The notes under the pieces are model-generated. The model searched no databases. It saw only the letters and a list, made by a program, of their open reading frames with translations, and was not told the DNA's origin. Of a stretch of DNA of 64,000 nt, positions 1-64,000 are shown one piece after another. The DNA comes from Methylomonas sp. MK1 (GTDB lineage Bacteria > Pseudomonadota > Gammaproteobacteria > Methylococcales > Methylomonadaceae): positions 248,001 through 312,000 of the forward strand of contig NZ_AQOV01000002.1 of the NCBI RefSeq assembly GCF_000365425.1. The letters run 5' to 3'. Positions within the stretch are counted from its first letter, which is position 1. Every line of letters starts with the position of its first letter. A program made the translations under genes and the position numbers.

Positions 1-309
1 GGTGCTGACGGTCAGGGTTTTGCTGTTGGCTTCCGTCAGCTCTTGCCAGTCGGTGATTACCTCGACAGAGCCCCAATTCACATCAGCCGGCGCTGTGAGG
101 TTTTTTTGATGCGGCAGATCGCTGTCGCAAGGTGTTATCCGGTATTCGCCGTGTTTAAGTGCGAAGGGCGGTGTTAATTCTTCAAAGTTGGGTATGCACA
201 GATACACGCCGCCCCGCGAGCCGCCGTCTGGTTTGTCGTGTAAGGGTTGGATAATATGAATATCGTCTAATTGCCAGTTGATCAGGGTGCCCGTGTCGGT
301 AAATTTCAT
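1..309 (-). CDS. Unrecognised protein, N-terminal part only
   Basis: A minus-strand reading frame opens with ATG at 309 and runs without a stop for 103 codons to the edge of the window, so the C-terminus is missing. The visible protein begins MKFTDTGTLINWQLDDI and is soluble-looking, with no signal peptide or membrane segment. I recognise no family. The uninterrupted frame with balanced composition supports a real gene; function is unknown. The gap from 310 to 589 before the next gene shows no feature I can support. Confidence 0.6.
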   Translation of the reverse strand, partial: MKFTDTGTLINWQLDDIHIIQPLHDKPDGGSRGGVYLCIPNFEELTPPFALKHGEYRITPCDSDLPHQKNLTAPADVNWGSVEVITDWQELTEANSKTLTVST

Positions 310-589
310 TGGGGAAATATGTCCTGTACTTTAATGGTGTTGCGGTATGAGGTGGTACGAGTTCGGCTCCATGCTTCGCAAGTGAACTGAATTGAGCTGA
401 TTTTCTCGGTTAAAAAAGTGCTTTAGCGGCTATTGTAAACAACGAGGCCAATAAAATGGGGGATTTCGGCTTGTGGTGCCGAAGTTTCAGCTAAACGATG
501 CGCCCAAGTGACTATGGATTAACGCCAATTTGCCGGGCTATCGACTATGAGAAAATCAATCCGGACACGCGTTTTTCCAAATCGAACTG

Positions 590-1027
590 ATGCAAACAAT
601 CGATATTTTTTCTTTGAAAGATCATGCCGGAGAATATCAACACTGGCCGTTGCAGACGCAGTTGTTGATCAAGGGTCTGCCGAGTTCTTGTTATGTGCCG
701 GGCTACCGGCTTTTACATCAATTTCAAACGCCGGCCCACGAATACCTATTAATCTGCGATTGGGATTGTCCCTTTGAAGAAGCCACGGAGATAATCTTGC
801 TGGATAGCCAACTTAAGGTGTTGGCGGTGCGATCGTTTGGCGTGCCCTACGGCTCATTTTTGTTGAACGAGGTGTTGGTGCTGGACGAAGCCAATTTAAA
901 ACTGACGTTTTTTCGAGATGAACATTGGCAAGTGACTATTACGCCGCATAATTTGCCTTGCTTGCATTTTTCCAGCAGAAGTTGGCTGCCGGCATTAAGA
1001 ACGCGGATACAGTTGAAACGGCTTTAG
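590..1027 (+). CDS. Hypothetical protein, 145 aa
   Basis: Unrecognised soluble protein starting MQTIDIFSLKDHAGEY. It is rich in aromatic and hydrophobic residues in short alternating runs, suggesting a mostly beta fold; there is no signal peptide, membrane segment or metal motif. An overlapping frame that starts at 547 reads as a shadow. It stands alone, divergent from the truncated gene at the window edge. The ribosome site is weak, so the exact start is uncertain. Confidence 0.6.
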   Translation: MQTIDIFSLKDHAGEYQHWPLQTQLLIKGLPSSCYVPGYRLLHQFQTPAHEYLLICDWDCPFEEATEIILLDSQLKVLAVRSFGVPYGSFLLNEVLVLDEANLKLTFFRDEHWQVTITPHNLPCLHFSSRSWLPALRTRIQLKRL

Positions 1028-1373
1028 ACATTTTGCGTGTCCGGCTGGCGTCTCTCGCTGTGAGTGTTGAGTCGGCATGAGGGATTTTCGAGGCCGACTA
1101 ATGCATTTGTATATCGAGCTGGTAAGCTAGCGTTCGCGAATCAAACTACTGCGATGCCAAGCAGTCGAATTCAGGACGGGAACGTTGTGGTAGCTGAGGG
1201 TGCGTTAACGCATGGCAAGGATGAGCGGCTATGCGTTACAATGTTGCCACTAGTGCCAAGGAGGCCAAACAGCATGAATGCGAACCCTTTCGATACGCTG
1301 CAGCCGCGCACCTGATTTTAATGCCGCTTTGCCGGCTCCGTTTTTCTCTTCAATCCTAACCTGCGAGCACACC
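1028..1373. other. Intergenic stretch, nothing recognised
   Basis: About 345 bases between two plus-strand genes. A reading frame of 83 codons (1064-1315) can be drawn, but it opens with TTG, lacks a ribosome site and has unnatural-looking composition, so I do not call it. The promoter of the 1374-3094 operon should lie here, but I see no convincing -35/-10 pair. Confidence 0.4.
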
Positions 1374-1619
1374 ATGCCAGAAAATATTTCCAATAATGCC
1401 CTAATCCTCGCCTTGTTGTCCCTGAACGGCGAGATCGCTATCCAAAAAGATTATCTGGAATCCGGCGAGATCCCGGAAGACGAGGTGACCGACGAGGAAG
1501 AAGTACTGGACGATTTGGAGCAAGCCTTCATGGAATTTGTCGATGTCTACAAAGCCCGTGCCAAAGCCGACGACTCACTGCCCAGCATCGAAGAACTGCT
1601 GGCCGGCGAAGAAGGCTAA
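1374..1619 (+). CDS. Small acidic conserved-type protein, 81 aa
   Basis: Starts MPENISNNALILALLSL at the ATG at 1374; the in-frame ATG at 1278 would add 32 residues with no similarity to a normal N-terminus. The protein is strongly acidic (runs of Asp/Glu around residues 25-45) and probably mostly helical. It sits 6 bases upstream of the ArsC-like gene and belongs to the same operon as dapE. I do not recognise a function; the operon position hints at a housekeeping role only. Confidence 0.7.
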   Translation: MPENISNNALILALLSLNGEIAIQKDYLESGEIPEDEVTDEEEVLDDLEQAFMEFVDVYKARAKADDSLPSIEELLAGEEG

Positions 1620-1625
1620 TACTGC

Positions 1626-3094
<1,469 letters not shown>

Positions 3095-3112
3095 GCAGGT
3101 TCTTAAAATATC

Positions 3113-3138
3113 GGGCACTCCCGCTCCAGCGGGAGCCC
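3113..3138. repeat. Hairpin downstream of dapE
   Basis: An 8-bp perfect stem (CTCCCGCT / AGCGGGAG) around a 2-base loop, flanked by GGGC and GCCC, lies about 20 bases after the dapE stop. No T-tract follows, so it is either a weak or Rho-assisted terminator or a small repeat. The rest of the 3095-3436 gap shows nothing else I can name. Confidence 0.4.
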
Positions 3139-3436
3139 AACTGCCCACACAGGACTGGCACCCAACCTGTTTAAACAATTGCCTTCTCCCGGTCGTCACC
3201 CACTCGGCCTCTAATGCTTTGCCCAAACCGCTAGAAAGTTAGAGCAGCGCCGGCCACAGATTTAACTATTCCGAAGCGCCCAGGGGATTATCTTCAAGCA
3301 GTGAGTACCGATGGTTTGATGCCGAATTCCGCCGGATACTAATCGCAACGACCACGCTATACTTTTAAGCGCAGATTTAGGCGTAAATTTGGTCGACGGT
3401 CTGAAACGGAATATTCCGATATCAACAGGGGAAAGC

Positions 3437-5758
3437 ATGACTACTGGCCCTGCTCCACAAAAGTTATTGGCGCGCTACCGGCATTACTATCCGGCTCTGC
3501 TGATTTTGCTGATTTCGCTGTCTGCCTTGTTTGTGGCTTGGCAAGATCTGAATTGGCGTTATCAGCAGCGGTTACAGGAATATTTCGATTTCGAAACCCA
3601 ACGCCTTACCAGCGACATCAGCAAGCGCATGGCTTTGCATGGCCAAACGCTACGCAGCGCCGCCGGCTTATTCGCCGCCAGCGACGAGGTTACCCGAGAG
3701 GACTGGCGCGCTTTTGTCGAAATGCTGGAGTTGGATCGCAGCCATCCCGGGGTGCAAGGCGTGGGCTATACGGTTCGGATTCCCGCCGGGCAGCTCGAAC
3801 AGCATATTGCCGATATTCGCCCCCAGGGTTTTCCTGACTATGTAGTTAATCCGTTAGAGCCGCGCACCGAGTATTCCAGCATCATCTATTTGGAACCGTT
3901 CAGCGGCCGCAATCTCCGCGCGTTCGGTTACGATATGTACTCAGAACCGATTCGGCGCAAAGCGATGGAGCGCGCGCGGGATAACGGCGAGTTGGCCTAC
4001 ACTGGTAAGGTGGTTCTAATCCAGGAAACCAAGGCCGATTTACAAGCCGGAATGTTGGCGTACTTCCCGGTGTATCGCAACGGCAGCATCCCGCAAACCT
4101 TAGAGCAGCGCCGTTCCGCTCTACTGGGCTGGGTATATATTCCTTACCGCATGAATGACTTGCTGAAAGCCATCCTGGGACAGGATTTATTGGCCTTGCG
4201 CCTGGAAATTTTTGATCAGGACGATCTGAGAGCCGATGGCCTGCTTTACGATAGCCAGACCGGCTTGATGCCGGCAGCGTTTAAAACCCAGGATGATGCC
4301 AAGACACGCAGCCAGCGTCTGGATTTGGGCGGGCATTTTTGGACGTTGCGTTACACGGCCATGCCAGCCTTCAGCAAGACCGCCAAATTCGAGCCGCCCT
4401 GGGTTGAAGTATTGGCGTTGGTGCTGATCAGCTTTTTGCTGTTTTTTATTACCTGGGCCTATATCAATGCGCGCCGAAACGCGGCGATTGCCCTGCAATT
4501 GACCGAGTCCTTACAGCAAAGCGAAAGTAGGTTCCGCAGCTTGTTCGAAAACTCGCCGGTGGCTTATCTGGCACTGGATAGGCAAGGTAATTTGTTGGAT
4601 GTTAATCCGCAATTGTGCGCGCTGCTGGACTACGACGTTGATGAACTTATAGGCCGAAAATTGTTTGAATTTGTCGCGCCGGAATCGGTTCAGGATTTTC
4701 AATTAAAACTGCAAATGCTCAATCATTATGGTTTGTTGGAATGCGAATTGTCGTTGCTGACAAAATTGGGGCACATGCTGACCGTGATTCTCGACGGCCG
4801 CTTGCAAGGCGATAAAACCCGTCCGGCGGTTATTCATTGTATTTTGACCAATATTACCGAGCGCAAACGCGCCGAAGATAAGCTGCAATTGGCGGCCAGG
4901 GTGTTTAGCGATGCGCATGAAGGCATCACCATCACCGATGCGGCCGGTAACATTATCGATGCTAATCCGACATTTTGCGCAATAACCGGTTATACCCGCG
5001 AGGAAGTGATCGGCCGCAATCATAGTATTCTGCAATCGGGAAAACATGATTCGCAGTTTTATAAAAACTTGTGGCAAACCCTGCAAACCGAGGGCTGTTG
5101 GCAAGGCGAGATATGGAATCGCAAGAAGAGCGGCGAGTTATATGTCGAATTGCTGACGATCTCGGCGATGCGCAACCGCACCGGCGAAATTCTGAATTAT
5201 GTCGGTTTGTTTTCCGACATTACTCAAGCCAAACTCCAGCAGCAGGAACTGGAGCGCTTGGCACATCACGATCCATTGACGCAATTGCCCAATCGTATCT
5301 TGTTCAACGACAGATTTTGTCAGGCCTTGGCGCGCTGTAAACGCGATAGTACGTTATTGGGCGTCGTGTATATGGATCTGGACGGTTTCAAACAGGTCAA
5401 CGACCAGTTCGGTCACGAAGCTGGTGATACATTGCTGATCGAGGTGGCTGAGCGGATAAAGGCTAATCTGCGCGAGGATGATACGGTGTGCCGATTAGGC
5501 GGCGACGAATTTGCCTTATTGATGGGAGGTCTGGAATCCAAGCCGCAGTGTGAGCAGGCTTTGTTGCGTGTTCATCAGGCGATTTCCCAGCCCTACTATA
5601 TCGGCGGGCAAACCGCCAAGATTGGCGTCAGTAGCGGTATTACTTTATGTCCGCTGGATGTGGGTACGCCGGATTGCTTACTCAGTCACGCCGATCAGGC
5701 CATGTATCTTGCCAAACAGCATGGCCGCGGCTGCTATGAATTTTTTCAGCTCGGTTGA
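3437..5758 (+). CDS. Membrane diguanylate cyclase (CHASE-PAS-PAS-GGDEF)
   Basis: A 773-aa sensor that should make cyclic di-GMP from two GTP. In order: a short cytosolic end, a membrane helix (about 18-36, LLILLISLSALFVAW), a periplasmic CHASE-type sensor domain (about 55-320), a second membrane helix (about 325-348), two PAS domains (about 370-490 and 500-615), and a C-terminal GGDEF domain (about 625-770) with an intact CRLGGDEFALLM active site. No EAL domain follows, so it is a cyclase only. The start at 3437 is chosen over 3389 because AGGGGAAAGC precedes it at ribosome-site distance. The ligand is unknown; CHASE domains bind small extracellular molecules. Confidence 0.9.
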   Translation: MTTGPAPQKLLARYRHYYPALLILLISLSALFVAWQDLNWRYQQRLQEYFDFETQRLTSDISKRMALHGQTLRSAAGLFAASDEVTREDWRAFVEMLELDRSHPGVQGVGYTVRIPAGQLEQHIADIRPQGFPDYVVNPLEPRTEYSSIIYLEPFSGRNLRAFGYDMYSEPIRRKAMERARDNGELAYTGKVVLIQETKADLQAGMLAYFPVYRNGSIPQTLEQRRSALLGWVYIPYRMNDLLKAILGQDLLALRLEIFDQDDLRADGLLYDSQTGLMPAAFKTQDDAKTRSQRLDLGGHFWTLRYTAMPAFSKTAKFEPPWVEVLALVLISFLLFFITWAYINARRNAAIALQLTESLQQSESRFRSLFENSPVAYLALDRQGNLLDVNPQLCALLDYDVDELIGRKLFEFVAPESVQDFQLKLQMLNHYGLLECELSLLTKLGHMLTVILDGRLQGDKTRPAVIHCILTNITERKRAEDKLQLAARVFSDAHEGITITDAAGNIIDANPTFCAITGYTREEVIGRNHSILQSGKHDSQFYKNLWQTLQTEGCWQGEIWNRKKSGELYVELLTISAMRNRTGEILNYVGLFSDITQAKLQQQELERLAHHDPLTQLPNRILFNDRFCQALARCKRDSTLLGVVYMDLDGFKQVNDQFGHEAGDTLLIEVAERIKANLREDDTVCRLGGDEFALLMGGLESKPQCEQALLRVHQAISQPYYIGGQTAKIGVSSGITLCPLDVGTPDCLLSHADQAMYLAKQHGRGCYEFFQLG

Positions 5759-5807
5759 GTCTGCTCAGCAAGCGTTTAATTTTTCAACTCAATAAGAGGA
5801 TATACCC

Positions 5808-6542
5808 ATGCGTTGCCATCAAGTCGATTTTCAGATTATCGGTCATGACATTCAAATGGTCGAAGTCGAGCTCGACCCCAAAGAAACCGTGATCGCCGAA
5901 GCGGGGGCGATGACCTATCTCGAACAAGATATCGACTTTGAAGCCAAGATGGGCGACGGTTCCGGCGGGGTGATGGATAAACTGTTTGGTATCGGCAAAC
6001 GTATGCTGACCGGTGAGTCGGTATTTTTGACTCATTTTACCAATCACGGTTCGCAAAAACGCCGGGTGGCGTTTGCCGCGCCGTTTCCCGGCTCAATCGC
6101 GGCATTGAATATGGCTGAATTGGGTGAGGAGGTGATTTGCCAGAAATCGGCGTTTTTGGCTGCCGCCTACGGCACCCAAGTGGATATTGCCTTTAACAAA
6201 CGCTTGGGCAGCGGCTTTTTCGGCGGCGAAGGCTTTATTCTGCAACGCCTGCGCGGTGACGGAATGGCCTTTATTCATGCCGGCGGCACGGTGATTCGCA
6301 AGGAATTGCGTAACGAAACCTTGCGTCTGGATACCGGCTGTCTGGTGGCCTTCAGCGGCGACATTGATTACAACATCGGCATGAGCGGTGGCTTGAAAAG
6401 CATGCTGTTTGGTGGCGAGGGGCTGTTTCTGGCGACCTTGAAAGGTACGGGTTCAGTGTGGATCCAGAGCATGCCGTTTTCGCGTCTGGCGGAGCGGGTG
6501 CTGAGCCAGTACCGGCCCACGATTGGTCAAGATAGCCAATAA
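5808..6542 (+). CDS. AIM24/TIGR00266-family protein
   Basis: A 244-aa soluble protein of the AIM24 (TIGR00266, tryptophan-RNA-binding-like fold) family. Typical features are the opening [20 protein letters not shown], the [13 protein letters not shown] segment, Gly-rich beta-strands such as [19 protein letters not shown], and the ending [16 protein letters not shown]. The biochemical role of the bacterial family is not established. AAGAGGA precedes the ATG. It converges with radC, with only 13 bases between the stops. Confidence 0.88.
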
Positions 6543-6555
6543 ATAGCCTGGGCGA

Positions 6556-7230
6556 TTAAAGCAGGCCATGCTCGGCGAACGAAAAGGGCTGGCCGTCGCC
6601 GACGATAAAATGGTCCAACACGCGAATATCGAACAGGCCTAGGGCCTGTTTCAGTTTGTCGGTGATTTGCCTGTCGGCCTGACTGGGTTCATTGATGCCG
6701 GACGGATGGTTGTGCGCAAATATGACCGCTGCGGCGTGGTGAAACAAGGCCCGCTTTGCCACTTCGCGCGGATAGACGCTGGCGCCGTCGATGGTGCCTC
6801 TAAATAGTTCTTCCCACTGAATCACCCGATGCTGATTGTCCAGAAACAGGCAAGCGAACACTTCGTAACTGTAGCTGCGCAATTGGGCGCTGAGATAGGC
6901 GCGAGTGATGTCAGGGCTGGTCAAGGCATTGCCGCGCTGCAGGACCTCGGCGAAATGGCGGCCGGCCATTTCCAACACCGCTTGCAGCTGAGCGTATTTC
7001 GCATCGCCTAAACCGTTGCTTTGGCAGAAGCGGTGTTGATCGGCGCCGAGCAAAGCTTGCAAGGAACCGTATTCGCTCAACAAGTCGCGGGCCATATCCA
7101 CCGCCGATTTTCCGGGCGTGCCGGTGCGCAGAAAAATCGCCAACAGCTCGGCGTCAGTCAGCGCGGTGGCGCCGCGTTGCAACAGTTTTTCGCGGGGTCG
7201 TTCGTCCGCGGGCCAATTCTTGATGCTCAT
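6556..7230 (-). CDS. radC: RadC-family JAB/MPN-domain protein
   Basis: A 224-aa RadC protein: N-terminal helix-hairpin-helix region (about 1-95, typical [10 protein letters not shown] opening) and a C-terminal JAB1/MPN metalloprotease-like domain with the HNHPSG...D zinc motif near residue 165. The family was named for DNA repair, but its true role is unclear. The start [12 protein letters not shown] at 7230 is preferred over 7254 because GGAGGAG lies just upstream and the N-terminus then matches the family. Confidence 0.92.
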
Positions 7231-7406
7231 CAACTCCTCCAGGCCGTTAATCATTGATTTTAAGCATAGAAGAAGCGTCTAGAGTTTGCCATGAGGCAAA
7301 ATGAAAAGTTTAAATGACCAATTGCTCCGAGAATTTAGGTATGTTGCACCCAAAGGTTGAGGAGAAGGGGGCGTGGGAGCCGCAACGCTTTGGCATCGTT
7401 GCCGCA

Positions 7407-7442
7407 GCTTGGCGAACGGAGCCTGCGCTCCTTTCGCCAAGC
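7407..7442. repeat. 36-bp near-perfect palindrome
   Basis: GCTTGGCGAA, one mismatch, GGAGC, a CTGC loop, GCTCC and TTCGCCAAGC form a 15-bp stem with a single mismatch. It lies between the end of the DyP operon and radC. There is no T-tract on either strand, so it resembles a REP-type element or an mRNA-stabilising hairpin at the operon's 3' end more than a classic terminator. Confidence 0.6.
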
Positions 7443-7478
7443 TTATCCAGCGGGAAATGCTTACTTCAAAATGTTCAA

Positions 7479-8834
7479 TCAGGAACTCCCCAGCAACCCC
7501 AACGCACTCAAACTAGGCAAAAAGAAATAACTGCCGCCGCGCGTCGTCACAAACTGCTGAAACCCGCAAACCCGCCGCCGCAATGGTTCATCCTGAATCG
7601 TAAAATTACGATTTTCCGCCACGCCGCTGCCGATCAAGGGGTCGTCTTCGTCGTACAAACCGGCGAATTTGACGCTGTTGATCCAGGTGTGTTGCACAAA
7701 TTCGAACTGGCGCTCGATATTCGCGTTCAAGCAGATGAACAACAAGCCGCGTTCTTTGCCGTCGTCTTTTGCCGGGTTTTCCAGAAAATTGCCGTAGCTG
7801 CGGCCGCGGCGCAGGATGCGATGGCGGTTGGCGACTTTTAGCGCTTCCGCTTCGGTCGCGCCTAAGCCCACTGCTCTGGGATTGGCGCGGCGAATGTGCG
7901 AGCCCAGTGGGCAGCCGGTGCCATGCGGGTCTTTGGTAAAGTTAAAACTGTTATCGACCTTGTTAGGGTCGGTGTCCTGATTGGGCTCCACCACTGCACC
8001 GCTTTTCCAGCGGCCGACGAACTTGGCGGCCAGATAGTCGGCGGTAATACCTTGGCGTGCGGCTTCTTCTTCCATGAATTGCCAGAATGCGCCGACATCT
8101 TGCTTCAACTGGCGTAACACCAGATAGGTGCCGTTTTTGCCAAAGGCTTCGCCGGCAGTACCCAACTGTGGCATTTTGGTAAGCTTGCCGTCGTATTGAT
8201 TCGGATAACCCAGCAAAAACTCGCCGGTGGCAATTTCGCCAGAGCCGGTAGTGGTAGGGAAGCCGTCTACGACAGGGTCGGAAATGCCGTCCGCAAAGCC
8301 GAAATGCTCCAAGGTAAAGCCGTTGGCGTCCTGCTTTTTCTCGCCGGCATCCAAGCGCTGCACGACGCTCAAGCCGGCGCCCTTAAAGGCCTTTTCATGG
8401 TATTTCTGGCTGGCGTTGTGGATAGCGTCGTTTTTGGAAAACAGCATGAATAACATATCCACCCGTTTGGCGCCGCTGCCCCAATCCCACACGCTAGGAT
8501 CGTTGATGCCACGGTCGCCCAATAGGGCCGAACGATGCTCGGAATGCATGCCTTCCCGGAAGGACAGCTCAAAGCTGTACAGGCTGTCTTTATCCAGATT
8601 TAGCTGTTCGAAACCGGAATAACTGATTGCCAGGTTTATGCGGTTTTCGGTTTCGTCGGTCGGTTTATCTGCGCCGTGGCTGATTTGCTTTTGTTCGACC
8701 AGATTTTTCAGCCAGGGCTTGGTTTTGCCGGCATCGTCGATTTTTAACAGGTAATAGCTACAGTTGGCCATATGCTTGTTATAGCCGCTAAACACGATGC
8801 CTTGTACGTCTTCTAATTTATCGATGGTGGTCAT
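7479..8834 (-). CDS. DyP-type heme peroxidase
   Basis: A 451-aa dye-decolorizing-type peroxidase that would use H2O2 to oxidise an unknown substrate. The diagnostic GFADGISDP motif carries the catalytic Asp at 182; the proximal heme ligand is His313 in GSHIRRANPR; the distal Arg is in HRILRRGRSYG at about 342. The length points to one of the larger DyP subclasses. There is no Tat or Sec signal, so it is likely cytosolic or delivered to a membrane partner. It is the last gene of a three-gene operon, 13 bases after the duplicated-domain membrane protein and downstream of a P450, a suggestive pairing of two heme oxidants. Confidence 0.93.
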   Translation of the reverse strand: MTTIDKLEDVQGIVFSGYNKHMANCSYYLLKIDDAGKTKPWLKNLVEQKQISHGADKPTDETENRINLAISYSGFEQLNLDKDSLYSFELSFREGMHSEHRSALLGDRGINDPSVWDWGSGAKRVDMLFMLFSKNDAIHNASQKYHEKAFKGAGLSVVQRLDAGEKKQDANGFTLEHFGFADGISDPVVDGFPTTTGSGEIATGEFLLGYPNQYDGKLTKMPQLGTAGEAFGKNGTYLVLRQLKQDVGAFWQFMEEEAARQGITADYLAAKFVGRWKSGAVVEPNQDTDPNKVDNSFNFTKDPHGTGCPLGSHIRRANPRAVGLGATEAEALKVANRHRILRRGRSYGNFLENPAKDDGKERGLLFICLNANIERQFEFVQHTWINSVKFAGLYDEDDPLIGSGVAENRNFTIQDEPLRRRVCGFQQFVTTRGGSYFFLPSLSALGLLGSS

Positions 8835-8847
8835 TGTTGGAGTCCTT

Positions 8848-10152
8848 TTATAAGCATTTCAGCCAAGCAGCCAGATTGGTCGTGGAAAACAAGCCTTCGT
8901 GAATCGCCCGGTTATTGGCGACATTTTTCACGGACAAATCGATGTAGGCGCTATACCAAACCAACTCGGCGAGCTGGCTGTTTCTGGCGAAATTTTTGAA
9001 ACGTTGTTCGTCGCGGGAGCCGCCGCGCAAGGCCAGCCATTGCGTATCCGGAAAGCCGCGGTCCTTACCCAGTTGGGTGTTGCTCCACACCGCGGTCAAG
9101 CCGACGCTGGCGTGGTCGATAAATTCGCCCAGATAGTTTTCCCAGCTACCGTCGTAGTTGCTCATGAATAACAAGCGCTTGTTGCCGGGCAGAATCACCC
9201 AGCGGGCAAAATGGATGGTGACGATGCCGCTCAAGTCGCCCTTGGTAGCCACCAGTTTGGCCACCAGATTGATGCCGGCCAGCACGACGCGTAAGGTGGT
9301 CAATCTGAACCAGCCGGGTTTGATTTCAATGACGCTGGTCAGATGATTTTGCAATTGCCGGTCTTCCACGCGCTGAATAGCTTCCATTTGCTCGGAAACA
9401 ACCCAGGGCTTGTCGTCCTGTTTGTCGCGCATCTCGTTCCAGCGCAACAGCACCGCGAAGGCGACGCCGGCGATCAGTACCAATACTGCCAAAAACTCCA
9501 CCAGCGGCCCGAACATGCCGAAGAAGCCGCCTACCAGCAGAATGCCTAATACCCCCAGCAAACCATTGAATATCATCTGGCCGGCACTATTTAAAAACGG
9601 CTGCGGCGTGGGTTTGTTGATGGTGCCTAAATGCTTGACGATCTCGGCATGAATCTCGGCGGGCTGTTTAGCCGCCAATTCCGGGCGATTGGCATCAATA
9701 TAGTCTTGGATACGCTGGCGGATTTGCTGTTGCTCGACAATCGTATTGCGGGTCTGGCCGGGGTGGGCGACGTAAAAGGCATTAGCACCGAAATCGTTTT
9801 TCAATAAATAGTCGGCCAGTTGGCTGGTGTTATTGCCCGGATAATCCTTGCAGCAGCTATAGACGGTATTCACAAAGTCCGGGTTTCCGGCAAGCAAATC
9901 TGTGATGAATTGCTTCACATCGCCGTCGATATTGGCCTCAAACGCCAGCAGGGCCGGCTCGCCGGTATCCACCTCCGAGGGATGCGTGCCGGGGATAACG
10001 AAAAAGGTACAGTAGTGCAGCTGTTGATAATTGGAAAATTTAATCACCGGATTGTTTTTGATATCCGTGCCTATCGGCGCCAGATACTTTTCCAGCGTTT
10101 CCAGCTGGTCCGGCAATATCTCCGTGATAACGGTCATGGGGTTTTGTTGCAT
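8848..10152 (-). CDS. Membrane protein with duplicated soluble domain, DyP/P450-associated
   Basis: A 434-aa protein I cannot name. Residues 44-106 and 313-365 resemble each other: LHYCTFFVIPG followed by ALLAFEANIDGD in the first, IHFARWVILPG followed by RLLFMSNYDGS in the second, each then leading into an acidic helix. Between them lies a hydrophobic stretch (about 192-236) able to form two membrane helices. The duplicated unit looks like a ferredoxin-like alpha/beta fold, the fold type also used by DyP domains (inference). The ATG at 10152 has AGAGG at correct spacing; a GTG two codons earlier is too close to it. It probably anchors or feeds the flanking P450 and DyP enzymes. Confidence 0.8.
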   Translation of the reverse strand: MQQNPMTVITEILPDQLETLEKYLAPIGTDIKNNPVIKFSNYQQLHYCTFFVIPGTHPSEVDTGEPALLAFEANIDGDVKQFITDLLAGNPDFVNTVYSCCKDYPGNNTSQLADYLLKNDFGANAFYVAHPGQTRNTIVEQQQIRQRIQDYIDANRPELAAKQPAEIHAEIVKHLGTINKPTPQPFLNSAGQMIFNGLLGVLGILLVGGFFGMFGPLVEFLAVLVLIAGVAFAVLLRWNEMRDKQDDKPWVVSEQMEAIQRVEDRQLQNHLTSVIEIKPGWFRLTTLRVVLAGINLVAKLVATKGDLSGIVTIHFARWVILPGNKRLLFMSNYDGSWENYLGEFIDHASVGLTAVWSNTQLGKDRGFPDTQWLALRGGSRDEQRFKNFARNSQLAELVWYSAYIDLSVKNVANNRAIHEGLFSTTNLAAWLKCL

Positions 10153-10193
10153 ACACACGTCCTCTTGAAATTATTATCGTGCTGGTGAAGAAA

Positions 10194-12230
10194 TTACCGA
10201 TCAAAACTCAGGACAAATTGATCGGGAAACGGTCCGTCGTACAAGATGCCGCTGGATATTTTTAAGTTGTTCAAGCGCAGCAAACTGGCTACCAAGGTCG
10301 GGATTTGGATGCGATTGATGTATTCGCCAAAACAGCGGTGCATGCCATCGCCAAAGTGCATATAGCGATCCAGCGCACGATCTTCGCGTACGCTGAACGG
10401 CTCCGGCCAGGCGCTTTCGTCGAACATCGCCGAGGCGGTAAAGGCGAAGACTTCGGCACCGGGCGGAATTTTCACGCCGGCAATCTCCGCGCCGTTCTTA
10501 CAATGCCGCCGCATCGCCGCCGCCATGGTGTTGAAACGAAACACGTCGAAGCACAAATGCAATAGCTTGTCTTCGTCATCGACCGCCTGTTTGGCGCGTT
10601 GCAATACATCCGGCTTGCTGAGCAATTGCTCGACAATCAAGGTGGTTGCCATTGAGGTGGTATCCAGCGCGCCGACGATCAAGCCGGAGATGTTGCGGCG
10701 GATGCCGTCGTCGTCCAGATCGTGTTCGCCGTCCATGCCCATTTTGATTAGCCGCGATAGAAAATCTTCGAACTGCTCGCCTTGTTTGATGCGCTCCCGG
10801 CGTTCGGCGATCAGATTCAGCAGATACGGCCCCATTTCCCGGAACGATTGTTCTGCGGTGATTTGAATGCTGCGATTGTTGCTGAGATTTAAAAATAGAT
10901 CGTGAAACAAGGAACGCATCCAGCGCATCATCGTCACTTCGTCTGGGCCCGGCACGCCGAGGTAATCGCGAATAAAACGCCGCGCTACCGGGCGGGTTAA
11001 TTGCGACACCATATCAATCCGGCCCAGCGGCAAGGCTGCTTGGATCATCTCGTCGCAATGCTGGCGGACGATGCGGCGAATCAGTTGGTCTTCGCCGGGC
11101 TTGATGACCCGGCGCAGTGCGCCTTGTTCTTTGCTGTAGGCTTCCGAGCGGTCCATCCCTAAGAAAAACGGCCCGTTCAAACGCTGCATATTCGGGGCGT
11201 TGATTTCGGCGATGGTGAATTCGGTATCGCGCGCCAAGGTCTCGCGCACATCGCTATCTCGCGTCACCAATGCGCGTTTTCCCAGCACCAACACCGGCTT
11301 GTGCTTGCGTAACAGCCCGAATAGCCAGCGCTGCACCGTGGCTCCGGTCAACATTGCAACGCCGCGGGCCAGGTAGTAACTGACTATATTTTGCGGGGTG
11401 GTGGATGTGGGGTGATAGTCCAGCACTGGTGCCGGCGCTGGTCGATGTTCGCGGTACATTTTCAAAGCCAGGGTGCCGGTGGGTGTGGCCGTCAATTGCT
11501 CGACAAAAGCCTGGTAGGCGGTCGGTAACTCTGCCTTGGTCGGCTGTACGCCGCCGAATTGGGCCGGCAACAACACCGGCGCGGATAGCGCTGCTAGACA
11601 ATAATCGGCGATGCTGGGTTGCTTACCCAGCAAATAGGCTCTGCCGTCGGCCAGCAGCGCGTCCAGCTCCGCAAAGATCGCTTCGATTTGTTGTTTGCAG
11701 GGTTCGACTTGTCCGGGATCGGCAGGTAGGGATTTTTCCATGGCTTTAGCCAATACGGGATAAGCGCGTTCGGCCAACCATTTTTGCCAGTTAGGCACCC
11801 GCTGTTGCCAGAACGAAAGCACCGTTTCTTTGTGTGGTAGCAACATCGCATAGCCGTAATTGCGCGTTGCCAAGCCCAATTTGTCGACCAGCAACGCCAG
11901 CAAGCGTTCGGTTTCCGCCATGCCTTTCTCGTCGCGTGGATAAAGCCGCAGTTCAGCGGGTAAACGGGCATCGATGTATTGCAGCGATTCGCGCATGGTA
12001 CATAAGGTTGCTTCGCTGGTGATCAACACCGGCATGGCCTTAGCATCGGCGCCGGCCAACAGGAAAGCGGGTAAATGCAGCATCGGCACACTGCCTTCTT
12101 CCCGGTACGGCACTCCGCCGTAGTCGAGCATCCAGCGGACTAATTCGCTGATATGGGATACCGGAATCGTCAATAAACGATTCAGCTGTTTGGATTTGGC
12201 GCCGCGCCGCGTGCTTCCGGGTTTGATCAT
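10194..12230 (-). CDS. Fusion of GST-like domain and cytochrome P450
   Basis: A 678-aa two-domain protein. Residues about 15-260 look like glutathione S-transferase: a thioredoxin-like N-half (residues 18-90, with PVLITSEATLC) and a helical C-half holding the GKQPSIADY motif with the S-x-x-D N-capping box (S206, D209). Residues about 280-678 are a P450: I-helix GALDTTS (520-526) and heme loop FGDGMHRCFG with Cys633 as thiolate ligand. The K-helix motif, normally ExxR, reads D562-V-F-R565. No reductase or ferredoxin gene is nearby, whereas a peroxidase is, so a peroxide- or hydroperoxide-using P450 is plausible (inference). First gene of its operon; GGAAGGAA precedes the ATG. Confidence 0.9.
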   Translation of the reverse strand: MIKPGSTRRGAKSKQLNRLLTIPVSHISELVRWMLDYGGVPYREEGSVPMLHLPAFLLAGADAKAMPVLITSEATLCTMRESLQYIDARLPAELRLYPRDEKGMAETERLLALLVDKLGLATRNYGYAMLLPHKETVLSFWQQRVPNWQKWLAERAYPVLAKAMEKSLPADPGQVEPCKQQIEAIFAELDALLADGRAYLLGKQPSIADYCLAALSAPVLLPAQFGGVQPTKAELPTAYQAFVEQLTATPTGTLALKMYREHRPAPAPVLDYHPTSTTPQNIVSYYLARGVAMLTGATVQRWLFGLLRKHKPVLVLGKRALVTRDSDVRETLARDTEFTIAEINAPNMQRLNGPFFLGMDRSEAYSKEQGALRRVIKPGEDQLIRRIVRQHCDEMIQAALPLGRIDMVSQLTRPVARRFIRDYLGVPGPDEVTMMRWMRSLFHDLFLNLSNNRSIQITAEQSFREMGPYLLNLIAERRERIKQGEQFEDFLSRLIKMGMDGEHDLDDDGIRRNISGLIVGALDTTSMATTLIVEQLLSKPDVLQRAKQAVDDEDKLLHLCFDVFRFNTMAAAMRRHCKNGAEIAGVKIPPGAEVFAFTASAMFDESAWPEPFSVREDRALDRYMHFGDGMHRCFGEYINRIQIPTLVASLLRLNNLKISSGILYDGPFPDQFVLSFDR

Positions 12231-12692
12231 GATTCCTTCCTCTTGCTTGCTATTGTTATAGTTTTTAATGCTATAGCTGGCATATACCGGCGACTGTTAG
12301 TCGTATCGGCTTGAATGGCATGTTGATATGCGCACTTGGTAAAACAACTTGCCGGTCTGCTCAGGTATGCCGTTATCGGCGGCTAAGCAATTGTTAATCC
12401 ATCCGTGAACCAAACGCCGAGCTTTAGCGGAGTATCAATAATAGACCAATCGTAACTAATTGAAATAAAAAGCGAAAGACAAAATGTTGCTTAGCAACAA
12501 CCGTGCCTAAATGCGAAGCACGTCACAAAACGCGGTGGGTTGCGCCCGCTTGGTGCCTAGCAAACGGAAAGCTTCTCTGCCGCTGGAATCGGCTGCAAAT
12601 CATTCCGGTTCTTTCTCTGCGGACCTTAATCAGATTGTCATTTGCCGCTGCCTATAATCCGGGCCTCTTCACAATGCTTAGGAGCAGTCGCG
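12231..12692. promoter_or_regulatory. Divergent intergenic region with a -10 box for the phoD-like gene
   Basis: About 460 bases between the P450 operon and the phosphatase genes. TATAAT at 12653-12658 lies 34 bases before the start codon at 12693 and is a good -10 candidate; the -35 is poor, suggesting an activator. A small perfect hairpin (GTTGCT-T-AGCAAC) sits at 12486-12498. The P450 promoter should be near 12250-12300, but I see no clear hexamers. Confidence 0.35.
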
Positions 12693-14309
12693 ATGCAATT
12701 ATTAAAACCCAGCTGTCATTTTTTAAAACCGGCCAAACTGGCATTGGCAATCGCCGGCCTGTTAGCGCTGAATGCGCCGGTATTTGCGCAAACCGTTGAT
12801 GTGCCGCAAATGGAGCAAGGCATCCAGATCGGCGATTTGGCACCCGGCCGCGCGATAGTTTGGAGCCGTGCCGACCGCCCTTCGCGCATGATGCTGAAAT
12901 ATGCTTATAACCCGCAGTTTAATGACGCGATTAGTGTGCGTGGTCCGTATGCATTGGCCGAGACCGACTTTACCGCCCGCCAAGACCTGACCGGTTTACC
13001 CGAGGGCAAAGACGTTTATGTCAAAGTCTGGTTTGAAGATTTGACCAACGCCCGCGGCAAAAGCGAACCGGTCATTGGACATTTTCATACTATCGGTAAA
13101 CGCGACGATATTCGCTTTGTCTGGGGCGGGGATACCGCCGGCCAAGGTTGGGGTATCAACGAAAGCTTCGGCGGCATGAAGATTTACGAAGCCATGCGCC
13201 AAGTGCAGCCGCAGTTTTTCATTCAAAGCGGCGACAATGTGTATTCCGACGGCCCGATTCCGGAGAGCAAGCTGGCCGAGAATGGTCAGCTCTGGACTAA
13301 CGTGGTGACGCCGGAAGTGAGTAAAGTCGCGGAAACCTTGGACGAGTTCCGTGGCCGCTACAAATACAATCTGTTGGATGAAAACGTCCGCCGCTTCAAT
13401 GCCGAAGTGCCGCAAATCTGGCAGTGGGACGATCATGAGGTGGTGAATAACTGGTCAGATTCCAAAGACCTGAGCGCCGATCCGCGCTACACCGAAAAAA
13501 ATATACCGACGCTAATTGCCCGCGCCACTAAAGCCTTCCTGGAATATGCACCTCTGCGTCCGCACGATGCCGAAGAATCCGAGCGGATTTATCGCAAAAT
13601 TTCCTACGGTAAATTGTTGGATGTGTTTGTGTTGGATATGCGTAGCTATCGCGGCCCGAATACCGCTAATCTGCAATCACAAGAAAATGCCGAAACCGCC
13701 TTCCTCGGTGCGGAGCAAATGGCTTGGTTGCAGGACGAGTTGAAAAATTCAAAAGCCACCTGGAAAGTCATCTCCGCCGACATGCCTATCGGTTTGAATA
13801 TTGGTGACGGTAACACCGCCCAAGGTCAAGCGCGTTGGGAAGCGGTTGCTAACGGTAACGATGGCGCTGCCGCGGGTCGGGAATTGGAAGTTGCCCGTTT
13901 GTTGAGCTTTGTCAAGCATGAGCATATCAACAACCTGGTTTGGCTGACTGCCGATGTCCACTATGCCGCAGCGCATTATTACGATCCTGCCAAGGCGGCT
14001 TCCAAAGACTTCGCGCCGTTCTGGGAGTTCGTTGCCGGTCCGTTAAATGCCGGTTCCTTCGGGCCTAACAGCACGGACGGCACCTTCGGCCCACAAGTGG
14101 TTTTCTCGAAAGCGCCGCCAGCCGGCCAAGCCAATCTGTCACCTTACGCCGGCCTGCAATTCTTTGGCGAAGTGAATATCGACAAAAAAAGCCGCGCCAT
14201 GACGGTGGACTTCAAGGACATCGACGGCACGGTTGTCTTCAGCAAAACCCTGGCGGCGGAAGCCGAACGTGAGCGCGAACACGATCATCACGACCGCGAT
14301 CACGACTAA
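12693..14309 (+). CDS. Exported PhoD-like metallophosphatase
   Basis: A 538-aa secreted phosphodiesterase/alkaline phosphatase D family protein. It has a Sec-type signal peptide (LALAIAGLLALNAPVFA, cleavage near 32), an N-terminal fibronectin-like PhoD domain (about 35-140), and the metallophosphatase core: WGGDTAG, FFIQSGDNVYSD, WDDHEVVNNW and TADVHYAAAHYY carry the expected metal ligands. PhoD enzymes release phosphate from phosphodiesters using Fe/Ca. The C-terminus ends in a His/Asp/Glu-rich tail (EHDHHDRDHD), which is unusual. TAGGAG precedes the ATG at 12693; an upstream in-frame TTG is rejected. It is followed by a second phosphodiesterase gene, suggesting joint phosphate or phospholipid scavenging. 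Confidence 0.9.
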   Translation: MQLLKPSCHFLKPAKLALAIAGLLALNAPVFAQTVDVPQMEQGIQIGDLAPGRAIVWSRADRPSRMMLKYAYNPQFNDAISVRGPYALAETDFTARQDLTGLPEGKDVYVKVWFEDLTNARGKSEPVIGHFHTIGKRDDIRFVWGGDTAGQGWGINESFGGMKIYEAMRQVQPQFFIQSGDNVYSDGPIPESKLAENGQLWTNVVTPEVSKVAETLDEFRGRYKYNLLDENVRRFNAEVPQIWQWDDHEVVNNWSDSKDLSADPRYTEKNIPTLIARATKAFLEYAPLRPHDAEESERIYRKISYGKLLDVFVLDMRSYRGPNTANLQSQENAETAFLGAEQMAWLQDELKNSKATWKVISADMPIGLNIGDGNTAQGQARWEAVANGNDGAAAGRELEVARLLSFVKHEHINNLVWLTADVHYAAAHYYDPAKAASKDFAPFWEFVAGPLNAGSFGPNSTDGTFGPQVVFSKAPPAGQANLSPYAGLQFFGEVNIDKKSRAMTVDFKDIDGTVVFSKTLAAEAEREREHDHHDRDHD

Positions 14310-14318
14310 CACCAAGTC

Positions 14319-14348
14319 GCCCGGGCGGTATTTGCCGCCCGGCAATTT
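14319..14348 (+). terminator. GC-rich hairpin between the two phosphodiesterase genes
   Basis: GCCCGGGCGG and CCGCCCGGC form a 9-bp GC-only stem with a TATTTG loop, followed by AATTT. The tract is weak, so this is more likely an attenuator or partial terminator than a full stop of transcription. Confidence 0.5.
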
Positions 14349-14393
14349 CTCTGGTTAAGCCATTTAACTTCAAGCAAAATAAGGACTCTATTC

Positions 14394-15647
14394 ATGTTGA
14401 AACCCACGTTATTGACTGTTGCCATGCTAGTTTCACTCGGTGCGCAAAACAGTGCCCACGCGCTGCCGCACAGCGAACATCACGAACATGCCAGTGCCGG
14501 CCCATTGGTCATAGGCCATCGCGGCGCATCAGGCTATCGTCCTGAACATACCCTGGCCGGCTACGCCTTGGCGATTGAAATGGGCGCGGACTTTATCGAG
14601 CCTGATTTGGTGCTGACCAAGGACGGTCAAATGATTGCTCGTCACGAACCGATGATAGGCGGTACCACCGACGTGGCTAACCACCCGGAATTTGCCAATC
14701 GCAAAACCACCCGTATGGTCGATGGCTTTGCGGTGACCGATTGGTTTGCCAGCGACTTTACCTTGAAAGAAATCAAAACCCTGCGCGCCATTCAAACTCG
14801 CGGCCGGGATAATTCTTATGACGGCGAGTTTGAAATTCCAACTTTGAACGAAGTGATTGCGTTGGCCAAGCAACAAAGCGAAAAAACCGGTCGCCGGATT
14901 GGTATCTACCCTGAAATCAAGCATTCCACTTATCACGCCGATCTGAAGAACGTTAAAGGTAAGCCGCTATTTGGTAAGAATTTCTTCGAAGATAAACTGC
15001 TGAAAAAACTACACAAGGAATACAGCAACAGCGCTTGCGCGCCAGTGTTTATCCAGTCATTCGAAGTCAGCAATCTGCAATATTTGAGCCGCAAGACCGA
15101 CATCAAATTGGTACAGCTGATTGATGCGGACGACGTCAATGCCGACGGCTCGATGTCGCTGGTTGCGCCGTATAAACAGCCGTATGACTTTGTCGTGAAA
15201 GGCGATCAACGTACTTTCGCCGATTTGCTGAGCAACGACGGTCTGGATTTTGTAAAAACCTACGCGGATGCGGTAGGTCCGTGGAAGCCTTATCTGGTGA
15301 AAACCGTAGCCGTCGATTTTGACCGCAACGGCGACGGCAAAGTCAACATTAATGACCGTATTGTTGAAGGTAGCACCGGCGTAGTAGAAATGGCCCACGA
15401 CAAAGGCTTGCTAGTGCACACCTGGACCTTCCGCAATGATGCCTCCGGTTACGGCTTTGCCGATCCGCAACAGGAAATGACTTATTACTTTGATTTGGGT
15501 GTGGATGGCTTGTTTACCGATTTCGCCGATACCGGGGTTGCGGCCCGCGATGCGTCGATTAATGCGGAACATGCCGATTTTTTGGGACGTTGTGAATCTC
15601 GCGACGACGATGGACATGAAGGTCATGCGCGCCATCATGTTCGCTGA
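14394..15647 (+). CDS. Exported glycerophosphodiester phosphodiesterase
   Basis: A 417-aa GlpQ-like enzyme that hydrolyses deacylated phospholipids (glycerophosphodiesters) to glycerol-3-phosphate and an alcohol in the periplasm. It has a signal peptide (ending about AHA, residue 23), the catalytic HRGASGYRPEHT at 42-53, the metal residues E69 and D71 in EPDLV, HEP at 84-86, and YPEIKH. Two oddities: an EF-hand-like calcium loop (DFDRNGDGKVNIND, about 308-321) inserted late in the barrel, and His-rich ends (HSEHHEH after the signal; GHEGHARHH at the C-terminus). AAGGA precedes the ATG. Co-oriented with the PhoD-like gene 84 bases upstream. Confidence 0.92.
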   Translation: MLKPTLLTVAMLVSLGAQNSAHALPHSEHHEHASAGPLVIGHRGASGYRPEHTLAGYALAIEMGADFIEPDLVLTKDGQMIARHEPMIGGTTDVANHPEFANRKTTRMVDGFAVTDWFASDFTLKEIKTLRAIQTRGRDNSYDGEFEIPTLNEVIALAKQQSEKTGRRIGIYPEIKHSTYHADLKNVKGKPLFGKNFFEDKLLKKLHKEYSNSACAPVFIQSFEVSNLQYLSRKTDIKLVQLIDADDVNADGSMSLVAPYKQPYDFVVKGDQRTFADLLSNDGLDFVKTYADAVGPWKPYLVKTVAVDFDRNGDGKVNINDRIVEGSTGVVEMAHDKGLLVHTWTFRNDASGYGFADPQQEMTYYFDLGVDGLFTDFADTGVAARDASINAEHADFLGRCESRDDDGHEGHARHHVR

Positions 15648-15668
15648 TTTGTTGTAATTCTTTAAAGT

Positions 15669-15699
15669 AAAACCCGGCGCGGGCGGTGCCGGGTTTTTA
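15669..15699 (+). terminator. Intrinsic terminator after the phosphodiesterase gene
   Basis: AAACCCGGC and GCCGGGTTT form a stem with a GCGGGCGGT-type loop, followed immediately by a T run. Position and shape fit Rho-independent termination of the phosphodiesterase pair. Confidence 0.8.
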
Positions 15700-15994
15700 G
15701 GTCTGTCACATAAATTATGTGAGGCCTAGTTGGATATAAATCTACAAGTTGGTCTGTGGGTGAAAATGGGCAAGTTGCTAGTCTCCAAATCTCATGCCTT
15801 TCCCGTTGTTCCATAAGTTCTCTCCGGCAATGGCCTGTTTTGGGCGTCACGTAAAAGTCTTTCCATATCCCCCAAGTACGATGGAATTAAACGTCGATAA
15901 ATTTTACATTTTTTAGTGGAAGTTGAGTATTCTTCTGGGTAATTTATAGCATAAAAGTCATATATATCAATTTATTAGCTATTTTACTTTAGAT

Positions 15995-16010
15995 TGGCTC
16001 ATATTTTGCT
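15995..16010 (+). promoter_or_regulatory. Candidate sigma-54 promoter for the PEP-CTERM gene
   Basis: TGGCTCATATTTTGCT matches the -24/-12 sigma-54 consensus (TGGCAC-N5-TTGCW): GG and GC are exactly 10 bases apart and the element is 16 bases. It lies 74 bases before the ATG, predicting a start site near 16021. PEP-CTERM genes are often controlled by the sigma-54 activator PrsR (family knowledge). The rest of the 15700-16083 gap is AT-rich and would hold the activator site. Confidence 0.55.
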
Positions 16011-16083
16011 TATTTGTGGAGGCGTGCAGCCATTTTAGCTGCTGCCATTGAAAATTTAACTTCTACTTAATTCTGGAGATACT

Positions 16084-16878
16084 ATGAAAACCAATGCTTT
16101 TGCGGCGCTTGCTGCTGCTGTGCTACTAACCCCAGCCGCACATGCGGGATTTGTGAATGGTAATTTTGAAACTGGCGACACTAGCGGCTGGACAACTGGC
16201 GGTGGCTACAGAGGTAACGAATTTAACTCTACTCTGGATCCTGTGAATTACTTGCCAGGAGGCAGTCACTACAGTTCATCCATAAATCATTCTGCTATCG
16301 TGACTGCCGGTTTTGATGCCAACACTGGGAACAATCTTAACCGGGTCTATAGCGGGAATTACTCATATCGCGTGGAAGACACTGTTACTGGCGGTTATGG
16401 TTCCGCGATTACGCAAACGGTAAGCAATTATCAAGACAGCAGCATTTTCTTTGCGTGGGCTGCGGTATTGGAAGGTGCTCATGGTGTCAATGATGCTGCC
16501 ACTTTCAAATTAACATTAACAGACTTGACCAGTATGTCGGTTTTGGTAAACAGAGAATATAACGCGGCTACTACCGGTGCTGGCGTTGATTCGCGTTTTA
16601 CCTATAACGCTTCAACCGGATACTATTACACTAGTTGGCAAGTAGAGCAGTTGACCAACCTTACGCTAGGTCATACTTACCAGCTGAGCTTATTGGCTGC
16701 GGACTGCGAGCCAACCGGGCACAGAGGCTATGTCTATCTCGACGGTTTCGGTGCTGTGACTCCGCCAGTAGTTGAAACCGTTCCAGAGCCAGGTACCTTG
16801 GCTCTGCTAGGTGGCGGTTTGTTGGGTATGGCCCGTCTGGCGCGTCGTAACGGTAAGGTTAACGCGATCGCCGCTTAA
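16084..16878 (+). CDS. PEP-CTERM exosortase-sorted exported protein
   Basis: A 264-aa secreted protein with a Sec signal (cleavage near AHA-G, residue 21), a beta-rich mature domain with many Gly, Ser, Thr and Tyr residues, and a C-terminal PEP-CTERM sorting signal: VPEPGTLALLGGGLLGMARL followed by an Arg-rich end. Exosortase (EpsH/XrtA) would cleave this tail and the protein would join the surface or exopolysaccharide matrix. The mature part (FVNGNFETGDTSGWT) resembles carbohydrate-binding-like beta-sandwich domains common in this class. GGAG precedes the ATG. No exosortase gene is in the window. Confidence 0.92.
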   Translation: MKTNAFAALAAAVLLTPAAHAGFVNGNFETGDTSGWTTGGGYRGNEFNSTLDPVNYLPGGSHYSSSINHSAIVTAGFDANTGNNLNRVYSGNYSYRVEDTVTGGYGSAITQTVSNYQDSSIFFAWAAVLEGAHGVNDAATFKLTLTDLTSMSVLVNREYNAATTGAGVDSRFTYNASTGYYYTSWQVEQLTNLTLGHTYQLSLLAADCEPTGHRGYVYLDGFGAVTPPVVETVPEPGTLALLGGGLLGMARLARRNGKVNAIAA

Positions 16879-16979
16879 TTAAGGTGTCGTAAACAGCCTG
16901 AAGATTGGAACGGGCAGTTGGAAAAATCTGAATGCCCGTTCATGATGTTAGTTTTTTCTTTCAGGCCGTTTCTTTGAGA

Positions 16980-17005
16980 TGTACCGCAGACTTCGGTTTG
17001 CGGTA
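16980..17005. repeat. Hairpin between convergent genes
   Basis: GTACCGCAGA and TTTGCGGTAC pair over 10 bp around a CTTCGG loop, an unusually stable tetraloop-type cap. No T run follows on either strand. An additional 9-bp inverted repeat (GAACGGGCA / TGCCCGTTC) lies at about 16907-16941, followed by a T-rich stretch, and may terminate the PEP-CTERM gene. Confidence 0.5.
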
Positions 17006-17042
17006 CTCGATGTCAAGCTGACGCCTCCGAACAGTTTGAGCG

Positions 17043-17825
17043 TTACCCGCGGGTGTTAGGATTCGGAAAAAATTGTTGCTGCTTAATTTTCTCACGTAGC
17101 AATGCGAGAGCCTGGTGATCATCCCAGCCGCTCATAGTAGAGCCGTCCGCGAAGACGACGATAGGTGTCGCCATTCGCCCCATCCCAAAGAAAAATCCAA
17201 TATCGTTCATCATTTCCTGCGGATATGAGCAACCCGGGCTAGCAGGTTCGCTAGGTGTATTTTCGCGCATCATTGTCTGCCAGGATTTTGCGGCATTGCT
17301 AGAGCAATAAATATTGGCTGCTTGTCGGTAGCCTTCTTCGGTTAATCCAACCGGTGCAACAAAAGCGGAAACATCTTCTTGCTCAAAGGCTCTTTCAAGT
17401 TTTCGGCAAAATGGACAATCCGGAGCCGACCAAATTACCGCCACTGCCGGTTTTCGGCGTTGAATAAAAATAAGCTTTTCAAATGGCAGATACTTGATCT
17501 GCTCTTTCAGCCAATTTCTTTTTCCTTCTGAGTTGCTTTCCAATGGGGAGCGAATGCTCCAGCCTTGAGACCTTACATTTCCCAGCCAAGCCATATCTTC
17601 TCGAAAATAGGCGGAAGGAGCACCTGGCTGCCCCGAGCGGACCGCATAAAAGCCCGGAAAAATAGTGGGTTCGATGTGGTGTCCTTCCCGCAACGCTACA
17701 CGTGTTTCTCGTTCGAACGCGGTTTTAGCTTTGGGTAGGTCAGGTTTCCAAGAGGGGCTGTCAGCAAGCGTGCTTTGGCCTGCTATACAAAGGGTCGCGA
17801 TTAAAAAGCTTTTTAATGTACTCAT
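17043..17825 (-). CDS. Exported DsbC/DsbG-like thiol-disulfide protein
   Basis: A 260-aa periplasmic thioredoxin-fold protein: signal peptide (about 1-21), an N-terminal region rich in charged residues, and a thioredoxin-like C-terminal domain with the redox CPFC motif at 137-140 and the cis-proline loop MATPIVVFADG. This fits disulfide isomerase/chaperone proteins of the DsbC/DsbG superfamily, but the N-terminal part is not clearly the usual dimerisation domain, so it may be a specialised family. Monocistronic and divergent from the lipoprotein gene. Confidence 0.78.
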   Translation of the reverse strand: MSTLKSFLIATLCIAGQSTLADSPSWKPDLPKAKTAFERETRVALREGHHIEPTIFPGFYAVRSGQPGAPSAYFREDMAWLGNVRSQGWSIRSPLESNSEGKRNWLKEQIKYLPFEKLIFIQRRKPAVAVIWSAPDCPFCRKLERAFEQEDVSAFVAPVGLTEEGYRQAANIYCSSNAAKSWQTMMRENTPSEPASPGCSYPQEMMNDIGFFFGMGRMATPIVVFADGSTMSGWDDHQALALLREKIKQQQFFPNPNTRG

Positions 17826-18030
17826 GTGATTTTTGATGTCAGATTTCTTTACAAGACATTGTCAGAAATGTCCGGCAGGTGATTTCGGCGTCTGCGGTTT
17901 TTGCAGATGCTATTCGGAGTAGGAATTTAACGCTGTTGGGGGCATTTTGATAAAACCAACCGATCTGACGGGCCGCTATTTTATCTCTACTGCTGCGCGG
18001 TTATTAAATATATTCCTGGCATTTTACAGC

Positions 18031-18074
18031 CATTTGACATCGATCAAATGGCCTTATCCGATCAATGTCATGAT
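18031..18074 (+). promoter_or_regulatory. FNR box and class II promoter for the small lipoprotein
   Basis: TTGACATCGATCAA at 18034-18047 matches the FNR consensus TTGAT-N4-ATCAA with one change and is embedded in a longer inverted repeat (CATTTGA / TCAAATG). A -10-like CATGAT sits at 18069-18074, placing the box centre near -41.5, the classic class II activation geometry. The downstream gene is the 39-aa lipoprotein at 18173; an fnr gene lies just beyond it. Confidence 0.65.
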
Positions 18075-18172
18075 GTTGTCCAAGCCTTATGGCTTGAAGT
18101 GCATCTCCTTTGATAACGCGCAGTTGCGCGGCAAAGGCGAATTATAAAAACATCGTCACAACCGGAAAACTT

Positions 18173-18292
18173 ATGAAATTAATCAGCCAAGTATTATTGT
18201 TAGTTATCGCAGTAACCACCCTGGCCGCATGCGGCGAGCAAGGTGTCGGCCCAGCCAAACCGAAAGCTGATTCCTCTAAAGAAATCAAATAA
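18173..18292 (+). CDS. 39-aa predicted lipoprotein
   Basis: MKLISQVLLLVIAVTTLAAC is a clean lipoprotein signal with lipobox LAAC (Cys20), leaving a mature peptide of only about 20 residues (CGEQGVGPAKPKADSSKEIK). It resembles entericidin- or LptM-like small lipoproteins in shape only; I do not recognise a family. Placed behind an FNR-box promoter and convergent with fnr, it is probably induced under low oxygen (inference). An upstream in-frame start at 18110 is rejected because it would bury the signal peptide. Confidence 0.7.
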   Translation: MKLISQVLLLVIAVTTLAACGEQGVGPAKPKADSSKEIK

Positions 18293-18343
18293 GCGGCTTT
18301 AGCTTGGAACGCGATATTGCCGTGTCTTTGCAGTCCGGCAATA

Positions 18344-19093
18344 TCAATCCGGGATGCCGACGTGGACAGTGCAATTTACCGCGCAGGAATTAACCACGGT
18401 TTTCAATGCGCCTAAATTGTGGATTTTTATCCCGCGTTGCTTGACGGAAATAATGCCTTGTTGGCTTAAATAAGCGAGCTGTCGGCTGACCGTCTCAATC
18501 GTCAGGCCCAGAAAATTGGCGATATGCAAACGGCTCATCGTCAAATTGAATGCCGTGCCGGAAAAACCCAATGCCGCATACCGTTGTGAGAGCATCAATA
18601 AAAAAGTGGCCATCCGTTCCTTGGCGGAGCGATGTCCAAGCAAGATAATCTTGTCGTGGTCGGACGCAATCTCCTTACCCAAAATTCTCATCAGCTGGCT
18701 GTGTAAGCTAGGGATCTTGCCGCATAATTCATTGAGATTGCTTAACGGCAATTCGCAAACCGAGGCGGTTTCCAGCGCTACAGTGGAACAAGTAAAACGC
18801 CCATATTGCAGCGAATCCAGCCCCATCAATTCTCCGGGCAAATAAAACCCCATGGTTTGTTCTTCGCCTTCCGCGTTAGCGATAAAGCTCCGGAAAGAGC
18901 CGGATTTGATGGCATACAAGCTGCGGCAAGTATCGCCTTGACGGTACAGTAAATCGTCGATTTGCAATGGCCGTCGTTCGCGGACTATCGTCGCCAGTTC
19001 TGCCACTTCGGACTGTTGTAAACCACATGGCAAGCACAATTCGGACAGCTTGCAGGTTTGGCAAGTGACCTTGGTGGAGTTGGTTTCAGTCAC
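18344..19093 (-). CDS. fnr: FNR-type oxygen-responsive regulator
   Basis: A 249-aa Crp/Fnr protein. The N-terminal Cys cluster C11, C14, C20 (plus an extra C23) together with C113 in SVCELP corresponds to the four ligands of the oxygen-labile [4Fe-4S] cluster of E. coli FNR. A cyclic-nucleotide-binding-like beta barrel, a long dimer helix and a winged helix-turn-helix follow; the recognition helix LTIETVSR has the E--SR triplet that reads TTGAT half-sites. It should control low-oxygen gene expression, including the adjacent lipoprotein promoter. Confidence 0.94.
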   Translation of the reverse strand: MTETNSTKVTCQTCKLSELCLPCGLQQSEVAELATIVRERRPLQIDDLLYRQGDTCRSLYAIKSGSFRSFIANAEGEEQTMGFYLPGELMGLDSLQYGRFTCSTVALETASVCELPLSNLNELCGKIPSLHSQLMRILGKEIASDHDKIILLGHRSAKERMATFLLMLSQRYAALGFSGTAFNLTMSRLHIANFLGLTIETVSRQLAYLSQQGIISVKQRGIKIHNLGALKTVVNSCAVNCTVHVGIPD

Positions 19094-19324
19094 GTTTGCC
19101 CTTGGTTAATGTCGCTGTAGATTGCATAGTAACAGAGCTGGTTAAATTACATGCCTTGCCTTGTGCTCTTACCAGATTTTCCCCGTCTTTCTTGAGCCGG
19201 CCAGGTTTGTTCAACTGACTGCATCCTATTTCCGATACGCCATCCTTTCGTGACTATGGTATTTTAGCGACCCTATATCGCGCCGCCATTCGCCGGCTTA
19301 CAACACAGGAATATTCGCAAAACC

Positions 19325-21562
19325 ATGGGTGTACAGGAAAACTTCGAACAACTCCCGCTAAAAGAATTCACCGAAAAAGCCTACCTGGATTATTCCATGT
19401 ACGTGATTTTGGACCGGGCTTTGCCGCATATCGGCGATGGCCTGAAGCCGGTACAACGCCGTATCGTTTATGCGATGTCGGAACTGGGTTTGACCGCGCT
19501 GGCCAAGTACAAAAAATCGGCACGTACCGTCGGTGATGTGCTGGGTAAATACCATCCGCATGGTGATTCGGCTTGCTATGAAGCCATGGTGTTGATGGCG
19601 CAGGACTTTTCTTATCGCTATCCGTTAATCGATGGTCAGGGCAACTGGGGGTCGCCGGACGATCCGAAATCCTTTGCGGCGATGCGTTACACCGAATCGC
19701 GGCTAACTGCCTACGCACAAACCCTGCTCAGCGAATTGGGTCAAGGCACGGTGGACTGGACCGACAATTTCGACGGCACCTTGAAAGAGCCTAGTTTAAT
19801 GCCCGCCCGCTTGCCGAATGTGTTGCTGAACGGCACCATGGGCATTGCTGTGGGTATGGCCACCGATATTCCGCCGCACAATCTGCGGGAAGTCGCGAAC
19901 GCCTGTCTTCAATTACTGGACGATCCTGAAACGCCACTGGAAAACCTGCTGACGCATATCAAGGGGCCGGATTATCCAACAGACGCCGAGATCGTCACGT
20001 CTACCGCCGATATTCAAAAAATGTATGCGACCGGCAATGGCTCGGTGAAGATGCGTGCCAAATATGAGCTGGAAGATGGCAACATCGTCATCACCGCTTT
20101 GCCGCATCAAGTCTCCGGCGCCAAGTTGCTGGAACAAATTGCCGCGCAAATGCTGGCAAAAAAGCTGCCAATGATCGAGGATTTACGTGACGAATCCGAT
20201 CACGAAAATCCAACTCGCCTTTTAGTTATTCCCAAGACCAAGCGTATCGATGTCGATGCGGTGATGTCCCATTTGTTCGCTACCACCGACCTGGAGAAAA
20301 ATTACCGGGTCAATATGAATATGATCGGTTTGAACGGCAAACCACAGGTCAAAAATCTACGGATGATTTTGACCGAATGGATAAGTTTCAGAACCGAAAC
20401 CGTACGCCGCCGTTTGCAATATCGCTTGGATAAAGTGCTGGCACGTTTGCATATTCTGGAAGGTTTGCTCATCGCTTATCTGAATATCGACGAAGTGATT
20501 GCCATCATCAGAGCCGAAGATCATCCCAAGCCGGTTTTGATGGAGCGGTTTGGCTTGAGCGATTTGCAAGCCGAAGCCATCCTTGAGCTGAAACTGCGCC
20601 ACTTGGCCAAGCTGGAAGAAATGAAGATTCGCGGCGAACAAGACGAATTGGAGCAAGAGCGCCAAGCGCTGGAAAAAACCTTGGGTTCCGAGCGTTTGCT
20701 GAATCGTCTGATCCGCAAGGAAATCGAGCGCGACGCGGAAAAATACGGCGACGCTCGTCGTTCGCCCATCGTCGCGCGCGATGCTGCGCAGGCGTTGGAT
20801 ACCACAGAGCTAATAGCCAATGAGCCGGTCACCATTATTCTGTCGCAAAAAGGTTGGATACGCGCCGCCAAGGGTTATGACATCGAAGTGGAAAGTCTCA
20901 GCTATCGTGCCGGCGATGCCTATTTGTCGTCAGCGAGAGGCCGAACTACCCAGGCTGCTTATGTGTTGGATTCCACCGGGCGAGTCTATACGATTACCAC
21001 CCACGATCTGCCGTCCGCGCGCAGTCAGGGTGAGCCGCTGACCGGTCGGCTTAATCCTCCGCCAGGCAGTTTGTTTACCGACGTGTTTACCGGGCAGCCT
21101 GACGATTGGTTGTTGATTGCTAGCAATGCCGGTTACGGTTTTCGAGTGCAGCTAAAAGAACTGCAAAGTAAAAATAAGGCCGGTAAGGCATTGTTGAGCT
21201 TGCCCACTGGGGCCAAAGTTTTAACCCCGGCGCGAATTCCATGTGGTCACGACTTGTTGGCGGTTGCGACCTTGCAGGGTCGGTTGCTGATATTTCCGGC
21301 GATGGATCTGCCGGAGCTTGCGAAAGGCAAAGGAAACAAACTGATTCAGATTCCCGGTGGGGACTTGGTTTCTGGAAAGGATGCGGTGGTTGCGGTATCA
21401 GCGTTGTCGGCGAATAGTGAATTGAAAATTGTCTCCGGTAAGCGACACGTCACGCTCAAGGCTATGGATATTGCTCAATATACCGGTCATCGTGCTAATC
21501 GTGGCACAGCATTGCCGCGTGGCTTCCAAAAAGTGGACGGTTTGGACTGCGTCGTCGATTAA
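19325..21562 (+). CDS. parC: DNA topoisomerase IV subunit A
   Basis: A 745-aa type IIA topoisomerase breakage-reunion subunit that decatenates chromosomes with ParE. The length and C-terminus (a short beta-pinwheel) indicate ParC rather than GyrA. Active-site Tyr122 is in AMRYTESRL. The quinolone-resistance region [11 protein letters not shown] has Ser82 and Glu86, the residues found in sensitive strains. The start is the ATG at 19325. parE is not in the window. Confidence 0.96.
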
Positions 21563-21643
21563 AACTTCAAATACATTATGTCGATGTTTGTGCTGATCAG
21601 TAATAGGCTAAAAAGAGTTTGTTAGTGAAAAGTAAAAAATCTG

Positions 21644-21672
21644 TTGACGTAATTAATCTATGTCTTTATGAT
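21644..21672 (+). promoter_or_regulatory. Sigma-70 promoter of the tRNA cluster
   Basis: TTGACG, a 17-bp spacer and TATGAT form a near-consensus promoter about 50 bases upstream of the first tRNA. It is the obvious promoter for the three-tRNA transcript. Confidence 0.75.
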
Positions 21673-21723
21673 AGCGATCTTTCTGGAGTGCTTCTGCTCT
21701 TCGGGATAATAAGAAGGTCAATT

Positions 21724-21800
21724 CGGGGTATAGCGCAGTCTGGTAGCGCGTCTGCTTTGGGAGCAGAATGTCGGGAGTTCGAATCTCTCTACCCCGACCA
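21724..21800 (+). tRNA. tRNA-Pro (anticodon TGG)
   Basis: Full cloverleaf: acceptor CGGGGTA pairs with TACCCCG, D-arm AGCGCAGTCTGGTAGCGC, anticodon stem TCTGC/GCAGA with loop TTTGGGA, T-arm with GTTCGAATC, discriminator A and encoded CCA. First of three tRNAs. Confidence 0.97.
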
Positions 21801-21806
21801 AGATTT

Positions 21807-21883
21807 GCGCTTGTAGCTCAGCTGGATAGAGCATCGGCCTTCTAAGCCGAGGGTCGCAGGTTCGAGTCCTGCCAAGCGTGCCA
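21807..21883 (+). tRNA. tRNA-Arg (anticodon TCT)
   Basis: Acceptor GCGCTTG pairs with CAAGCGT; anticodon stem TCGGC/GCCGA surrounds CTTCTAA, giving TCT (reads AGA/AGG). T-loop GGTTCGAGTCC and encoded CCA are present. Only 6 bases separate it from tRNA-Pro. Confidence 0.96.
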
Positions 21884-21903
21884 TCGCAAAAATTCATCAT
21901 TAT

Positions 21904-21980
21904 GGTGAGCGTAGCTCAGTTGGTAGAGTCCCGGATTGTGATTCCGGTTGTCGTGGGTTCGAGCCCCATCGTTCACCCCA
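21904..21980 (+). tRNA. tRNA-His (anticodon GTG)
   Basis: Anticodon stem CCGGA/TCCGG with loop TTGTGAT gives GTG. The extra G at -1 (21904) faces C73, the identity feature of tRNA-His; the acceptor then pairs GTGAGCG with CGTTCAC. Encoded CCA closes the gene. Confidence 0.96.
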
Positions 21981-22143
21981 ATAAGATCAGATGTTTAGCG
22001 GTTTGATGATTGCCACGAAAGTGTCAAATTTCCTGGAAAATCGCTAGGCAATCAAACATTTCGTCTTTGCAGGCGATAGTCTCAAAAATAATTCAAAATT
22101 TATCGTTTTTGTCTATACAAAAGACAGCATCTAGATTAGAAAA

Positions 22144-22707
22144 CTACCGGGGTAATTTTTGCGATTTGTACTGCATTTTTTCCCTGCTTAGTAAAGCCGC
22201 TTTGCGTTCCAAGCCCCAGCGATAGCCCGATAATTTTCCGTCAATGCTTAATACCCGGTGGCATGGTATTGCTATGGCCAAAGGATTGGCAGCGCAAGCG
22301 CTCGCCACCGCACGCGCCGAATTCGGCGAACCTATGCGCCGGGCAATTTCGCTGTAACTAGCGGTGGCGCCGACAGGGATTGCCCGTAATGCCTGCCAAA
22401 CGCGCTGTTGGAACGGTGTTCCTCCAGTATCTAAAATTAACTCCAGTCCCAACTCTGGTATGTCGATAAATTTTCGTAATTTGGCGAAAATGCGTTCTAA
22501 TTCGGGGGAGACGTCTATAAATTCCGCTTCGGGATATTTGTCCTGGAAGGCTGTCGTCAGTTTATCCGGAGCATCGCCCAAGGCAATTGCGCAAACGCCG
22601 CTTGGTTTTACAGCCACAAGCAGCCAGCCCAACGGACATATCCCGGTTGCAAATCGAATTTGGCTACCGGGTTCACCGTGATGATTCGGAGAAATAGTCA
22701 TGTTCAT
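22144..22707 (-). CDS. Methylated-DNA-protein-cysteine methyltransferase
   Basis: A 187-aa suicide DNA repair protein that transfers the alkyl group from O6-methylguanine to its own cysteine. The conserved helix-turn-helix (SEIARRIGSPNSARAVASAC) and active-site IPCHRV are present. The N-terminal half (ICPLGWLLVAV, with a GVCAIALGD-type segment) resembles the C-terminal half of Ada more than short Ogt, but the Ada regulatory domain is absent. The start is taken at the ATG at 22707, preceded by GGGACTAG; an upstream start at 22752 would add 15 residues. Confidence 0.92.
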   Translation of the reverse strand: MNMTISPNHHGEPGSQIRFATGICPLGWLLVAVKPSGVCAIALGDAPDKLTTAFQDKYPEAEFIDVSPELERIFAKLRKFIDIPELGLELILDTGGTPFQQRVWQALRAIPVGATASYSEIARRIGSPNSARAVASACAANPLAIAIPCHRVLSIDGKLSGYRWGLERKAALLSREKMQYKSQKLPR

Positions 22708-22784
22708 ATCTAGTCCCAATTTATGCTGGCCTACGGCAACAGTGTTTGGCAAAATTTGCTGTCCGCATGTTACTTAACAAAAGA

Positions 22785-23507
22785 ATGAAAAAATTACTAA
22801 ACCAAAGCTTTTTAACCAATTTTATCTCCCTGTTAATAATCGTTGTCGGCTATGTCAGCCCGTTTTATCCGGAAACTTTGAAAGCGATCGGTTTTTTTGC
22901 GTTTTCCGGGGCAATTACCAACTGGTTGGCCATTCATATGCTGTTCGAAAAAGTGCCGTTCTTATATGGATCGGGGATTATCCCGGCGCGCTTCGAAGAG
23001 TTTAAAGCATCGATCAAGGCCTTGATGATGCAGCAGTTTTTTACCGTCGAAAATATCGAGCAGTTTATCGAAAGAGAGGAGCAGCAGGGCGGCAAGGTGT
23101 TGAACCTGCAACCTTTGCTAAACGCGGTCGATTACGACAAGGTCTATGAAGGCTTGGTGTCTTCGATCATGGCGTCATCGTTCGGCGGCATGTTATTGAT
23201 GATGGGTGGCGAAGAAGCCTTATTGCCGTTAAAGCAACCCTTTACCGAAAAAATGCAGCACACCCTATCGGAAATGGTGGAGTCCGAACGGTTTAAACAC
23301 GCTTTGCAGCAAGGATTGAATGCGCACAAGATCGGCGAGGATTTAACCGGCAAAATCGAAATGGTGATCGATAGGCGGTTGAGCGAGCTAACGCCGCAAT
23401 TGGTCAAGGAAATGGTGCAATCCATCATCAAGCAGCATTTGGGGTGGCTGGTGGTGTGGGGTGGCGTATTCGGCGGGGTGTTGGGCGCAATCTTCGGCTT
23501 TGCTTGA
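22785..23507 (+). CDS. DUF445-family membrane protein
   Basis: About 240 residues: an N-terminal membrane helix pair (about 8-50, with the FFAFSGAITNWLAIHMLFEKVP signature region of DUF445), a long soluble helical domain, and a C-terminal membrane helix rich in Gly (LVVWGGVFGGVLGAIFGFA). Function of this family is unknown. In-frame ATGs at 22746, 22767 and 22785 compete; none has a strong ribosome site, and I take 22785 because MKKLLNQSF is a normal membrane-protein start. The next gene follows 11 bases later, so they form an operon. Confidence 0.85.
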   Translation: MKKLLNQSFLTNFISLLIIVVGYVSPFYPETLKAIGFFAFSGAITNWLAIHMLFEKVPFLYGSGIIPARFEEFKASIKALMMQQFFTVENIEQFIEREEQQGGKVLNLQPLLNAVDYDKVYEGLVSSIMASSFGGMLLMMGGEEALLPLKQPFTEKMQHTLSEMVESERFKHALQQGLNAHKIGEDLTGKIEMVIDRRLSELTPQLVKEMVQSIIKQHLGWLVVWGGVFGGVLGAIFGFA

Positions 23508-23518
23508 GCGGAGTGACG

Positions 23519-24292
23519 ATGACGACCATCGAGCTGGCTTACGATAGTTTCGGCGAACCCGGCGACACGCCGTTACTGATTGTGCATGGTTTTTTGGCTG
23601 CCTCGCGCAACTGGCGTTCGGTGGCCAAACGCTTGGCCGAGCGGCAGCATGTTTATGTATTGGATATGCGCAATCACGGCAGTTCGCCGCATGCCGAGGT
23701 GCTGGATTACCCCAGCATGGCCGCCGATCTGTTGGCTTTTATGGATAGCCACAGTATTGTCAGCGCGCACCTGCTGGGGCATAGCATGGGCGGTAAGGCG
23801 GTGATGTGGTTTGCCTTGCATTATCCGGAGCGGGTTGCTGGTTTGATCGTTGCAGACATTGCTCCGGTCAGGTATCAGCATAGCTTCGACGATCTGGTAG
23901 ACGCTCTTAGCCGTTTGCCGGTGGATAGCATTGGCAACCGTAAGCAAGCGGAAGAGGCGCTAGCCGAGGCCGTTCCGGATTTGGCCTACCGGCAGTTTTT
24001 ATTGCAAAACCTGTTGCTGAAAGACGGTAACTATTACTGGCGGATCAATCTGGATATTATTCAAAAAAATGCCCATCACATTGTTGGATTTCCGGATGTC
24101 GGCGGCACTCGGTTTGTCCGGCCGGTTTTATTCATCGGCGGCGGAAATTCAAAATACCTGGATGAAGAAGCGATTTACGCGGTGTTTCCGCAAGCACAAA
24201 TCGCTAAAATTCCGGACACCGGTCACTGGTTATATGTCGAAGAGCCGGACGCGTTTTGTAGCTTGGTGGAGGATTGGATACTTGCTGCGTAG
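23519..24292 (+). CDS. Alpha/beta-hydrolase (YbfF-like esterase)
   Basis: A 257-aa alpha/beta-hydrolase. The oxyanion HG motif is LLIVHGFLAA, the nucleophile elbow GHSMGG carries the catalytic Ser (near 97), and the catalytic His is in DTGHWLYVEEP near the C-terminus. Overall layout matches YbfF-type esterases acting on acyl thioesters and short esters. GGAGTGACG precedes the ATG at 23519; a frame opening at 23444 overlaps the upstream gene and is rejected. Confidence 0.88.
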   Translation: MTTIELAYDSFGEPGDTPLLIVHGFLAASRNWRSVAKRLAERQHVYVLDMRNHGSSPHAEVLDYPSMAADLLAFMDSHSIVSAHLLGHSMGGKAVMWFALHYPERVAGLIVADIAPVRYQHSFDDLVDALSRLPVDSIGNRKQAEEALAEAVPDLAYRQFLLQNLLLKDGNYYWRINLDIIQKNAHHIVGFPDVGGTRFVRPVLFIGGGNSKYLDEEAIYAVFPQAQIAKIPDTGHWLYVEEPDAFCSLVEDWILAA

Positions 24293-24404
24293 CGCTTAAG
24301 TCCTTGATATAGGGTGGTTTAGAACCTTGGTACACTAGTCAGAAATCGGAATGACGATAAGCTTACCACCGCAATTTAGCTAGTTCAGTGCGGAGCTGTA
24401 ACAC

Positions 24405-24779
24405 ATGACAGACAACTCATTTCAACACAATCATGGTATCAGGCGAGGCAAACTTGCGGTGCCACTTGAGGATTTGTTGCTCACTCAGTCGGACCACGGG
24501 CTCAGCGATTATTTGTCACTATCCCTCAGCGAGTGCGGCGAACACACCAAAGTCAGTATCACTACGACCGATGTCGAGCCCTTAACCTATTCGGCGTTTA
24601 TTCATATTTCCGCGCCGCTGGACTTCGCTTCGGTGGTGTTTGTGGCGCAGCCGGTTAAGCTGGGTGAGTTGAGCGATCATCGAACATTGCCTGATAAAAG
24701 AAAAGCTTGTGTTAGAATCGCGCGGCTTGCACCGTTTTGGCGAGTGTTGCGGCAAAAGGGATCGCAACGCCGACGCTAA
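24405..24779 (+). CDS. Small protein resembling a T1SS-143 repeat C-terminal module
   Basis: A 124-aa frame. Residues about 15-75 (KLAVPLEDLLLTQ, then LSDYLSLSLSECGEHTKVSI) look like the C-terminal module of large RTX/T1SS-143 adhesins, which typically has a D-LL...L-DYL-f--...T-i-i pattern. Here there is no large repeat protein attached, and the last 35 residues are basic and unlike the module. It may be a remnant, a stand-alone small protein, or partly fortuitous. It lies alone between the hydrolase gene and PPi-PFK. Confidence 0.45.
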   Translation: MTDNSFQHNHGIRRGKLAVPLEDLLLTQSDHGLSDYLSLSLSECGEHTKVSITTTDVEPLTYSAFIHISAPLDFASVVFVAQPVKLGELSDHRTLPDKRKACVRIARLAPFWRVLRQKGSQRRR

Positions 24780-24849
24780 GACGCTGCGATAGCTGATGGT
24801 TGGCACGCCGAGCCATCACTTTTTTCTTAACTTTTTATTCGAAACGCTC

Positions 24850-26079
24850 ATGAACAAACCCAAAAAAGTCGCAATCCTCACGGCCGGCGGTTTGGCGCCT
24901 TGCCTGAACTCCGCTATCGGCAGCCTGATTGAACGCTACACAGAAATTGATCCCAGCATCGAAATTATTTGCTATCGCGGCGGCTACAAAGGCCTGCTGC
25001 TTGGCGACTCTTACCCTGTGACTGCCGAGGTGCGCGCCAAAGCCGGCTTGCTGCAACGTTTCGGCGGCTCAGTGATCGGCAACAGCCGCGTCAAACTGAC
25101 CAATATCAAAGACTGCGTGAAACGCGGTTTGGTGAAAGATGGCGAAGATCCGCAAAAAGTCGCGGCGGACCAATTAATCAAAGACGGCGTCGATATTCTG
25201 CATACTATCGGCGGCGACGACACCAATACTGCCGCTGCCGATTTGGCGGCCTTCCTGGCCAAAAACGACTACGGCCTGACCGTTATCGGTTTGCCGAAAA
25301 CCGTCGACAATGACGTATTCCCGATCAAGCAATCTCTAGGTGCCTGGACTGCCGCCGAGCAAGGCGCACTTTACTTCATGAACGTGGTGGCCGAGAACAA
25401 TTCAAACCCACGCATGCTGATCGTCCACGAAGTGATGGGCCGCAACTGCGGCTGGTTAACTGCCGCGACTGCGCAGGAATACCGCAAGTTGCTGGATCGC
25501 GCCGAGTGGTTGCCTGAGTTGGGCTTGAGCCGCGAGTCGTATGAAGTGCACGCGGTTTTCGTACCGGAAATGGCGATTGATTTAGAAGCCGAAGCCAAGC
25601 GTTTGCGCGAAGTCATGGACAAAGTCGACTGTGTGAATATCTTCGTTTCAGAAGGTGCCGGCGTAGAAGCTATAGTTGCCGAATTGCAAGCCAAAGGCCA
25701 GGAAGTGCCGCGCGATGCATTCGGCCACATCAAACTGGATGCAGTTAATCCTGGCAAATGGTTCGGTGAACAATTCGCGCAAATGATCGGTGCGGAAAAA
25801 ACCCTGGTACAAAAATCAGGTTACTTTGCCCGCGCTGCCGCAGCCAACGTTGATGACATGCGTCTGATCAAATCATGCGCCGACTTGGCAGTGGAATGTG
25901 CCTTCCGCCGTGAATCCGGCGTCATGGGTCATGACGAAGATAACGGCAACGTATTGCGCGCTATCGAGTTTCCACGTATCAAAGGCGGCAAGCCGTTCAA
26001 TATCGATACCGACTGGTTCACCGAAACGCTGGCGGCCATCGGCCAGAAAAAAGGCGGCAAAGTCGAAGTTAGTCATTAA
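24850..26079 (+). CDS. pfp: Pyrophosphate-dependent 6-phosphofructokinase
   Basis: A 409-aa phosphofructokinase that uses PPi rather than ATP, reversibly converting fructose-6-phosphate to fructose-1,6-bisphosphate. The donor-specific residues are visible: GGDDTN at 121-126 (ATP enzymes have GGDGS/T) and the Lys of PKTVDND at 149-155. In methanotrophs PPi-PFK replaces the ATP enzyme and also acts on sedoheptulose-7-phosphate and ribulose-5-phosphate in formaldehyde fixation (established for the group). The start at 24850 gives the normal MNKPKKVAILTAGG opening; an earlier GTG-type extension is rejected. Confidence 0.95.
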   Translation: MNKPKKVAILTAGGLAPCLNSAIGSLIERYTEIDPSIEIICYRGGYKGLLLGDSYPVTAEVRAKAGLLQRFGGSVIGNSRVKLTNIKDCVKRGLVKDGEDPQKVAADQLIKDGVDILHTIGGDDTNTAAADLAAFLAKNDYGLTVIGLPKTVDNDVFPIKQSLGAWTAAEQGALYFMNVVAENNSNPRMLIVHEVMGRNCGWLTAATAQEYRKLLDRAEWLPELGLSRESYEVHAVFVPEMAIDLEAEAKRLREVMDKVDCVNIFVSEGAGVEAIVAELQAKGQEVPRDAFGHIKLDAVNPGKWFGEQFAQMIGAEKTLVQKSGYFARAAAANVDDMRLIKSCADLAVECAFRRESGVMGHDEDNGNVLRAIEFPRIKGGKPFNIDTDWFTETLAAIGQKKGGKVEVSH

Positions 26080-26101
26080 TACGTTTTTGGCTTGATCACA
26101 G

Positions 26102-26127
26102 GGGCGGATTTATCCGCCCTTTTTTAT
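26102..26127 (+). terminator. Intrinsic terminator of PPi-PFK
   Basis: GGGCGGA-TTTA-TCCGCCC followed by TTTTTTATTT. A second hairpin (GGGCGAA-TAAA-TTCGCCC, 26136-26153) follows, between convergent genes. Confidence 0.92.
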
Positions 26128-26165
26128 TTATAGAGGGCGAATAAATTCGCCCCTACCGGCAAATT

Positions 26166-26633
26166 TCATAAGCCCAATTCTGTTAAATCGGCATGATCGT
26201 CCGGTCGCCGGCCCAACGGCCAATGGAATAAGCGGTCATCGGCCTTAATCGGTAAATCGTTGATGCTGGCAAAGCGGCGCTGCATCAATCCGTATTCGTT
26301 GAATTCCCAATTCTCGTTGCCGTAGCTGCGAAAACAGTTGCCGGCGTCGTCATGCCACTCGTAAGCAAAACGCACCGCGATCCGGTTGTCGGTATAAGCC
26401 CACAACTCTTTGATCAGCCGGTAATCCAATTCCTTGGCCCACTTGCGTTGTAAAAATTCGCGGATTTGTGCGCGACCCACCGGAAACTCGGCGCGATTGC
26501 GCCAACGACTATCTTCGGTATATACCTGGACGACGCGATCTGGATCGCGGCTATTCCAGGCATCTTCGGCCATCCGGACTTTTTGCGCGGCGGTTTCGGC
26601 GGTAAATGGCGGTAAAGGCGGTTTGCTGTCCAT
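26166..26633 (-). CDS. DUF1348 / NTF2-like protein
   Basis: A 155-aa protein of the nuclear-transport-factor-2-like DUF1348 family: [20 protein letters not shown] opening, [12 protein letters not shown], a [13 protein letters not shown] helix and [11 protein letters not shown]. The cone-shaped fold usually binds a small hydrophobic ligand; the substrate is unknown. Divergent from a TetR-family regulator whose operators fill the shared intergenic region, so it is the likely target of that regulator. AGGAG precedes the ATG. Confidence 0.88.
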
Positions 26634-26662
26634 TGTTGTGCTCCTGGGTGGGTTGATAAAAC

Positions 26663-26722
26663 ATGTAGACAGATTCGTCTACATCTGGCGATGGTAGCAA
26701 TTGTAGACAGACTTGTCTACAA
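26663..26722. promoter_or_regulatory. Paired TetR operators
   Basis: Two palindromes of the same type: ATGTAGAC-agattc-GTCTACAT at 26663-26684 and TTGTAGAC-agactt-GTCTACAA at 26701-26722. Centre-to-centre distance is 38 bp. They lie between the divergent DUF1348 and TetR genes; the second ends 7 bases before the regulator's ATG, so binding would block both transcripts. Confidence 0.85.
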
Positions 26723-26729
26723 TCGAAAA

Positions 26730-27350
26730 ATGATTTCTGATTCCACAACTAGTATTTCGGACCGCCCGCCTCGGGAGCGGATCTTGCTGACCGCGCATGA
26801 TCTGTTTTATCGCGATGGTATTCGCGCCACCGGCATCGACAAAGTGATCGCCGAGTCTGGCGTGACGAAAGTGACGTTCTATCGGTATTTCCCCAGCAAA
26901 AACGATTTGATCCGGGCGTTTTTGGATTACCGGCACGACCTGTGGATGGCCTGGTTTAACGATGCCTTACAGCGTCACGGCGGGCGAGCGGGTGCGGGAT
27001 TGATGCCGCTGGTGGCGACTATGGCAGAATGGTTTCGCAAACCGATTTATCGTGGCTGCGCGTTTATCAATACTGTTGCCGAATTAGGTGGTGTATTACC
27101 CGATGTGCTGGACATCTGCCAACAGCACAAACAGGATATGGTGCGGGTGATTGCCGAGCTATTGCCGGATGGCCCAAACCGGCAGCAGTTGGCAAATGCG
27201 GCTGCGGTTGCGATCGACGGCGCCATAGTCAAAGCGCAGTTGGAATCACAAGATGCGCTGGATAAGCAGTCCCTAACAAGCTTGGAGACGCTATTGGCAG
27301 CGCTCGACGCGTTTGCCGGATCAATGTCGCCTGAAACGCCGAACGATTAG
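26730..27350 (+). CDS. TetR/AcrR-family regulator
   Basis: A 206-aa repressor. The N-terminal helix-turn-helix is clear (ERILLTAHDLFYRDGIRATG, then GVTKVTFYRYFPSKNDLI); the C-terminal ligand domain contains YRGCAFINTVAE, seen in a subclass often divergent from small NTF2-like or oxidoreductase genes. The start at 26730 follows AATCGAAAA with no ribosome site, so translation may be leaderless. The 3' end overlaps the convergent P-type ATPase gene by 30 bases. Confidence 0.9.
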   Translation: MISDSTTSISDRPPRERILLTAHDLFYRDGIRATGIDKVIAESGVTKVTFYRYFPSKNDLIRAFLDYRHDLWMAWFNDALQRHGGRAGAGLMPLVATMAEWFRKPIYRGCAFINTVAELGGVLPDVLDICQQHKQDMVRVIAELLPDGPNRQQLANAAAVAIDGAIVKAQLESQDALDKQSLTSLETLLAALDAFAGSMSPETPND

Positions 27351-30011
27351 CTTTTCCAGCCCTATCGCCGCGTAAATGACTACGCTAACCCCCAAAATCA
27401 ACAGCCACTCGTCACGCCCGATTGCCGCGCTACCGAACAAGGCCTGCATCGGTGGCCAGTAGGTAAACAGTAGTTGCAGCAAGGTCATGCTAACCACGCC
27501 AAAAATCAGCCATAGATTGGAAAATACGCCGACGCGGAACATCGAATAATTTAGCGAGCGGCAGTTGAATAGATAAAACAAGGAACCGAATACAAACACG
27601 TTGACCGCTACGGTGCGGGCTTTGGCCAGGGTTTCGTTGTGCGATAGTTCCCATTCGAACAGGCCGAACGCGCCGGCTAGCAATAAAAAGCCGACCAGAC
27701 AGATACGAAACATCAGGTGTTTGGTCAAGATCGGTTGTTTGCGGTTACGCGGCTTACGCAGCATCAAGCCTGGTTCCTTGGGTTCGAAAGCCAGCATCAA
27801 GCCCAGTAACACCGCAGTGGTCATATTGATCCACAGAATTTGCAGGGGTGTGATCGGCAGGGCGACATTGGCGAATACGGCGGCAGTAATCACCAGACCC
27901 TCGCCGAGATTGGTCGGCAAGGTCCAGGCGATGAATTTCACCAGATTGTCGAACACGCCGCGACCTTCCTCTACCGCCGCTTCTATGGTAGCGAAGTGGT
28001 CGTCAGTCAATACCATGGCTGCGGCTTCTTTGGCGACTTCGGTGCCGCCCATGCCCATCGCCACGCCGATGTTGGCTTGCCGCAGTGCCGGGGCATCGTT
28101 GACGCCGTCCCCGGTCATGGCTACCACGTGACCGTTGGCTTGCAGCGCTTGCACCAATTGCAATTTTTGCTCCGGCGCGATGCGGGCGAATACATCGCAG
28201 TCCTTGACGTGTTTGCGATAGTCGGCCTCGCTGTAGTTTTGCAGTTCGGCGCCGCTGATTACGCGTTCGGTGTGGCGCATACTCAGCTGCTTGGCGATGG
28301 CCAGCGCGGTGACTGGGTGGTCGCCGGTGATCATTTTCACCGAGATACCGGCCTTATAACAGGCGGCAATGGCTCTGGCAGCCTCGGGGCGGGGCGGGTC
28401 GATCATGGCTTGCAAGCCCAGAAAAGTCAGGCCGCCACCCACTTCGCGGTGTTCAACGGCATCGTCATTGTGCTCTGCACGTGCAAAGGCCAGGACTCTC
28501 AAGCCTTGTGCGGCAAACGCTTCGGCTTGTTGGTTCAGGCGGTCTTTATCCAGCGGCACCAATTGCATGTCGGCGGCAAAGGCCTTGTCGCAGCGCTGTA
28601 ACAGGCTTTCCAGGGAACCTTTCAAATAAATATGCCGGGCATCCTCGGCTAGATCGTGGTGCAAGGTTGCCATGAATTGGTGTTCCGATTCGAAAGGAAT
28701 CGCGTCCAGACGCGGATGATCGCCGCTGACGCTGGCTTGATGCAGACCGGCTTTGTGGGCGGCTACCAACAAGGCGGCTTCGGTAGGATCGCCTTCGATA
28801 CGCCAGCTGTCGGCGTCGGCGATTAATCGGGCGTCGTTGCAAAGCAGTCCGGCTTTTAGACATTCCAATAATGTCGGTTTTTGGGTTGGGTTGACCGCTT
28901 GTCTATTACTGCTGAATTCGCCGTCCGGCGTGTAGCCGCTGCCGCTGACCTCGAATACTTCACCGCCGGCCTGCACGAATTGCACGGTCATTTGGTTTTG
29001 CGTCAAGGTGCCGGTCTTGTCCGAACAGATCACCGTGGTACTGCCCAGTGTTTCCACCGCCGGCAGTTTGCGAATGATGGCATTGCGCTTGGCCATCCGC
29101 GAGACGCCGATAGCCAGGGTAATGGTCAACGCGGCCGGCAGGCCTTCCGGGATGGCGCCAACTGCCAGCGCCACCGAAGCCATGAACATATTCAGCATGG
29201 TTTCGCCGCGCCAAACACCCACCGCAAAGGTTACCGCCGCGCAGCCGACGATGACCCAGAGCAACAATTGACTGAATTGGCTCATTTTTAGGGTTAGCGG
29301 CGTTTCCAGTGGTTCGGCGCTGCCGATCAGCTTGTTGATGCGGCCAATCTCGGTGTTGTCGCCGGTGCTGACGACTACGGCCAGCCCGCTGCCGTAACTG
29401 ACCAGTGTCGAGGAATACGCCATATTGGCGCGATCAGCCAATAACGTAGCTGAGGGCAGGGTTTGCGCCTGTTTTTCCACGGGTACAGATTCGCCGGTGA
29501 GTGCGGACTCGTCGATTTTCAGTTCGCGGCTTTGCAACAGGCGCAAATCCGCCGGTACCTTGTCGCCGGATTGCAGGAACACCAAGTCGCCGGGCACTAA
29601 TTCCGCGGCGGCGATACTCCGGCGTTTGCCGTCGCGCAGGACATTGCTGCTGATGTTCAAGGTCTGCGCCAGCGCGTTAATGGCTTTGAGGGCGTTGGCT
29701 TCCTGGATGAAGCCGATCACAGCATTGATGATGACGACGCCGAAGATTACGCTGCTGTCGGTCCATTCCTCTAGGAACGCGGTGGTGGCAGCGGAGAACA
29801 GCAGGATGTAGATCAAGGGCTGATGAAATTGCGCCAGTAATAAAAGCAAGGGGCCTTTACCACGGCGAGCAGTCAGACGGTTTGCGCCTTTTGCCGCTAG
29901 GCGTTTTTGCGCTTCTCCATCACTCAGGCCTTGCCCCAGTTCTACGCCAAAATGCGTTAATACAGTTTCCGGCGTTTGGCTGTGCCAGTCGGCTTTAGGG
30001 TAATTGTCCAT
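27321..30011 (-). CDS. P2-type cation-transporting ATPase
   Basis: An 896-aa P-type ATPase with cation-ATPase N-domain (about 8-75), actuator TGES loop (172-175), PEGLP in M4 (288-292), phosphorylation site DKTGTLT (Asp331), nucleotide-binding domain, TGD and GDGVNDAPAL hinge, and a C-terminal multi-helix domain (about 700-890). The VGAIPEGLPA motif and overall layout place it with Ca2+/Mn2+ or H+/Na+ P2 pumps rather than heavy-metal P1B pumps; no Cys-rich metal domain is present. The ion cannot be decided from sequence alone. Confidence 0.92.
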   Translation of the reverse strand: MDNYPKADWHSQTPETVLTHFGVELGQGLSDGEAQKRLAAKGANRLTARRGKGPLLLLLAQFHQPLIYILLFSAATTAFLEEWTDSSVIFGVVIINAVIGFIQEANALKAINALAQTLNISSNVLRDGKRRSIAAAELVPGDLVFLQSGDKVPADLRLLQSRELKIDESALTGESVPVEKQAQTLPSATLLADRANMAYSSTLVSYGSGLAVVVSTGDNTEIGRINKLIGSAEPLETPLTLKMSQFSQLLLWVIVGCAAVTFAVGVWRGETMLNMFMASVALAVGAIPEGLPAALTITLAIGVSRMAKRNAIIRKLPAVETLGSTTVICSDKTGTLTQNQMTVQFVQAGGEVFEVSGSGYTPDGEFSSNRQAVNPTQKPTLLECLKAGLLCNDARLIADADSWRIEGDPTEAALLVAAHKAGLHQASVSGDHPRLDAIPFESEHQFMATLHHDLAEDARHIYLKGSLESLLQRCDKAFAADMQLVPLDKDRLNQQAEAFAAQGLRVLAFARAEHNDDAVEHREVGGGLTFLGLQAMIDPPRPEAARAIAACYKAGISVKMITGDHPVTALAIAKQLSMRHTERVISGAELQNYSEADYRKHVKDCDVFARIAPEQKLQLVQALQANGHVVAMTGDGVNDAPALRQANIGVAMGMGGTEVAKEAAAMVLTDDHFATIEAAVEEGRGVFDNLVKFIAWTLPTNLGEGLVITAAVFANVALPITPLQILWINMTTAVLLGLMLAFEPKEPGLMLRKPRNRKQPILTKHLMFRICLVGFLLLAGAFGLFEWELSHNETLAKARTVAVNVFVFGSLFYLFNCRSLNYSMFRVGVFSNLWLIFGVVSMTLLQLLFTYWPPMQALFGSAAIGRDEWLLILGVSVVIYAAIGLEKLIVRRFRRH

Positions 30012-30200
30012 ATGCTCAGATTGATGGTTGAAAACGGCGTTGGCGTAGTTGGCCCAGGGGCAAATAGGTCAGTGGCTAAACCCATGAATTGACAAACAGT
30101 ATTTTGTACTTGTTCCCTAAAAGGTATGGGGTTATAGTCCATACCCGAGGTCTATGATCTCATTCTAAATTAAAATAAAAACAAATAGTTGGAGGTATTT

Positions 30201-30407
30201 ATGGGCGGAGTTATCGAATTAATGGTGTTGATGTTGATTATTGCCATCTTCGCTTTCGCACCGTTAGGGTATTTCATTTACATGTATACCATGAAGAATG
30301 GCGAGCCGTTTGGCGACATCGAGCCGCACGGCGATAGCGATTCGGCGCTATTGAGAAATGTCAGTAAAGCCATTCTGATGGTTAAAGGCAAGCTGGGTAA
30401 AAATTAA
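30201..30407 (+). CDS. Small single-helix membrane protein, 68 aa
   Basis: One N-terminal membrane helix (IELMVLMLIIAIFAFAPLGY), then a cytosolic polar segment with the pattern DSALLRNV and a basic C-terminus. A second protein at 61381 shares AFAPLG at the end of its helix and a DSVLKRHF segment, so these are paralogues of an unnamed family. GGAGG lies 6 bases before the ATG. Its own terminator follows, so it is monocistronic. A hairpin (GGTATGG / CCATACC) is in the leader at about 30122-30145. Confidence 0.8.
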   Translation: MGGVIELMVLMLIIAIFAFAPLGYFIYMYTMKNGEPFGDIEPHGDSDSALLRNVSKAILMVKGKLGKN

Positions 30408-30434
30408 ATTAGCGCTTTTGTTCGTCAGTCATAG

Positions 30435-30460
30435 AAAGCCGGGGCCAGCCCGGCTTTTTT
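30435..30460 (+). terminator. Intrinsic terminator after the small membrane protein
   Basis: AAAGCCGGG and CCCGGCTTT form a 9-bp stem with a GCCAG loop, running into a T tract. It could also serve the convergent moeB gene on the other strand, as the stem is flanked by A residues on that side. Confidence 0.9.
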
Positions 30461-30472
30461 GTGCGGATTAGC

Positions 30473-31219
30473 TTATTTCGAGCCGCAGCTTGGGCAATTT
30501 GGGTTTTTCTTCAAGCGCATGCTGTGCCATTCCATACTCAGTCCGTCCAGCAACAGTAAGCGGCCCGTCAATGTGCTGCCGGTGTTGACTATCAACTTTA
30601 TCGTTTCCAAGGCCTGGATGCTGCCGACGATGCCGGTGATCGGCGCTATCACGCCGTTTCTGGCGCAATTTTGCAATTCCTCGCCGTCGCTTTGATAGAG
30701 GCAGTTATAGCACGGGCTATCGTTTAACCCCGGCGTAAACACGCTGACTTGACCCTCGAAGCGGATCGCCGCGCCAGATACCAATGGAGTTTGTTGGTCG
30801 ACGCAAGCCTTATTGATGGCAAAGCGGGTGGTGAAGTTATCGCTGCAATCCAGCACCACATCAGCATCCGCCACTTCTACAAGTAGCTGTTCGCCGGCTA
30901 ATCGCTGTTTGCGAGCAAATACTTTTACGCCAGGATTAATTTTTTCCAGAGTCTGTTGGGTTGAAATAACTTTATCCAACCCTATATCGGCTGTGCTGTG
31001 AGCAATCTGGCGTTGCAAATTGGTCAAATCGACCTGATCGTCGTCGTAAACGGTGATCTGGCCGATACCCGCCGCGGCCAGATACATAGAGGCAGGTGAG
31101 CCTAAACCACCAGCGCCTACTATTAACACTTTGGCATCGAGTAGTTTTTGCTGACCGGCAATATCGATTTGCGGCAGCATGATTTGCCGGCTGTAACGGA
31201 GTAATTGTTCGTCGTTCAT
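30473..31219 (-). CDS. moeB: Molybdopterin-synthase adenylyltransferase (MoeB/ThiF family)
   Basis: A 248-aa E1-like enzyme that adenylates the C-terminal Gly of a small sulfur-carrier (MoaD, or ThiS if it is ThiF). It begins with the family's LLRYSRQIMLPQID, has the nucleotide motif VLIVGAGGLGSPA, and the two zinc-binding CxxC pairs, CYNC and CPSC. Without a rhodanese domain and with no thiamine genes nearby, MoeB is the better call; a molybdate transporter elsewhere in the window is compatible. Divergent from groES. Confidence 0.88.
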   Translation of the reverse strand: MNDEQLLRYSRQIMLPQIDIAGQQKLLDAKVLIVGAGGLGSPASMYLAAAGIGQITVYDDDQVDLTNLQRQIAHSTADIGLDKVISTQQTLEKINPGVKVFARKQRLAGEQLLVEVADADVVLDCSDNFTTRFAINKACVDQQTPLVSGAAIRFEGQVSVFTPGLNDSPCYNCLYQSDGEELQNCARNGVIAPITGIVGSIQALETIKLIVNTGSTLTGRLLLLDGLSMEWHSMRLKKNPNCPSCGSK

Positions 31220-31261
31220 GGTTTGCAGAGGTTGGGTGAGGCGCAGATGATGCCAAAGAGC

Positions 31262-31315
31262 TTGACAGAGTGCAAAAGCCGGATATTATTAGCACTCGTT
31301 GCTAGAGAGTGCTAA
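31262..31315 (+). promoter_or_regulatory. groESL promoter with CIRCE operator
   Basis: TTGACA (31262-31267), 16-bp spacer and TATTAT (31284-31289) form a sigma-70 promoter. Overlapping its end is TTAGCACTC-N9-GAGTGCTAA (31289-31315), a perfect CIRCE element, the binding site of the HrcA repressor. groESL is therefore expected to be repressed by HrcA and induced by heat. Confidence 0.95.
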
Positions 31316-31424
31316 TAAACTTGAGGCCGCTTAAAAGCTCGCTTCTTCCGTAAGGGGTAGCTGTTTTTTAAATAGCTTTATTAAGTTTTTAACCTTTAAC
31401 TTTATCTACATTAAGGAGACATTG

Positions 31425-31712
31425 ATGAAAATTCGTCCGTTACATGACCGTATCGTCGTAAAACGCGTTGAAGAAGAAACCAAAACCGCTGGTGGCATCG
31501 TGCTGCCCGGTTCAGCTGCAGAAAAACCAAGCGAAGGCGAAGTTCTGGCAGTCGGTTCAGGTAAACCGTTAGATAACGGCCAAGTGCGTGCCCTGGAAGT
31601 TAAAGTTGGCGACAGAGTGTTGTTCGGCAAATATTCCGGCACCGAAGTTAAAGTCGATGGCGAGCAATACATCGTCATGCGCGAAGAAGACATCATGGGT
31701 GTTTTGGGTTAA
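31425..31712 (+). CDS. groES: Co-chaperonin GroES
   Basis: A 95-aa Gro[15 protein letters not shown] opening, mobile loop around residues 17-32 ([15 protein letters not shown]), and the closing EDIMGVL. It caps the GroEL chamber as a heptamer. AAGGAGA precedes the ATG at 31425 (the TTG just before is not used). It is followed after 56 bases by groEL. Confidence 0.98.
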
Positions 31713-31765
31713 TCCCAATTCGTTCGACACACTCTTTTTCAATTTAACCAATATCTCAGGAATAA

Positions 31766-33409
<1,644 letters not shown>

Positions 33410-33430
33410 TCGCCGTTCGGCCTCGGCCAG

Positions 33431-33466
33431 AAAACCCCGGTTGCCGCGAGGTGCCGGGGTTTTTTA
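33431..33466 (+). terminator. Intrinsic terminator of groESL
   Basis: AAAACCCCGG and CCGGGGTTTT enclose a 13-base loop and run into a T-rich tail ending TTATT, 20 bases after the groEL stop. Confidence 0.92.
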
Positions 33467-33586
33467 TTGCCTAGCGCTTTTGGTGTGGAACGTTTTACGA
33501 TGTATTGCCATGCAATAGATTGATTTTTGCTGCGAAACATTCGATAACGGTATCAGGAAATTATTCTCAGCTCGAAGCTATTAACC

Positions 33587-34333
33587 ATGACCAACGATTT
33601 TTCGATTCTGATTGCCGACGACAATGAAATCAATCTATGGCTATTGCGCGAGCAGTTGGAATACTGGACGACGAATATCACGTCGGCAAAAGACGGGCGG
33701 GAGGCCTGGCAATTATTGCAACAACGCCGCTACGACTTCATCTTCCTGGATGTAAATATGCCGTTTTTGAGTGGTTTCGATGTCGCCGTAAATTTGCGCG
33801 GCACCGAAAACTACAATCGGCAAACGCCGGCAGTCGCCGTCACGGCTCACGCGCAAAATCAGCAGCAGGAACGGGCAATTGCAGCCGGGTTTAACGAATG
33901 TCTGGTCAAGCCGGTCCGCCTTTACCAGTTGGAGCAATTGCTGGTGCGTTGGCGGCAACATGAGCCAGTGAATGCCGAGTATTATGCCGGGCAACTTTTG
34001 CGTAAAGCCCAAGATAATAAGCAATTGAGCCAAGTCATGATGGTCAAATTATTTGAGCAGTTGCCGGGATTAATACTTGAGATCGAGCGGGCCGTGGACA
34101 ATGGCTTACTGCAACAGGCTTGGGAGTTGAACCATAAACTGCATGGCACCTTTTGTTTTTACGATTTTGCCGACTGCCTGGCGGTCGTCGAGAACTTGCA
34201 AAAAGCATTGGCACAAGCCGACGCAGAGTTGGCGCGCCAGCGCTTTAGTACGATGAAAATTAAGCTGGTTCGGCTTTTGGATAACCAGGATCAAGTTCTG
34301 AAATATCTGGGTGACGATGGTTGCATACTATGA
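33587..34333 (+). CDS. Receiver-Hpt two-domain signalling protein
   Basis: A 248-aa protein. Residues 1-125 are a response-regulator receiver with acidic D11/D12, phospho-acceptor D55 (FLDVNMP), T86 and K108. Residues about 145-240 are an Hpt phosphotransfer domain with His183 in HKLHGTFCFYD. It lacks a DNA-binding output, so it likely relays phosphate within a multistep phosphorelay; the partner hybrid kinase is not in the window. Monocistronic, 33586 and before holding only the groESL terminator. Confidence 0.88.
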   Translation: MTNDFSILIADDNEINLWLLREQLEYWTTNITSAKDGREAWQLLQQRRYDFIFLDVNMPFLSGFDVAVNLRGTENYNRQTPAVAVTAHAQNQQQERAIAAGFNECLVKPVRLYQLEQLLVRWRQHEPVNAEYYAGQLLRKAQDNKQLSQVMMVKLFEQLPGLILEIERAVDNGLLQQAWELNHKLHGTFCFYDFADCLAVVENLQKALAQADAELARQRFSTMKIKLVRLLDNQDQVLKYLGDDGCIL

Positions 34334-34460
34334 CCAAGGTGAATCTGGCGTGGTTCTAACTTGGCCACTTTTAGCGACTGCCGCGCTTTCCAGTTCGACG
34401 CGCCCGCGCAAATGATGCAAACTGCACCCTATATTGCAAAGTAAAGACAAGGTAGCTTTT

Positions 34461-35951
34461 ATGAATACAGACCCCTGCACTTACGTCATTTTCGGTGCTA
34501 CCGGCAATTTGGCGCGATTGAAGCTGATGCCCGGTTTCTATCATCTGGAGCTGGAAAAAAAACTGCCGGAAGGTACGCGTATCCTGGCGGTGGGCCGCCG
34601 TCCCTGGGATCGAGCGACTTGGCTGGCAGAAGTGAAGACCTTACTGCTAGAACAGGCAAATACGCCTTTGGACGAGGCCGTATTCAACCGTTTTGCCGAA
34701 AGGCTGGATTATCATCGCGGCGATCTCGATCAGCCGGAATGCTATAAAACCCTGGCGGAAACCCTAAACGCTCAGCCGCGATTTTCCCGCAATATGGCCT
34801 TCTATCTCGCCATCGGTCCCAGCGATTTCGGCAACGTCATCGAGTCCTTGAGCCAGGTGGAACTGCTGAACGAAGAATATGGCTGGCGACGCGTGGTGAT
34901 CGAAAAACCGTTCGGTTACGATCTGGAAAGTGCGCAGGCCTTGCAAAAACGCCTCAGCCGGTACTTGAGCGAAGACCAGATTTACCGCATCGACCATTAT
35001 CTGGGTAAAGGTATGGTGCAGAACGTATTGGTGTTTCGTTTCGCCAATGTCATGTTGGAACCCTTATGGAATCGAAATTACATCGATCATGTGCAGATTA
35101 CGCACTCCGAAGAGCTGGGCATAGGTAGCCGCGGCGAATATTACGACAGCGCCGGAGCGATGCGCGACATGTTGCAAAGCCATCTATTGCAACTGTTGAC
35201 GCTGGTGGCGATGGAGCCGCCGGTGTCTATGGACGCTGAATCGCTGCGCGACGAAAAAGTCAAAGTGCTGAAGTCCATTCGGCCGATCCCGAAATCGGCC
35301 GTGCATGCGCATGCCTTTCGCGGCCAATATGCCCGAGGCAATATCGACGGTCATAAGGTGGTTGGCTACCTGGAAGAAGCCAATATTCCCGCTGACAGCA
35401 GTACCGAAACCTATGCGGCGATGAAATTGTTGATCGACAACTGGCGCTGGCGCGGCGTGCCGTTTTATTTACGTACCGGCAAACGCATGGCCAAGGGCCA
35501 ATCCTCGATTTCGATCTGTTTTCGGCATCCGCCGTTTCAATTTTTCCGCGATACCCATGTGCAGTGCATGACGCCGAACTGGATATTGTTGGGGATTCAG
35601 CCCGAAGAATGCATCCGCATCGAAATGACCGTCAAGGAGCCGGGCTTAGAAATGCGTACTCGCACCACCAGTCTGGATGCCAGCTTCCGCAATCCCGACG
35701 AACGCCGCGTGGATGCTTACGAAGATTTGTTATTGGATGTGATGAAAGGCGACCGTTCGCTATTTTTGCGTTTCGACGAAGTGGAATATGCCTGGCGCAT
35801 CGTTGACCCGATTTTGCAAAATTGGGTAACCGAGCGGGACTATATCGCCACCTATCCGGCCGGCTCCTGGGGACCGGAAGAAAGCCGCCGCTTGTTCGAG
35901 AAGGAAGACCAGTATTGGCGCAGTTCCTTGATGCCGGAGTGTCAGCCGTAA
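34461..35951 (+). CDS. zwf: Glucose-6-phosphate 1-dehydrogenase
   Basis: A 496-aa NAD(P)-dependent enzyme oxidising glucose-6-phosphate to 6-phosphogluconolactone. The N-terminal dinucleotide fold reads [16 protein letters not shown], and the active-site signature [13 protein letters not shown] carries the catalytic His/Lys. In RuMP methanotrophs this enzyme feeds dissimilatory formaldehyde oxidation and the Entner-Doudoroff branch. AAGGTAGC precedes the ATG at 34461; an upstream TTG frame opening at 34434 is rejected. Confidence 0.96.
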
Positions 35952-36042
35952 CAAAGGCTCCTGTGGTTTCTGTTAGTCATTCTTACCACGATGCGGTAGC
36001 GCCCGGTTTCTTCCGTCTTGCGGATTATTAACTCGACCCTTA

Positions 36043-36135
36043 ACTGCCGTTCGCCCTGACGAAGAGCAAACCGGCCTGAGCTCCGACGCGCTCAACGCGA
36101 ACGGAATATCAGTGCTAAATAGGGCCGGGTTGATA
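36043..36135. repeat. Dispersed repeat copy in the zwf-sigma factor gap
   Basis: GCCGTTCGCC ... GCGAACGGAAT followed by AATAGGGCCGGGTTGAT. A closely related arrangement, inverted, occupies 52566-52722, and the GGGCCGGGT core recurs at 61848-61856. The rest of the 35952-36346 gap holds no gene and only a short hairpin (TGAAATGCC / GGCATTTCA, about 36169-36193). Confidence 0.6.
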
Positions 36136-36346
36136 AGTGTTTCGAGCCAACGAAAAACAAAACTGCGTGAAATGCCGTGGGGGTGTGGCATTTCACACGG
36201 TTTTATGAAGCCCACCAAGCCTTAGATTTTTTCCGAACCAGCACAAAGCCCTTATTCTCAGGCGTTTAAGTCTCTGAATCCAGTCATGGCGTGAACTTTG
36301 CTGCGCCAAATGCCACGATTAACTCCAGCATGGCCTGGCTTCGCGC

Positions 36347-36856
36347 ATGGCATTTTCAGACCACGATATTTACCGAATTTTTTTAAGTACCCGCCCGCAA
36401 ATCCAGCGTTTTTTGCGACAGCGCATTCGTTGCGACGACACTGCGGCCGATCTGATTCAAGACATTTTTTTGAGATTGACGCTGTTGAAGCCACCTCCCG
36501 CCAGTGAGATCGAAGTCCAGGCCTGGCTGTTTAAAGTGGCATCCAATCTATCTCTCGATCATCTGCGCACGCAAAAACGCCGTTATGAACTGCTTGATCA
36601 ATATCTGGGCGACGAAACCGACATCGACGCTTCGGCAGCGCCGGAGCGGACGGCGGAAGCGCAAGATCAATTGCGGCACATTCAGCTGGCACTGGCCGAT
36701 TTGCCTGATCAATGCGCCGAGATTTTATACTTAAGCCGTATCGAGGGCTTAAGCCATATTGAAATTGCCAAGCAACTGAAAATCTCGACCAGTTGGGTGG
36801 AAAAACAGCTGGCAAAAGCGTTGCTGCACTGCCGGCAGGCTGTTGATAGCCAATGA
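36347..36856 (+). CDS. FecI-like ECF sigma factor, module A
   Basis: A 169-aa sigma-70 family ECF factor: region 2 with DLIQDIFLRL and a WLFKVASNLSLDHLR segment, region 4 with DLPDQCAEILYL and the SHIEIAKQLKISTSWVEKQLAKAL helix-turn-helix. Followed by a FecR-like gene, a TonB-dependent receptor and a PepSY gene: the architecture of cell-surface signalling, where a loaded outer-membrane receptor frees the sigma factor to transcribe its own receptor gene. A Fur box is not obvious upstream. Confidence 0.92.
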   Translation: MAFSDHDIYRIFLSTRPQIQRFLRQRIRCDDTAADLIQDIFLRLTLLKPPPASEIEVQAWLFKVASNLSLDHLRTQKRRYELLDQYLGDETDIDASAAPERTAEAQDQLRHIQLALADLPDQCAEILYLSRIEGLSHIEIAKQLKISTSWVEKQLAKALLHCRQAVDSQ

Positions 36857-36920
36857 GCTTAGTGTGGATTTAAGCGCCGTGGATCGTTATAGTAAATATC
36901 CCGCTCCAAACAACGCCGTA

Positions 36921-37895
36921 ATGAACGAAACTTCTTCAACTCGCCGAGAAGCCTTGCAGCAACAAGCCGTTGCCTGGCACGTGCGCCTAAAGTCCGGTGC
37001 TGCCAATGACACGGTATTGGCTGAGTTCGAAAACTGGCGGTCGCAAAACCCCGAACACGAGCAAGCCTATCGTGATGTCGAGACCCTTTGGCAACACCTG
37101 CCGCGGCCGCTGCTCGCTGACCGGCAACGCCGCCGCGCGCTGGCGATAAGGCAGCGGCGAGGGCGTAGGCTAAAGCGCGGATTGGGCTTGGCTGCGGCCG
37201 CTTCGCTGCTGCTGAGCGTGATGAGTGGTTTTTATCCGGATTACTTGCAACATCCGCTGGCAGACTACCGTACCCGCATCGGCGAGCAGACCTCAATTAC
37301 GCTGGCCGACGGCAGTATCGCGCACCTGAATACCGATACCGCCATCGATGTGTCAATCAATGCCAATGAGCGACGCATTGAATTGCTGCGCGGCGAGGCC
37401 GAATTTGACGTGGCGCATGACGAGCACAAGCCGTTTCGGGTCGTATCCGGTTCTACGTCCACAGAAGCGTTGGGCACCCGCTTTATCGTCCGTTACGACG
37501 GCCAAGCCGGCGCGGTTACGCTATTGCAAGGCAAAGTCCGGAGTAGCAGGCCGTCCGCGCACGGTGCGCAAGCCGATAGCGCCACACTGCAACCCGGCCA
37601 ACAACTATGCTTCAATACCGAGATGCTGGGCGTGCCGCAAGCAGTCGAATTAAGCAACGCCGACGCCTGGCGCCGCGGCCGCTTGTTGATGAATTTCGTA
37701 CCGTTAAAACAGGTTATCGCCGAAATCAACCGCTACCGGCGCAGCCAAATCCGTTTATTGGACGACAGTCTGGCGGAACGCGAAGTGAATATCGCCGTAG
37801 ACATCAAGCAAATCGATGTCTGGCTACAGGCTTTGCAGCAAACTTTGCCAATCAAGGCCGTTGAAGCGGGGCCGTTCGTGTTTTTGCAGTCTTGA
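36921..37895 (+). CDS. FecR-like anti-sigma/sensor protein, module A
   Basis: A 324-aa inner-membrane regulator. Cytosolic N-terminal DUF4880 region (about 8-60, binds sigma), one membrane helix (about 93-112), the periplasmic FecR domain (GEQTSITLADGSIAHLNTDT, ELLRGEAEFDVAHD, EALGTRFIV) and a C-terminal secretin/TonB-like short domain that contacts the receptor's N-terminal domain. The ATG at 36921 is chosen because the protein then starts just ahead of DUF4880; a TTG at 36843 overlaps the sigma gene. Confidence 0.9.
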   Translation: MNETSSTRREALQQQAVAWHVRLKSGAANDTVLAEFENWRSQNPEHEQAYRDVETLWQHLPRPLLADRQRRRALAIRQRRGRRLKRGLGLAAAASLLLSVMSGFYPDYLQHPLADYRTRIGEQTSITLADGSIAHLNTDTAIDVSINANERRIELLRGEAEFDVAHDEHKPFRVVSGSTSTEALGTRFIVRYDGQAGAVTLLQGKVRSSRPSAHGAQADSATLQPGQQLCFNTEMLGVPQAVELSNADAWRRGRLLMNFVPLKQVIAEINRYRRSQIRLLDDSLAEREVNIAVDIKQIDVWLQALQQTLPIKAVEAGPFVFLQS

Positions 37896-37999
37896 TGGCC
37901 GGCTTTGCTGCCTGCGACAATTTGCCACACATCCTTTAGTACGGCTCAGCCAGCCGCCAATCGTTCTCAGCTAAAACCCACTCAAACTGAGGACACATC

Positions 38000-40459
38000 A
38001 TGAGAAAAACCGGAAACCCAAGCCGGACGCGAAAAGCCCAAACTAAAGGCTCATCCGCCATCGGCGCATTGCCGCTTTGTCTGGGCTTGATAACCGCTGC
38101 GACGCTGCCGACGGCTCAGGCCGAAAGCCTCAGCGCCACTAGCGAAAGCCGCACCTACAACATCGCCGCGCAGCCTTTGTACTCCGCACTCAGCACACTG
38201 GCTGAACAGTCCGGCGTGCAGTTTGTTTACAACTCGGAGTTGGTGAAGGGTATCGATTCGCAAGGCGTCAGCGGACAGTATTCGCTGGAAGGCGCATTGA
38301 AACGCTTACTGTCCGGGTCGGGGATTAGTTATCGATTCAGTAGCGGCAACACTGTCACGCTGCAAAATACGGCCGAGTTGGAGCCGCAATCGGCGACGAC
38401 GATGCCGGCTGTGACGGTCATCGGCAAAACCGATCTCGACCCCGACGATCCCTATAACCTCAGTTATACCCGCACCAACACCGCGTTGGCGACCAAAACC
38501 GACACGCCCATCATGGAAACGCCTGCCTCCATTCAAGTCGTCAACAAGGCGGTTCTGCACGACCAACAGTCCTACCGCTTACAAGACGCGATCAAGAACG
38601 TCAGCGGCGTACAGTCCTATCATTCGTACGGCGGCGACCACGAACAATTCGTGATGCGCGGCTTCCTGCAAAGCACCGTTAACTATCGCAACGGCATCCG
38701 CATACCGTTCACTAAATTCGACCTGGCCAACGTCGAGCGCGTGGAAGTCATTAAAGGCGCATCGGCGATGCTGTTCGGCTTCGGCGATCCCGGCGGCTTG
38801 ATCAGTACCGTGACCAAGCAGCCCAGCTCGACGCCTTACTATTCGCTGGAACAACGTTTCGGCTCCTACGATTTCTATCGTACCGAAGCCAGCGCCACCG
38901 GTCCGATCAGCAAGGAAGCCGGCCTGAATTACCGGCTGGACATGTCGTATCTGGATGCTGGTTCGTTCCGGCAAAACATGGGTAACGACCGGATCTTTTT
39001 CGCGCCCACCCTGAGTTGGGCAGCCACGGCGGACACCAAGTTCACCTTGTCCTACGAATACTTCGACGAGAACAACGCCTATGACTACGGTATTCCGGCG
39101 GTCGGCAATCAATTGGCGCGAATTCCGATTTCCAGAGCCTTCGTCGGCCGCTCGGATTTAAGAAACTCCACCACCAATAATTTGGTCGATTTTCGGATAG
39201 ACCATCGCGTCAACGATCAGGTCAAGTTAAACGCCGGCGTAGTCTCATCGCAATACCAGAAATATTGGCAGGGCTTTTATACCGGTCGCGTCAACGAGAC
39301 CCCCGGCAACTCCTTCGGGAACGCCACGCGCAATTACTGGTTTAGTCCGGAAAACGCCGAGTCGCTGACGGCCTGGGTCAACGGTACTTTCGATTTCGAA
39401 ACCTACGGTGTCAAACACAAAGTATTACTGGGCGGCGAATACTATAACAGTCAACTGAAATACGAGGTTGCCAGCGGCAATGTGGACACGATCAACATCT
39501 TTAACCCGAATATCGCGGCCGTTTCCGACGTCCAGTTAAACCGAATCCGCAACGCCCGGTTCAACGACGTCATCGCTACCGAGAATACCTCAAAGGCCAT
39601 TTACGTTCAGGATCAAATGACGCTTTGGGACAAGCTGCACATCATGGGCGGTTTCCGCTACGATTGGGTGGATCGGATGCAAGACCTCAGTTGGTGGGCG
39701 CCGGCCGGCAAGGACGCTCGCAATGACGATGTGGTCAGCCCCAGGGTCGGCATCGTTTACCAACCGTTAAAATGGTTGTCCTTGTTCGGCAGTTTCACCG
39801 AATCGTTCGGTCCGGCCAATGATTACGATACCGGGGGCGCCAAGCTTTACGATTTATTTGACGCTACCCAGTTCGAGGGCGGGGTGAAAACCCAGTTTTT
39901 CGACGGCAAGCTTAACGCCAGCGTGGCTTACTTCGATTTGGAGAGGACCCAATTTTTCCAAGACCCTAACAGCAATCTGATCAATGCGCAGGTGCCGGTC
40001 AAGGGCAGCAGCAAGGGTGTCGAAATTGATGTGCAAGGGCAACTTTATGAGGGTTTGAGCGTGATAGGTACTTATGCCTACACCAACGCCAAGGTTACCG
40101 ACGACGTGACGGCACCCGCCAACATCGGCAAGCGCATGCCCTTCGCGCCCAACCATCAAGGCAGCGCTTGGTTGAAGTATGACTTCGACGGCGAATTGCT
40201 GAAAGGCTTTAGTGTCGGTGCCGGGGTTTATGTTTCCGGACGTCGTTATGGCGATGCTGCAAACAGCTATTTCGATAGATCCTACGCGCGACTGGATCTA
40301 ATGGCGGCGTACAAGCGCAAACTGGGCGACATGAATTTGACGACACAGGTCAACATCAACAACGTCAACGACGCTGAGTATTATGTGCTACGTTCGCGCC
40401 GCACCAACTTGCCCGCCGAGCCATTGGCCGTGATGGGGTCGATTAAGTTGGAGTATTAA
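38000..40459 (+). CDS. TonB-dependent siderophore-type receptor with STN domain, module A
   Basis: An 819-aa outer-membrane transporter. Signal peptide (to about 41, AQA), periplasmic signalling STN domain (about 52-122), TonB box MPAVTVIG (about 135-142), plug domain (ETPASIQVVNKAVL; VERVEVIKGASAMLFG), and a 22-strand barrel ending in aromatic Tyr (SIKLEY). The STN domain fits with the upstream sigma/FecR pair. The substrate is unknown: a ferric siderophore is usual, but in methanotrophs such receptors also import copper-methanobactin, which sequence alone cannot separate. GAGGA precedes the ATG. Confidence 0.95.
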   Translation: MRKTGNPSRTRKAQTKGSSAIGALPLCLGLITAATLPTAQAESLSATSESRTYNIAAQPLYSALSTLAEQSGVQFVYNSELVKGIDSQGVSGQYSLEGALKRLLSGSGISYRFSSGNTVTLQNTAELEPQSATTMPAVTVIGKTDLDPDDPYNLSYTRTNTALATKTDTPIMETPASIQVVNKAVLHDQQSYRLQDAIKNVSGVQSYHSYGGDHEQFVMRGFLQSTVNYRNGIRIPFTKFDLANVERVEVIKGASAMLFGFGDPGGLISTVTKQPSSTPYYSLEQRFGSYDFYRTEASATGPISKEAGLNYRLDMSYLDAGSFRQNMGNDRIFFAPTLSWAATADTKFTLSYEYFDENNAYDYGIPAVGNQLARIPISRAFVGRSDLRNSTTNNLVDFRIDHRVNDQVKLNAGVVSSQYQKYWQGFYTGRVNETPGNSFGNATRNYWFSPENAESLTAWVNGTFDFETYGVKHKVLLGGEYYNSQLKYEVASGNVDTINIFNPNIAAVSDVQLNRIRNARFNDVIATENTSKAIYVQDQMTLWDKLHIMGGFRYDWVDRMQDLSWWAPAGKDARNDDVVSPRVGIVYQPLKWLSLFGSFTESFGPANDYDTGGAKLYDLFDATQFEGGVKTQFFDGKLNASVAYFDLERTQFFQDPNSNLINAQVPVKGSSKGVEIDVQGQLYEGLSVIGTYAYTNAKVTDDVTAPANIGKRMPFAPNHQGSAWLKYDFDGELLKGFSVGAGVYVSGRRYGDAANSYFDRSYARLDLMAAYKRKLGDMNLTTQVNINNVNDAEYYVLRSRRTNLPAEPLAVMGSIKLEY

Positions 40460-40500
40460 ACTGCTCTGTTGGTCATGTAGGTCGGGTTAGGCGTTAGATC

Positions 40501-40635
40501 GTAGGTTGGGGTGAGGTAACGAACCCCAACATTTTTGGGCTCTAAATTACCGGTCTCTTTGATGTCCTGTTGCCGATAGCTGGAGGATGATTTTGAGGTT
40601 GTTGTGTTGGGGTTCCTGTCGTCACCCCAACCTAC
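40501..40635. repeat. Inverted pair of 30-bp REP-like palindromes
   Basis: GTAGGTTGGGGTGAGGTAAC... at 40501-40530 is itself a hairpin (GTTGGGGT / ACCCCAAC), and its inverted copy occupies 40606-40635 with differences only in the loop. The pair is separated by about 75 bases, the organisation of a REPIN. The first hairpin, followed by ATTTTT, probably also terminates the receptor gene. Confidence 0.8.
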
Positions 40636-40826
40636 GTTCTCCCGGCAAAATGGGACTAGGGATTTTCCGGAGCCCAAACGTCTTATTCAGCAATCGCCAC
40701 CTTTTGATTTTTCCGGTTTCCGCATGCATCGGACTAAGCCGATGGACTCAATCGGGTTTTTCATAAGGCGGCGGTTTTTTCCTCGCATATTTTTCGCAAC
40801 CTTTACCTGACCGGCTTACTATCGCC

Positions 40827-42089
40827 ATGAACGCCATCCATCAACCATCGCGCTCGACCATTCCGGCGACTGCGCAAAATTCGGCCTTGTCCCGCCTGAA
40901 AGCCCGCCGCAAACGCTGGCTGGACGTGCACTTGTGGCTGGGTGTGAGCTTGGGATTTTTGCTGTCGATTTACGGTATCACCGGCAGTTTTCTGGTGTTC
41001 TACGCCGAGATCGACGAATGGCTGCATCCCGATTTGTTAACGGTTGAGCGTCAGCTGGACGGTCAGTACCGGCCGCTGGCCGAAATCTTTGCCGCCGGTA
41101 AAACCGTCATGCCGCCGACGGCCAAACACGTGTTTTCGGTGTACCCGCGCAACGAGAACGCGGCTTTCAAGCTGCGTTACCAATTCCCAGTCTCCGACAC
41201 GGAAAATGAACGCTGGATTGTTGGTGTCAATCCTTACACGGCACAAGTGACCGGAAAAATGTTGCTGACCCGCGCCGGCGATTGGTTACCGGCAACCTTC
41301 ATCGATTGCGTGTTCGAATTGCACTACGCCTTGTTGATTCCGTCCGAGGACATCAGTGCTGTAATCGTCGGTGTCTCGGCGGCATTGCTGATCATATCGA
41401 CTTTAACCGGAATAATCGTCTGGTGGCCGTTGACCGGCAAATGGCGGCAGGCGCTGACTTTTAAATCCGGGGCCGGCAAAGTGCGCTTCAATTACGATCT
41501 GCATAAAATCAGCGGCTTTTACTCGGCACTGGTGATGTTGCCGGTCCTGTTCTCAGGGATTTATATGGTGCTGCCGCATAACGTGGTGCCGGTTTTGGAG
41601 TTGTTCTCGCCGGTGACATATCGCTATTGGTTTCAGTCCAAACCGCCCTATCCCGACGCACCGGCGATAGGCATGGACCAGGCGGTGGCGATTGCCTTTA
41701 AACAGTATCCGCAAGGCCGGCCGCACTGGATTTATGGGGCTGCGGAACCGACTAAAACCTATACGGTTTGCCAGGACGGCGTCGACGCGCCGGGCAGTAT
41801 CTTGCAACGCCGCTGTACGGTGATCGACCGCTACACCGGCAAGATTCTGGATCTGGACGACCCCAGCCTGCCGACAGCCACAGCCGGCGAAATCTTTACT
41901 CATTGGCAGTGGCCGTTGCATTCCGGCCAAGCTTTCGGTATGACCGGGCGGATTTTGGTGTTTATTACCGGACTGGCGTGCCCGGTGTTGTTTGTCACCG
42001 GTGTGATCCGCTGGTTGCAAAAGCGGCGAGCAAACAGCCTACCTGCGAAGATTAATAGCGACCGAAGCGAGTCAAATAACACAGTTTAA
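40827..42089 (+). CDS. PepSY-domain membrane protein (PiuB-like), module A
   Basis: A 420-aa inner-membrane protein with four membrane helices: about 37-60 (HLWLGVSLGFLLSIYGITG), about 165-200 (VIVGVSAALLIISTLTGIIVWW), about 230-255 and about 375-400 (ILVFITGLACPVLFVTGVIRW), and periplasmic PepSY segments. Conserved His (DVHLWLG, ELHYALL, DLHKISGFY, PLHSG) could bind heme, as in PepSY reductases thought to reduce ferric siderophores after uptake. It follows its receptor at 367 bases and belongs to module A by order. Its C-terminus is nearly identical to the module B homologue. Confidence 0.9.
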   Translation: MNAIHQPSRSTIPATAQNSALSRLKARRKRWLDVHLWLGVSLGFLLSIYGITGSFLVFYAEIDEWLHPDLLTVERQLDGQYRPLAEIFAAGKTVMPPTAKHVFSVYPRNENAAFKLRYQFPVSDTENERWIVGVNPYTAQVTGKMLLTRAGDWLPATFIDCVFELHYALLIPSEDISAVIVGVSAALLIISTLTGIIVWWPLTGKWRQALTFKSGAGKVRFNYDLHKISGFYSALVMLPVLFSGIYMVLPHNVVPVLELFSPVTYRYWFQSKPPYPDAPAIGMDQAVAIAFKQYPQGRPHWIYGAAEPTKTYTVCQDGVDAPGSILQRRCTVIDRYTGKILDLDDPSLPTATAGEIFTHWQWPLHSGQAFGMTGRILVFITGLACPVLFVTGVIRWLQKRRANSLPAKINSDRSESNNTV

Positions 42090-42238
42090 AATATCGAGGT
42101 GCTAACCCTCGCGGAGCTTAGAGCAAAAATTCTTCAGCATTCCAGGCGTCACCTATGCTGAGGGCCCATCAGTTCAAGTCGGGCGCGGATATTGCTATTC
42201 AAAAAGCCACACCTTGGCCGCCCTGCGTTATTTGTCCC

Positions 42239-42760
42239 ATGCTTGAATTAACCGCTACCGACATTGCCGACCTGATGCATAAGCATCGCCGCGAATTATT
42301 GGGTTTTCTGTCGCAACGCATCAGCTGCGCGGAAACCGCGCAGGATATTTTTCAGGAGACGTTTATCCGCTACGCCGGCTACGGCGGCAAAGACCGCGTC
42401 GAAAACCCCCGCGCCTTTATTTTCCGCATCGCCGCCAATCTGGCCACCGATTATCTGCGCAGCCACAACCGCCATTCAGGAAGAGACGTCGAAGACTCCA
42501 CCGACGACGAGGCGGAGGGCGGCGAGCAATCTGTCTTATCCGTCGAACGGACCGTCATGTCGCAACAACAACTGGAGCATTTGATCGCCGCGCTGGACGA
42601 GTTATCGCCCAAATGCCGGGAAGTATTTATTCTGCTGAAGCTCAAGCATTGCAGTTATGCGGAAGTGGAGCAAAGGCTGGGCATCTCGCAGACCATGATT
42701 TTCAAATATTTGACCCAGGCGTTGCGCCATTGCCGGCAGAGGATCGGCGAGCTGGATTGA
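42239..42760 (+). CDS. FecI-like ECF sigma factor, module B
   Basis: A 173-aa ECF sigma factor: region 2 AETAQDIFQETFIRYA and IFRIAANLATDYLR; region 4 DELSPKCREVFILLKLKHCSYAEVEQRLGI. The ATG at 42239 begins MLELTATDIADLMHKH; an in-frame ATG at 42155 would add 28 residues of odd composition and is rejected. It starts the second sigma-FecR-receptor-PepSY module. Confidence 0.92.
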   Translation: MLELTATDIADLMHKHRRELLGFLSQRISCAETAQDIFQETFIRYAGYGGKDRVENPRAFIFRIAANLATDYLRSHNRHSGRDVEDSTDDEAEGGEQSVLSVERTVMSQQQLEHLIAALDELSPKCREVFILLKLKHCSYAEVEQRLGISQTMIFKYLTQALRHCRQRIGELD

Positions 42761-42850
42761 CCGGGATTCTTTTCTCCCCAAACGCGCCTGTGTTTATCCG
42801 GCCGGCGTTTTATAATCCGATTCCCGAACCGACCGCGGCTTTGCCTTTTT

Positions 42851-43840
42851 ATGAACCAACCCATCCCGCCTTTACCCGACGCCGACGCGAATGCGCAAGC
42901 CGAATACTGGCGGGCTTTGCGCGAATCGCCGTTCTTCGACCGTGAGCAGGATTTGCGCTGGCAAGCTTGGTTGGAGGCCAGCAGGGAAAATCAGGAAGCC
43001 TGGCGGCAGACACAGCAGTTTTTTGACTGTATAGCGGGCTTAAACCCGGCGCAAATCGACCGAATCGAACGGGAAGTAAGGGCCTCGAACGGAACGCAAC
43101 ACAAAACGCCTGCCCGAACACTGCCCAAGCGCAGCCTCTGGATGTTGCCGATTGCCGCCTGCCTGATGCTGGCCTTGTGTTTGGGTTGGGCATTCAGCGC
43201 CGGTTTCTTTGCCGATTTCCGTACCGGTACCGGCGAGCAGCGCCGGATTCAACTCAGCGACGGCTCTTCGGTAATCCTGAATACTGCTTCGTCGTTGTCG
43301 GTGGAATTTTCCGAAAGACAACGCCTTATCCGCCTGCACGGCGGCGAGGCTTATTTCAAGGTGGCCGCCGATGCGGCCAGGCCGTTCGAGGTGGTGACGA
43401 GTGGTGGCCGGGTCAGGGCCTTGGGTACGGCTTTTGATGTTAAACAATGGCAGGGCGACCTGGCGGTGACGGTCTACGAACACAGCGTGCGCGTCGCGTT
43501 CGCCGATGGCGAGACCGTGGAAAGTCTGGCGGCAGGCCAACGCGTTGTATCGGCTGGCGGTAAAGCCGGACTGCCGGAACCCGTCAATCTTAAACAGGCC
43601 GGTGCCTGGCAGGAGCGGCGCCTGGTGTTCAAGGAAAAGCCGCTGCGACAAGTGGTGGATGACCTGAACCGCTACCGTCCCGGAAAAATAATCATCGCCG
43701 ATCCGGCTTTGGCCGAGCATCTGGTCACCGGCATATTCGACGCCGACGACCCGGAGGCGGCATTGAATGTCATCGAAAAAACCTTGGCGGCCAGCGAAAC
43801 CCGCTTGACCGACGCCTTGGTGATCTTGCGCCGCCAATAA
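42851..43840 (+). CDS. FecR-like anti-sigma/sensor protein, module B
   Basis: A 329-aa regulator, 90 bases after its sigma gene. The cytosolic region is shorter on helical motifs than in module A but keeps the W-R--Q---EAWRQ pattern of DUF4880; one membrane helix (about 98-117, LPIAACLMLALCLGWAFSAG), then FecR domain (GEQRRIQLSDGSSVILNT, RLHGGEAYFKVAAD, RALGTAFDV) and a C-terminal short STN-like domain. It would hold sigma B inactive until the module B receptor is loaded. Confidence 0.9.
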   Translation: MNQPIPPLPDADANAQAEYWRALRESPFFDREQDLRWQAWLEASRENQEAWRQTQQFFDCIAGLNPAQIDRIEREVRASNGTQHKTPARTLPKRSLWMLPIAACLMLALCLGWAFSAGFFADFRTGTGEQRRIQLSDGSSVILNTASSLSVEFSERQRLIRLHGGEAYFKVAADAARPFEVVTSGGRVRALGTAFDVKQWQGDLAVTVYEHSVRVAFADGETVESLAAGQRVVSAGGKAGLPEPVNLKQAGAWQERRLVFKEKPLRQVVDDLNRYRPGKIIIADPALAEHLVTGIFDADDPEAALNVIEKTLAASETRLTDALVILRRQ

Positions 43841-44031
43841 GTTTTCGCCGCGTTGTTTTCCTGGTCAATGGCCGCGAAACCGCGCCGTTTGGCCTTCGGC
43901 TAAATAAATTTTCTCATCCGGGTTATAAAACCGACTCGCTCGGTCGTCTTTGCTTACGAACCCACACGGCTACCGCGAAGGAGCGCCTTCTTCGCCAGCC
44001 GTTTTCAGCGTATTTAAAGCCAGGAGGCCGG

Positions 44032-46521
44032 ATGAGTCAGCGTTATTCCTTTGTTAACCCGCTCTGTTTTACCCTTTTTGCCGCGACCCTAAGTGCCAGC
44101 CCCTTGTGCGCGGCGGAGAGTGAAATCAATTTTGTAATCCCGGCGGCGCCGTTGGCCGACGCCCTGCTGCAATTTTCCGAGATCAGCGGCGTCAAGGTGT
44201 TCTTCAGCTCGCAATTGACTGACAGTCTGCGCGGTAACGCCGTGCAAGGTCGATATACGCCGCAACAAGCATTGCGCAAACTATTGGACGGCTCCGGTCT
44301 GGCCGCGAAATCAGCGGGCGACGGTACCGTAACCTTGGAAAATTCGACAAAGTCGGTAGAACCGCAATCGGCAAATTCTATAACTATGCCGGCGGTGACG
44401 GTCACAGGCAAATCCGGCTATGCCGACAGCGACCCTTATAATCCCGACTACAACCGCACCAGCGCCAGTGCCGCCACCAAAACCGATACGCCGATCATGG
44501 AAACCCCGGTATCGATTCAGGTAGTGCCCAGGGCGGTGATGAACGATCAAAAAACCACGACCATTAAAGATGCTCTAGAAAATGTCAGCAGTATACGTCC
44601 GCAATCCTCATTGGGATTAAGTAATGCCTATATAGTCCGCGGGTTTCGGAACGGCCGAGTTTATCGAAATGGTCTGGTCGCCAACGGCCTGGGTATTGGC
44701 GAAGGCGCTCAATTCGATTCCGGCAATCTGGAACGTATCGAAGTGCTCAAGGGTCCAGCAGCAGTTTTATTTGGACGTATCGAACCGGGTGGCTTAGTTA
44801 ATCTGGTGACCAAAAAGCCTCGCGACGAAGCTTATTATTCCGTAGAACAGCGTTTCGGCGCGTACGATTTCTATAGAACCGAATGGGATGCCACCGGACC
44901 GGTGACCGGCGATAAGTCATTAAGCTATCGTTTTTCCGGCGCTTATCAAAACAACAAATCGTTTCGGGATTTTAATTTTAATGACCGGGTTCTGGTCAAT
45001 CCTTCCGTGACTTGGCGACCCAGCGATGCGACGGAAATGTCCCTGGAGCTGGAAGCCTTACATGAGGATTACCAGGTGGATAGAGGCTTGTTTGCTATCG
45101 GTAATCGCCCGGCGCCGATTCCGGTTAGCCGGTCCTTTATCGACCCTAACGATCCCGTCGATACTAACTCCAAGGTAAACCTAGGCTTCAATCTAAGCCA
45201 TGCTTTCAACGATAACTGGACCTTGCGCAATCGCTTCCTGGCTTCGTTTATTTACGATAAAAATACCTCAGTCAAACCCGCCAACGGCTTTACCGTCGAA
45301 CAGTTTCTCGATCCGAGCACGGGTAATCGCCGCTATGCGCGGAATATATTTTCTCAAACCTCCGACAACGAAACCTATACGACCAATCTGGATTTGACCG
45401 GGAAATTTAACTTATGGGGACTCAGCCATCAGACTTTGGTCGGTGTCGATTATTTAAGAGCGGTTGGCAGCTATGAATTTTATGGCAACTACCAGGACCC
45501 GGTGCCGGGTTTGGAGATCGATATTTATAATCCCCAATACGGTATCGATCCGGCCTATTACGCCAATGCGCTGGCTACGCCCTCCGACGGCGGGACTAAC
45601 CATTACCTGTTCCGGGACGACTGGTACGGTGCGTATTTTCAGGACCACATTACCCTATGGGATAAAGTACATATCCTGGGCGGCGGCCGTTACGACTGGG
45701 CGAGAACCGGTTTGGGCATAGGTGATTCGGCCAGCACCGCCGATGCCGCCTTACCGTCGCGCCGGGATGAAGGCTTTAGTCCACGGGTGGGTGTTCTCTA
45801 TCAACCCTGGACCTGGGCCAGTATCTACGGCAATTGGACCACTTCTTTCGGCGCCAATAATGGCATAACAGCCACCGGCGCGACGATTAATCCGGAAATC
45901 GGCGAACAATTCGAAGCCGGGGTTAAAACCGAGTTTTTCGATCAGCGCTTGTCCACGACCTTGGCGTATTACCATTTGACCAAAGAAAACTTGATGACCC
46001 GCGATTTCAACAGCCCGGACCCGTTCGCTAGTGTGGCTATCGGTAAAGCTCGCAGCCAAGGTATCGAGCTGGATATAGCCGGACGGCTTACCGACGAGTT
46101 CAGTATCATCGGCAATTATGCCTTTACCGATGCCCGGATCACTAAAGACTTTTCCGGTCTGCAGGGCAACCGTCTGAACAATGTGCCCGAGCATTCCGGC
46201 AGCTTATGGCTCAAATACGATATTCATCACTACGAACCGTTGAACGGTTTGAGTTTTGGCCTGGGTTTGTTTGCCGCGGGACAACGGCAAGGCGATAACG
46301 ACAATACCTTTGTTTTACCCGGCTACGCCCGTTTGGATGCCTTTGCCAGCTATACGTATCAACTTGGTAAATCCCGGTTGATTACGCAATTCAATATCCG
46401 CAATCTGCTGGATAAAACCTACTACGAGTCTACCGATCCCTTCCAAAACGCCCCGCCGCGCGTTGGTATTTACCCTGGTGCGCCACTGACGGCCATGGGG
46501 TCTGTGCGCTTGGAGTTTTAG
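44032..46521 (+). CDS. TonB-dependent siderophore-type receptor with STN domain, module B
   Basis: An 829-aa transporter: signal peptide (to about 28, LCAA), STN domain (about 32-102), TonB box TMPAVTVTG (about 121-129), plug (ETPVSIQVVPRAVM; LERIEVLKGPAAVLFG; EPGGLVNLVTKKP), barrel ending SVRLEF with terminal Phe. It shares organisation with the module A receptor (DTPIMETP in both), but the barrels and loops differ clearly, so the two likely bind different chelates. Confidence 0.95.
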   Translation: MSQRYSFVNPLCFTLFAATLSASPLCAAESEINFVIPAAPLADALLQFSEISGVKVFFSSQLTDSLRGNAVQGRYTPQQALRKLLDGSGLAAKSAGDGTVTLENSTKSVEPQSANSITMPAVTVTGKSGYADSDPYNPDYNRTSASAATKTDTPIMETPVSIQVVPRAVMNDQKTTTIKDALENVSSIRPQSSLGLSNAYIVRGFRNGRVYRNGLVANGLGIGEGAQFDSGNLERIEVLKGPAAVLFGRIEPGGLVNLVTKKPRDEAYYSVEQRFGAYDFYRTEWDATGPVTGDKSLSYRFSGAYQNNKSFRDFNFNDRVLVNPSVTWRPSDATEMSLELEALHEDYQVDRGLFAIGNRPAPIPVSRSFIDPNDPVDTNSKVNLGFNLSHAFNDNWTLRNRFLASFIYDKNTSVKPANGFTVEQFLDPSTGNRRYARNIFSQTSDNETYTTNLDLTGKFNLWGLSHQTLVGVDYLRAVGSYEFYGNYQDPVPGLEIDIYNPQYGIDPAYYANALATPSDGGTNHYLFRDDWYGAYFQDHITLWDKVHILGGGRYDWARTGLGIGDSASTADAALPSRRDEGFSPRVGVLYQPWTWASIYGNWTTSFGANNGITATGATINPEIGEQFEAGVKTEFFDQRLSTTLAYYHLTKENLMTRDFNSPDPFASVAIGKARSQGIELDIAGRLTDEFSIIGNYAFTDARITKDFSGLQGNRLNNVPEHSGSLWLKYDIHHYEPLNGLSFGLGLFAAGQRQGDNDNTFVLPGYARLDAFASYTYQLGKSRLITQFNIRNLLDKTYYESTDPFQNAPPRVGIYPGAPLTAMGSVRLEF

Positions 46522-46729
46522 TTCGTTCCGGCAGGCAAATTCGACATCTGAACAGGTCGGGTTTACACGCTCGACCTCTATGTTGCTAATTCACTTGACC
46601 CGCTCGCGACATCCGAGCGGACAAAAATTGAGCAAATGACAATTGGCGTGGGGATTTTCTTTGCTGAGACGTCCTATAGATGACCACCCGCCTTTGCCAT
46701 CACGACCAAATTTGTTTTCGACTAAAACC

Positions 46730-47959
46730 ATGGACATCAAAGCCAACAACCTAACGGTGATAACTCTTCGCCATACTTCAAGCCAGCGCCTGACTATTTT
46801 GAAAACCCGGCGCCAACGCTGGTTGACTGTCCATCTCTGGCTAGGGTTGACGCTGGGCCTGTTGCTGTCGATCTACGGCATCACCGGCAGTATCTTGGTA
46901 TTTCACGCGGAAATAGACGAATGGCTTAATAACGAACTGTTGACCGTAGTCCCTTCGGAACAAACCGCCAGTTACCAACCGTTAGCGGAAGTTTTTGCTG
47001 CCGGACGAGCCGCCATGCCGCCGACGGCCAAATTGAGTTTCGCCACCTATCCGCGCAATCAATTGGCCGCGTTTCAATTGTCCTATGTCTTGCCTATTAG
47101 CCCGGACATCACCCAAAACTGGCAAGTGTATGTCGATCCATACTCCCCGAGGGTAACCGGCAAGCGCTTGATGCGAAACTCCAATGACTGGTTGCCCAAC
47201 ACCTTCATTGATTTGATTTTCGAACTGCACTATGCGTTGCTGATTAGGTCCGAGGGAGTCAGTACCGTAATCGTTGGCGTTTCTGCGGCGCTGCTGATCA
47301 TCTCCACGTTGACTGGCCTGATCGTCTGGTGGCCGCTGACCGGGAAATGGCGGCAGGCGCTGACGTTCAAGGTGGGTGCCGGCAAGGTACGCTGCAATTA
47401 CGATTTGCATAAGGTTAGCGGTTTCTACACACTGCTGGTGCTGATTCCGGTGTTATTTTCCGGGATTTACATGGTGCTGCCGCATAATGTGGTGCCGGTT
47501 TTAGAGTTGTTTTCGCCAGTGACTTACCGTTATTGGTTTCAATCCGCGCCACCCGTTGCAAATGCGCCGGCCATCAGCATGGATAAAGCTGTTGAGATGG
47601 CCATGCAACGTTATCCGAGTGGCCGGCCACATTGGATTTACGGTGCAGTGGAGCCAACAGATACCTACACGGTTTGCCAGGACGGTGTTGATGCGCCCGG
47701 CAGCATCTTGCAACGCCGTTGTACGGTGATTGACCGCTACAGCGGCAAGATTCTGGATCTGGACGACCCCAGCCTGCCGACTGCCACTGCCGGCGAAATT
47801 TTCACCCACTGGCAATGGCCTTTGCATTCCGGCCAAGCCTTCGGCATGACCGGGCGGATTTTGGTGTTTATCACCGGATTGGCTTGCCCGGTGTTGTTTG
47901 TCACCGGTGTGATCCGCTGGCGGCAAAAAGCCGCAACCCGGCGCAAACGGAAGGGCTGA
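46730..47959 (+). CDS. PepSY-domain membrane protein (PiuB-like), module B
   Basis: A 409-aa paralogue of the module A PepSY protein with the same four helices and conserved His pairs. Over the last 85 or so residues before the end, only one substitution (Thr to Ser in DRYTGK / DRYSGK) separates the two, while the first periplasmic loop has diverged freely. Start at 46730 aligns with the paralogue; a TTG-initiated extension at 46643 is rejected. Confidence 0.9.
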   Translation: MDIKANNLTVITLRHTSSQRLTILKTRRQRWLTVHLWLGLTLGLLLSIYGITGSILVFHAEIDEWLNNELLTVVPSEQTASYQPLAEVFAAGRAAMPPTAKLSFATYPRNQLAAFQLSYVLPISPDITQNWQVYVDPYSPRVTGKRLMRNSNDWLPNTFIDLIFELHYALLIRSEGVSTVIVGVSAALLIISTLTGLIVWWPLTGKWRQALTFKVGAGKVRCNYDLHKVSGFYTLLVLIPVLFSGIYMVLPHNVVPVLELFSPVTYRYWFQSAPPVANAPAISMDKAVEMAMQRYPSGRPHWIYGAVEPTDTYTVCQDGVDAPGSILQRRCTVIDRYSGKILDLDDPSLPTATAGEIFTHWQWPLHSGQAFGMTGRILVFITGLACPVLFVTGVIRWRQKAATRRKRKG

Positions 47960-48224
47960 AATCGATCGGTCATCAGGTACTGAAACGATTGGGCAATATG
48001 TTCGACCAACAAGAGATGTCTGAATTTGCCCATGTCAGTCGCGCATCGCAGCGGGAGGCTAGTTTAAAAGTGTGTCATATGCCGCACTTTGGTCGTTGCG
48101 CTTTCGGGGATTTCGCCATCAATGCTGCCAACTGATGGGGCAATCGCTACATAACGCTGGTTTCTAAGGGTAGTGGCTTAAAATTTGCTGTAGCAGAAGA
48201 CGTTTCATTGCCGACTATGTGTTC

Positions 48225-48731
48225 ATGGATGCAATCACCGATTCCGACTTACTGGCTAGCTTTCTGCTCTATCGGAAGGAGCTCCAGCAATTTTTGACGC
48301 ATAAGGTCAATTGTGCGGAAACCGCGGCCGATTTGATCCAGGAAACCTATTTGCGCATCGCCCGCTATTCCGCCGTCGGCGAGATCGCCAATCAGCGGGC
48401 GTTCGTGTTTCGCATCGCCGACAACCTGGCCCTGGACCATTTGCGCAGCAGAGCCCGGCAAGAACAACGCGACGGCGGTCCGGTCGGCGAGGATATCGCT
48501 TGCAGTCAACCGCAACCGGATAGCACGCTGGAGGGGCAACAACAAATGGAATTGTTCGAAACACTCATCTACGAACTGCCGCCGCAATGTCGCAAGGTGT
48601 TCTTGTCGTGCCGCGTGGAAGGCAAGCGTTATTCCGAAATTGCCGCCGAGCTGGGCATATCGGCACGCACCGTGGAAAGTCATATGTATAAGGCCTTGAA
48701 GCACTTGAAAGACCGCATCGATTTCCTTTGA
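48225..48731 (+). CDS. FecI-like ECF sigma factor, module C
   Basis: A 168-aa ECF sigma factor with region 2 AETAADLIQETYLRIA and FRIADNLALDHLR and region 4 YELPPQCRKVFLSCRVEG, then YSEIAAELGISARTVESHMYKAL. It is closest in style to FecI. The ATG at 48225 is used; GTG two codons earlier is possible. It starts the third module, which has no PepSY gene. Confidence 0.93.
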   Translation: MDAITDSDLLASFLLYRKELQQFLTHKVNCAETAADLIQETYLRIARYSAVGEIANQRAFVFRIADNLALDHLRSRARQEQRDGGPVGEDIACSQPQPDSTLEGQQQMELFETLIYELPPQCRKVFLSCRVEGKRYSEIAAELGISARTVESHMYKALKHLKDRIDFL

Positions 48732-48821
48732 TGCGCCGTGCGCTCGTATCATGCAACTTAACCCCGTTTTAAAATCGTGGCATCATGCCTGCCTCGGCTC
48801 AACGCTTCGCGCCCCCTAACC

Positions 48822-49880
48822 ATGTCCGATAAGCCCCAATCCCCGTCTTCCGGTTCGCTTGCAAACCAGGCATTCGCCTGGTTTGCCCGCTTGCAAGCGG
48901 ATGACGTCAGCGACGAAGCGCGTCGCCAATTTGAAATTTGGTACCACGCCGATCCCCGTCACGCCGAAGCCTACGACAAATCCCGCAAGCTATGGGACTT
49001 GCTGCAACAGCCGGCGGAGCGGGTTCAGCAACGTCTACAAGCGGATGCCGCCCAAACCAAAACGGAACCCTCTCCCGCCGGGACGACTGCATGGATGCAG
49101 GAGGTAGGGCAACGTCTGGAACAGTTGCCGAGAGGGCTGGGTAAGGGGCGTTTGTCATCGCCAGCTAGTAGCAGAAACCTGCACCGGGTTGCCTTTGGTT
49201 GTCTCGGGCTGTTGCTGTTGGTTGGCGGCTGGCGCTTGCCAGAGCAATGGCAAAACTGGCGTAGCGATTACCATACCGCAGCCGGCCAACAACTCGGCGT
49301 CGATTTGGCGGACGGCTCGCGGCTGACCTTGAATACCGATACGGCCTTGGTAGTTCGTTATAGCGACAGCCTGCGGCAAATCGAATTGTTACGCGGCGAA
49401 GCCTATTTCGAAGTCGCGCCTAATAAGCAAAGGCCGTTTGTCGTCGACGGCGGCCAAGCGACCGCGCGCGCGGTCGGTACCGCCTATAGTGTTCGCAGAC
49501 AAGCCGACGAGCTGCGCGTCGTCGTCAGCGAAGGCACCGTGGAGGTCGGCGCCGATAGCGCCAAGGCTTTGGTGCACGCCGCCGAGCAAGCCGAGTATCG
49601 GCAAGGCCGGTTGCAAGCCGTCGCCCAGCTCGACAACGACGATGCTCTGGCCTGGCGACGGCGCCAAACCGTATTTCATCGTCAGCCGTTGACGCAAGTG
49701 CTGGCGGAAGTTAACCGCTATCGGCGCGGCCGTATTGTCGCTGTCAATCCGCAGTTGGCCGAACGGGTCGTCAACGGCGTCTTCAACAACGGCGATCCCG
49801 ATGCAGTGCTGGCCGCGCTGGCAACCACGCTGCAAGCCAAGGCCTTGCGGATGCCGGGCGATTTGGTGTTGTTGTATTAA
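48822..49880 (+). CDS. FecR-like anti-sigma/sensor protein, module C
   Basis: A 352-aa regulator with DUF4880 (about 12-60, ANQAFAWFARLQADDVSDEA), membrane helix (about 128-145, FGCLGLLLLVGGW), FecR domain (GQQLGVDLADGSRLTLNTDT, ELLRGEAYFEVAPN, RAVGTAYSV) and short STN-like C-terminus. ATG at 48822 gives the normal N-terminus; an earlier frame opening at 48777 lacks a ribosome site. Confidence 0.91.
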   Translation: MSDKPQSPSSGSLANQAFAWFARLQADDVSDEARRQFEIWYHADPRHAEAYDKSRKLWDLLQQPAERVQQRLQADAAQTKTEPSPAGTTAWMQEVGQRLEQLPRGLGKGRLSSPASSRNLHRVAFGCLGLLLLVGGWRLPEQWQNWRSDYHTAAGQQLGVDLADGSRLTLNTDTALVVRYSDSLRQIELLRGEAYFEVAPNKQRPFVVDGGQATARAVGTAYSVRRQADELRVVVSEGTVEVGADSAKALVHAAEQAEYRQGRLQAVAQLDNDDALAWRRRQTVFHRQPLTQVLAEVNRYRRGRIVAVNPQLAERVVNGVFNNGDPDAVLAALATTLQAKALRMPGDLVLLY

Positions 49881-50050
49881 CCTGGTCGGCGGGCGCTTTG
49901 CGCTAATAGTCAACGACTATAAAAAATATTCAGCATAGGTTAACAAGGCGCTTCAATACCGGCTTTCCCCCCTTTGATAAAGTAATCAAAGGGCATAAAG
50001 GAGAAGGTTGGAATGAGGGGATTAAAATCAATTTACATCCCTCACCCTAG

Positions 50051-50078
50051 CCCTCTCCCAGAGGGAGAGGGGATTTTT
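50051..50078 (+). terminator. Hairpin with T-run between module C FecR and receptor genes
   Basis: CCCTCTCCC-AGA-GGGAGAGGG followed by GATTTTT. This sequence type is a common dispersed repeat in proteobacterial genomes and here can act as a terminator, so the receptor gene may have its own promoter. The rest of 49881-50176 shows no gene. Confidence 0.6.
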
Positions 50079-50176
50079 AAAGGTTCCCCAAAATATTTTT
50101 TTTCAGCACTAAGGGTAAGCCTGAGTCTGCGTCGTCTTTGTCGGTAACACCATCCATCGACGAAGGAGATAGACAT

Positions 50177-52534
50177 ATGAAATATCCCGCACCGGCTTGC
50201 CGTGCCCCACTCTACGTAGCGTTTGCTGCCGGCCTGTTGACTTCTACTGTTACCCTAGCTGCCGAGCAAAGCTTTGATATCCGCTCTCAAGCGCTGTCCG
50301 CCGCATTGACCCGTTTTTCCGCGCTCACCGGCCTGCAAGTGCTGTATGAGGGCGACATTGCCGAACGCATCACCGCGCCGGAATTAAAAGGCCGTTATAC
50401 GCCGGAACAGGCTTTGCAGAACTTGCTGCGCGGTTCCGGGCTGCACTACCGGTTCAGCAACGGCAATACCGTCACCTTGGAAAAAGCGGCGGCGGTGGAA
50501 CCGCAGTCGGCGGCCGGTACGACAACCTTGCCGAGTCTAACAGTGACGGGCAAAGCCTTAGGCAGCGAAAGCCTTAGCCTGACTACGCCGTCGATGCAAG
50601 AATCGCAAACCAAACTCAATCGAGTGGCGGGCGGCACCACGGTGATCGACGGCGAACGGATCACCGAAGGTGCGCCTTTGTCGGTCAGCGATGCCCTGGC
50701 GACGGCGCCGGGGGTTTATGTGGGCGACATTAGCGCCGGCGCGGCCGGCGGATCGCGCATCTCCATCCGCGGTTCGGACGGCAATTCCGATATTTCGCCG
50801 ATTCGCGGGATCAAAATTCTGCGTAACGGCATGCCGTTTACGCACGCCAACGGGACTTTCGATACCGAGTCTCTCAATCTTTATGCCATCGATCATATCG
50901 AAGTCTATCGCGGTGCCAATGCCTTGGAATACGGCGGCAGCAATCTAGGCGGTGCTATCAATTACATCACGCCGACCGGTTACACCGCCGATTCGCTGAA
51001 AATCGGTATTGTCGGGGGGACTAACGATTATTACCGCCCGTATTTCAGCGGGGGCAAAGCGTTTGAAAACGGCCTGGATGTTTTTGGCACGTTTTCCTAC
51101 GTCAATACCGATACGACCCGGGAAAACAATCATCAAGAGCAGTTTTTGGGACATGGCAATATCGGCTATCGCTGGAACGAAAATCACGAAACCCGTTTGT
51201 ATTTCGATGCGCAAAACCATAATTTCTTGTGGCCGGCATCGCTGAGCAAGCGACAAATCGACCAAAATCCGCAACAAAACGCCAACGACTGGTCCTTGCC
51301 TAATGGCTTTTCATCCTACCGCTTCGATTTGAAACACTCGGTAAAATTGAATGGCGGCGACCGCTTCGATATCGGTACTTATTATTCGATCAATAACTAT
51401 CGTTACGACTATACCGATAGCGGGAATCATGACCAGTGGCAGGATGTCGGCTTCAATTGGCGCCATGAACTCAACGGTCAATTATTGGGTTTAAAAAACC
51501 GGGTGGTATGGGGCGGTCTAACTCAGTGGCAATTCATCAACGATAAAAACTACGGTATCGTCGGCAGGCAGCTTGGGCCTTTGTTGACGGCGGAGCGCGA
51601 CCGCTGGCTGAATGTCGAAGCTTTTATGGAAGACCAATTGAGTTTGACCGACGCGTTTACCTTGATAGCCGGCATTCAATTAAATTATCGCGACGTGAAT
51701 TACGAGCGTTACGAGGGCTATGTAGCCAGTGCCGCCAGACCCAGCAATCAGGCCAATCAAGATTTTTTCACAGCCAATCCTAAACTGGGCTTTACTTGGC
51801 AAGCCACCGACGAAGCGCAAATTTACGGTAATGTCAGCCGCAGCTCCGAACCGCCAAAAATGGCCGATCTTGCCAATATTTATCTACAACCCAAAAGAAA
51901 TCTGCAAACCGCCAGCACCGTGGAAATCGGTACGCGCGGGCAAGCCCAGCGCTTGAAATGGGACTTGGCTTTTTACCAGTCATGGGTCAACAACGAGTAC
52001 TTGATTGTTTCCAATCCCAGAAATCCAACGGCCTTTTCCTCCACCAACGCTGATAGTACGACGCTGCATCGTGGTGTCGAACTCGGCTTGGAAACTACTT
52101 TGCCGCTAAATCTGGCAGCGTCCGGCGACAACCTGCGACTCAGCGGCAACTACACCTGGAACGACTTTACGTTTGACAGCGACCCCGCGCTAGCCAATAA
52201 CCACTTGCCCGGCGTTCCCGAACACAATGCTTTCGTCGAAGCGCTGTACCAGCATCCCAGCGGTTTTTACATCGGCCCCAATGCCCGCATCGTCAGTTCC
52301 AACTGGGCGGACTTTGCCAATACTTTGGCCGCCAAGCCTTATGCGCTGTTGGGTGCGCGTATGGGCTGGGATGATGGCAAACATTGGAAGCTGTTCGTGG
52401 ATGGTCGAAATTTGACCGACGAACATTACGCGTCTTCGGTTTGGGTGATAGGGAATGCCAATGGTGCCGATTTGGAACAATTTAATCCCGGCGCCACCCG
52501 GTCGGTGTTTGGCGGGGTGGAATACCGGTTTTAA
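50177..52534 (+). CDS. TonB-dependent receptor with STN domain, module C
   Basis: A 785-aa outer-membrane receptor: signal peptide (to about 28, TLAAE), STN domain (about 31-105), TonB box region TLPSLTVTG (about 116-125), plug (TTVIDGERI; IRGIKILRNGMPF; IEVYRGANALEYGGSNLGG) and barrel ending VEYRF. The plug and barrel differ from the first two receptors and look closer to FecA/ferric-citrate-like or general TonB receptors than to FpvA-type ones. GAAGGAGA sits at ideal distance from the ATG at 50177. Confidence 0.94.
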   Translation: MKYPAPACRAPLYVAFAAGLLTSTVTLAAEQSFDIRSQALSAALTRFSALTGLQVLYEGDIAERITAPELKGRYTPEQALQNLLRGSGLHYRFSNGNTVTLEKAAAVEPQSAAGTTTLPSLTVTGKALGSESLSLTTPSMQESQTKLNRVAGGTTVIDGERITEGAPLSVSDALATAPGVYVGDISAGAAGGSRISIRGSDGNSDISPIRGIKILRNGMPFTHANGTFDTESLNLYAIDHIEVYRGANALEYGGSNLGGAINYITPTGYTADSLKIGIVGGTNDYYRPYFSGGKAFENGLDVFGTFSYVNTDTTRENNHQEQFLGHGNIGYRWNENHETRLYFDAQNHNFLWPASLSKRQIDQNPQQNANDWSLPNGFSSYRFDLKHSVKLNGGDRFDIGTYYSINNYRYDYTDSGNHDQWQDVGFNWRHELNGQLLGLKNRVVWGGLTQWQFINDKNYGIVGRQLGPLLTAERDRWLNVEAFMEDQLSLTDAFTLIAGIQLNYRDVNYERYEGYVASAARPSNQANQDFFTANPKLGFTWQATDEAQIYGNVSRSSEPPKMADLANIYLQPKRNLQTASTVEIGTRGQAQRLKWDLAFYQSWVNNEYLIVSNPRNPTAFSSTNADSTTLHRGVELGLETTLPLNLAASGDNLRLSGNYTWNDFTFDSDPALANNHLPGVPEHNAFVEALYQHPSGFYIGPNARIVSSNWADFANTLAAKPYALLGARMGWDDGKHWKLFVDGRNLTDEHYASSVWVIGNANGADLEQFNPGATRSVFGGVEYRF

Positions 52535-52565
52535 TCTCGAGGTGGTTTCAGGCTCCAGACAAAGC

Positions 52566-52722
52566 TATTAACCCGGCCCTATTCATCACGGGGATTCCGT
52601 TCGGGTTGAGTTCGTCGAAGGATGGACGGGAAAATCCGGGCATCCGCCGCCCCAAACCGTTCATGCTTCGACTGAGCTCGACAATTGCTTCTGCATCCAT
52701 GCAAGTCGAGCACGAACGGTTT
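52566..52722. repeat. Dispersed palindromic repeat between module C and marC
   Basis: Contains AACCCGGCCCTATTCATC and ATTCCGTTCGGGTTGAG at 52570-52610, the inverted counterpart of the repeat at 36043-36135, and then a large imperfect palindrome (AAACCGTTCATGCTTCGACT at 52654 against AAGTCGAGCACGAACGGTTT ending at 52722). It lies between two convergent genes and may stop transcription from both sides. Confidence 0.65.
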
Positions 52723-52763
52723 GGCCGGTAAGTCATTTCGGGAAGTTATTTTTAGTGCAATCC

Positions 52764-53399
52764 TCAGCCTCTCGCCAAAATAGGAAATAGCTCCGTAATG
52801 CCGCCGGCGATAAATTCCACAGCGGTCGAGGTCAACAACAAGCCCATCACCCGCGTCACCACATTCATGCCGGTTTGTCTCATCACGGCGATAATGCGCG
52901 GTGCCAGCAACAGAATCAGCAACACGATCAAACTGACGGACGCGATCACGCCGCTGAACAACAAATAGTGCGCCAAGGACAAATCGCGATGTGCATAGAC
53001 GATGGTGGTGCTGATCGCGCCAGGCCCTGCCAACAAGGGAATCGCCAAGGGCACCACCGCTACCGAGGACTTTTCGTGCGACTCGGCGTCTTCTTCCGGT
53101 GTGTGCCGAGAACGATCATCGCTGACTCGCAGCATCGATATGCCCATCAACAGCAACAACAGACCACCGGCCACCCGAAACGCAGGCAGGCCGATGCCGA
53201 AGAAATTCAGGATAGGCTCTCCTGCCAGCAGCGAGGTGAACAACACCATCGCCACCGCAAATGCGGTGGTCATTGCTGTCTGCCGACGTTGCCCAGCTGA
53301 TTTTGTCGCAGTCAACGACAGAAAAATCGGCATGGCACTGATCGGATTGACTACGGAAATCAAGCCGGCGAGCAATTGCACATATTCGTTCCAATTCAT
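52764..53399 (-). CDS. MarC-family integral membrane protein
   Basis: A 211-aa MarC (UPF0056) protein with six predicted membrane helices: about 4-24, 40-60, 68-90, 115-137, 143-165 and 185-207. Typical motifs: LISVVNPISAMPIF at the start and PLAIPLLAGPGAISTTIVY mid-protein. Despite the name, MarC is not an established antibiotic pump; its function is unknown. It is the last gene of the dab-cys array, 32 bases after cysN. Confidence 0.9.
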   Translation of the reverse strand: MNWNEYVQLLAGLISVVNPISAMPIFLSLTATKSAGQRRQTAMTTAFAVAMVLFTSLLAGEPILNFFGIGLPAFRVAGGLLLLLMGISMLRVSDDRSRHTPEEDAESHEKSSVAVVPLAIPLLAGPGAISTTIVYAHRDLSLAHYLLFSGVIASVSLIVLLILLLAPRIIAVMRQTGMNVVTRVMGLLLTSTAVEFIAGGITELFPILARG

Positions 53400-53431
53400 T
53401 TGGAGGATTCCTGTTTTTAGACCCTATAGCG

Positions 53432-54754
53432 TTAAATAATCACGCCAGCCGCTACCGTGTGCAAAGACGCCGGATCGATGACGATGAAACTGCCGGTGGT
53501 GCGGTTATCGACATACGCATCGACTAACAATGGCTGTTGCAATTTCAGTTTGACCCGCAGTATGTCGTTCATAACCGCCGTTTCCGGGGTGGCCTGGTGG
53601 TCCAGCGTGTTGACGTCAACCCGGTAACTTAACTCTTCGAAGAAAGCATTAACGGTGCGGGTGGTATGTTTAATCAGATACTTAACCCGCGATTGCAGTG
53701 GCTGCTCTGACAACCAGCACATATCGGCAGTGAGTGTCTTGACGACCCGCGGCGGCTGAATGGCGTTGGACAGCATATCGCCGCGCGAAATGTCGATTTC
53801 ACTATCCAGCGCCACTACCACCGCGCGGTCTGTGCTTGCGACGGCCAATGACTGTTCGGCCACATGCAAACCTTTGACGCGCGCCCGCTGGCCGGTCGGC
53901 CACACCGCTATTTCGTCGCCAATGTGCAGCTGTCCCGAAGCCAGTGTGCCTTGATAACCGCGAAATTCCTTATCGTTTGCACCGTTGGCGGCATTGCCCA
54001 GCATCACCCGCACCACACGCTGCACCGGCAGCCTTAGCGGGGCCCGCTCGGCATCGCGCCGGGCCGGGACGGCTTCCAAGTATTCGAGCAAACTGGGACC
54101 GTGGTACCAAGGAATCGCCTCCGCGCGCGTCGCCACGTTGGTGCCATTTAAAGCCGATAGCGGAATGGCTTGCACGTGATGACGACCCAAGGCGCTGACG
54201 AAGGCGTTGAACGCATCCACGATGCCTTGATATACCGCAGGTTGCCAATCCACCAAATCCATTTTGTTCACTGCCAGCACTAACTCGCGGATACCGAGTA
54301 AATGTGCCAGATAGGCGTGGCGGCGGGTCTGGGTGGTGACGCCTTTCCTGGCGTCGACCAACAAAATCGCCGAGTCGGCGCTGGAGGCGGCTGTGACCAT
54401 GTTGCGGGTATATTGCTCGTGGCCGGGCGCATCACCGATGATGAATTTACGCCGCGATGTGGCGAAATAACGGTAGGCCACATCAATCGTAATGCCTTGT
54501 TCCCGCTCAGCGATCAGGCCATCGGTCAACAACGACCAATCGATAGCCGCCAGCCCGCGTTTTTGCGAAGTGGCTTGAATCGCCGCCAATTGATCGGCGG
54601 CGACATTGCCGGTGTCGTACAACAAGCGACCAATCAGCGTGCTCTTGCCGTCATCGACGCTGCCGGCGGTGATAAAGCGCAGCAGCCCGGAATTAGCGGG
54701 TTGCACGGTCTCGTCAAATTGGCTTTCAAGTGTCACATAGCTAGGTGCGTTCAT
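53432..54754 (-). CDS. cysN: Sulfate adenylyltransferase GTPase subunit
   Basis: A 440-aa elongation-factor-like GTPase that drives APS synthesis with CysD. G1 is GSVDDGKST (31-39), G3 DAPGHEQY (Asp108), G4 NKMDL. Two beta-barrel domains follow. No APS-kinase (CysC) domain is fused; cysC is not in the window. The ATG overlaps the cysD stop codon (TGATG), so the two are translationally coupled. Confidence 0.96.
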   Translation of the reverse strand: MNAPSYVTLESQFDETVQPANSGLLRFITAGSVDDGKSTLIGRLLYDTGNVAADQLAAIQATSQKRGLAAIDWSLLTDGLIAEREQGITIDVAYRYFATSRRKFIIGDAPGHEQYTRNMVTAASSADSAILLVDARKGVTTQTRRHAYLAHLLGIRELVLAVNKMDLVDWQPAVYQGIVDAFNAFVSALGRHHVQAIPLSALNGTNVATRAEAIPWYHGPSLLEYLEAVPARRDAERAPLRLPVQRVVRVMLGNAANGANDKEFRGYQGTLASGQLHIGDEIAVWPTGQRARVKGLHVAEQSLAVASTDRAVVVALDSEIDISRGDMLSNAIQPPRVVKTLTADMCWLSEQPLQSRVKYLIKHTTRTVNAFFEELSYRVDVNTLDHQATPETAVMNDILRVKLKLQQPLLVDAYVDNRTTGSFIVIDPASLHTVAAGVII

Positions 54755-55689
54755 CAGAAATACCCCTCTTTTTTACGTTGTTCCATCGCCGCATCGGAGG
54801 CGCGGTCGTCCAGGCGGGTCGCGCCACGTTCGGTCAGCAGGCATTGGGCGGTTTCGGCGATGATGTCGGCTACGTTACCGGCTGACGATGCCACCGGCGC
54901 GGTGCAGGAAATATCGCCGACAGTACGGAAACGGCAGCTGATGGTTTCTACGGTATCGCCGGCCTGGGCCGGTGTCAGATGCGTTACCGGCACCAGAATG
55001 TCGCCGCGTCTCACCACTTCACGCGGATGGGCGAAGTAAAGCGCCGGCAGTTCGATGTCTTCGCGCTGGATGTATTGCCAGACATCGAGTTCGGTCCAAT
55101 TTGAAATCGGGAATACCCGTAGATGGTCGCCCAGTGCCACGCGGGTGTTGTACAAAGACCAGAGCTCAGGGCGCTGATTTTTGGGTTCCCATTGACCGAA
55201 CTCGTCGCGCACGCTGACGATACGTTCCTTGGCCCGGGCTTTCTCTTCGTCACGTCGGGCACCGCCCAGACAGGCATCGAAACCAAATTCGGCGATTGCT
55301 TCCATCAAAGTCACCGATTGATAGGCATTGCGCGATTCCAACGCATGCCGCAAACGTACCGAGCCTTTACGGATCGAGTCTTCGACGCTGCGCACGTGCA
55401 ACTGGCAAGCGTAGCGTTCGGCCATCCGGTCGCGATAGGCAATCACTTCGTCATAATTATGACCGGTATCGATGTGCAACAGCGCGCAGCCGATGCGCTC
55501 GGGATGAAACGCCTTGTAGGCCAGATGTAACAACACCGCCGAATCCTTGCCGCCGGAAAACAACAACACCGGATGGCGACATTCAGCAATCACCTCGCGG
55601 AGGATGAACAGCGCCTCGGCTTCCAGTAAGTCCAGGTGGTCCGCCGCTGCGTGTGTCTGGTTAAAGGGTGTGTTTACTCGCTCGTTCAT
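54754..55689 (-). CDS. cysD: Sulfate adenylyltransferase catalytic subunit
   Basis: A 311-aa PP-loop ATP pyrophosphatase that adenylates sulfate to APS and releases PPi. PP-loop SGGKDS at 45-50, and the typical GGARRDEEKARAKERI and ISNWTELDVWQYI segments. The ATG at 55689 begins one base after the dabA stop and its ribosome site AAGGAGA lies within the dabA 3' end, so translation is coupled to the carbon pump; an ATG at 55707 would start inside dabA and is less likely. Confidence 0.96.
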   Translation of the reverse strand: MNERVNTPFNQTHAAADHLDLLEAEALFILREVIAECRHPVLLFSGGKDSAVLLHLAYKAFHPERIGCALLHIDTGHNYDEVIAYRDRMAERYACQLHVRSVEDSIRKGSVRLRHALESRNAYQSVTLMEAIAEFGFDACLGGARRDEEKARAKERIVSVRDEFGQWEPKNQRPELWSLYNTRVALGDHLRVFPISNWTELDVWQYIQREDIELPALYFAHPREVVRRGDILVPVTHLTPAQAGDTVETISCRFRTVGDISCTAPVASSAGNVADIIAETAQCLLTERGATRLDDRASDAAMEQRKKEGYF

Positions 55690-55690
55690 A

Positions 55691-58273
55691 TTATCTCTCC
55701 TTGCCATAATTGGTGACGGCTTGCCAGTGCTGCGGCTGTAGATAGCGATAGCAGCGGTTGTCCAACGGATCGATGCGCGTCAGGTGTAACCAGTGGTTGT
55801 CTACCAATTGCCGAACCTCGGCGTGGTTTGCCAATACTTGCTCGATCATCTCGGCGGGTGCCTCGATGACCACGGTCAAACGCACCGGCTCGTGGCGCAG
55901 GGTTTTGCCGTCATGTAGCGATTGCCAAGGCAAGCCGGTGCGCAAATCGCCGCCGTTGCCTTCGAGAATGCCGATGGTGCCGACCACATTGTGTAACGCT
56001 TTGTTACCGCTGCCGAAGCGGCGGTTATCCACGGTCGAGGCGTAGTACTGCAGATTAATCCAGCTGGCCACCACCATTGGCGCGCTCATGATCAGACTCA
56101 AAATCGCAGTATCCGAGTCTTGCCGGTAATCGTAGTTGTGTAGAAATACCCGACCGTCGAATTCAAAGTGATACGTACGTTGTCTGGGCGCGGCAATAAA
56201 AGCCGTATTCCCCGCCAGACCCCATTCCGGACGAATCTGCGACCAATCGCGGCTGCGTTGAGTAACGGCTTTCATTAGCGCAGCGGCATCGTGGCGGGGT
56301 AATCCCAAACCCGGCGCGCGCTCCTGGCGAGTGAGTTGTGAAGCCTGATTCAGCCAGCGCTGTAATAGCAACAGGTCTTCGCCGAAGCAATGCGGGATTT
56401 GCTCAAGGTCGAACAGCCGCACCTCGTCCGTGGTCGTATCGTGCAAACCGGCGACAAACCAGGTGTCTTTCGGGATAGTCAGTCCCTGCGCTGCCAGGCC
56501 GGCGCGGACCTCGCGATCATTCAACACCGCCGCCGCCACCCTGGCGTTGGCTTCGCCGCTGTGTCCTCCGCATGCGCCGCAATCCAGGCCGGCAGCGTAA
56601 GGATTGTTGACGGTGGTGCTGCCGTGGCCGCATAACAACACCAGCCGGGCAAAACCGTCTGTCAGGCTCATGCCCTGCAGCGCTTTGCGCGCCAGTTCGA
56701 TGCGCTCACCAAGGGCGATACCGGTTTCGACTACTGACCCCTTGGCAATCAGACGGCCGCGCTGGCGGGTAATGACCGGGCCGATGCGGTGGACGATGGC
56801 TTTGTCCAGACCGGCGATACCCGGTTTCACTACCGGCCGGGTCAAACCCAGGCTGTCGCTTAGCAATTTGCCGGCGAAGCTCAGACCGGAAATTTCCACG
56901 TAAGAGAAACACGACACCGCGGAATTTTTAAAGCCCTTCCAAAGTCTATTCAAGCGCTTGCGCAGCCAGCGCTTTTCCAGGATGCCGCGCAGTTCGCCGA
57001 CATCGGCATCGGTTACACTTTCCCGAATCCGGAATCTAGGCTTCAGCAAAACCGGACATTGCGGCTGACCATGATGGTGCCCAAGAGCGATGTATTCGAT
57101 GGGGAAACCGAAGAAACCGGCAAAGCCCAGGGTCTCTATGGTATTGGATTGCATCTCCAGGGAACGCCGATAAATCTCCGAGCGCACGTCGATACAAAAT
57201 ACCGCCTGCACGGTTTTGCGGTCAGTATAGCCGGGACCTGTTGCCGCAATCCCGCTGGCGAGTTTGTCGAACAAGGGACGCTGCTTCGCTAATTCGTAAG
57301 CCCACTGCATGATATGGCGCGCCTCTAGCGCCGCACCGGTATTGGTGAGCGACAATGGCGAATCGCGCCAATGAGCTTGCCATGTCTCGACATCTTTCGG
57401 GCTGGCAACCGTAACCCACAGCGCATAGTCGTAGCTAAGTCTTATGGCCAGAAGTTGTAGCAAAGCCTCACGGGTTTGCTCAGGGCTGGCTTGCCAATGT
57501 TTGTAACGCACCCAGGCGCTCCAGCCGGCGATGGTCAGCAACTGCCGGTGACAGGCATCGTCGAGTCTGCTAATCGGCAAGCCCATCGCTGTCAGTATCT
57601 CAGAGATCGCTTCGCTGGCCTGCTCCGGCAAGGCATTTATTGTCTGGCGAAATGAACTCAGACCTGCCAGTTCCGGGGTGTGATCGATTGCCGCGGCCCG
57701 ACGCCATGCGGCATACAGCGGCAGTCCCCGCCACGGCATGCGCCAGGCCGATTGGCCTTGATCGAAGTAAGCCGCGCACCATTTGGATATTTCCTCGGTA
57801 ATCAATACCGACCACTGGCTGCCACGCATGGCGTCCAGATGCTCCGCCAAGGTCTGCCAGCGCTTGCCGGTCAACCCGAAATCCTGGCCCGACGCTTCAT
57901 GCAATAGGGACAGGCATTGTTCTAGCGACATACTGCTGCCGGCAAGTTGTAGTGCCTGCCTGACATCGGACTCTTCAATGCGGCCCGAACGATAGTGTTC
58001 GGCGTAGAAACTCGCCGGCATCAGCATCTCGCCTTGACCCATCCGCGCGCTGACTTCACAAGCATCAGCAAAGCTGCGCTCAGTTAGACCCAGAAACGGA
58101 TTGACCGCGACGAACTGTTGCAGGGGCCATAACGGCGCGATGCGGGTGCAGGCGCTTTCAACGGCTGCAACTATATCCGGGGTTTGGTAGGTATGCGTGC
58201 CATCGGCAACGCTGACTATCTCGGCATCAGCGAATGAGGGCTGTGTTTTAAATGACAATACGGCTGAGTTCAT
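55691..58273 (-). CDS. dabA: DabA, DUF2309 subunit of inorganic-carbon pump
   Basis: An 860-aa DUF2309/UPF0753 protein. The beta-carbonic-anhydrase-like zinc site is intact: Cys360 and Asp362 in FCIDVRSE, His550 in CGHGST, Cys565 in DCGACGG; the 15-residue gap between His and the last Cys matches the characterised Halothiobacillus DabA. With DabB it is proposed to hydrate CO2 to bicarbonate vectorially, powered by the cation gradient, supplying carboxylases (established for DAB family members). GGAGGAA precedes its ATG, which overlaps the dabB stop. Confidence 0.95.
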   Translation of the reverse strand: MNSAVLSFKTQPSFADAEIVSVADGTHTYQTPDIVAAVESACTRIAPLWPLQQFVAVNPFLGLTERSFADACEVSARMGQGEMLMPASFYAEHYRSGRIEESDVRQALQLAGSSMSLEQCLSLLHEASGQDFGLTGKRWQTLAEHLDAMRGSQWSVLITEEISKWCAAYFDQGQSAWRMPWRGLPLYAAWRRAAAIDHTPELAGLSSFRQTINALPEQASEAISEILTAMGLPISRLDDACHRQLLTIAGWSAWVRYKHWQASPEQTREALLQLLAIRLSYDYALWVTVASPKDVETWQAHWRDSPLSLTNTGAALEARHIMQWAYELAKQRPLFDKLASGIAATGPGYTDRKTVQAVFCIDVRSEIYRRSLEMQSNTIETLGFAGFFGFPIEYIALGHHHGQPQCPVLLKPRFRIRESVTDADVGELRGILEKRWLRKRLNRLWKGFKNSAVSCFSYVEISGLSFAGKLLSDSLGLTRPVVKPGIAGLDKAIVHRIGPVITRQRGRLIAKGSVVETGIALGERIELARKALQGMSLTDGFARLVLLCGHGSTTVNNPYAAGLDCGACGGHSGEANARVAAAVLNDREVRAGLAAQGLTIPKDTWFVAGLHDTTTDEVRLFDLEQIPHCFGEDLLLLQRWLNQASQLTRQERAPGLGLPRHDAAALMKAVTQRSRDWSQIRPEWGLAGNTAFIAAPRQRTYHFEFDGRVFLHNYDYRQDSDTAILSLIMSAPMVVASWINLQYYASTVDNRRFGSGNKALHNVVGTIGILEGNGGDLRTGLPWQSLHDGKTLRHEPVRLTVVIEAPAEMIEQVLANHAEVRQLVDNHWLHLTRIDPLDNRCYRYLQPQHWQAVTNYGKER

Positions 58274-59862
58274 TGCGACATTCCTCCAGAGTGACGATGG
58301 CTAAGACTGACGGGCTTGGACCCATACCGATGAATCATGCGGTTGGTCAGAGTACTGATGTAAAAGCCGTTGTAGATATGCACGTAGGCTGCTTGCCAAA
58401 CCTGGGCAGCCGCCGGGCCCGGGTACTGAATCTGTAACATCAAAATCGTGAAAAAGCCCGCCAGTACGATGATCAGCAAAACACTATCGAACACGCTGTC
58501 TATCGGCATCTGGTCAGCAATGTCTGCGCGCAGTAAATGCAAGAAGCCGGTTTGCAGGGCGAAATACAAAAGGCTAACCCCGGCGGCAATCAGCAGGGCT
58601 TTGCCGATTTGCGCTGGACCGGTTTGATGGGCCACGGCATTCCACAACAAGTAGGTCAAGGCCATTTGCAAGATGGCACCCAACAGCACAATGCCCGGCT
58701 CTTCCCTAAATGTCAGATCGAACAAGCCGGCACTGCCAACGGTCAAGCCCAAGGCCGCTATGAACGCCAGCAACAGTTCGCCTGGATGGCGACTGTCGCG
58801 AATCGGCGGAGCCCAGGCCGCGCGAGCAATGTCCACCACGCTGCCGCTGGATAAAAAGGCGTGCGCCTTGTACAAGGCGTGGGCGACGATATGCAGCATC
58901 GCCGAGGAAAATGCGCCGAGCCCACATTGCAACATCATGAAACCCATCTGGCCGACGGTGGAAAAGGCCAGCGATTTTTTGATACTGGTTTGAGTCAGCA
59001 TCACCAATGAGCCGAAAAGAGCAGTAATGGTGCCGATGACTGCCAGCAAGTGCAGTGCGACGGGCGCCTGCACCAGTATGTGGCTCATGCGTATCACTAG
59101 AAATCCGCCGGCATTGATGATGCCGGCATGCATCAACGCCGATACCGGCGTGGGGGTTTCCATGACCTCCGGCAGCCAGCTGTGAAATGGAAACTGCGCC
59201 GATTTGATCACAGCGCCAATCACCAGGGCAAAGGCTGCGGCGTTCAACAAGCCGGTGTCCGCAACCGGTCTGTCTGCAAGTGCGAACAATTCCCTGAATT
59301 CAAGGGTGCCGAAGACTTGATAAAGCCAAACCCCTGCCAAAATCAGCGCGCAATCGCCTAAGCGGCTGAAGACAAACTTCTTGCGCGCGGCGATACGAGC
59401 CCCCTGGCGTTCCGGATAAAACAACAATAATCGGTGCAAACACAGACTGGTGAGAATCCAGGCCAGCACAAATAATATGAAGTGGCCGGCGATGACTAGG
59501 GTCATCACTGCCGCGATAGTCCAGGCCAGCCACTTAAAAAAACGGCCCTGACCAGGATCGCCATCCAGGTAATGACGTGAATAGCGGATGACCACGGCGC
59601 CTATGAACGCCACCAGCATCAGCATGATGACCGAGAGTCTGTCGATGTATAAGCCGTTATCTGCGACACCAGCAGGTAATGAAACCGGATAGAAAATGCC
59701 GATGCCGGAAAGCCCGGCTGTGAGTACCGCCATGATGGATAAAGCGCCGCACAGTTTGCCCATTTGCTGCGGGTGGCGTGTCGCCCAGGCGGAGGACGGA
59801 GTGCCGGATAGAAACAACAGCAGCGGAGTCGAAACAGCCAAGTAACTGATCAAGGATGTCAT
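58270..59862 (-). CDS. dabB: DabB, NuoL-like membrane subunit of inorganic-carbon pump
   Basis: A 530-aa proton-transporter-like (NADH dehydrogenase subunit 5/Mrp antiporter family) protein with about 13-14 membrane helices. It has the conserved proton-channel segments (HSWLPEVMETPTPVSALMHAG; a Lys in KSAQFPFHSW). It would couple ion flow to DabA. The stop overlaps the dabA ATG by 4 bases. AGGAG precedes the ATG at 59862, inside a small upstream reading frame. Confidence 0.93.
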   Translation of the reverse strand: MTSLISYLAVSTPLLLFLSGTPSSAWATRHPQQMGKLCGALSIMAVLTAGLSGIGIFYPVSLPAGVADNGLYIDRLSVIMLMLVAFIGAVVIRYSRHYLDGDPGQGRFFKWLAWTIAAVMTLVIAGHFILFVLAWILTSLCLHRLLLFYPERQGARIAARKKFVFSRLGDCALILAGVWLYQVFGTLEFRELFALADRPVADTGLLNAAAFALVIGAVIKSAQFPFHSWLPEVMETPTPVSALMHAGIINAGGFLVIRMSHILVQAPVALHLLAVIGTITALFGSLVMLTQTSIKKSLAFSTVGQMGFMMLQCGLGAFSSAMLHIVAHALYKAHAFLSSGSVVDIARAAWAPPIRDSRHPGELLLAFIAALGLTVGSAGLFDLTFREEPGIVLLGAILQMALTYLLWNAVAHQTGPAQIGKALLIAAGVSLLYFALQTGFLHLLRADIADQMPIDSVFDSVLLIIVLAGFFTILMLQIQYPGPAAAQVWQAAYVHIYNGFYISTLTNRMIHRYGSKPVSLSHRHSGGMSQ

Positions 59863-59948
59863 GGCAGCAACTCCTGTCTAATTAGCAATGTGGCGTTGCT
59901 GTCAGATTGTTCGATGCATAAGATTGCCCAGCTGATAGTACGGTTCAT
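59859..59948 (-). CDS. Possible 29-aa leader peptide upstream of dabB
   Basis: ATG at 59948 has GGAGA five bases upstream, and the frame encodes a 29-residue peptide MNRTISWAILCIEQSDSNAT... ending in LLP and a TGA that overlaps the dabB start codon (ATGA). The dabB ribosome site lies within this small frame. It may be a leader that couples or regulates dab translation, or it may be fortuitous; no family is recognised. Confidence 0.4.
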   Translation of the reverse strand: MNRTISWAILCIEQSDSNATLLIRQELLP

Positions 59949-60050
59949 GAGAATCTCCGAAGTGTTGAGAGTGAGGTCATGCTAGCAATCGGCTATTGAT
60001 TCATCCAATATATGTATTTAATCTAAATGTTCTTTTTTGTTAATGACTAA

Positions 60051-60980
60051 ATGGCCTCACTGAACTATCACCATCTGCGTTATTTCTGGATGATCGCCAA
60101 CGAAAACAATTTGACGCGGGCTGCTGAACGCTTACATGTGTCACAGTCGGCGCTGAGTATTCAATTGCGTCAGCTAGAAGAATCGTTTGGGCAAAAGTTG
60201 TTCGAGCGTGAGGGCAAACGCCTGCAATTAACCGAAGCCGGACGGATTGCCCTGGATTACGCCAACGCCATTTTTCGGGCTGGCGATGAATTGATCAGCT
60301 TGATGCATGGCCGTTCGGCGGGCGAACGGCAGTTATTGCGGATTGGTGCAGTGTCTACGCTGTCGCGTAATTTTCAGCTGGAGTTGGTCCGCTCCTTAGT
60401 CCTGCGCAGCGATGTCGAACTGGTGTTGCATTCCGGCAGCCTGCGCGAATTGCTGGCGCAAATGCATACCCACACCATCGATCTGGTGCTGTCCAACCGG
60501 CCGGTACCGCGAGATGCGCAAACCAATTGGCATTGCCATCTATTGGATGAACAGCCGGTCAGCTTGGTCGGTAAACCCTGCGCCGACAATCTGCCGTTTC
60601 AATTCCCGCAGGATCTGCATGGCAGACCCCTGCTGTTACCGAGCATTGAAAGCGAAATTAGGGCCGCGTTCGATTTCTTGCTGGAACAAGCCGGCGTGAG
60701 GCCAATTGTGGTGGCCGAAGTCGATGACATGGCGATGCTGCGCTTGCTGGCGCGCGAGTCCGGCCATTTGACCCTCGTACCGCCGGTGGTTGTGCTGGAT
60801 GAATTACGCCAAGGTCTGTTGGTGGAGCGCTACCGTATCGCGGATATTCGCGAGCGCTTTTATGCCATCACGCCGAGCCGGCGTTTCCCGAATGCTTTAG
60901 TCAAAGATTTGCTGGCCAACTCGTCTGAATCAAGGGTTTCGGACGTTGATCACGTTTCAATAGCTGGCGGCGAGGCTTGA
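60051..60980 (+). CDS. LysR-type regulator, divergent from dabB
   Basis: A 309-aa LysR-family regulator: helix-turn-helix with NLTRAAERLHVSQSALSIQLRQLEE (about 19-43) and a periplasmic-binding-like effector domain (about 95-300). The opening LNYHHLRYFWMIA is characteristic of the NhaR-like subgroup. Divergent placement across the 188-base gap from dabB suggests it controls the dab-cys array. AT-rich sequence at about 59994-60030 (GATTCATCC ... TTTAATC) includes T-N11-A-like spacing but is not a clear operator. Confidence 0.92.
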   Translation: MASLNYHHLRYFWMIANENNLTRAAERLHVSQSALSIQLRQLEESFGQKLFEREGKRLQLTEAGRIALDYANAIFRAGDELISLMHGRSAGERQLLRIGAVSTLSRNFQLELVRSLVLRSDVELVLHSGSLRELLAQMHTHTIDLVLSNRPVPRDAQTNWHCHLLDEQPVSLVGKPCADNLPFQFPQDLHGRPLLLPSIESEIRAAFDFLLEQAGVRPIVVAEVDDMAMLRLLARESGHLTLVPPVVVLDELRQGLLVERYRIADIRERFYAITPSRRFPNALVKDLLANSSESRVSDVDHVSIAGGEA

Positions 60981-61380
60981 GTCGAATTAACGTGCGTAGC
61001 GGGTTTGCATGCCAATTTGCCGAGGCATTTTGGCAATGCGTGAAGTGCGCGAGCAAACCATCAATCTATTAGCGGAATGTTTTGCCTGGGTACTAAGTCT
61101 AGTGACTGGGAAAGGCATCGCTCCCATGAAAACGTCTGCACTTGTATCGCTGACAATTTTTTCTGAATGTTGCGGTCTTGTCGCATTCCTGTCTCAAAAC
61201 AATACACTCAAACTGTGACACATCCCTGAAAGTCCCTGTGTTCCGGGGCTTGCGGGCGCTAAGTTCCGTGGCATTGATATTGCTGTGGGTCAATTGAGAA
61301 TCACTGGGATTTTCAAGAGGGCGGCAGGCGCGTGCCAAAGCCTATCGCCGATTTTTTGGCAATGTCATTAAGGTGATGAA
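60981..61380. other. Intergenic region with candidate sigma-54 promoter
   Basis: About 400 bases. A 69-codon frame (61009-61218) is possible but has no family signal and no clear ribosome site. TGTCTCA ... TGTGACA-like half-sites at 61190-61222 could bind an activator. The sigma-54 element is entered separately. Confidence 0.4.
61269..61284 (+). promoter_or_regulatory. Candidate sigma-54 promoter for the 104-aa membrane protein
   Basis: TGGCATTGATATTGCT fits the 16-base -24/-12 consensus with GG and GC 10 apart. It is 96 bases before the ATG at 61381. Confidence 0.45.
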
Positions 61381-61695
61381 ATGAGTGAAGTGATATGGGT
61401 CGGATTGATTATGCTGATTGTGGCTGCCTGTGCATTCGCGCCCTTGGGGTGCATGCTGTCGGCTTATGCAAAGTCCAGTAAATCCAGCGGCACTAGCAAA
61501 GCAGTAGGTGATGTCGGTGGTCCGGCGAAGGGACTGCCCGAGGATTCGGTCCTCAAACGGCATTTTTTGACGCAATTGCAAAGCGAGATTGAGGCAACCT
61601 TGTTTCCGCGGCCAACCGATTCGATGCTGCAACGGCATTACGATGCCTTGGTGGCGGCCAAGCTGGAAAACCGCTTGCAGATTATCGGAAAATAA
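61381..61695 (+). CDS. Small membrane protein, 104 aa, paralogue of the one at 30201
   Basis: N-terminal membrane helix (about 4-24, VGLIMLIVAACAFAPLGCML), a Ser/Gly linker, and a cytosolic helical part with DSVLKRHFLTQLQSEI and DSMLQRHYDALVAAKL, an internally repeated D-S-x-L-x-R-H motif. The 68-aa protein at 30201 has the same helix ending (AFAPLG) and one copy of the motif (DSALLRNV). I do not know the family. AAGGTGATGAA precedes the ATG. Confidence 0.8.
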   Translation: MSEVIWVGLIMLIVAACAFAPLGCMLSAYAKSSKSSGTSKAVGDVGGPAKGLPEDSVLKRHFLTQLQSEIEATLFPRPTDSMLQRHYDALVAAKLENRLQIIGK

Positions 61696-61869
61696 GCCCT
61701 TGTTGTTGATTTAACTGCAATAACTTTAAATCTTTAAGATATACCCTCTTTGAAAAAGAGGGGGAAGCAGCAAGTCGAAGACTACTCCGGCCCTTAAAAT
61801 CGTCGCTTCCGCCTTTGCGGGCACGACGACGCCAGGGAAATTAAGGGCCGGGTGAATAACTCAATCGGG

Positions 61870-61988
61870 ATAGGCGCTGATAATGTCGCGCCTATTGTGC
61901 CGATACTCATCGTAGCTGCGGTTTTGCTGAACGCCATTGCGTATTTTGCTGGCGTTCTACCAGCCCGATTAGCGAAAATAGACCGCAG
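61870..61988 (+). promoter_or_regulatory. Structured leader region upstream of modB
   Basis: Two separate foldable elements before modB. At 61870-61895, ATAGGCGC and GCGCCTAT form an 8-bp hairpin. At 61916-61988, an outer stem CTGCGGTTTTGCT / AGCGAAA-ATAG-ACCGCAG encloses a perfect 8-bp inner hairpin (GAACGCCA / TGGCGTTC) and a single-stranded CAGCCCGATT. No ModE box is seen. It may be a cis-regulatory RNA or a repeat element. The upstream part of the 61696-62035 gap holds only repeat-like sequence, including GGGCCGGGT at 61848. Confidence 0.5.
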
Positions 61989-62035
61989 ATGTGTCGCCTC
62001 GTAGCGATTTCCCCGTCACTTAGACCAAGCCTTGC

Positions 62036-62722
62036 ATGCTAAACGCCGCCGATCTCGACACCTTGTTTTTGACCTTTCGCGTCGCCAGTCTGGCTACCTT
62101 ACTGTTGCTATTGTTGGGTACGCCGCTGGCTTGGAAGTTGGCGCGCAGCCGCTCGCGCTGGAAAGGTGTTATCAATAGCATCGTAGCTCTGCCGCTGGTG
62201 CTGCCGCCGACGGTATTGGGCTTTTACTTATTGGTGTTGATGGGGCCGGCTGGGGTGGTAGGGCAATTCACCCAGTGGTTGGGTATAGGCACTTTGCCGT
62301 TCAGCTTTGGTGGTTTGGTGGTGGCGTCGGTGTTGTATTCGTTGCCGTTTGTGGTGCAGCCTTTGCAGAACGCCTTCGTGGCAATGGGCGATGCACCGCT
62401 GGAAGCTGCCGCGACCTTGGGAGCCGGGCCGCTGGATAGATTTTTCAGCGTGGCGCTGCCTCTGGCGAAGCCGGGTTTTTTAACCGCTGGCGTGTTGGGG
62501 TTTACCCATACCGTCGGAGAATTCGGCGTGGTATTGATGGTGGGCGGCAATATTCCCGACAAAACCCGCGTCGTATCCGTGCAAATTTACAATCATGTCG
62601 AAGCCTTGGAATACGGGCAGGCGCATTGGCTGGCCGGCGGCTTGCTGATCTTCTCTTTCTTGGTGTTACTGCTGCTGTACAACAGCCAACAAACCCAAAC
62701 CCTGACGCAATCCTTGAAATGA
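62036..62722 (+). CDS. modB: Molybdate ABC transporter permease
   Basis: A 228-aa permease with five to six membrane helices and the conserved cytosolic coupling loop (EAAATLGAGPLDRFFSVALPLAKPG), very close to ModB. It moves molybdate across the inner membrane with ModA and ModC. The stop codon overlaps the modC start (ATGA). A modA binding-protein gene is not adjacent upstream. Confidence 0.94.
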   Translation: MLNAADLDTLFLTFRVASLATLLLLLLGTPLAWKLARSRSRWKGVINSIVALPLVLPPTVLGFYLLVLMGPAGVVGQFTQWLGIGTLPFSFGGLVVASVLYSLPFVVQPLQNAFVAMGDAPLEAAATLGAGPLDRFFSVALPLAKPGFLTAGVLGFTHTVGEFGVVLMVGGNIPDKTRVVSVQIYNHVEALEYGQAHWLAGGLLIFSFLVLLLLYNSQQTQTLTQSLK

Positions 62723-63810
62723 CTATGTCCCAAGTGCCCAGCATTCAGGCCCGCTTGCGCCTGGCTTACGACCAATTTGATTTGGATGTGGATTTGCAAT
62801 TGCCTGCCAGCGGTGTGACGGTGCTGTTCGGTCACTCCGGTTCCGGTAAGACCACCTTGCTGCGTTGTATCGCCGGGTTGGAACGGCCAACGCAGGGCTT
62901 TTTGAAAATCGGCGACACCCTTTGGCAAGATAGCGAGCAAGACTTTTTCCTGCCCACCCATAAACGTAATCTGGCTTATGTGTTTCAAGAGGCCAATCTG
63001 TTCCCGCATCTGTCGGTGCGCGGCAATCTGGATTATGCAGTGCGGCGCTTGCGAACCAAAGATAGGGCATTTTCCTTAGAGCAGGCTATCGAATTACTGG
63101 CGATAGGGCCGTTGCTGGACCGCTTGCCAGCCCGGCTGTCCGGCGGCGAACGGCAACGCGTAGCCATTGCCAGAGCCTTGGCCGCCAGTCCGGATGTGTT
63201 GTTGATGGACGAGCCGCTGGCCTCGCTGGACGAGCAACGCAAGCAGGACATCCTGCCGTATTTGACCGGCTTGCATCAGAATCTGCAAATCCCGATTCTG
63301 TACGTCACCCACTCCTTGCAGGAGGTCAATCAACTCGCGGACCACCTGCTGGTGATGGCCGCCGGTAAGGCCTTAGCCTGCGGGCCGCTGGCGGAAACCC
63401 TGACGCGGCTGGATGGGCCTATGGCTTTGGATCGGCAAGCGGCCAGCGTCTGGCAGGGTAAGTTGATCAGCCACGAAGCCGAGTATCATCTCAGCCATGC
63501 CGAATTCGCCGGTGGCAGCCTGAGTTTGCCGTATTTGGATATGCCGATTGGTAGCTCGGTGAGAATCAGAATTTACGCCCGCGACGTCAGTATTACCTTG
63601 CAACCGCCGGAAGCTTCCAGCATCTTGAATATTTTATCGGCCCAGGTTTTGGCGCTTAGCGAAATGGGGCAGGGCCAAACCGTGGTGCAACTGGCAGTCG
63701 GCGACGAGGTGCTACTGGCGCATATCACCCAAAAATCGGCGATGTTGTTAAACGTGCAGCCCGGCATGGCCGTCTATGTGCAAATCAAGGGTACTTCCAT
63801 CGTTCGGTAA
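62719..63810 (+). CDS. modC: Molybdate ABC transporter ATP-binding protein
   Basis: A 363-aa ATPase: Walker A GHSGSGKTT (38-46), Q-loop Gln90, signature LSGGERQRVAI (140-150), Walker B VLLMDEPL (160-167), H-loop THSLQE, and a C-terminal molybdate-binding MOP domain (about 290-360). Translationally coupled to modB. The ATG at 62719 is preferred over an internal start at 62725 and over a longer frame opening at 62626 inside modB. Confidence 0.95.
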   Translation: MTMSQVPSIQARLRLAYDQFDLDVDLQLPASGVTVLFGHSGSGKTTLLRCIAGLERPTQGFLKIGDTLWQDSEQDFFLPTHKRNLAYVFQEANLFPHLSVRGNLDYAVRRLRTKDRAFSLEQAIELLAIGPLLDRLPARLSGGERQRVAIARALAASPDVLLMDEPLASLDEQRKQDILPYLTGLHQNLQIPILYVTHSLQEVNQLADHLLVMAAGKALACGPLAETLTRLDGPMALDRQAASVWQGKLISHEAEYHLSHAEFAGGSLSLPYLDMPIGSSVRIRIYARDVSITLQPPEASSILNILSAQVLALSEMGQGQTVVQLAVGDEVLLAHITQKSAMLLNVQPGMAVYVQIKGTSIVR

Positions 63811-64000
63811 GCATTTCCGCTCACTTTTACGGTCCGGCGTTTGGCCGCGCTGATTTGTTCATCACCGTCATTCCCGTCCGAATCGGAACCCGGAACATTC
63901 AAAGTTCAGGAGCTTCGCTTTCGCAGAGATGGCGCTGCAACCAGCGTTGCCTTAGCGCGGAGCCGATTACTTGTCGCTGGCGCGCAATTTTGCCGCATGA
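63811..64000. other. Window end, no gene supported
   Basis: About 190 bases after modC with no readable gene on either strand beyond short frames of about 30 codons. The stretch CGTCATTCCCGTCCGAATCGG resembles a widespread intergenic repeat type. Confidence 0.4.

Follow-up and report, generated by a model that had tools for sequence, protein, structure and literature searches.

Gene order and active sites of the cassette

The window, by which we mean the whole stretch of 64,000 nucleotides that was analysed, comes from a methane-eating bacterium and carries three reverse-strand genes that encode a GST-P450 fusion, a middle membrane protein (MID) and a DyP-type peroxidase. The initial annotation had described them as a tight operon, and this is borne out, with 41 bases separating the P450 stop from the MID ATG and a gap of 13 bases between MID and DyP. 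MID is counted below from a GTG; its probable start is the ATG at 10152, homologues starting at Met3. A promoter scan found no sigma-70-like sites (4.4 expected), and there were 12 terminator-like sites (8.5 expected). The features are as follows.

10194..12230, minus strand: GST-P450 fusion gene, first of the operon, 678 aa (ORF call, domain search; AlphaFold2 model with pLDDT 93.1 and pTM 0.90)
11445..12182, minus strand: GST-like domain, residues ~17-262 (PF13410 over its cut-off; secondary structure of the model)
10197..11387, minus strand: P450 domain, residues ~282-678 (PF00067; Foldseek)
10659..10664, minus strand: I-helix acid-alcohol pair Asp523-Thr524 (alignment)
10332..10334, minus strand: heme-thiolate Cys633 (C in 120/120 database proteins and 36/36 aligned loci)
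8848..10158, minus strand: MID gene, 436 aa counted from GTG
9766..10146, minus strand: MID barrel repeat 1, residues ~5-131, with conserved H48 and D78 (AlphaFold2 model)
9430..9582, minus strand: MID predicted transmembrane hairpin, helices 193-212 and 218-243 (AlphaFold2 model, hydropathy)
8944..9351, minus strand: MID barrel repeat 2, residues ~270-405 (AlphaFold2 model, alignment)
7479..8834, minus strand: DyP-type peroxidase gene, 451 aa (TIGR01413 above cut-off)
8289..8291, minus strand: DyP catalytic Asp182 of GXXDG (D in 77/78 rows)
7896..7898, minus strand: DyP His313 (H in 77/77 ungapped rows)
7809..7811, minus strand: DyP Arg342 (R in 77/77 ungapped rows)

The GST-like domain matches GST_C_2 (PF13410) at 33.8 bits against a cut-off of 24.9, which places it in the GST superfamily, and PF13417 at 21.6 bits, slightly below its cut-off of 22. 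The P450 domain scores 70.7 bits against PF00067 (cut-off 22.8), and all 50 Foldseek matches listed for the model are P450s, ordinary bacterial ones. The heme loop FGxGxHxCxG reads FGDGMHRCFG, with C633 and H631 present in every aligned row; the 36 aligned P450 loci are drawn from the best 80 of 379 loci with MID relatives. Helix K reads DxxR in place of ExxR, as it does in 28 of the 120 database relatives, with E in the remaining 92 and R565 invariant; this is a conservative change within a clear P450. Among the same 120 relatives the acid-alcohol pair is kept almost throughout (D/E in 119, T in 119), and it is broken in 8 of the 36 other aligned P450 loci. The window P450 retains it as Asp523-Thr524, whereas CYP152-type peroxygenases lack it; the window protein may accordingly run on O2 with general redox partners, and because it keeps this pair of ordinary monooxygenases, any use of peroxide by it would be conjectural. 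As had been claimed, the operon holds no reductase or ferredoxin gene, none being present among the eight proteins scanned (three of the cassette and five neighbours). A dedicated ferredoxin next to the P450 was also rejected as a candidate: scanning from -5.5 to +7.5 kb, where sequence existed, gave motif matches in 9 of 37 P450-bearing loci (among the best 80 of 379 plus the window), which we judge by eye to be out-of-frame ORFs that lie within known genes or straddle them.

A Pfam search of MID gave no match at E<=1, to families of the ABM superfamily or to any other. Its AlphaFold2 model (pLDDT 95.7, pTM 0.93) has two ferredoxin-like repeats around two hydrophobic helices, in keeping with the duplicated domain proposed earlier for this protein, and as modelled these repeats form the tandem ferredoxin-like barrel that characterises the dimeric alpha/beta barrel (ABM) fold. 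MID is predicted to be a tandem ABM-type barrel round a transmembrane hairpin, with a list of structural matches that leaves other folds possible. In an alignment of the window with the best 80 of 379 homologues, H48 of repeat 1 is found in 80 of 80 rows and D78 in 80 of 81, and repeat 2 conserves R285, H316, W320, N334 and D336.

The third protein belongs to the DyP superfamily (TIGR01413, 106.6 bits, cut-off 100.5), and its active-site residues are present and conserved: the GXXDG aspartate D182, H313, the proximal heme ligand, and R342, the probable distal arginine. The residue counts listed above for this protein refer to loci among the best 80 of 379 MID relatives plus the window.

Conservation and natural fusion of the three genes

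We examined 81 loci, comprising the window and the best 80 of 379 MID-homologue loci. DyP is the next gene after MID in 78 of them, across many phyla, and in the other three the contig ends there; 37 of the loci have a P450 of the same family close to MID. Rare co-occurrence, which would have undermined the operon idea, thus does not hold for MID and DyP. Within the window's order, MID is found in only 15 of 121 genomes searched, a very patchy spread, and DyP follows it in all 15; 3 of the 18 DyP-matching genomes of the order have a DyP of this type without a MID match. Of 345 genomes in the phylum to which the Algoriphagus genome G125 belongs, one has MID, namely G125 itself. Phages gave no match, and among 19 plasmid records none had a single place covering 80 % of MID. 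No account of the cassette was found in the titles and opening abstract lines of the papers listed, nor in the portion of PMC8230527 available to us.

The proteins are also joined in nature. A GST-P450+MID fusion exists, and one search returned 116 proteins that included 42 MID-DyP fusions (four with just a piece of MID), 31 DyP-P450, five DyP-catalase-related, one CAT-MID-DyP and one MID-DyP-CAT. P450-MID-DyP single chains, in the operon's order, number 22 and make up all the proteins longer than 1380 aa in that search; Pararhizobium qamdonense has one such chain. The acidic residue of the acid-alcohol pair is replaced by Pro in 22 of these 22 mutually related chains and in 6 of the 31 DyP-P450 fusions. 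Other chains, one or two proteins of each kind, join DyP with a fatty-acid alpha-dioxygenase, a rubber oxygenase or a patatin. Patatin also lies directly upstream of MID in 3 of the 81 loci.

An artefact bears on these counts. The P450 profile carried MID columns from P0174; its match ran over MID in 10 long proteins, and it gives false P450 matches on MID; the triple-fusion count was rechecked with a MID-only profile, and 41 rows without I-helix letters were dropped because they contain no P450 heme loop. Locus L076 is a natural MID-DyP fusion, and the mixed alignment misplaced free MID rows (identities of 11-18 %).

That the three genes form a functional unit is well supported, and the unit, like the fusions and the active-site residues, can be read from the sequences themselves, as can the exchange described below.

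An exchangeable heme enzyme and its possible chemistry

A catalase-related gene lies near MID in 9 of the 81 loci, and in none of the 81 does it occur together with the P450 (hypergeometric 0.003, or 0.006 in the 57 amply flanked loci, kinship being ignored in both). In the tree, GST-P450 loci L060 and L084 nest in a clade with five catalase-bearing loci. Four of the nine catalase-related genes are non-adjacent, 4-7 kb from MID, with two on the other strand (L045, L080; L064, L074). A genome-wide search for catalase-related proteins covered 34 genomes: 12 from the 37 loci of P450 type, 14 from loci lacking both genes and 8 from the nine of catalase type. Matches reaching 240 bits occur in 0/12, 3/14 and 8/8, respectively, with weaker matches (E<=1e-10) elsewhere in 5 of the 12 P450-type genomes.

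Recurrence of the trio in distant bacteria, even as one fused protein, points to an uncharacterised oxidation pathway whose targets are probably lipids and peroxides. We lean slightly towards a single membrane-tethered module: MID and DyP would be its constant core, and the heme enzyme that they serve, which can be exchanged, would make or transform organic hydroperoxides, probably those of lipids. MID would be anchored by its hairpin, and its tandem barrel would dock DyP or share substrate with it; the third enzyme, here GST-P450 and elsewhere a catalase-related protein, would handle the substrate. The common chemistry would most likely be the making or transformation of organic hydroperoxides, with membrane lipids a probable source. 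The P450 could be a hydroperoxide isomerase or peroxygenase, or could oxidise lipids in concert with the handling of peroxide by DyP; the electrophilic product may be bound or conjugated by the GST domain. Complex formation, the lipid substrate, peroxide use and the direction of flow are what we infer; peroxide chemistry would be least secure for the window P450.

Because the P450 slot can be taken by a catalase-related protein, and DyP is fused to alpha-dioxygenase, patatin or rubber oxygenase, an oxylipin-like or hydroperoxide theme fits. The initial annotation had likened the locus to dioxygenase/P450 pairs; this is partly supported, in that the locus would work like such a pair but is no member of that family, no COX/DOX-type domain having been found in the operon. 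Against the hydroperoxide reading, no enzyme that forms hydroperoxides turned up next to the window genes; searches of the window genome with An_peroxidase and lipoxygenase gave no matches, but as the controls were equally silent they carry no weight either way. Also counting against the module are the retained Asp-Thr pair of the window P450, the ordinary bacterial P450s among the Foldseek matches listed, the catalase-related genes that are not adjacent to MID, the weaker catalase-related matches in P450-type genomes, DyPs without a MID match, and the 20 of 81 loci that lack both third-slot genes.

An unlikely alternative is tailoring of a specialised metabolite, in which the P450 would be an O2-dependent monooxygenase served by general ferredoxins, as its retained Asp-Thr pair would allow, MID an ABM-type enzyme that needs no cofactor, either an oxygenase or a decarboxylase, and DyP a scavenger of H2O2 or a coupler of radicals. 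Such a role sits poorly with the neighbourhood: beside MID, in ORF clusters annotated in part, no family recurs widely beyond those of the cassette, generic kinases and genes kept in Methylomonas, and in 20 of the 81 loci both the P450 and the catalase-related gene are missing from the sequence available, which in every case spans 3 kb or more ahead of MID and 4.5 kb or more behind it. The P450/catalase-related alternation and the lost acidic residue of the triple fusions also speak against it.

Defence against lipid peroxidation, with GST and DyP detoxifying and the module destroying membrane lipid hydroperoxides or their products without making signals or metabolites, strikes us as rather improbable. 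DyP and catalase-related proteins consume peroxides, a GST adjoins or is fused to the P450 in 15 of the 37 P450 loci, and PF00199 catalase is unmatched in the window genome (5 of 14 control genomes matched), all of which would suit defence; the very patchy spread would not, nor would DyP fusions to alpha-dioxygenase and rubber oxygenase, which produce oxygenated lipids. Adjacency by chance or lineage inertia, which has nothing beyond the cassette's rarity in its favour, is refuted by a MID-DyP order conserved across phyla (and 15/15 in the window's order) and by the pairwise and triple fusions.

Returning to the hydroperoxide module, we raise only tentatively a wider reading: a widespread but unrecognised bacterial platform whose constant, membrane-bound MID-DyP core might accept a plug-in P450, catalase-related protein, fatty-acid alpha-dioxygenase or rubber oxygenase, carry out the chemistry of lipid hydroperoxides with no need of NAD(P)H reductases as a bacterial, DyP-scaffold counterpart of the eukaryotic dioxygenase/P450 oxylipin enzymes, and in some lineages be tied to kinase and cyclase signalling.

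Comparison with known systems

Tandem barrels of the ABM/SchA-like kind, WhiE-ORFI among them, share 10 % identity with MID, which has no Pfam match. The solved structures nearest to the window DyP by sequence are 8re3 and 8re2 (DrDyP of Deinococcus radiodurans), over residues 30-448 of 451; GXXDG is altered at Met190 in DrDyP and intact in the window DyP. In the part of PMC10820274 available to us, the physiological role of DyPs is termed unclear and no MID partner is mentioned for DrDyP. That role could be approached directly through a DyP group whose membrane partner stays constant while its heme partners change.

According to the accessible part of PMC10988616, CYP peroxygenases lack acid-alcohol pairs. 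The pair is missing in CYP152 peroxygenases (OleT type), as it is from the triple fusions and from some of the unfused P450s in this slot, whereas the window P450 retains it and is not filed as CYP152. P450-MID-DyP chains as they occur in nature, with the acidic residue lost, would be candidates for self-sufficient, peroxide-driven P450 systems.

Fungal fusions of the linoleate diol synthase/allene oxide synthase type likewise link a heme protein of the peroxidase type to a P450 within a single polypeptide; as far as the available part of PMC13049297 reports, that P450 is self-sufficient on a hydroperoxide. The cassette differs in that its peroxidase is of the DyP family and not COX-like (a scan of the cassette proteins and five neighbours revealed no An_peroxidase domain), a membrane ABM-type barrel stands between, and the window P450 retains Asp-Thr. 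According to the same part of that source, the product of a Nostoc 10S-dioxygenase can pass to a catalase-related lyase encoded by a separate gene; that dioxygenase is COX-like, and no MID or DyP is mentioned there. The Nostoc pair nonetheless joins a bacterial heme oxidase to a catalase-related protein, the broad family to which the cassette's alternative third member belongs, and the alternation of P450 and catalase-related protein mirrors the two scaffolds known, from titles and abstracts in the literature, to rearrange fatty-acid hydroperoxides.

Gene order and co-occurrence of the cassette

The initial annotation described a three-gene operon of a GST-P450 fusion, a membrane protein and a DyP peroxidase, and its order, strand and spacing were borne out on the window sequence:

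7479..12230, minus strand, three genes: GST-P450 fusion, membrane protein (MID), DyP-type peroxidase

The identities proposed for the outer genes also held, the first protein combining a P450 domain with a GST-like N-terminal part and the third being a DyP peroxidase; a Pfam scan of MID returned no family match. Divergent from the operon, on the plus strand at 12642-15647, lie PhoD-like phosphatase and GDPD genes, and a PhoD-like phosphatase is also upstream in six further Methylomonas loci.

Scanning one genome per species for MID relatives, we analysed the best 80 of 379 together with the window (81 loci, L numbers below), a sample skewed to close relatives: 7 of the 80 are from Methylomonas, which supplies the loci closest to the window cassette, and L008, L013, L014 and L016 are near kin. 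In 78 of these 81 loci the next gene after MID, on its strand, is DyP; the other three have 132, 1 and 11 bases of sequence remaining there. The stretch separating the two domains, measured from where MID ends to where DyP begins, is 67 bases at the median and reaches 709 at most. Among 121 genomes of Methylococcales, the window's order, MID occurs in 15, with DyP adjoining in all 15 and a P450 scoring >500 bits adjoining in 10; the other five have distant MIDs (31-33 % identity), and none of the 121 has such a P450 without MID. The three genes almost certainly constitute a functional unit. The window genome (5.23 Mb) has other P450 matches at three places beyond the operon, one of which (G000:C1:2121434-2122249) is interrupted by an in-frame TGA.

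Alternation of the third enzyme

A P450 of the window's family is present in 37 of the 81 loci, on MID's upstream side in 25 (in L067 on the opposite strand) and downstream of DyP in 12. Catalase-related genes occupy nine loci, being fused in two (L047, with MID; L077, with MID and DyP), adjacent in three (L063, L083, L085) and 4-7 kb away in four (L045, L080, and, on the other strand, L064 and L074); the sole solved-structure match of one such protein was 3e4w. No locus of the 81 combines the two enzymes. On the 81-row MID tree (quick search, SH-aLRT supports), these labels require 4 changes: the Chitinophagaceae GST-P450 loci L060 and L084 nest in a nine-row clade (support 100) otherwise comprising five catalase-bearing loci, one with neither enzyme and one that is too short. 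Their sister group is the pair of L045 and L080 (support 91), which is catalase-bearing. The window genome has no PF00199 catalase match, in contrast to 5 of 14 control genomes.

GST-like sequence accompanies P450 in 15 of the 37 P450 loci, in 13 as its N-terminal half or immediately preceding it; separate GST genes occur in L020 and L022, with a second copy in L082, and none was found in those of the 81 loci lacking P450. Also near MID-DyP are large proteins of the Ser/Thr kinase-AAA type, of which some contain GAF and guanylate cyclase domains: upstream of MID in L045, L080, L029, L069 and L071, upstream on the other strand in L064, L068, L075, L026 and L034, and downstream in L083 (identified by Pfam scan for L029, L045, L071 and L083, by phmmer for the rest).

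Natural fusions

Searching with a DyP-P450 fusion (E<=1e-60) gave 116 proteins, which our own profiles sorted into 42 MID-DyP, 31 DyP-P450, 22 P450-MID-DyP (12 at first sorting, plus 10 "P450-DyP" chains reassigned by a MID-only profile), 5 DyP-CAT (catalase-related), 1 CAT-MID-DyP, 1 MID-DyP-CAT and 14 DyP only. The protein P0174 joins GST-P450 and MID. A protein annotated as cytochrome P450 on Pararhizobium qamdonense plasmid p2 is a 1423-aa P450-MID-DyP chain, flanked (L088, 4992-11874) by genes for a cyclase and for a Crp/Fnr regulator; Rhizobium sp. CC1099 encodes MID-DyP as a single chain, and Skermanella mucosa has separate genes in the row MID, DyP, P450. The ~630-aa MID proteins P0060 (Limnoglobus roseus), P0066 and P0070 carry a multi-helix membrane N-terminus; by eye, it resembles a membrane protein that stands alone next to other cassettes (L076, L061, downstream of DyP).

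Three DyP-only proteins carry other domains: rubber oxygenase in P0258 (PF09995, 88.3 bits; 5o1m, 108.9 bits), fatty-acid alpha-dioxygenase in P0284 (PF03098, 334.5 bits; 4kvj, 365.6 bits) and patatin in P0330 (32.2 bits, cut-off 27.7). As queries, these domains found nothing near MID in the 81 loci; another patatin query found patatin immediately preceding MID in 3 of the 81 (L026, L034, L074).

Active sites and proposed function

The window DyP retains D182, H313 and R342; the P450 has C633 and R565, with Asp replacing the ExxR Glu, and an intact I-helix acid-alcohol pair, D523-T524. This pair is broken in 8 of 36 other aligned P450 loci (E-P in L022, L023, L025 and L031; A-P in L040; P-T in L042 and L057; D-N in L058) and is P-T in all 22 triple fusions, which are mutually related, and in 6 of 31 DyP-P450 chains. 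PMC10988616 describes the pair as absent from CYP peroxygenases. The pair alone is not decisive, because the distal residue varies in fungal P450 companions, being Thr in 8R- and 9R-AOS, according to PMC13049297. That the window P450 is itself driven by peroxide is a tentative reading, against which we lean slightly.

MID would recruit the soluble heme enzymes to the membrane, with substrate binding as a possible further role, and the third enzyme and DyP would act on one shared organic hydroperoxide. Methanotroph lipids are mostly mono-unsaturated C16. The Nostoc 10S-dioxygenase accepts oleic acid (PMC13049297), and missing polyunsaturated acids would therefore be no obstacle. We narrowly favour the cassette being a peroxide and lipid module. 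Its architecture is dioxygenase/P450-like, with DyP as the scaffold and, as membrane partner, the unnamed MID.
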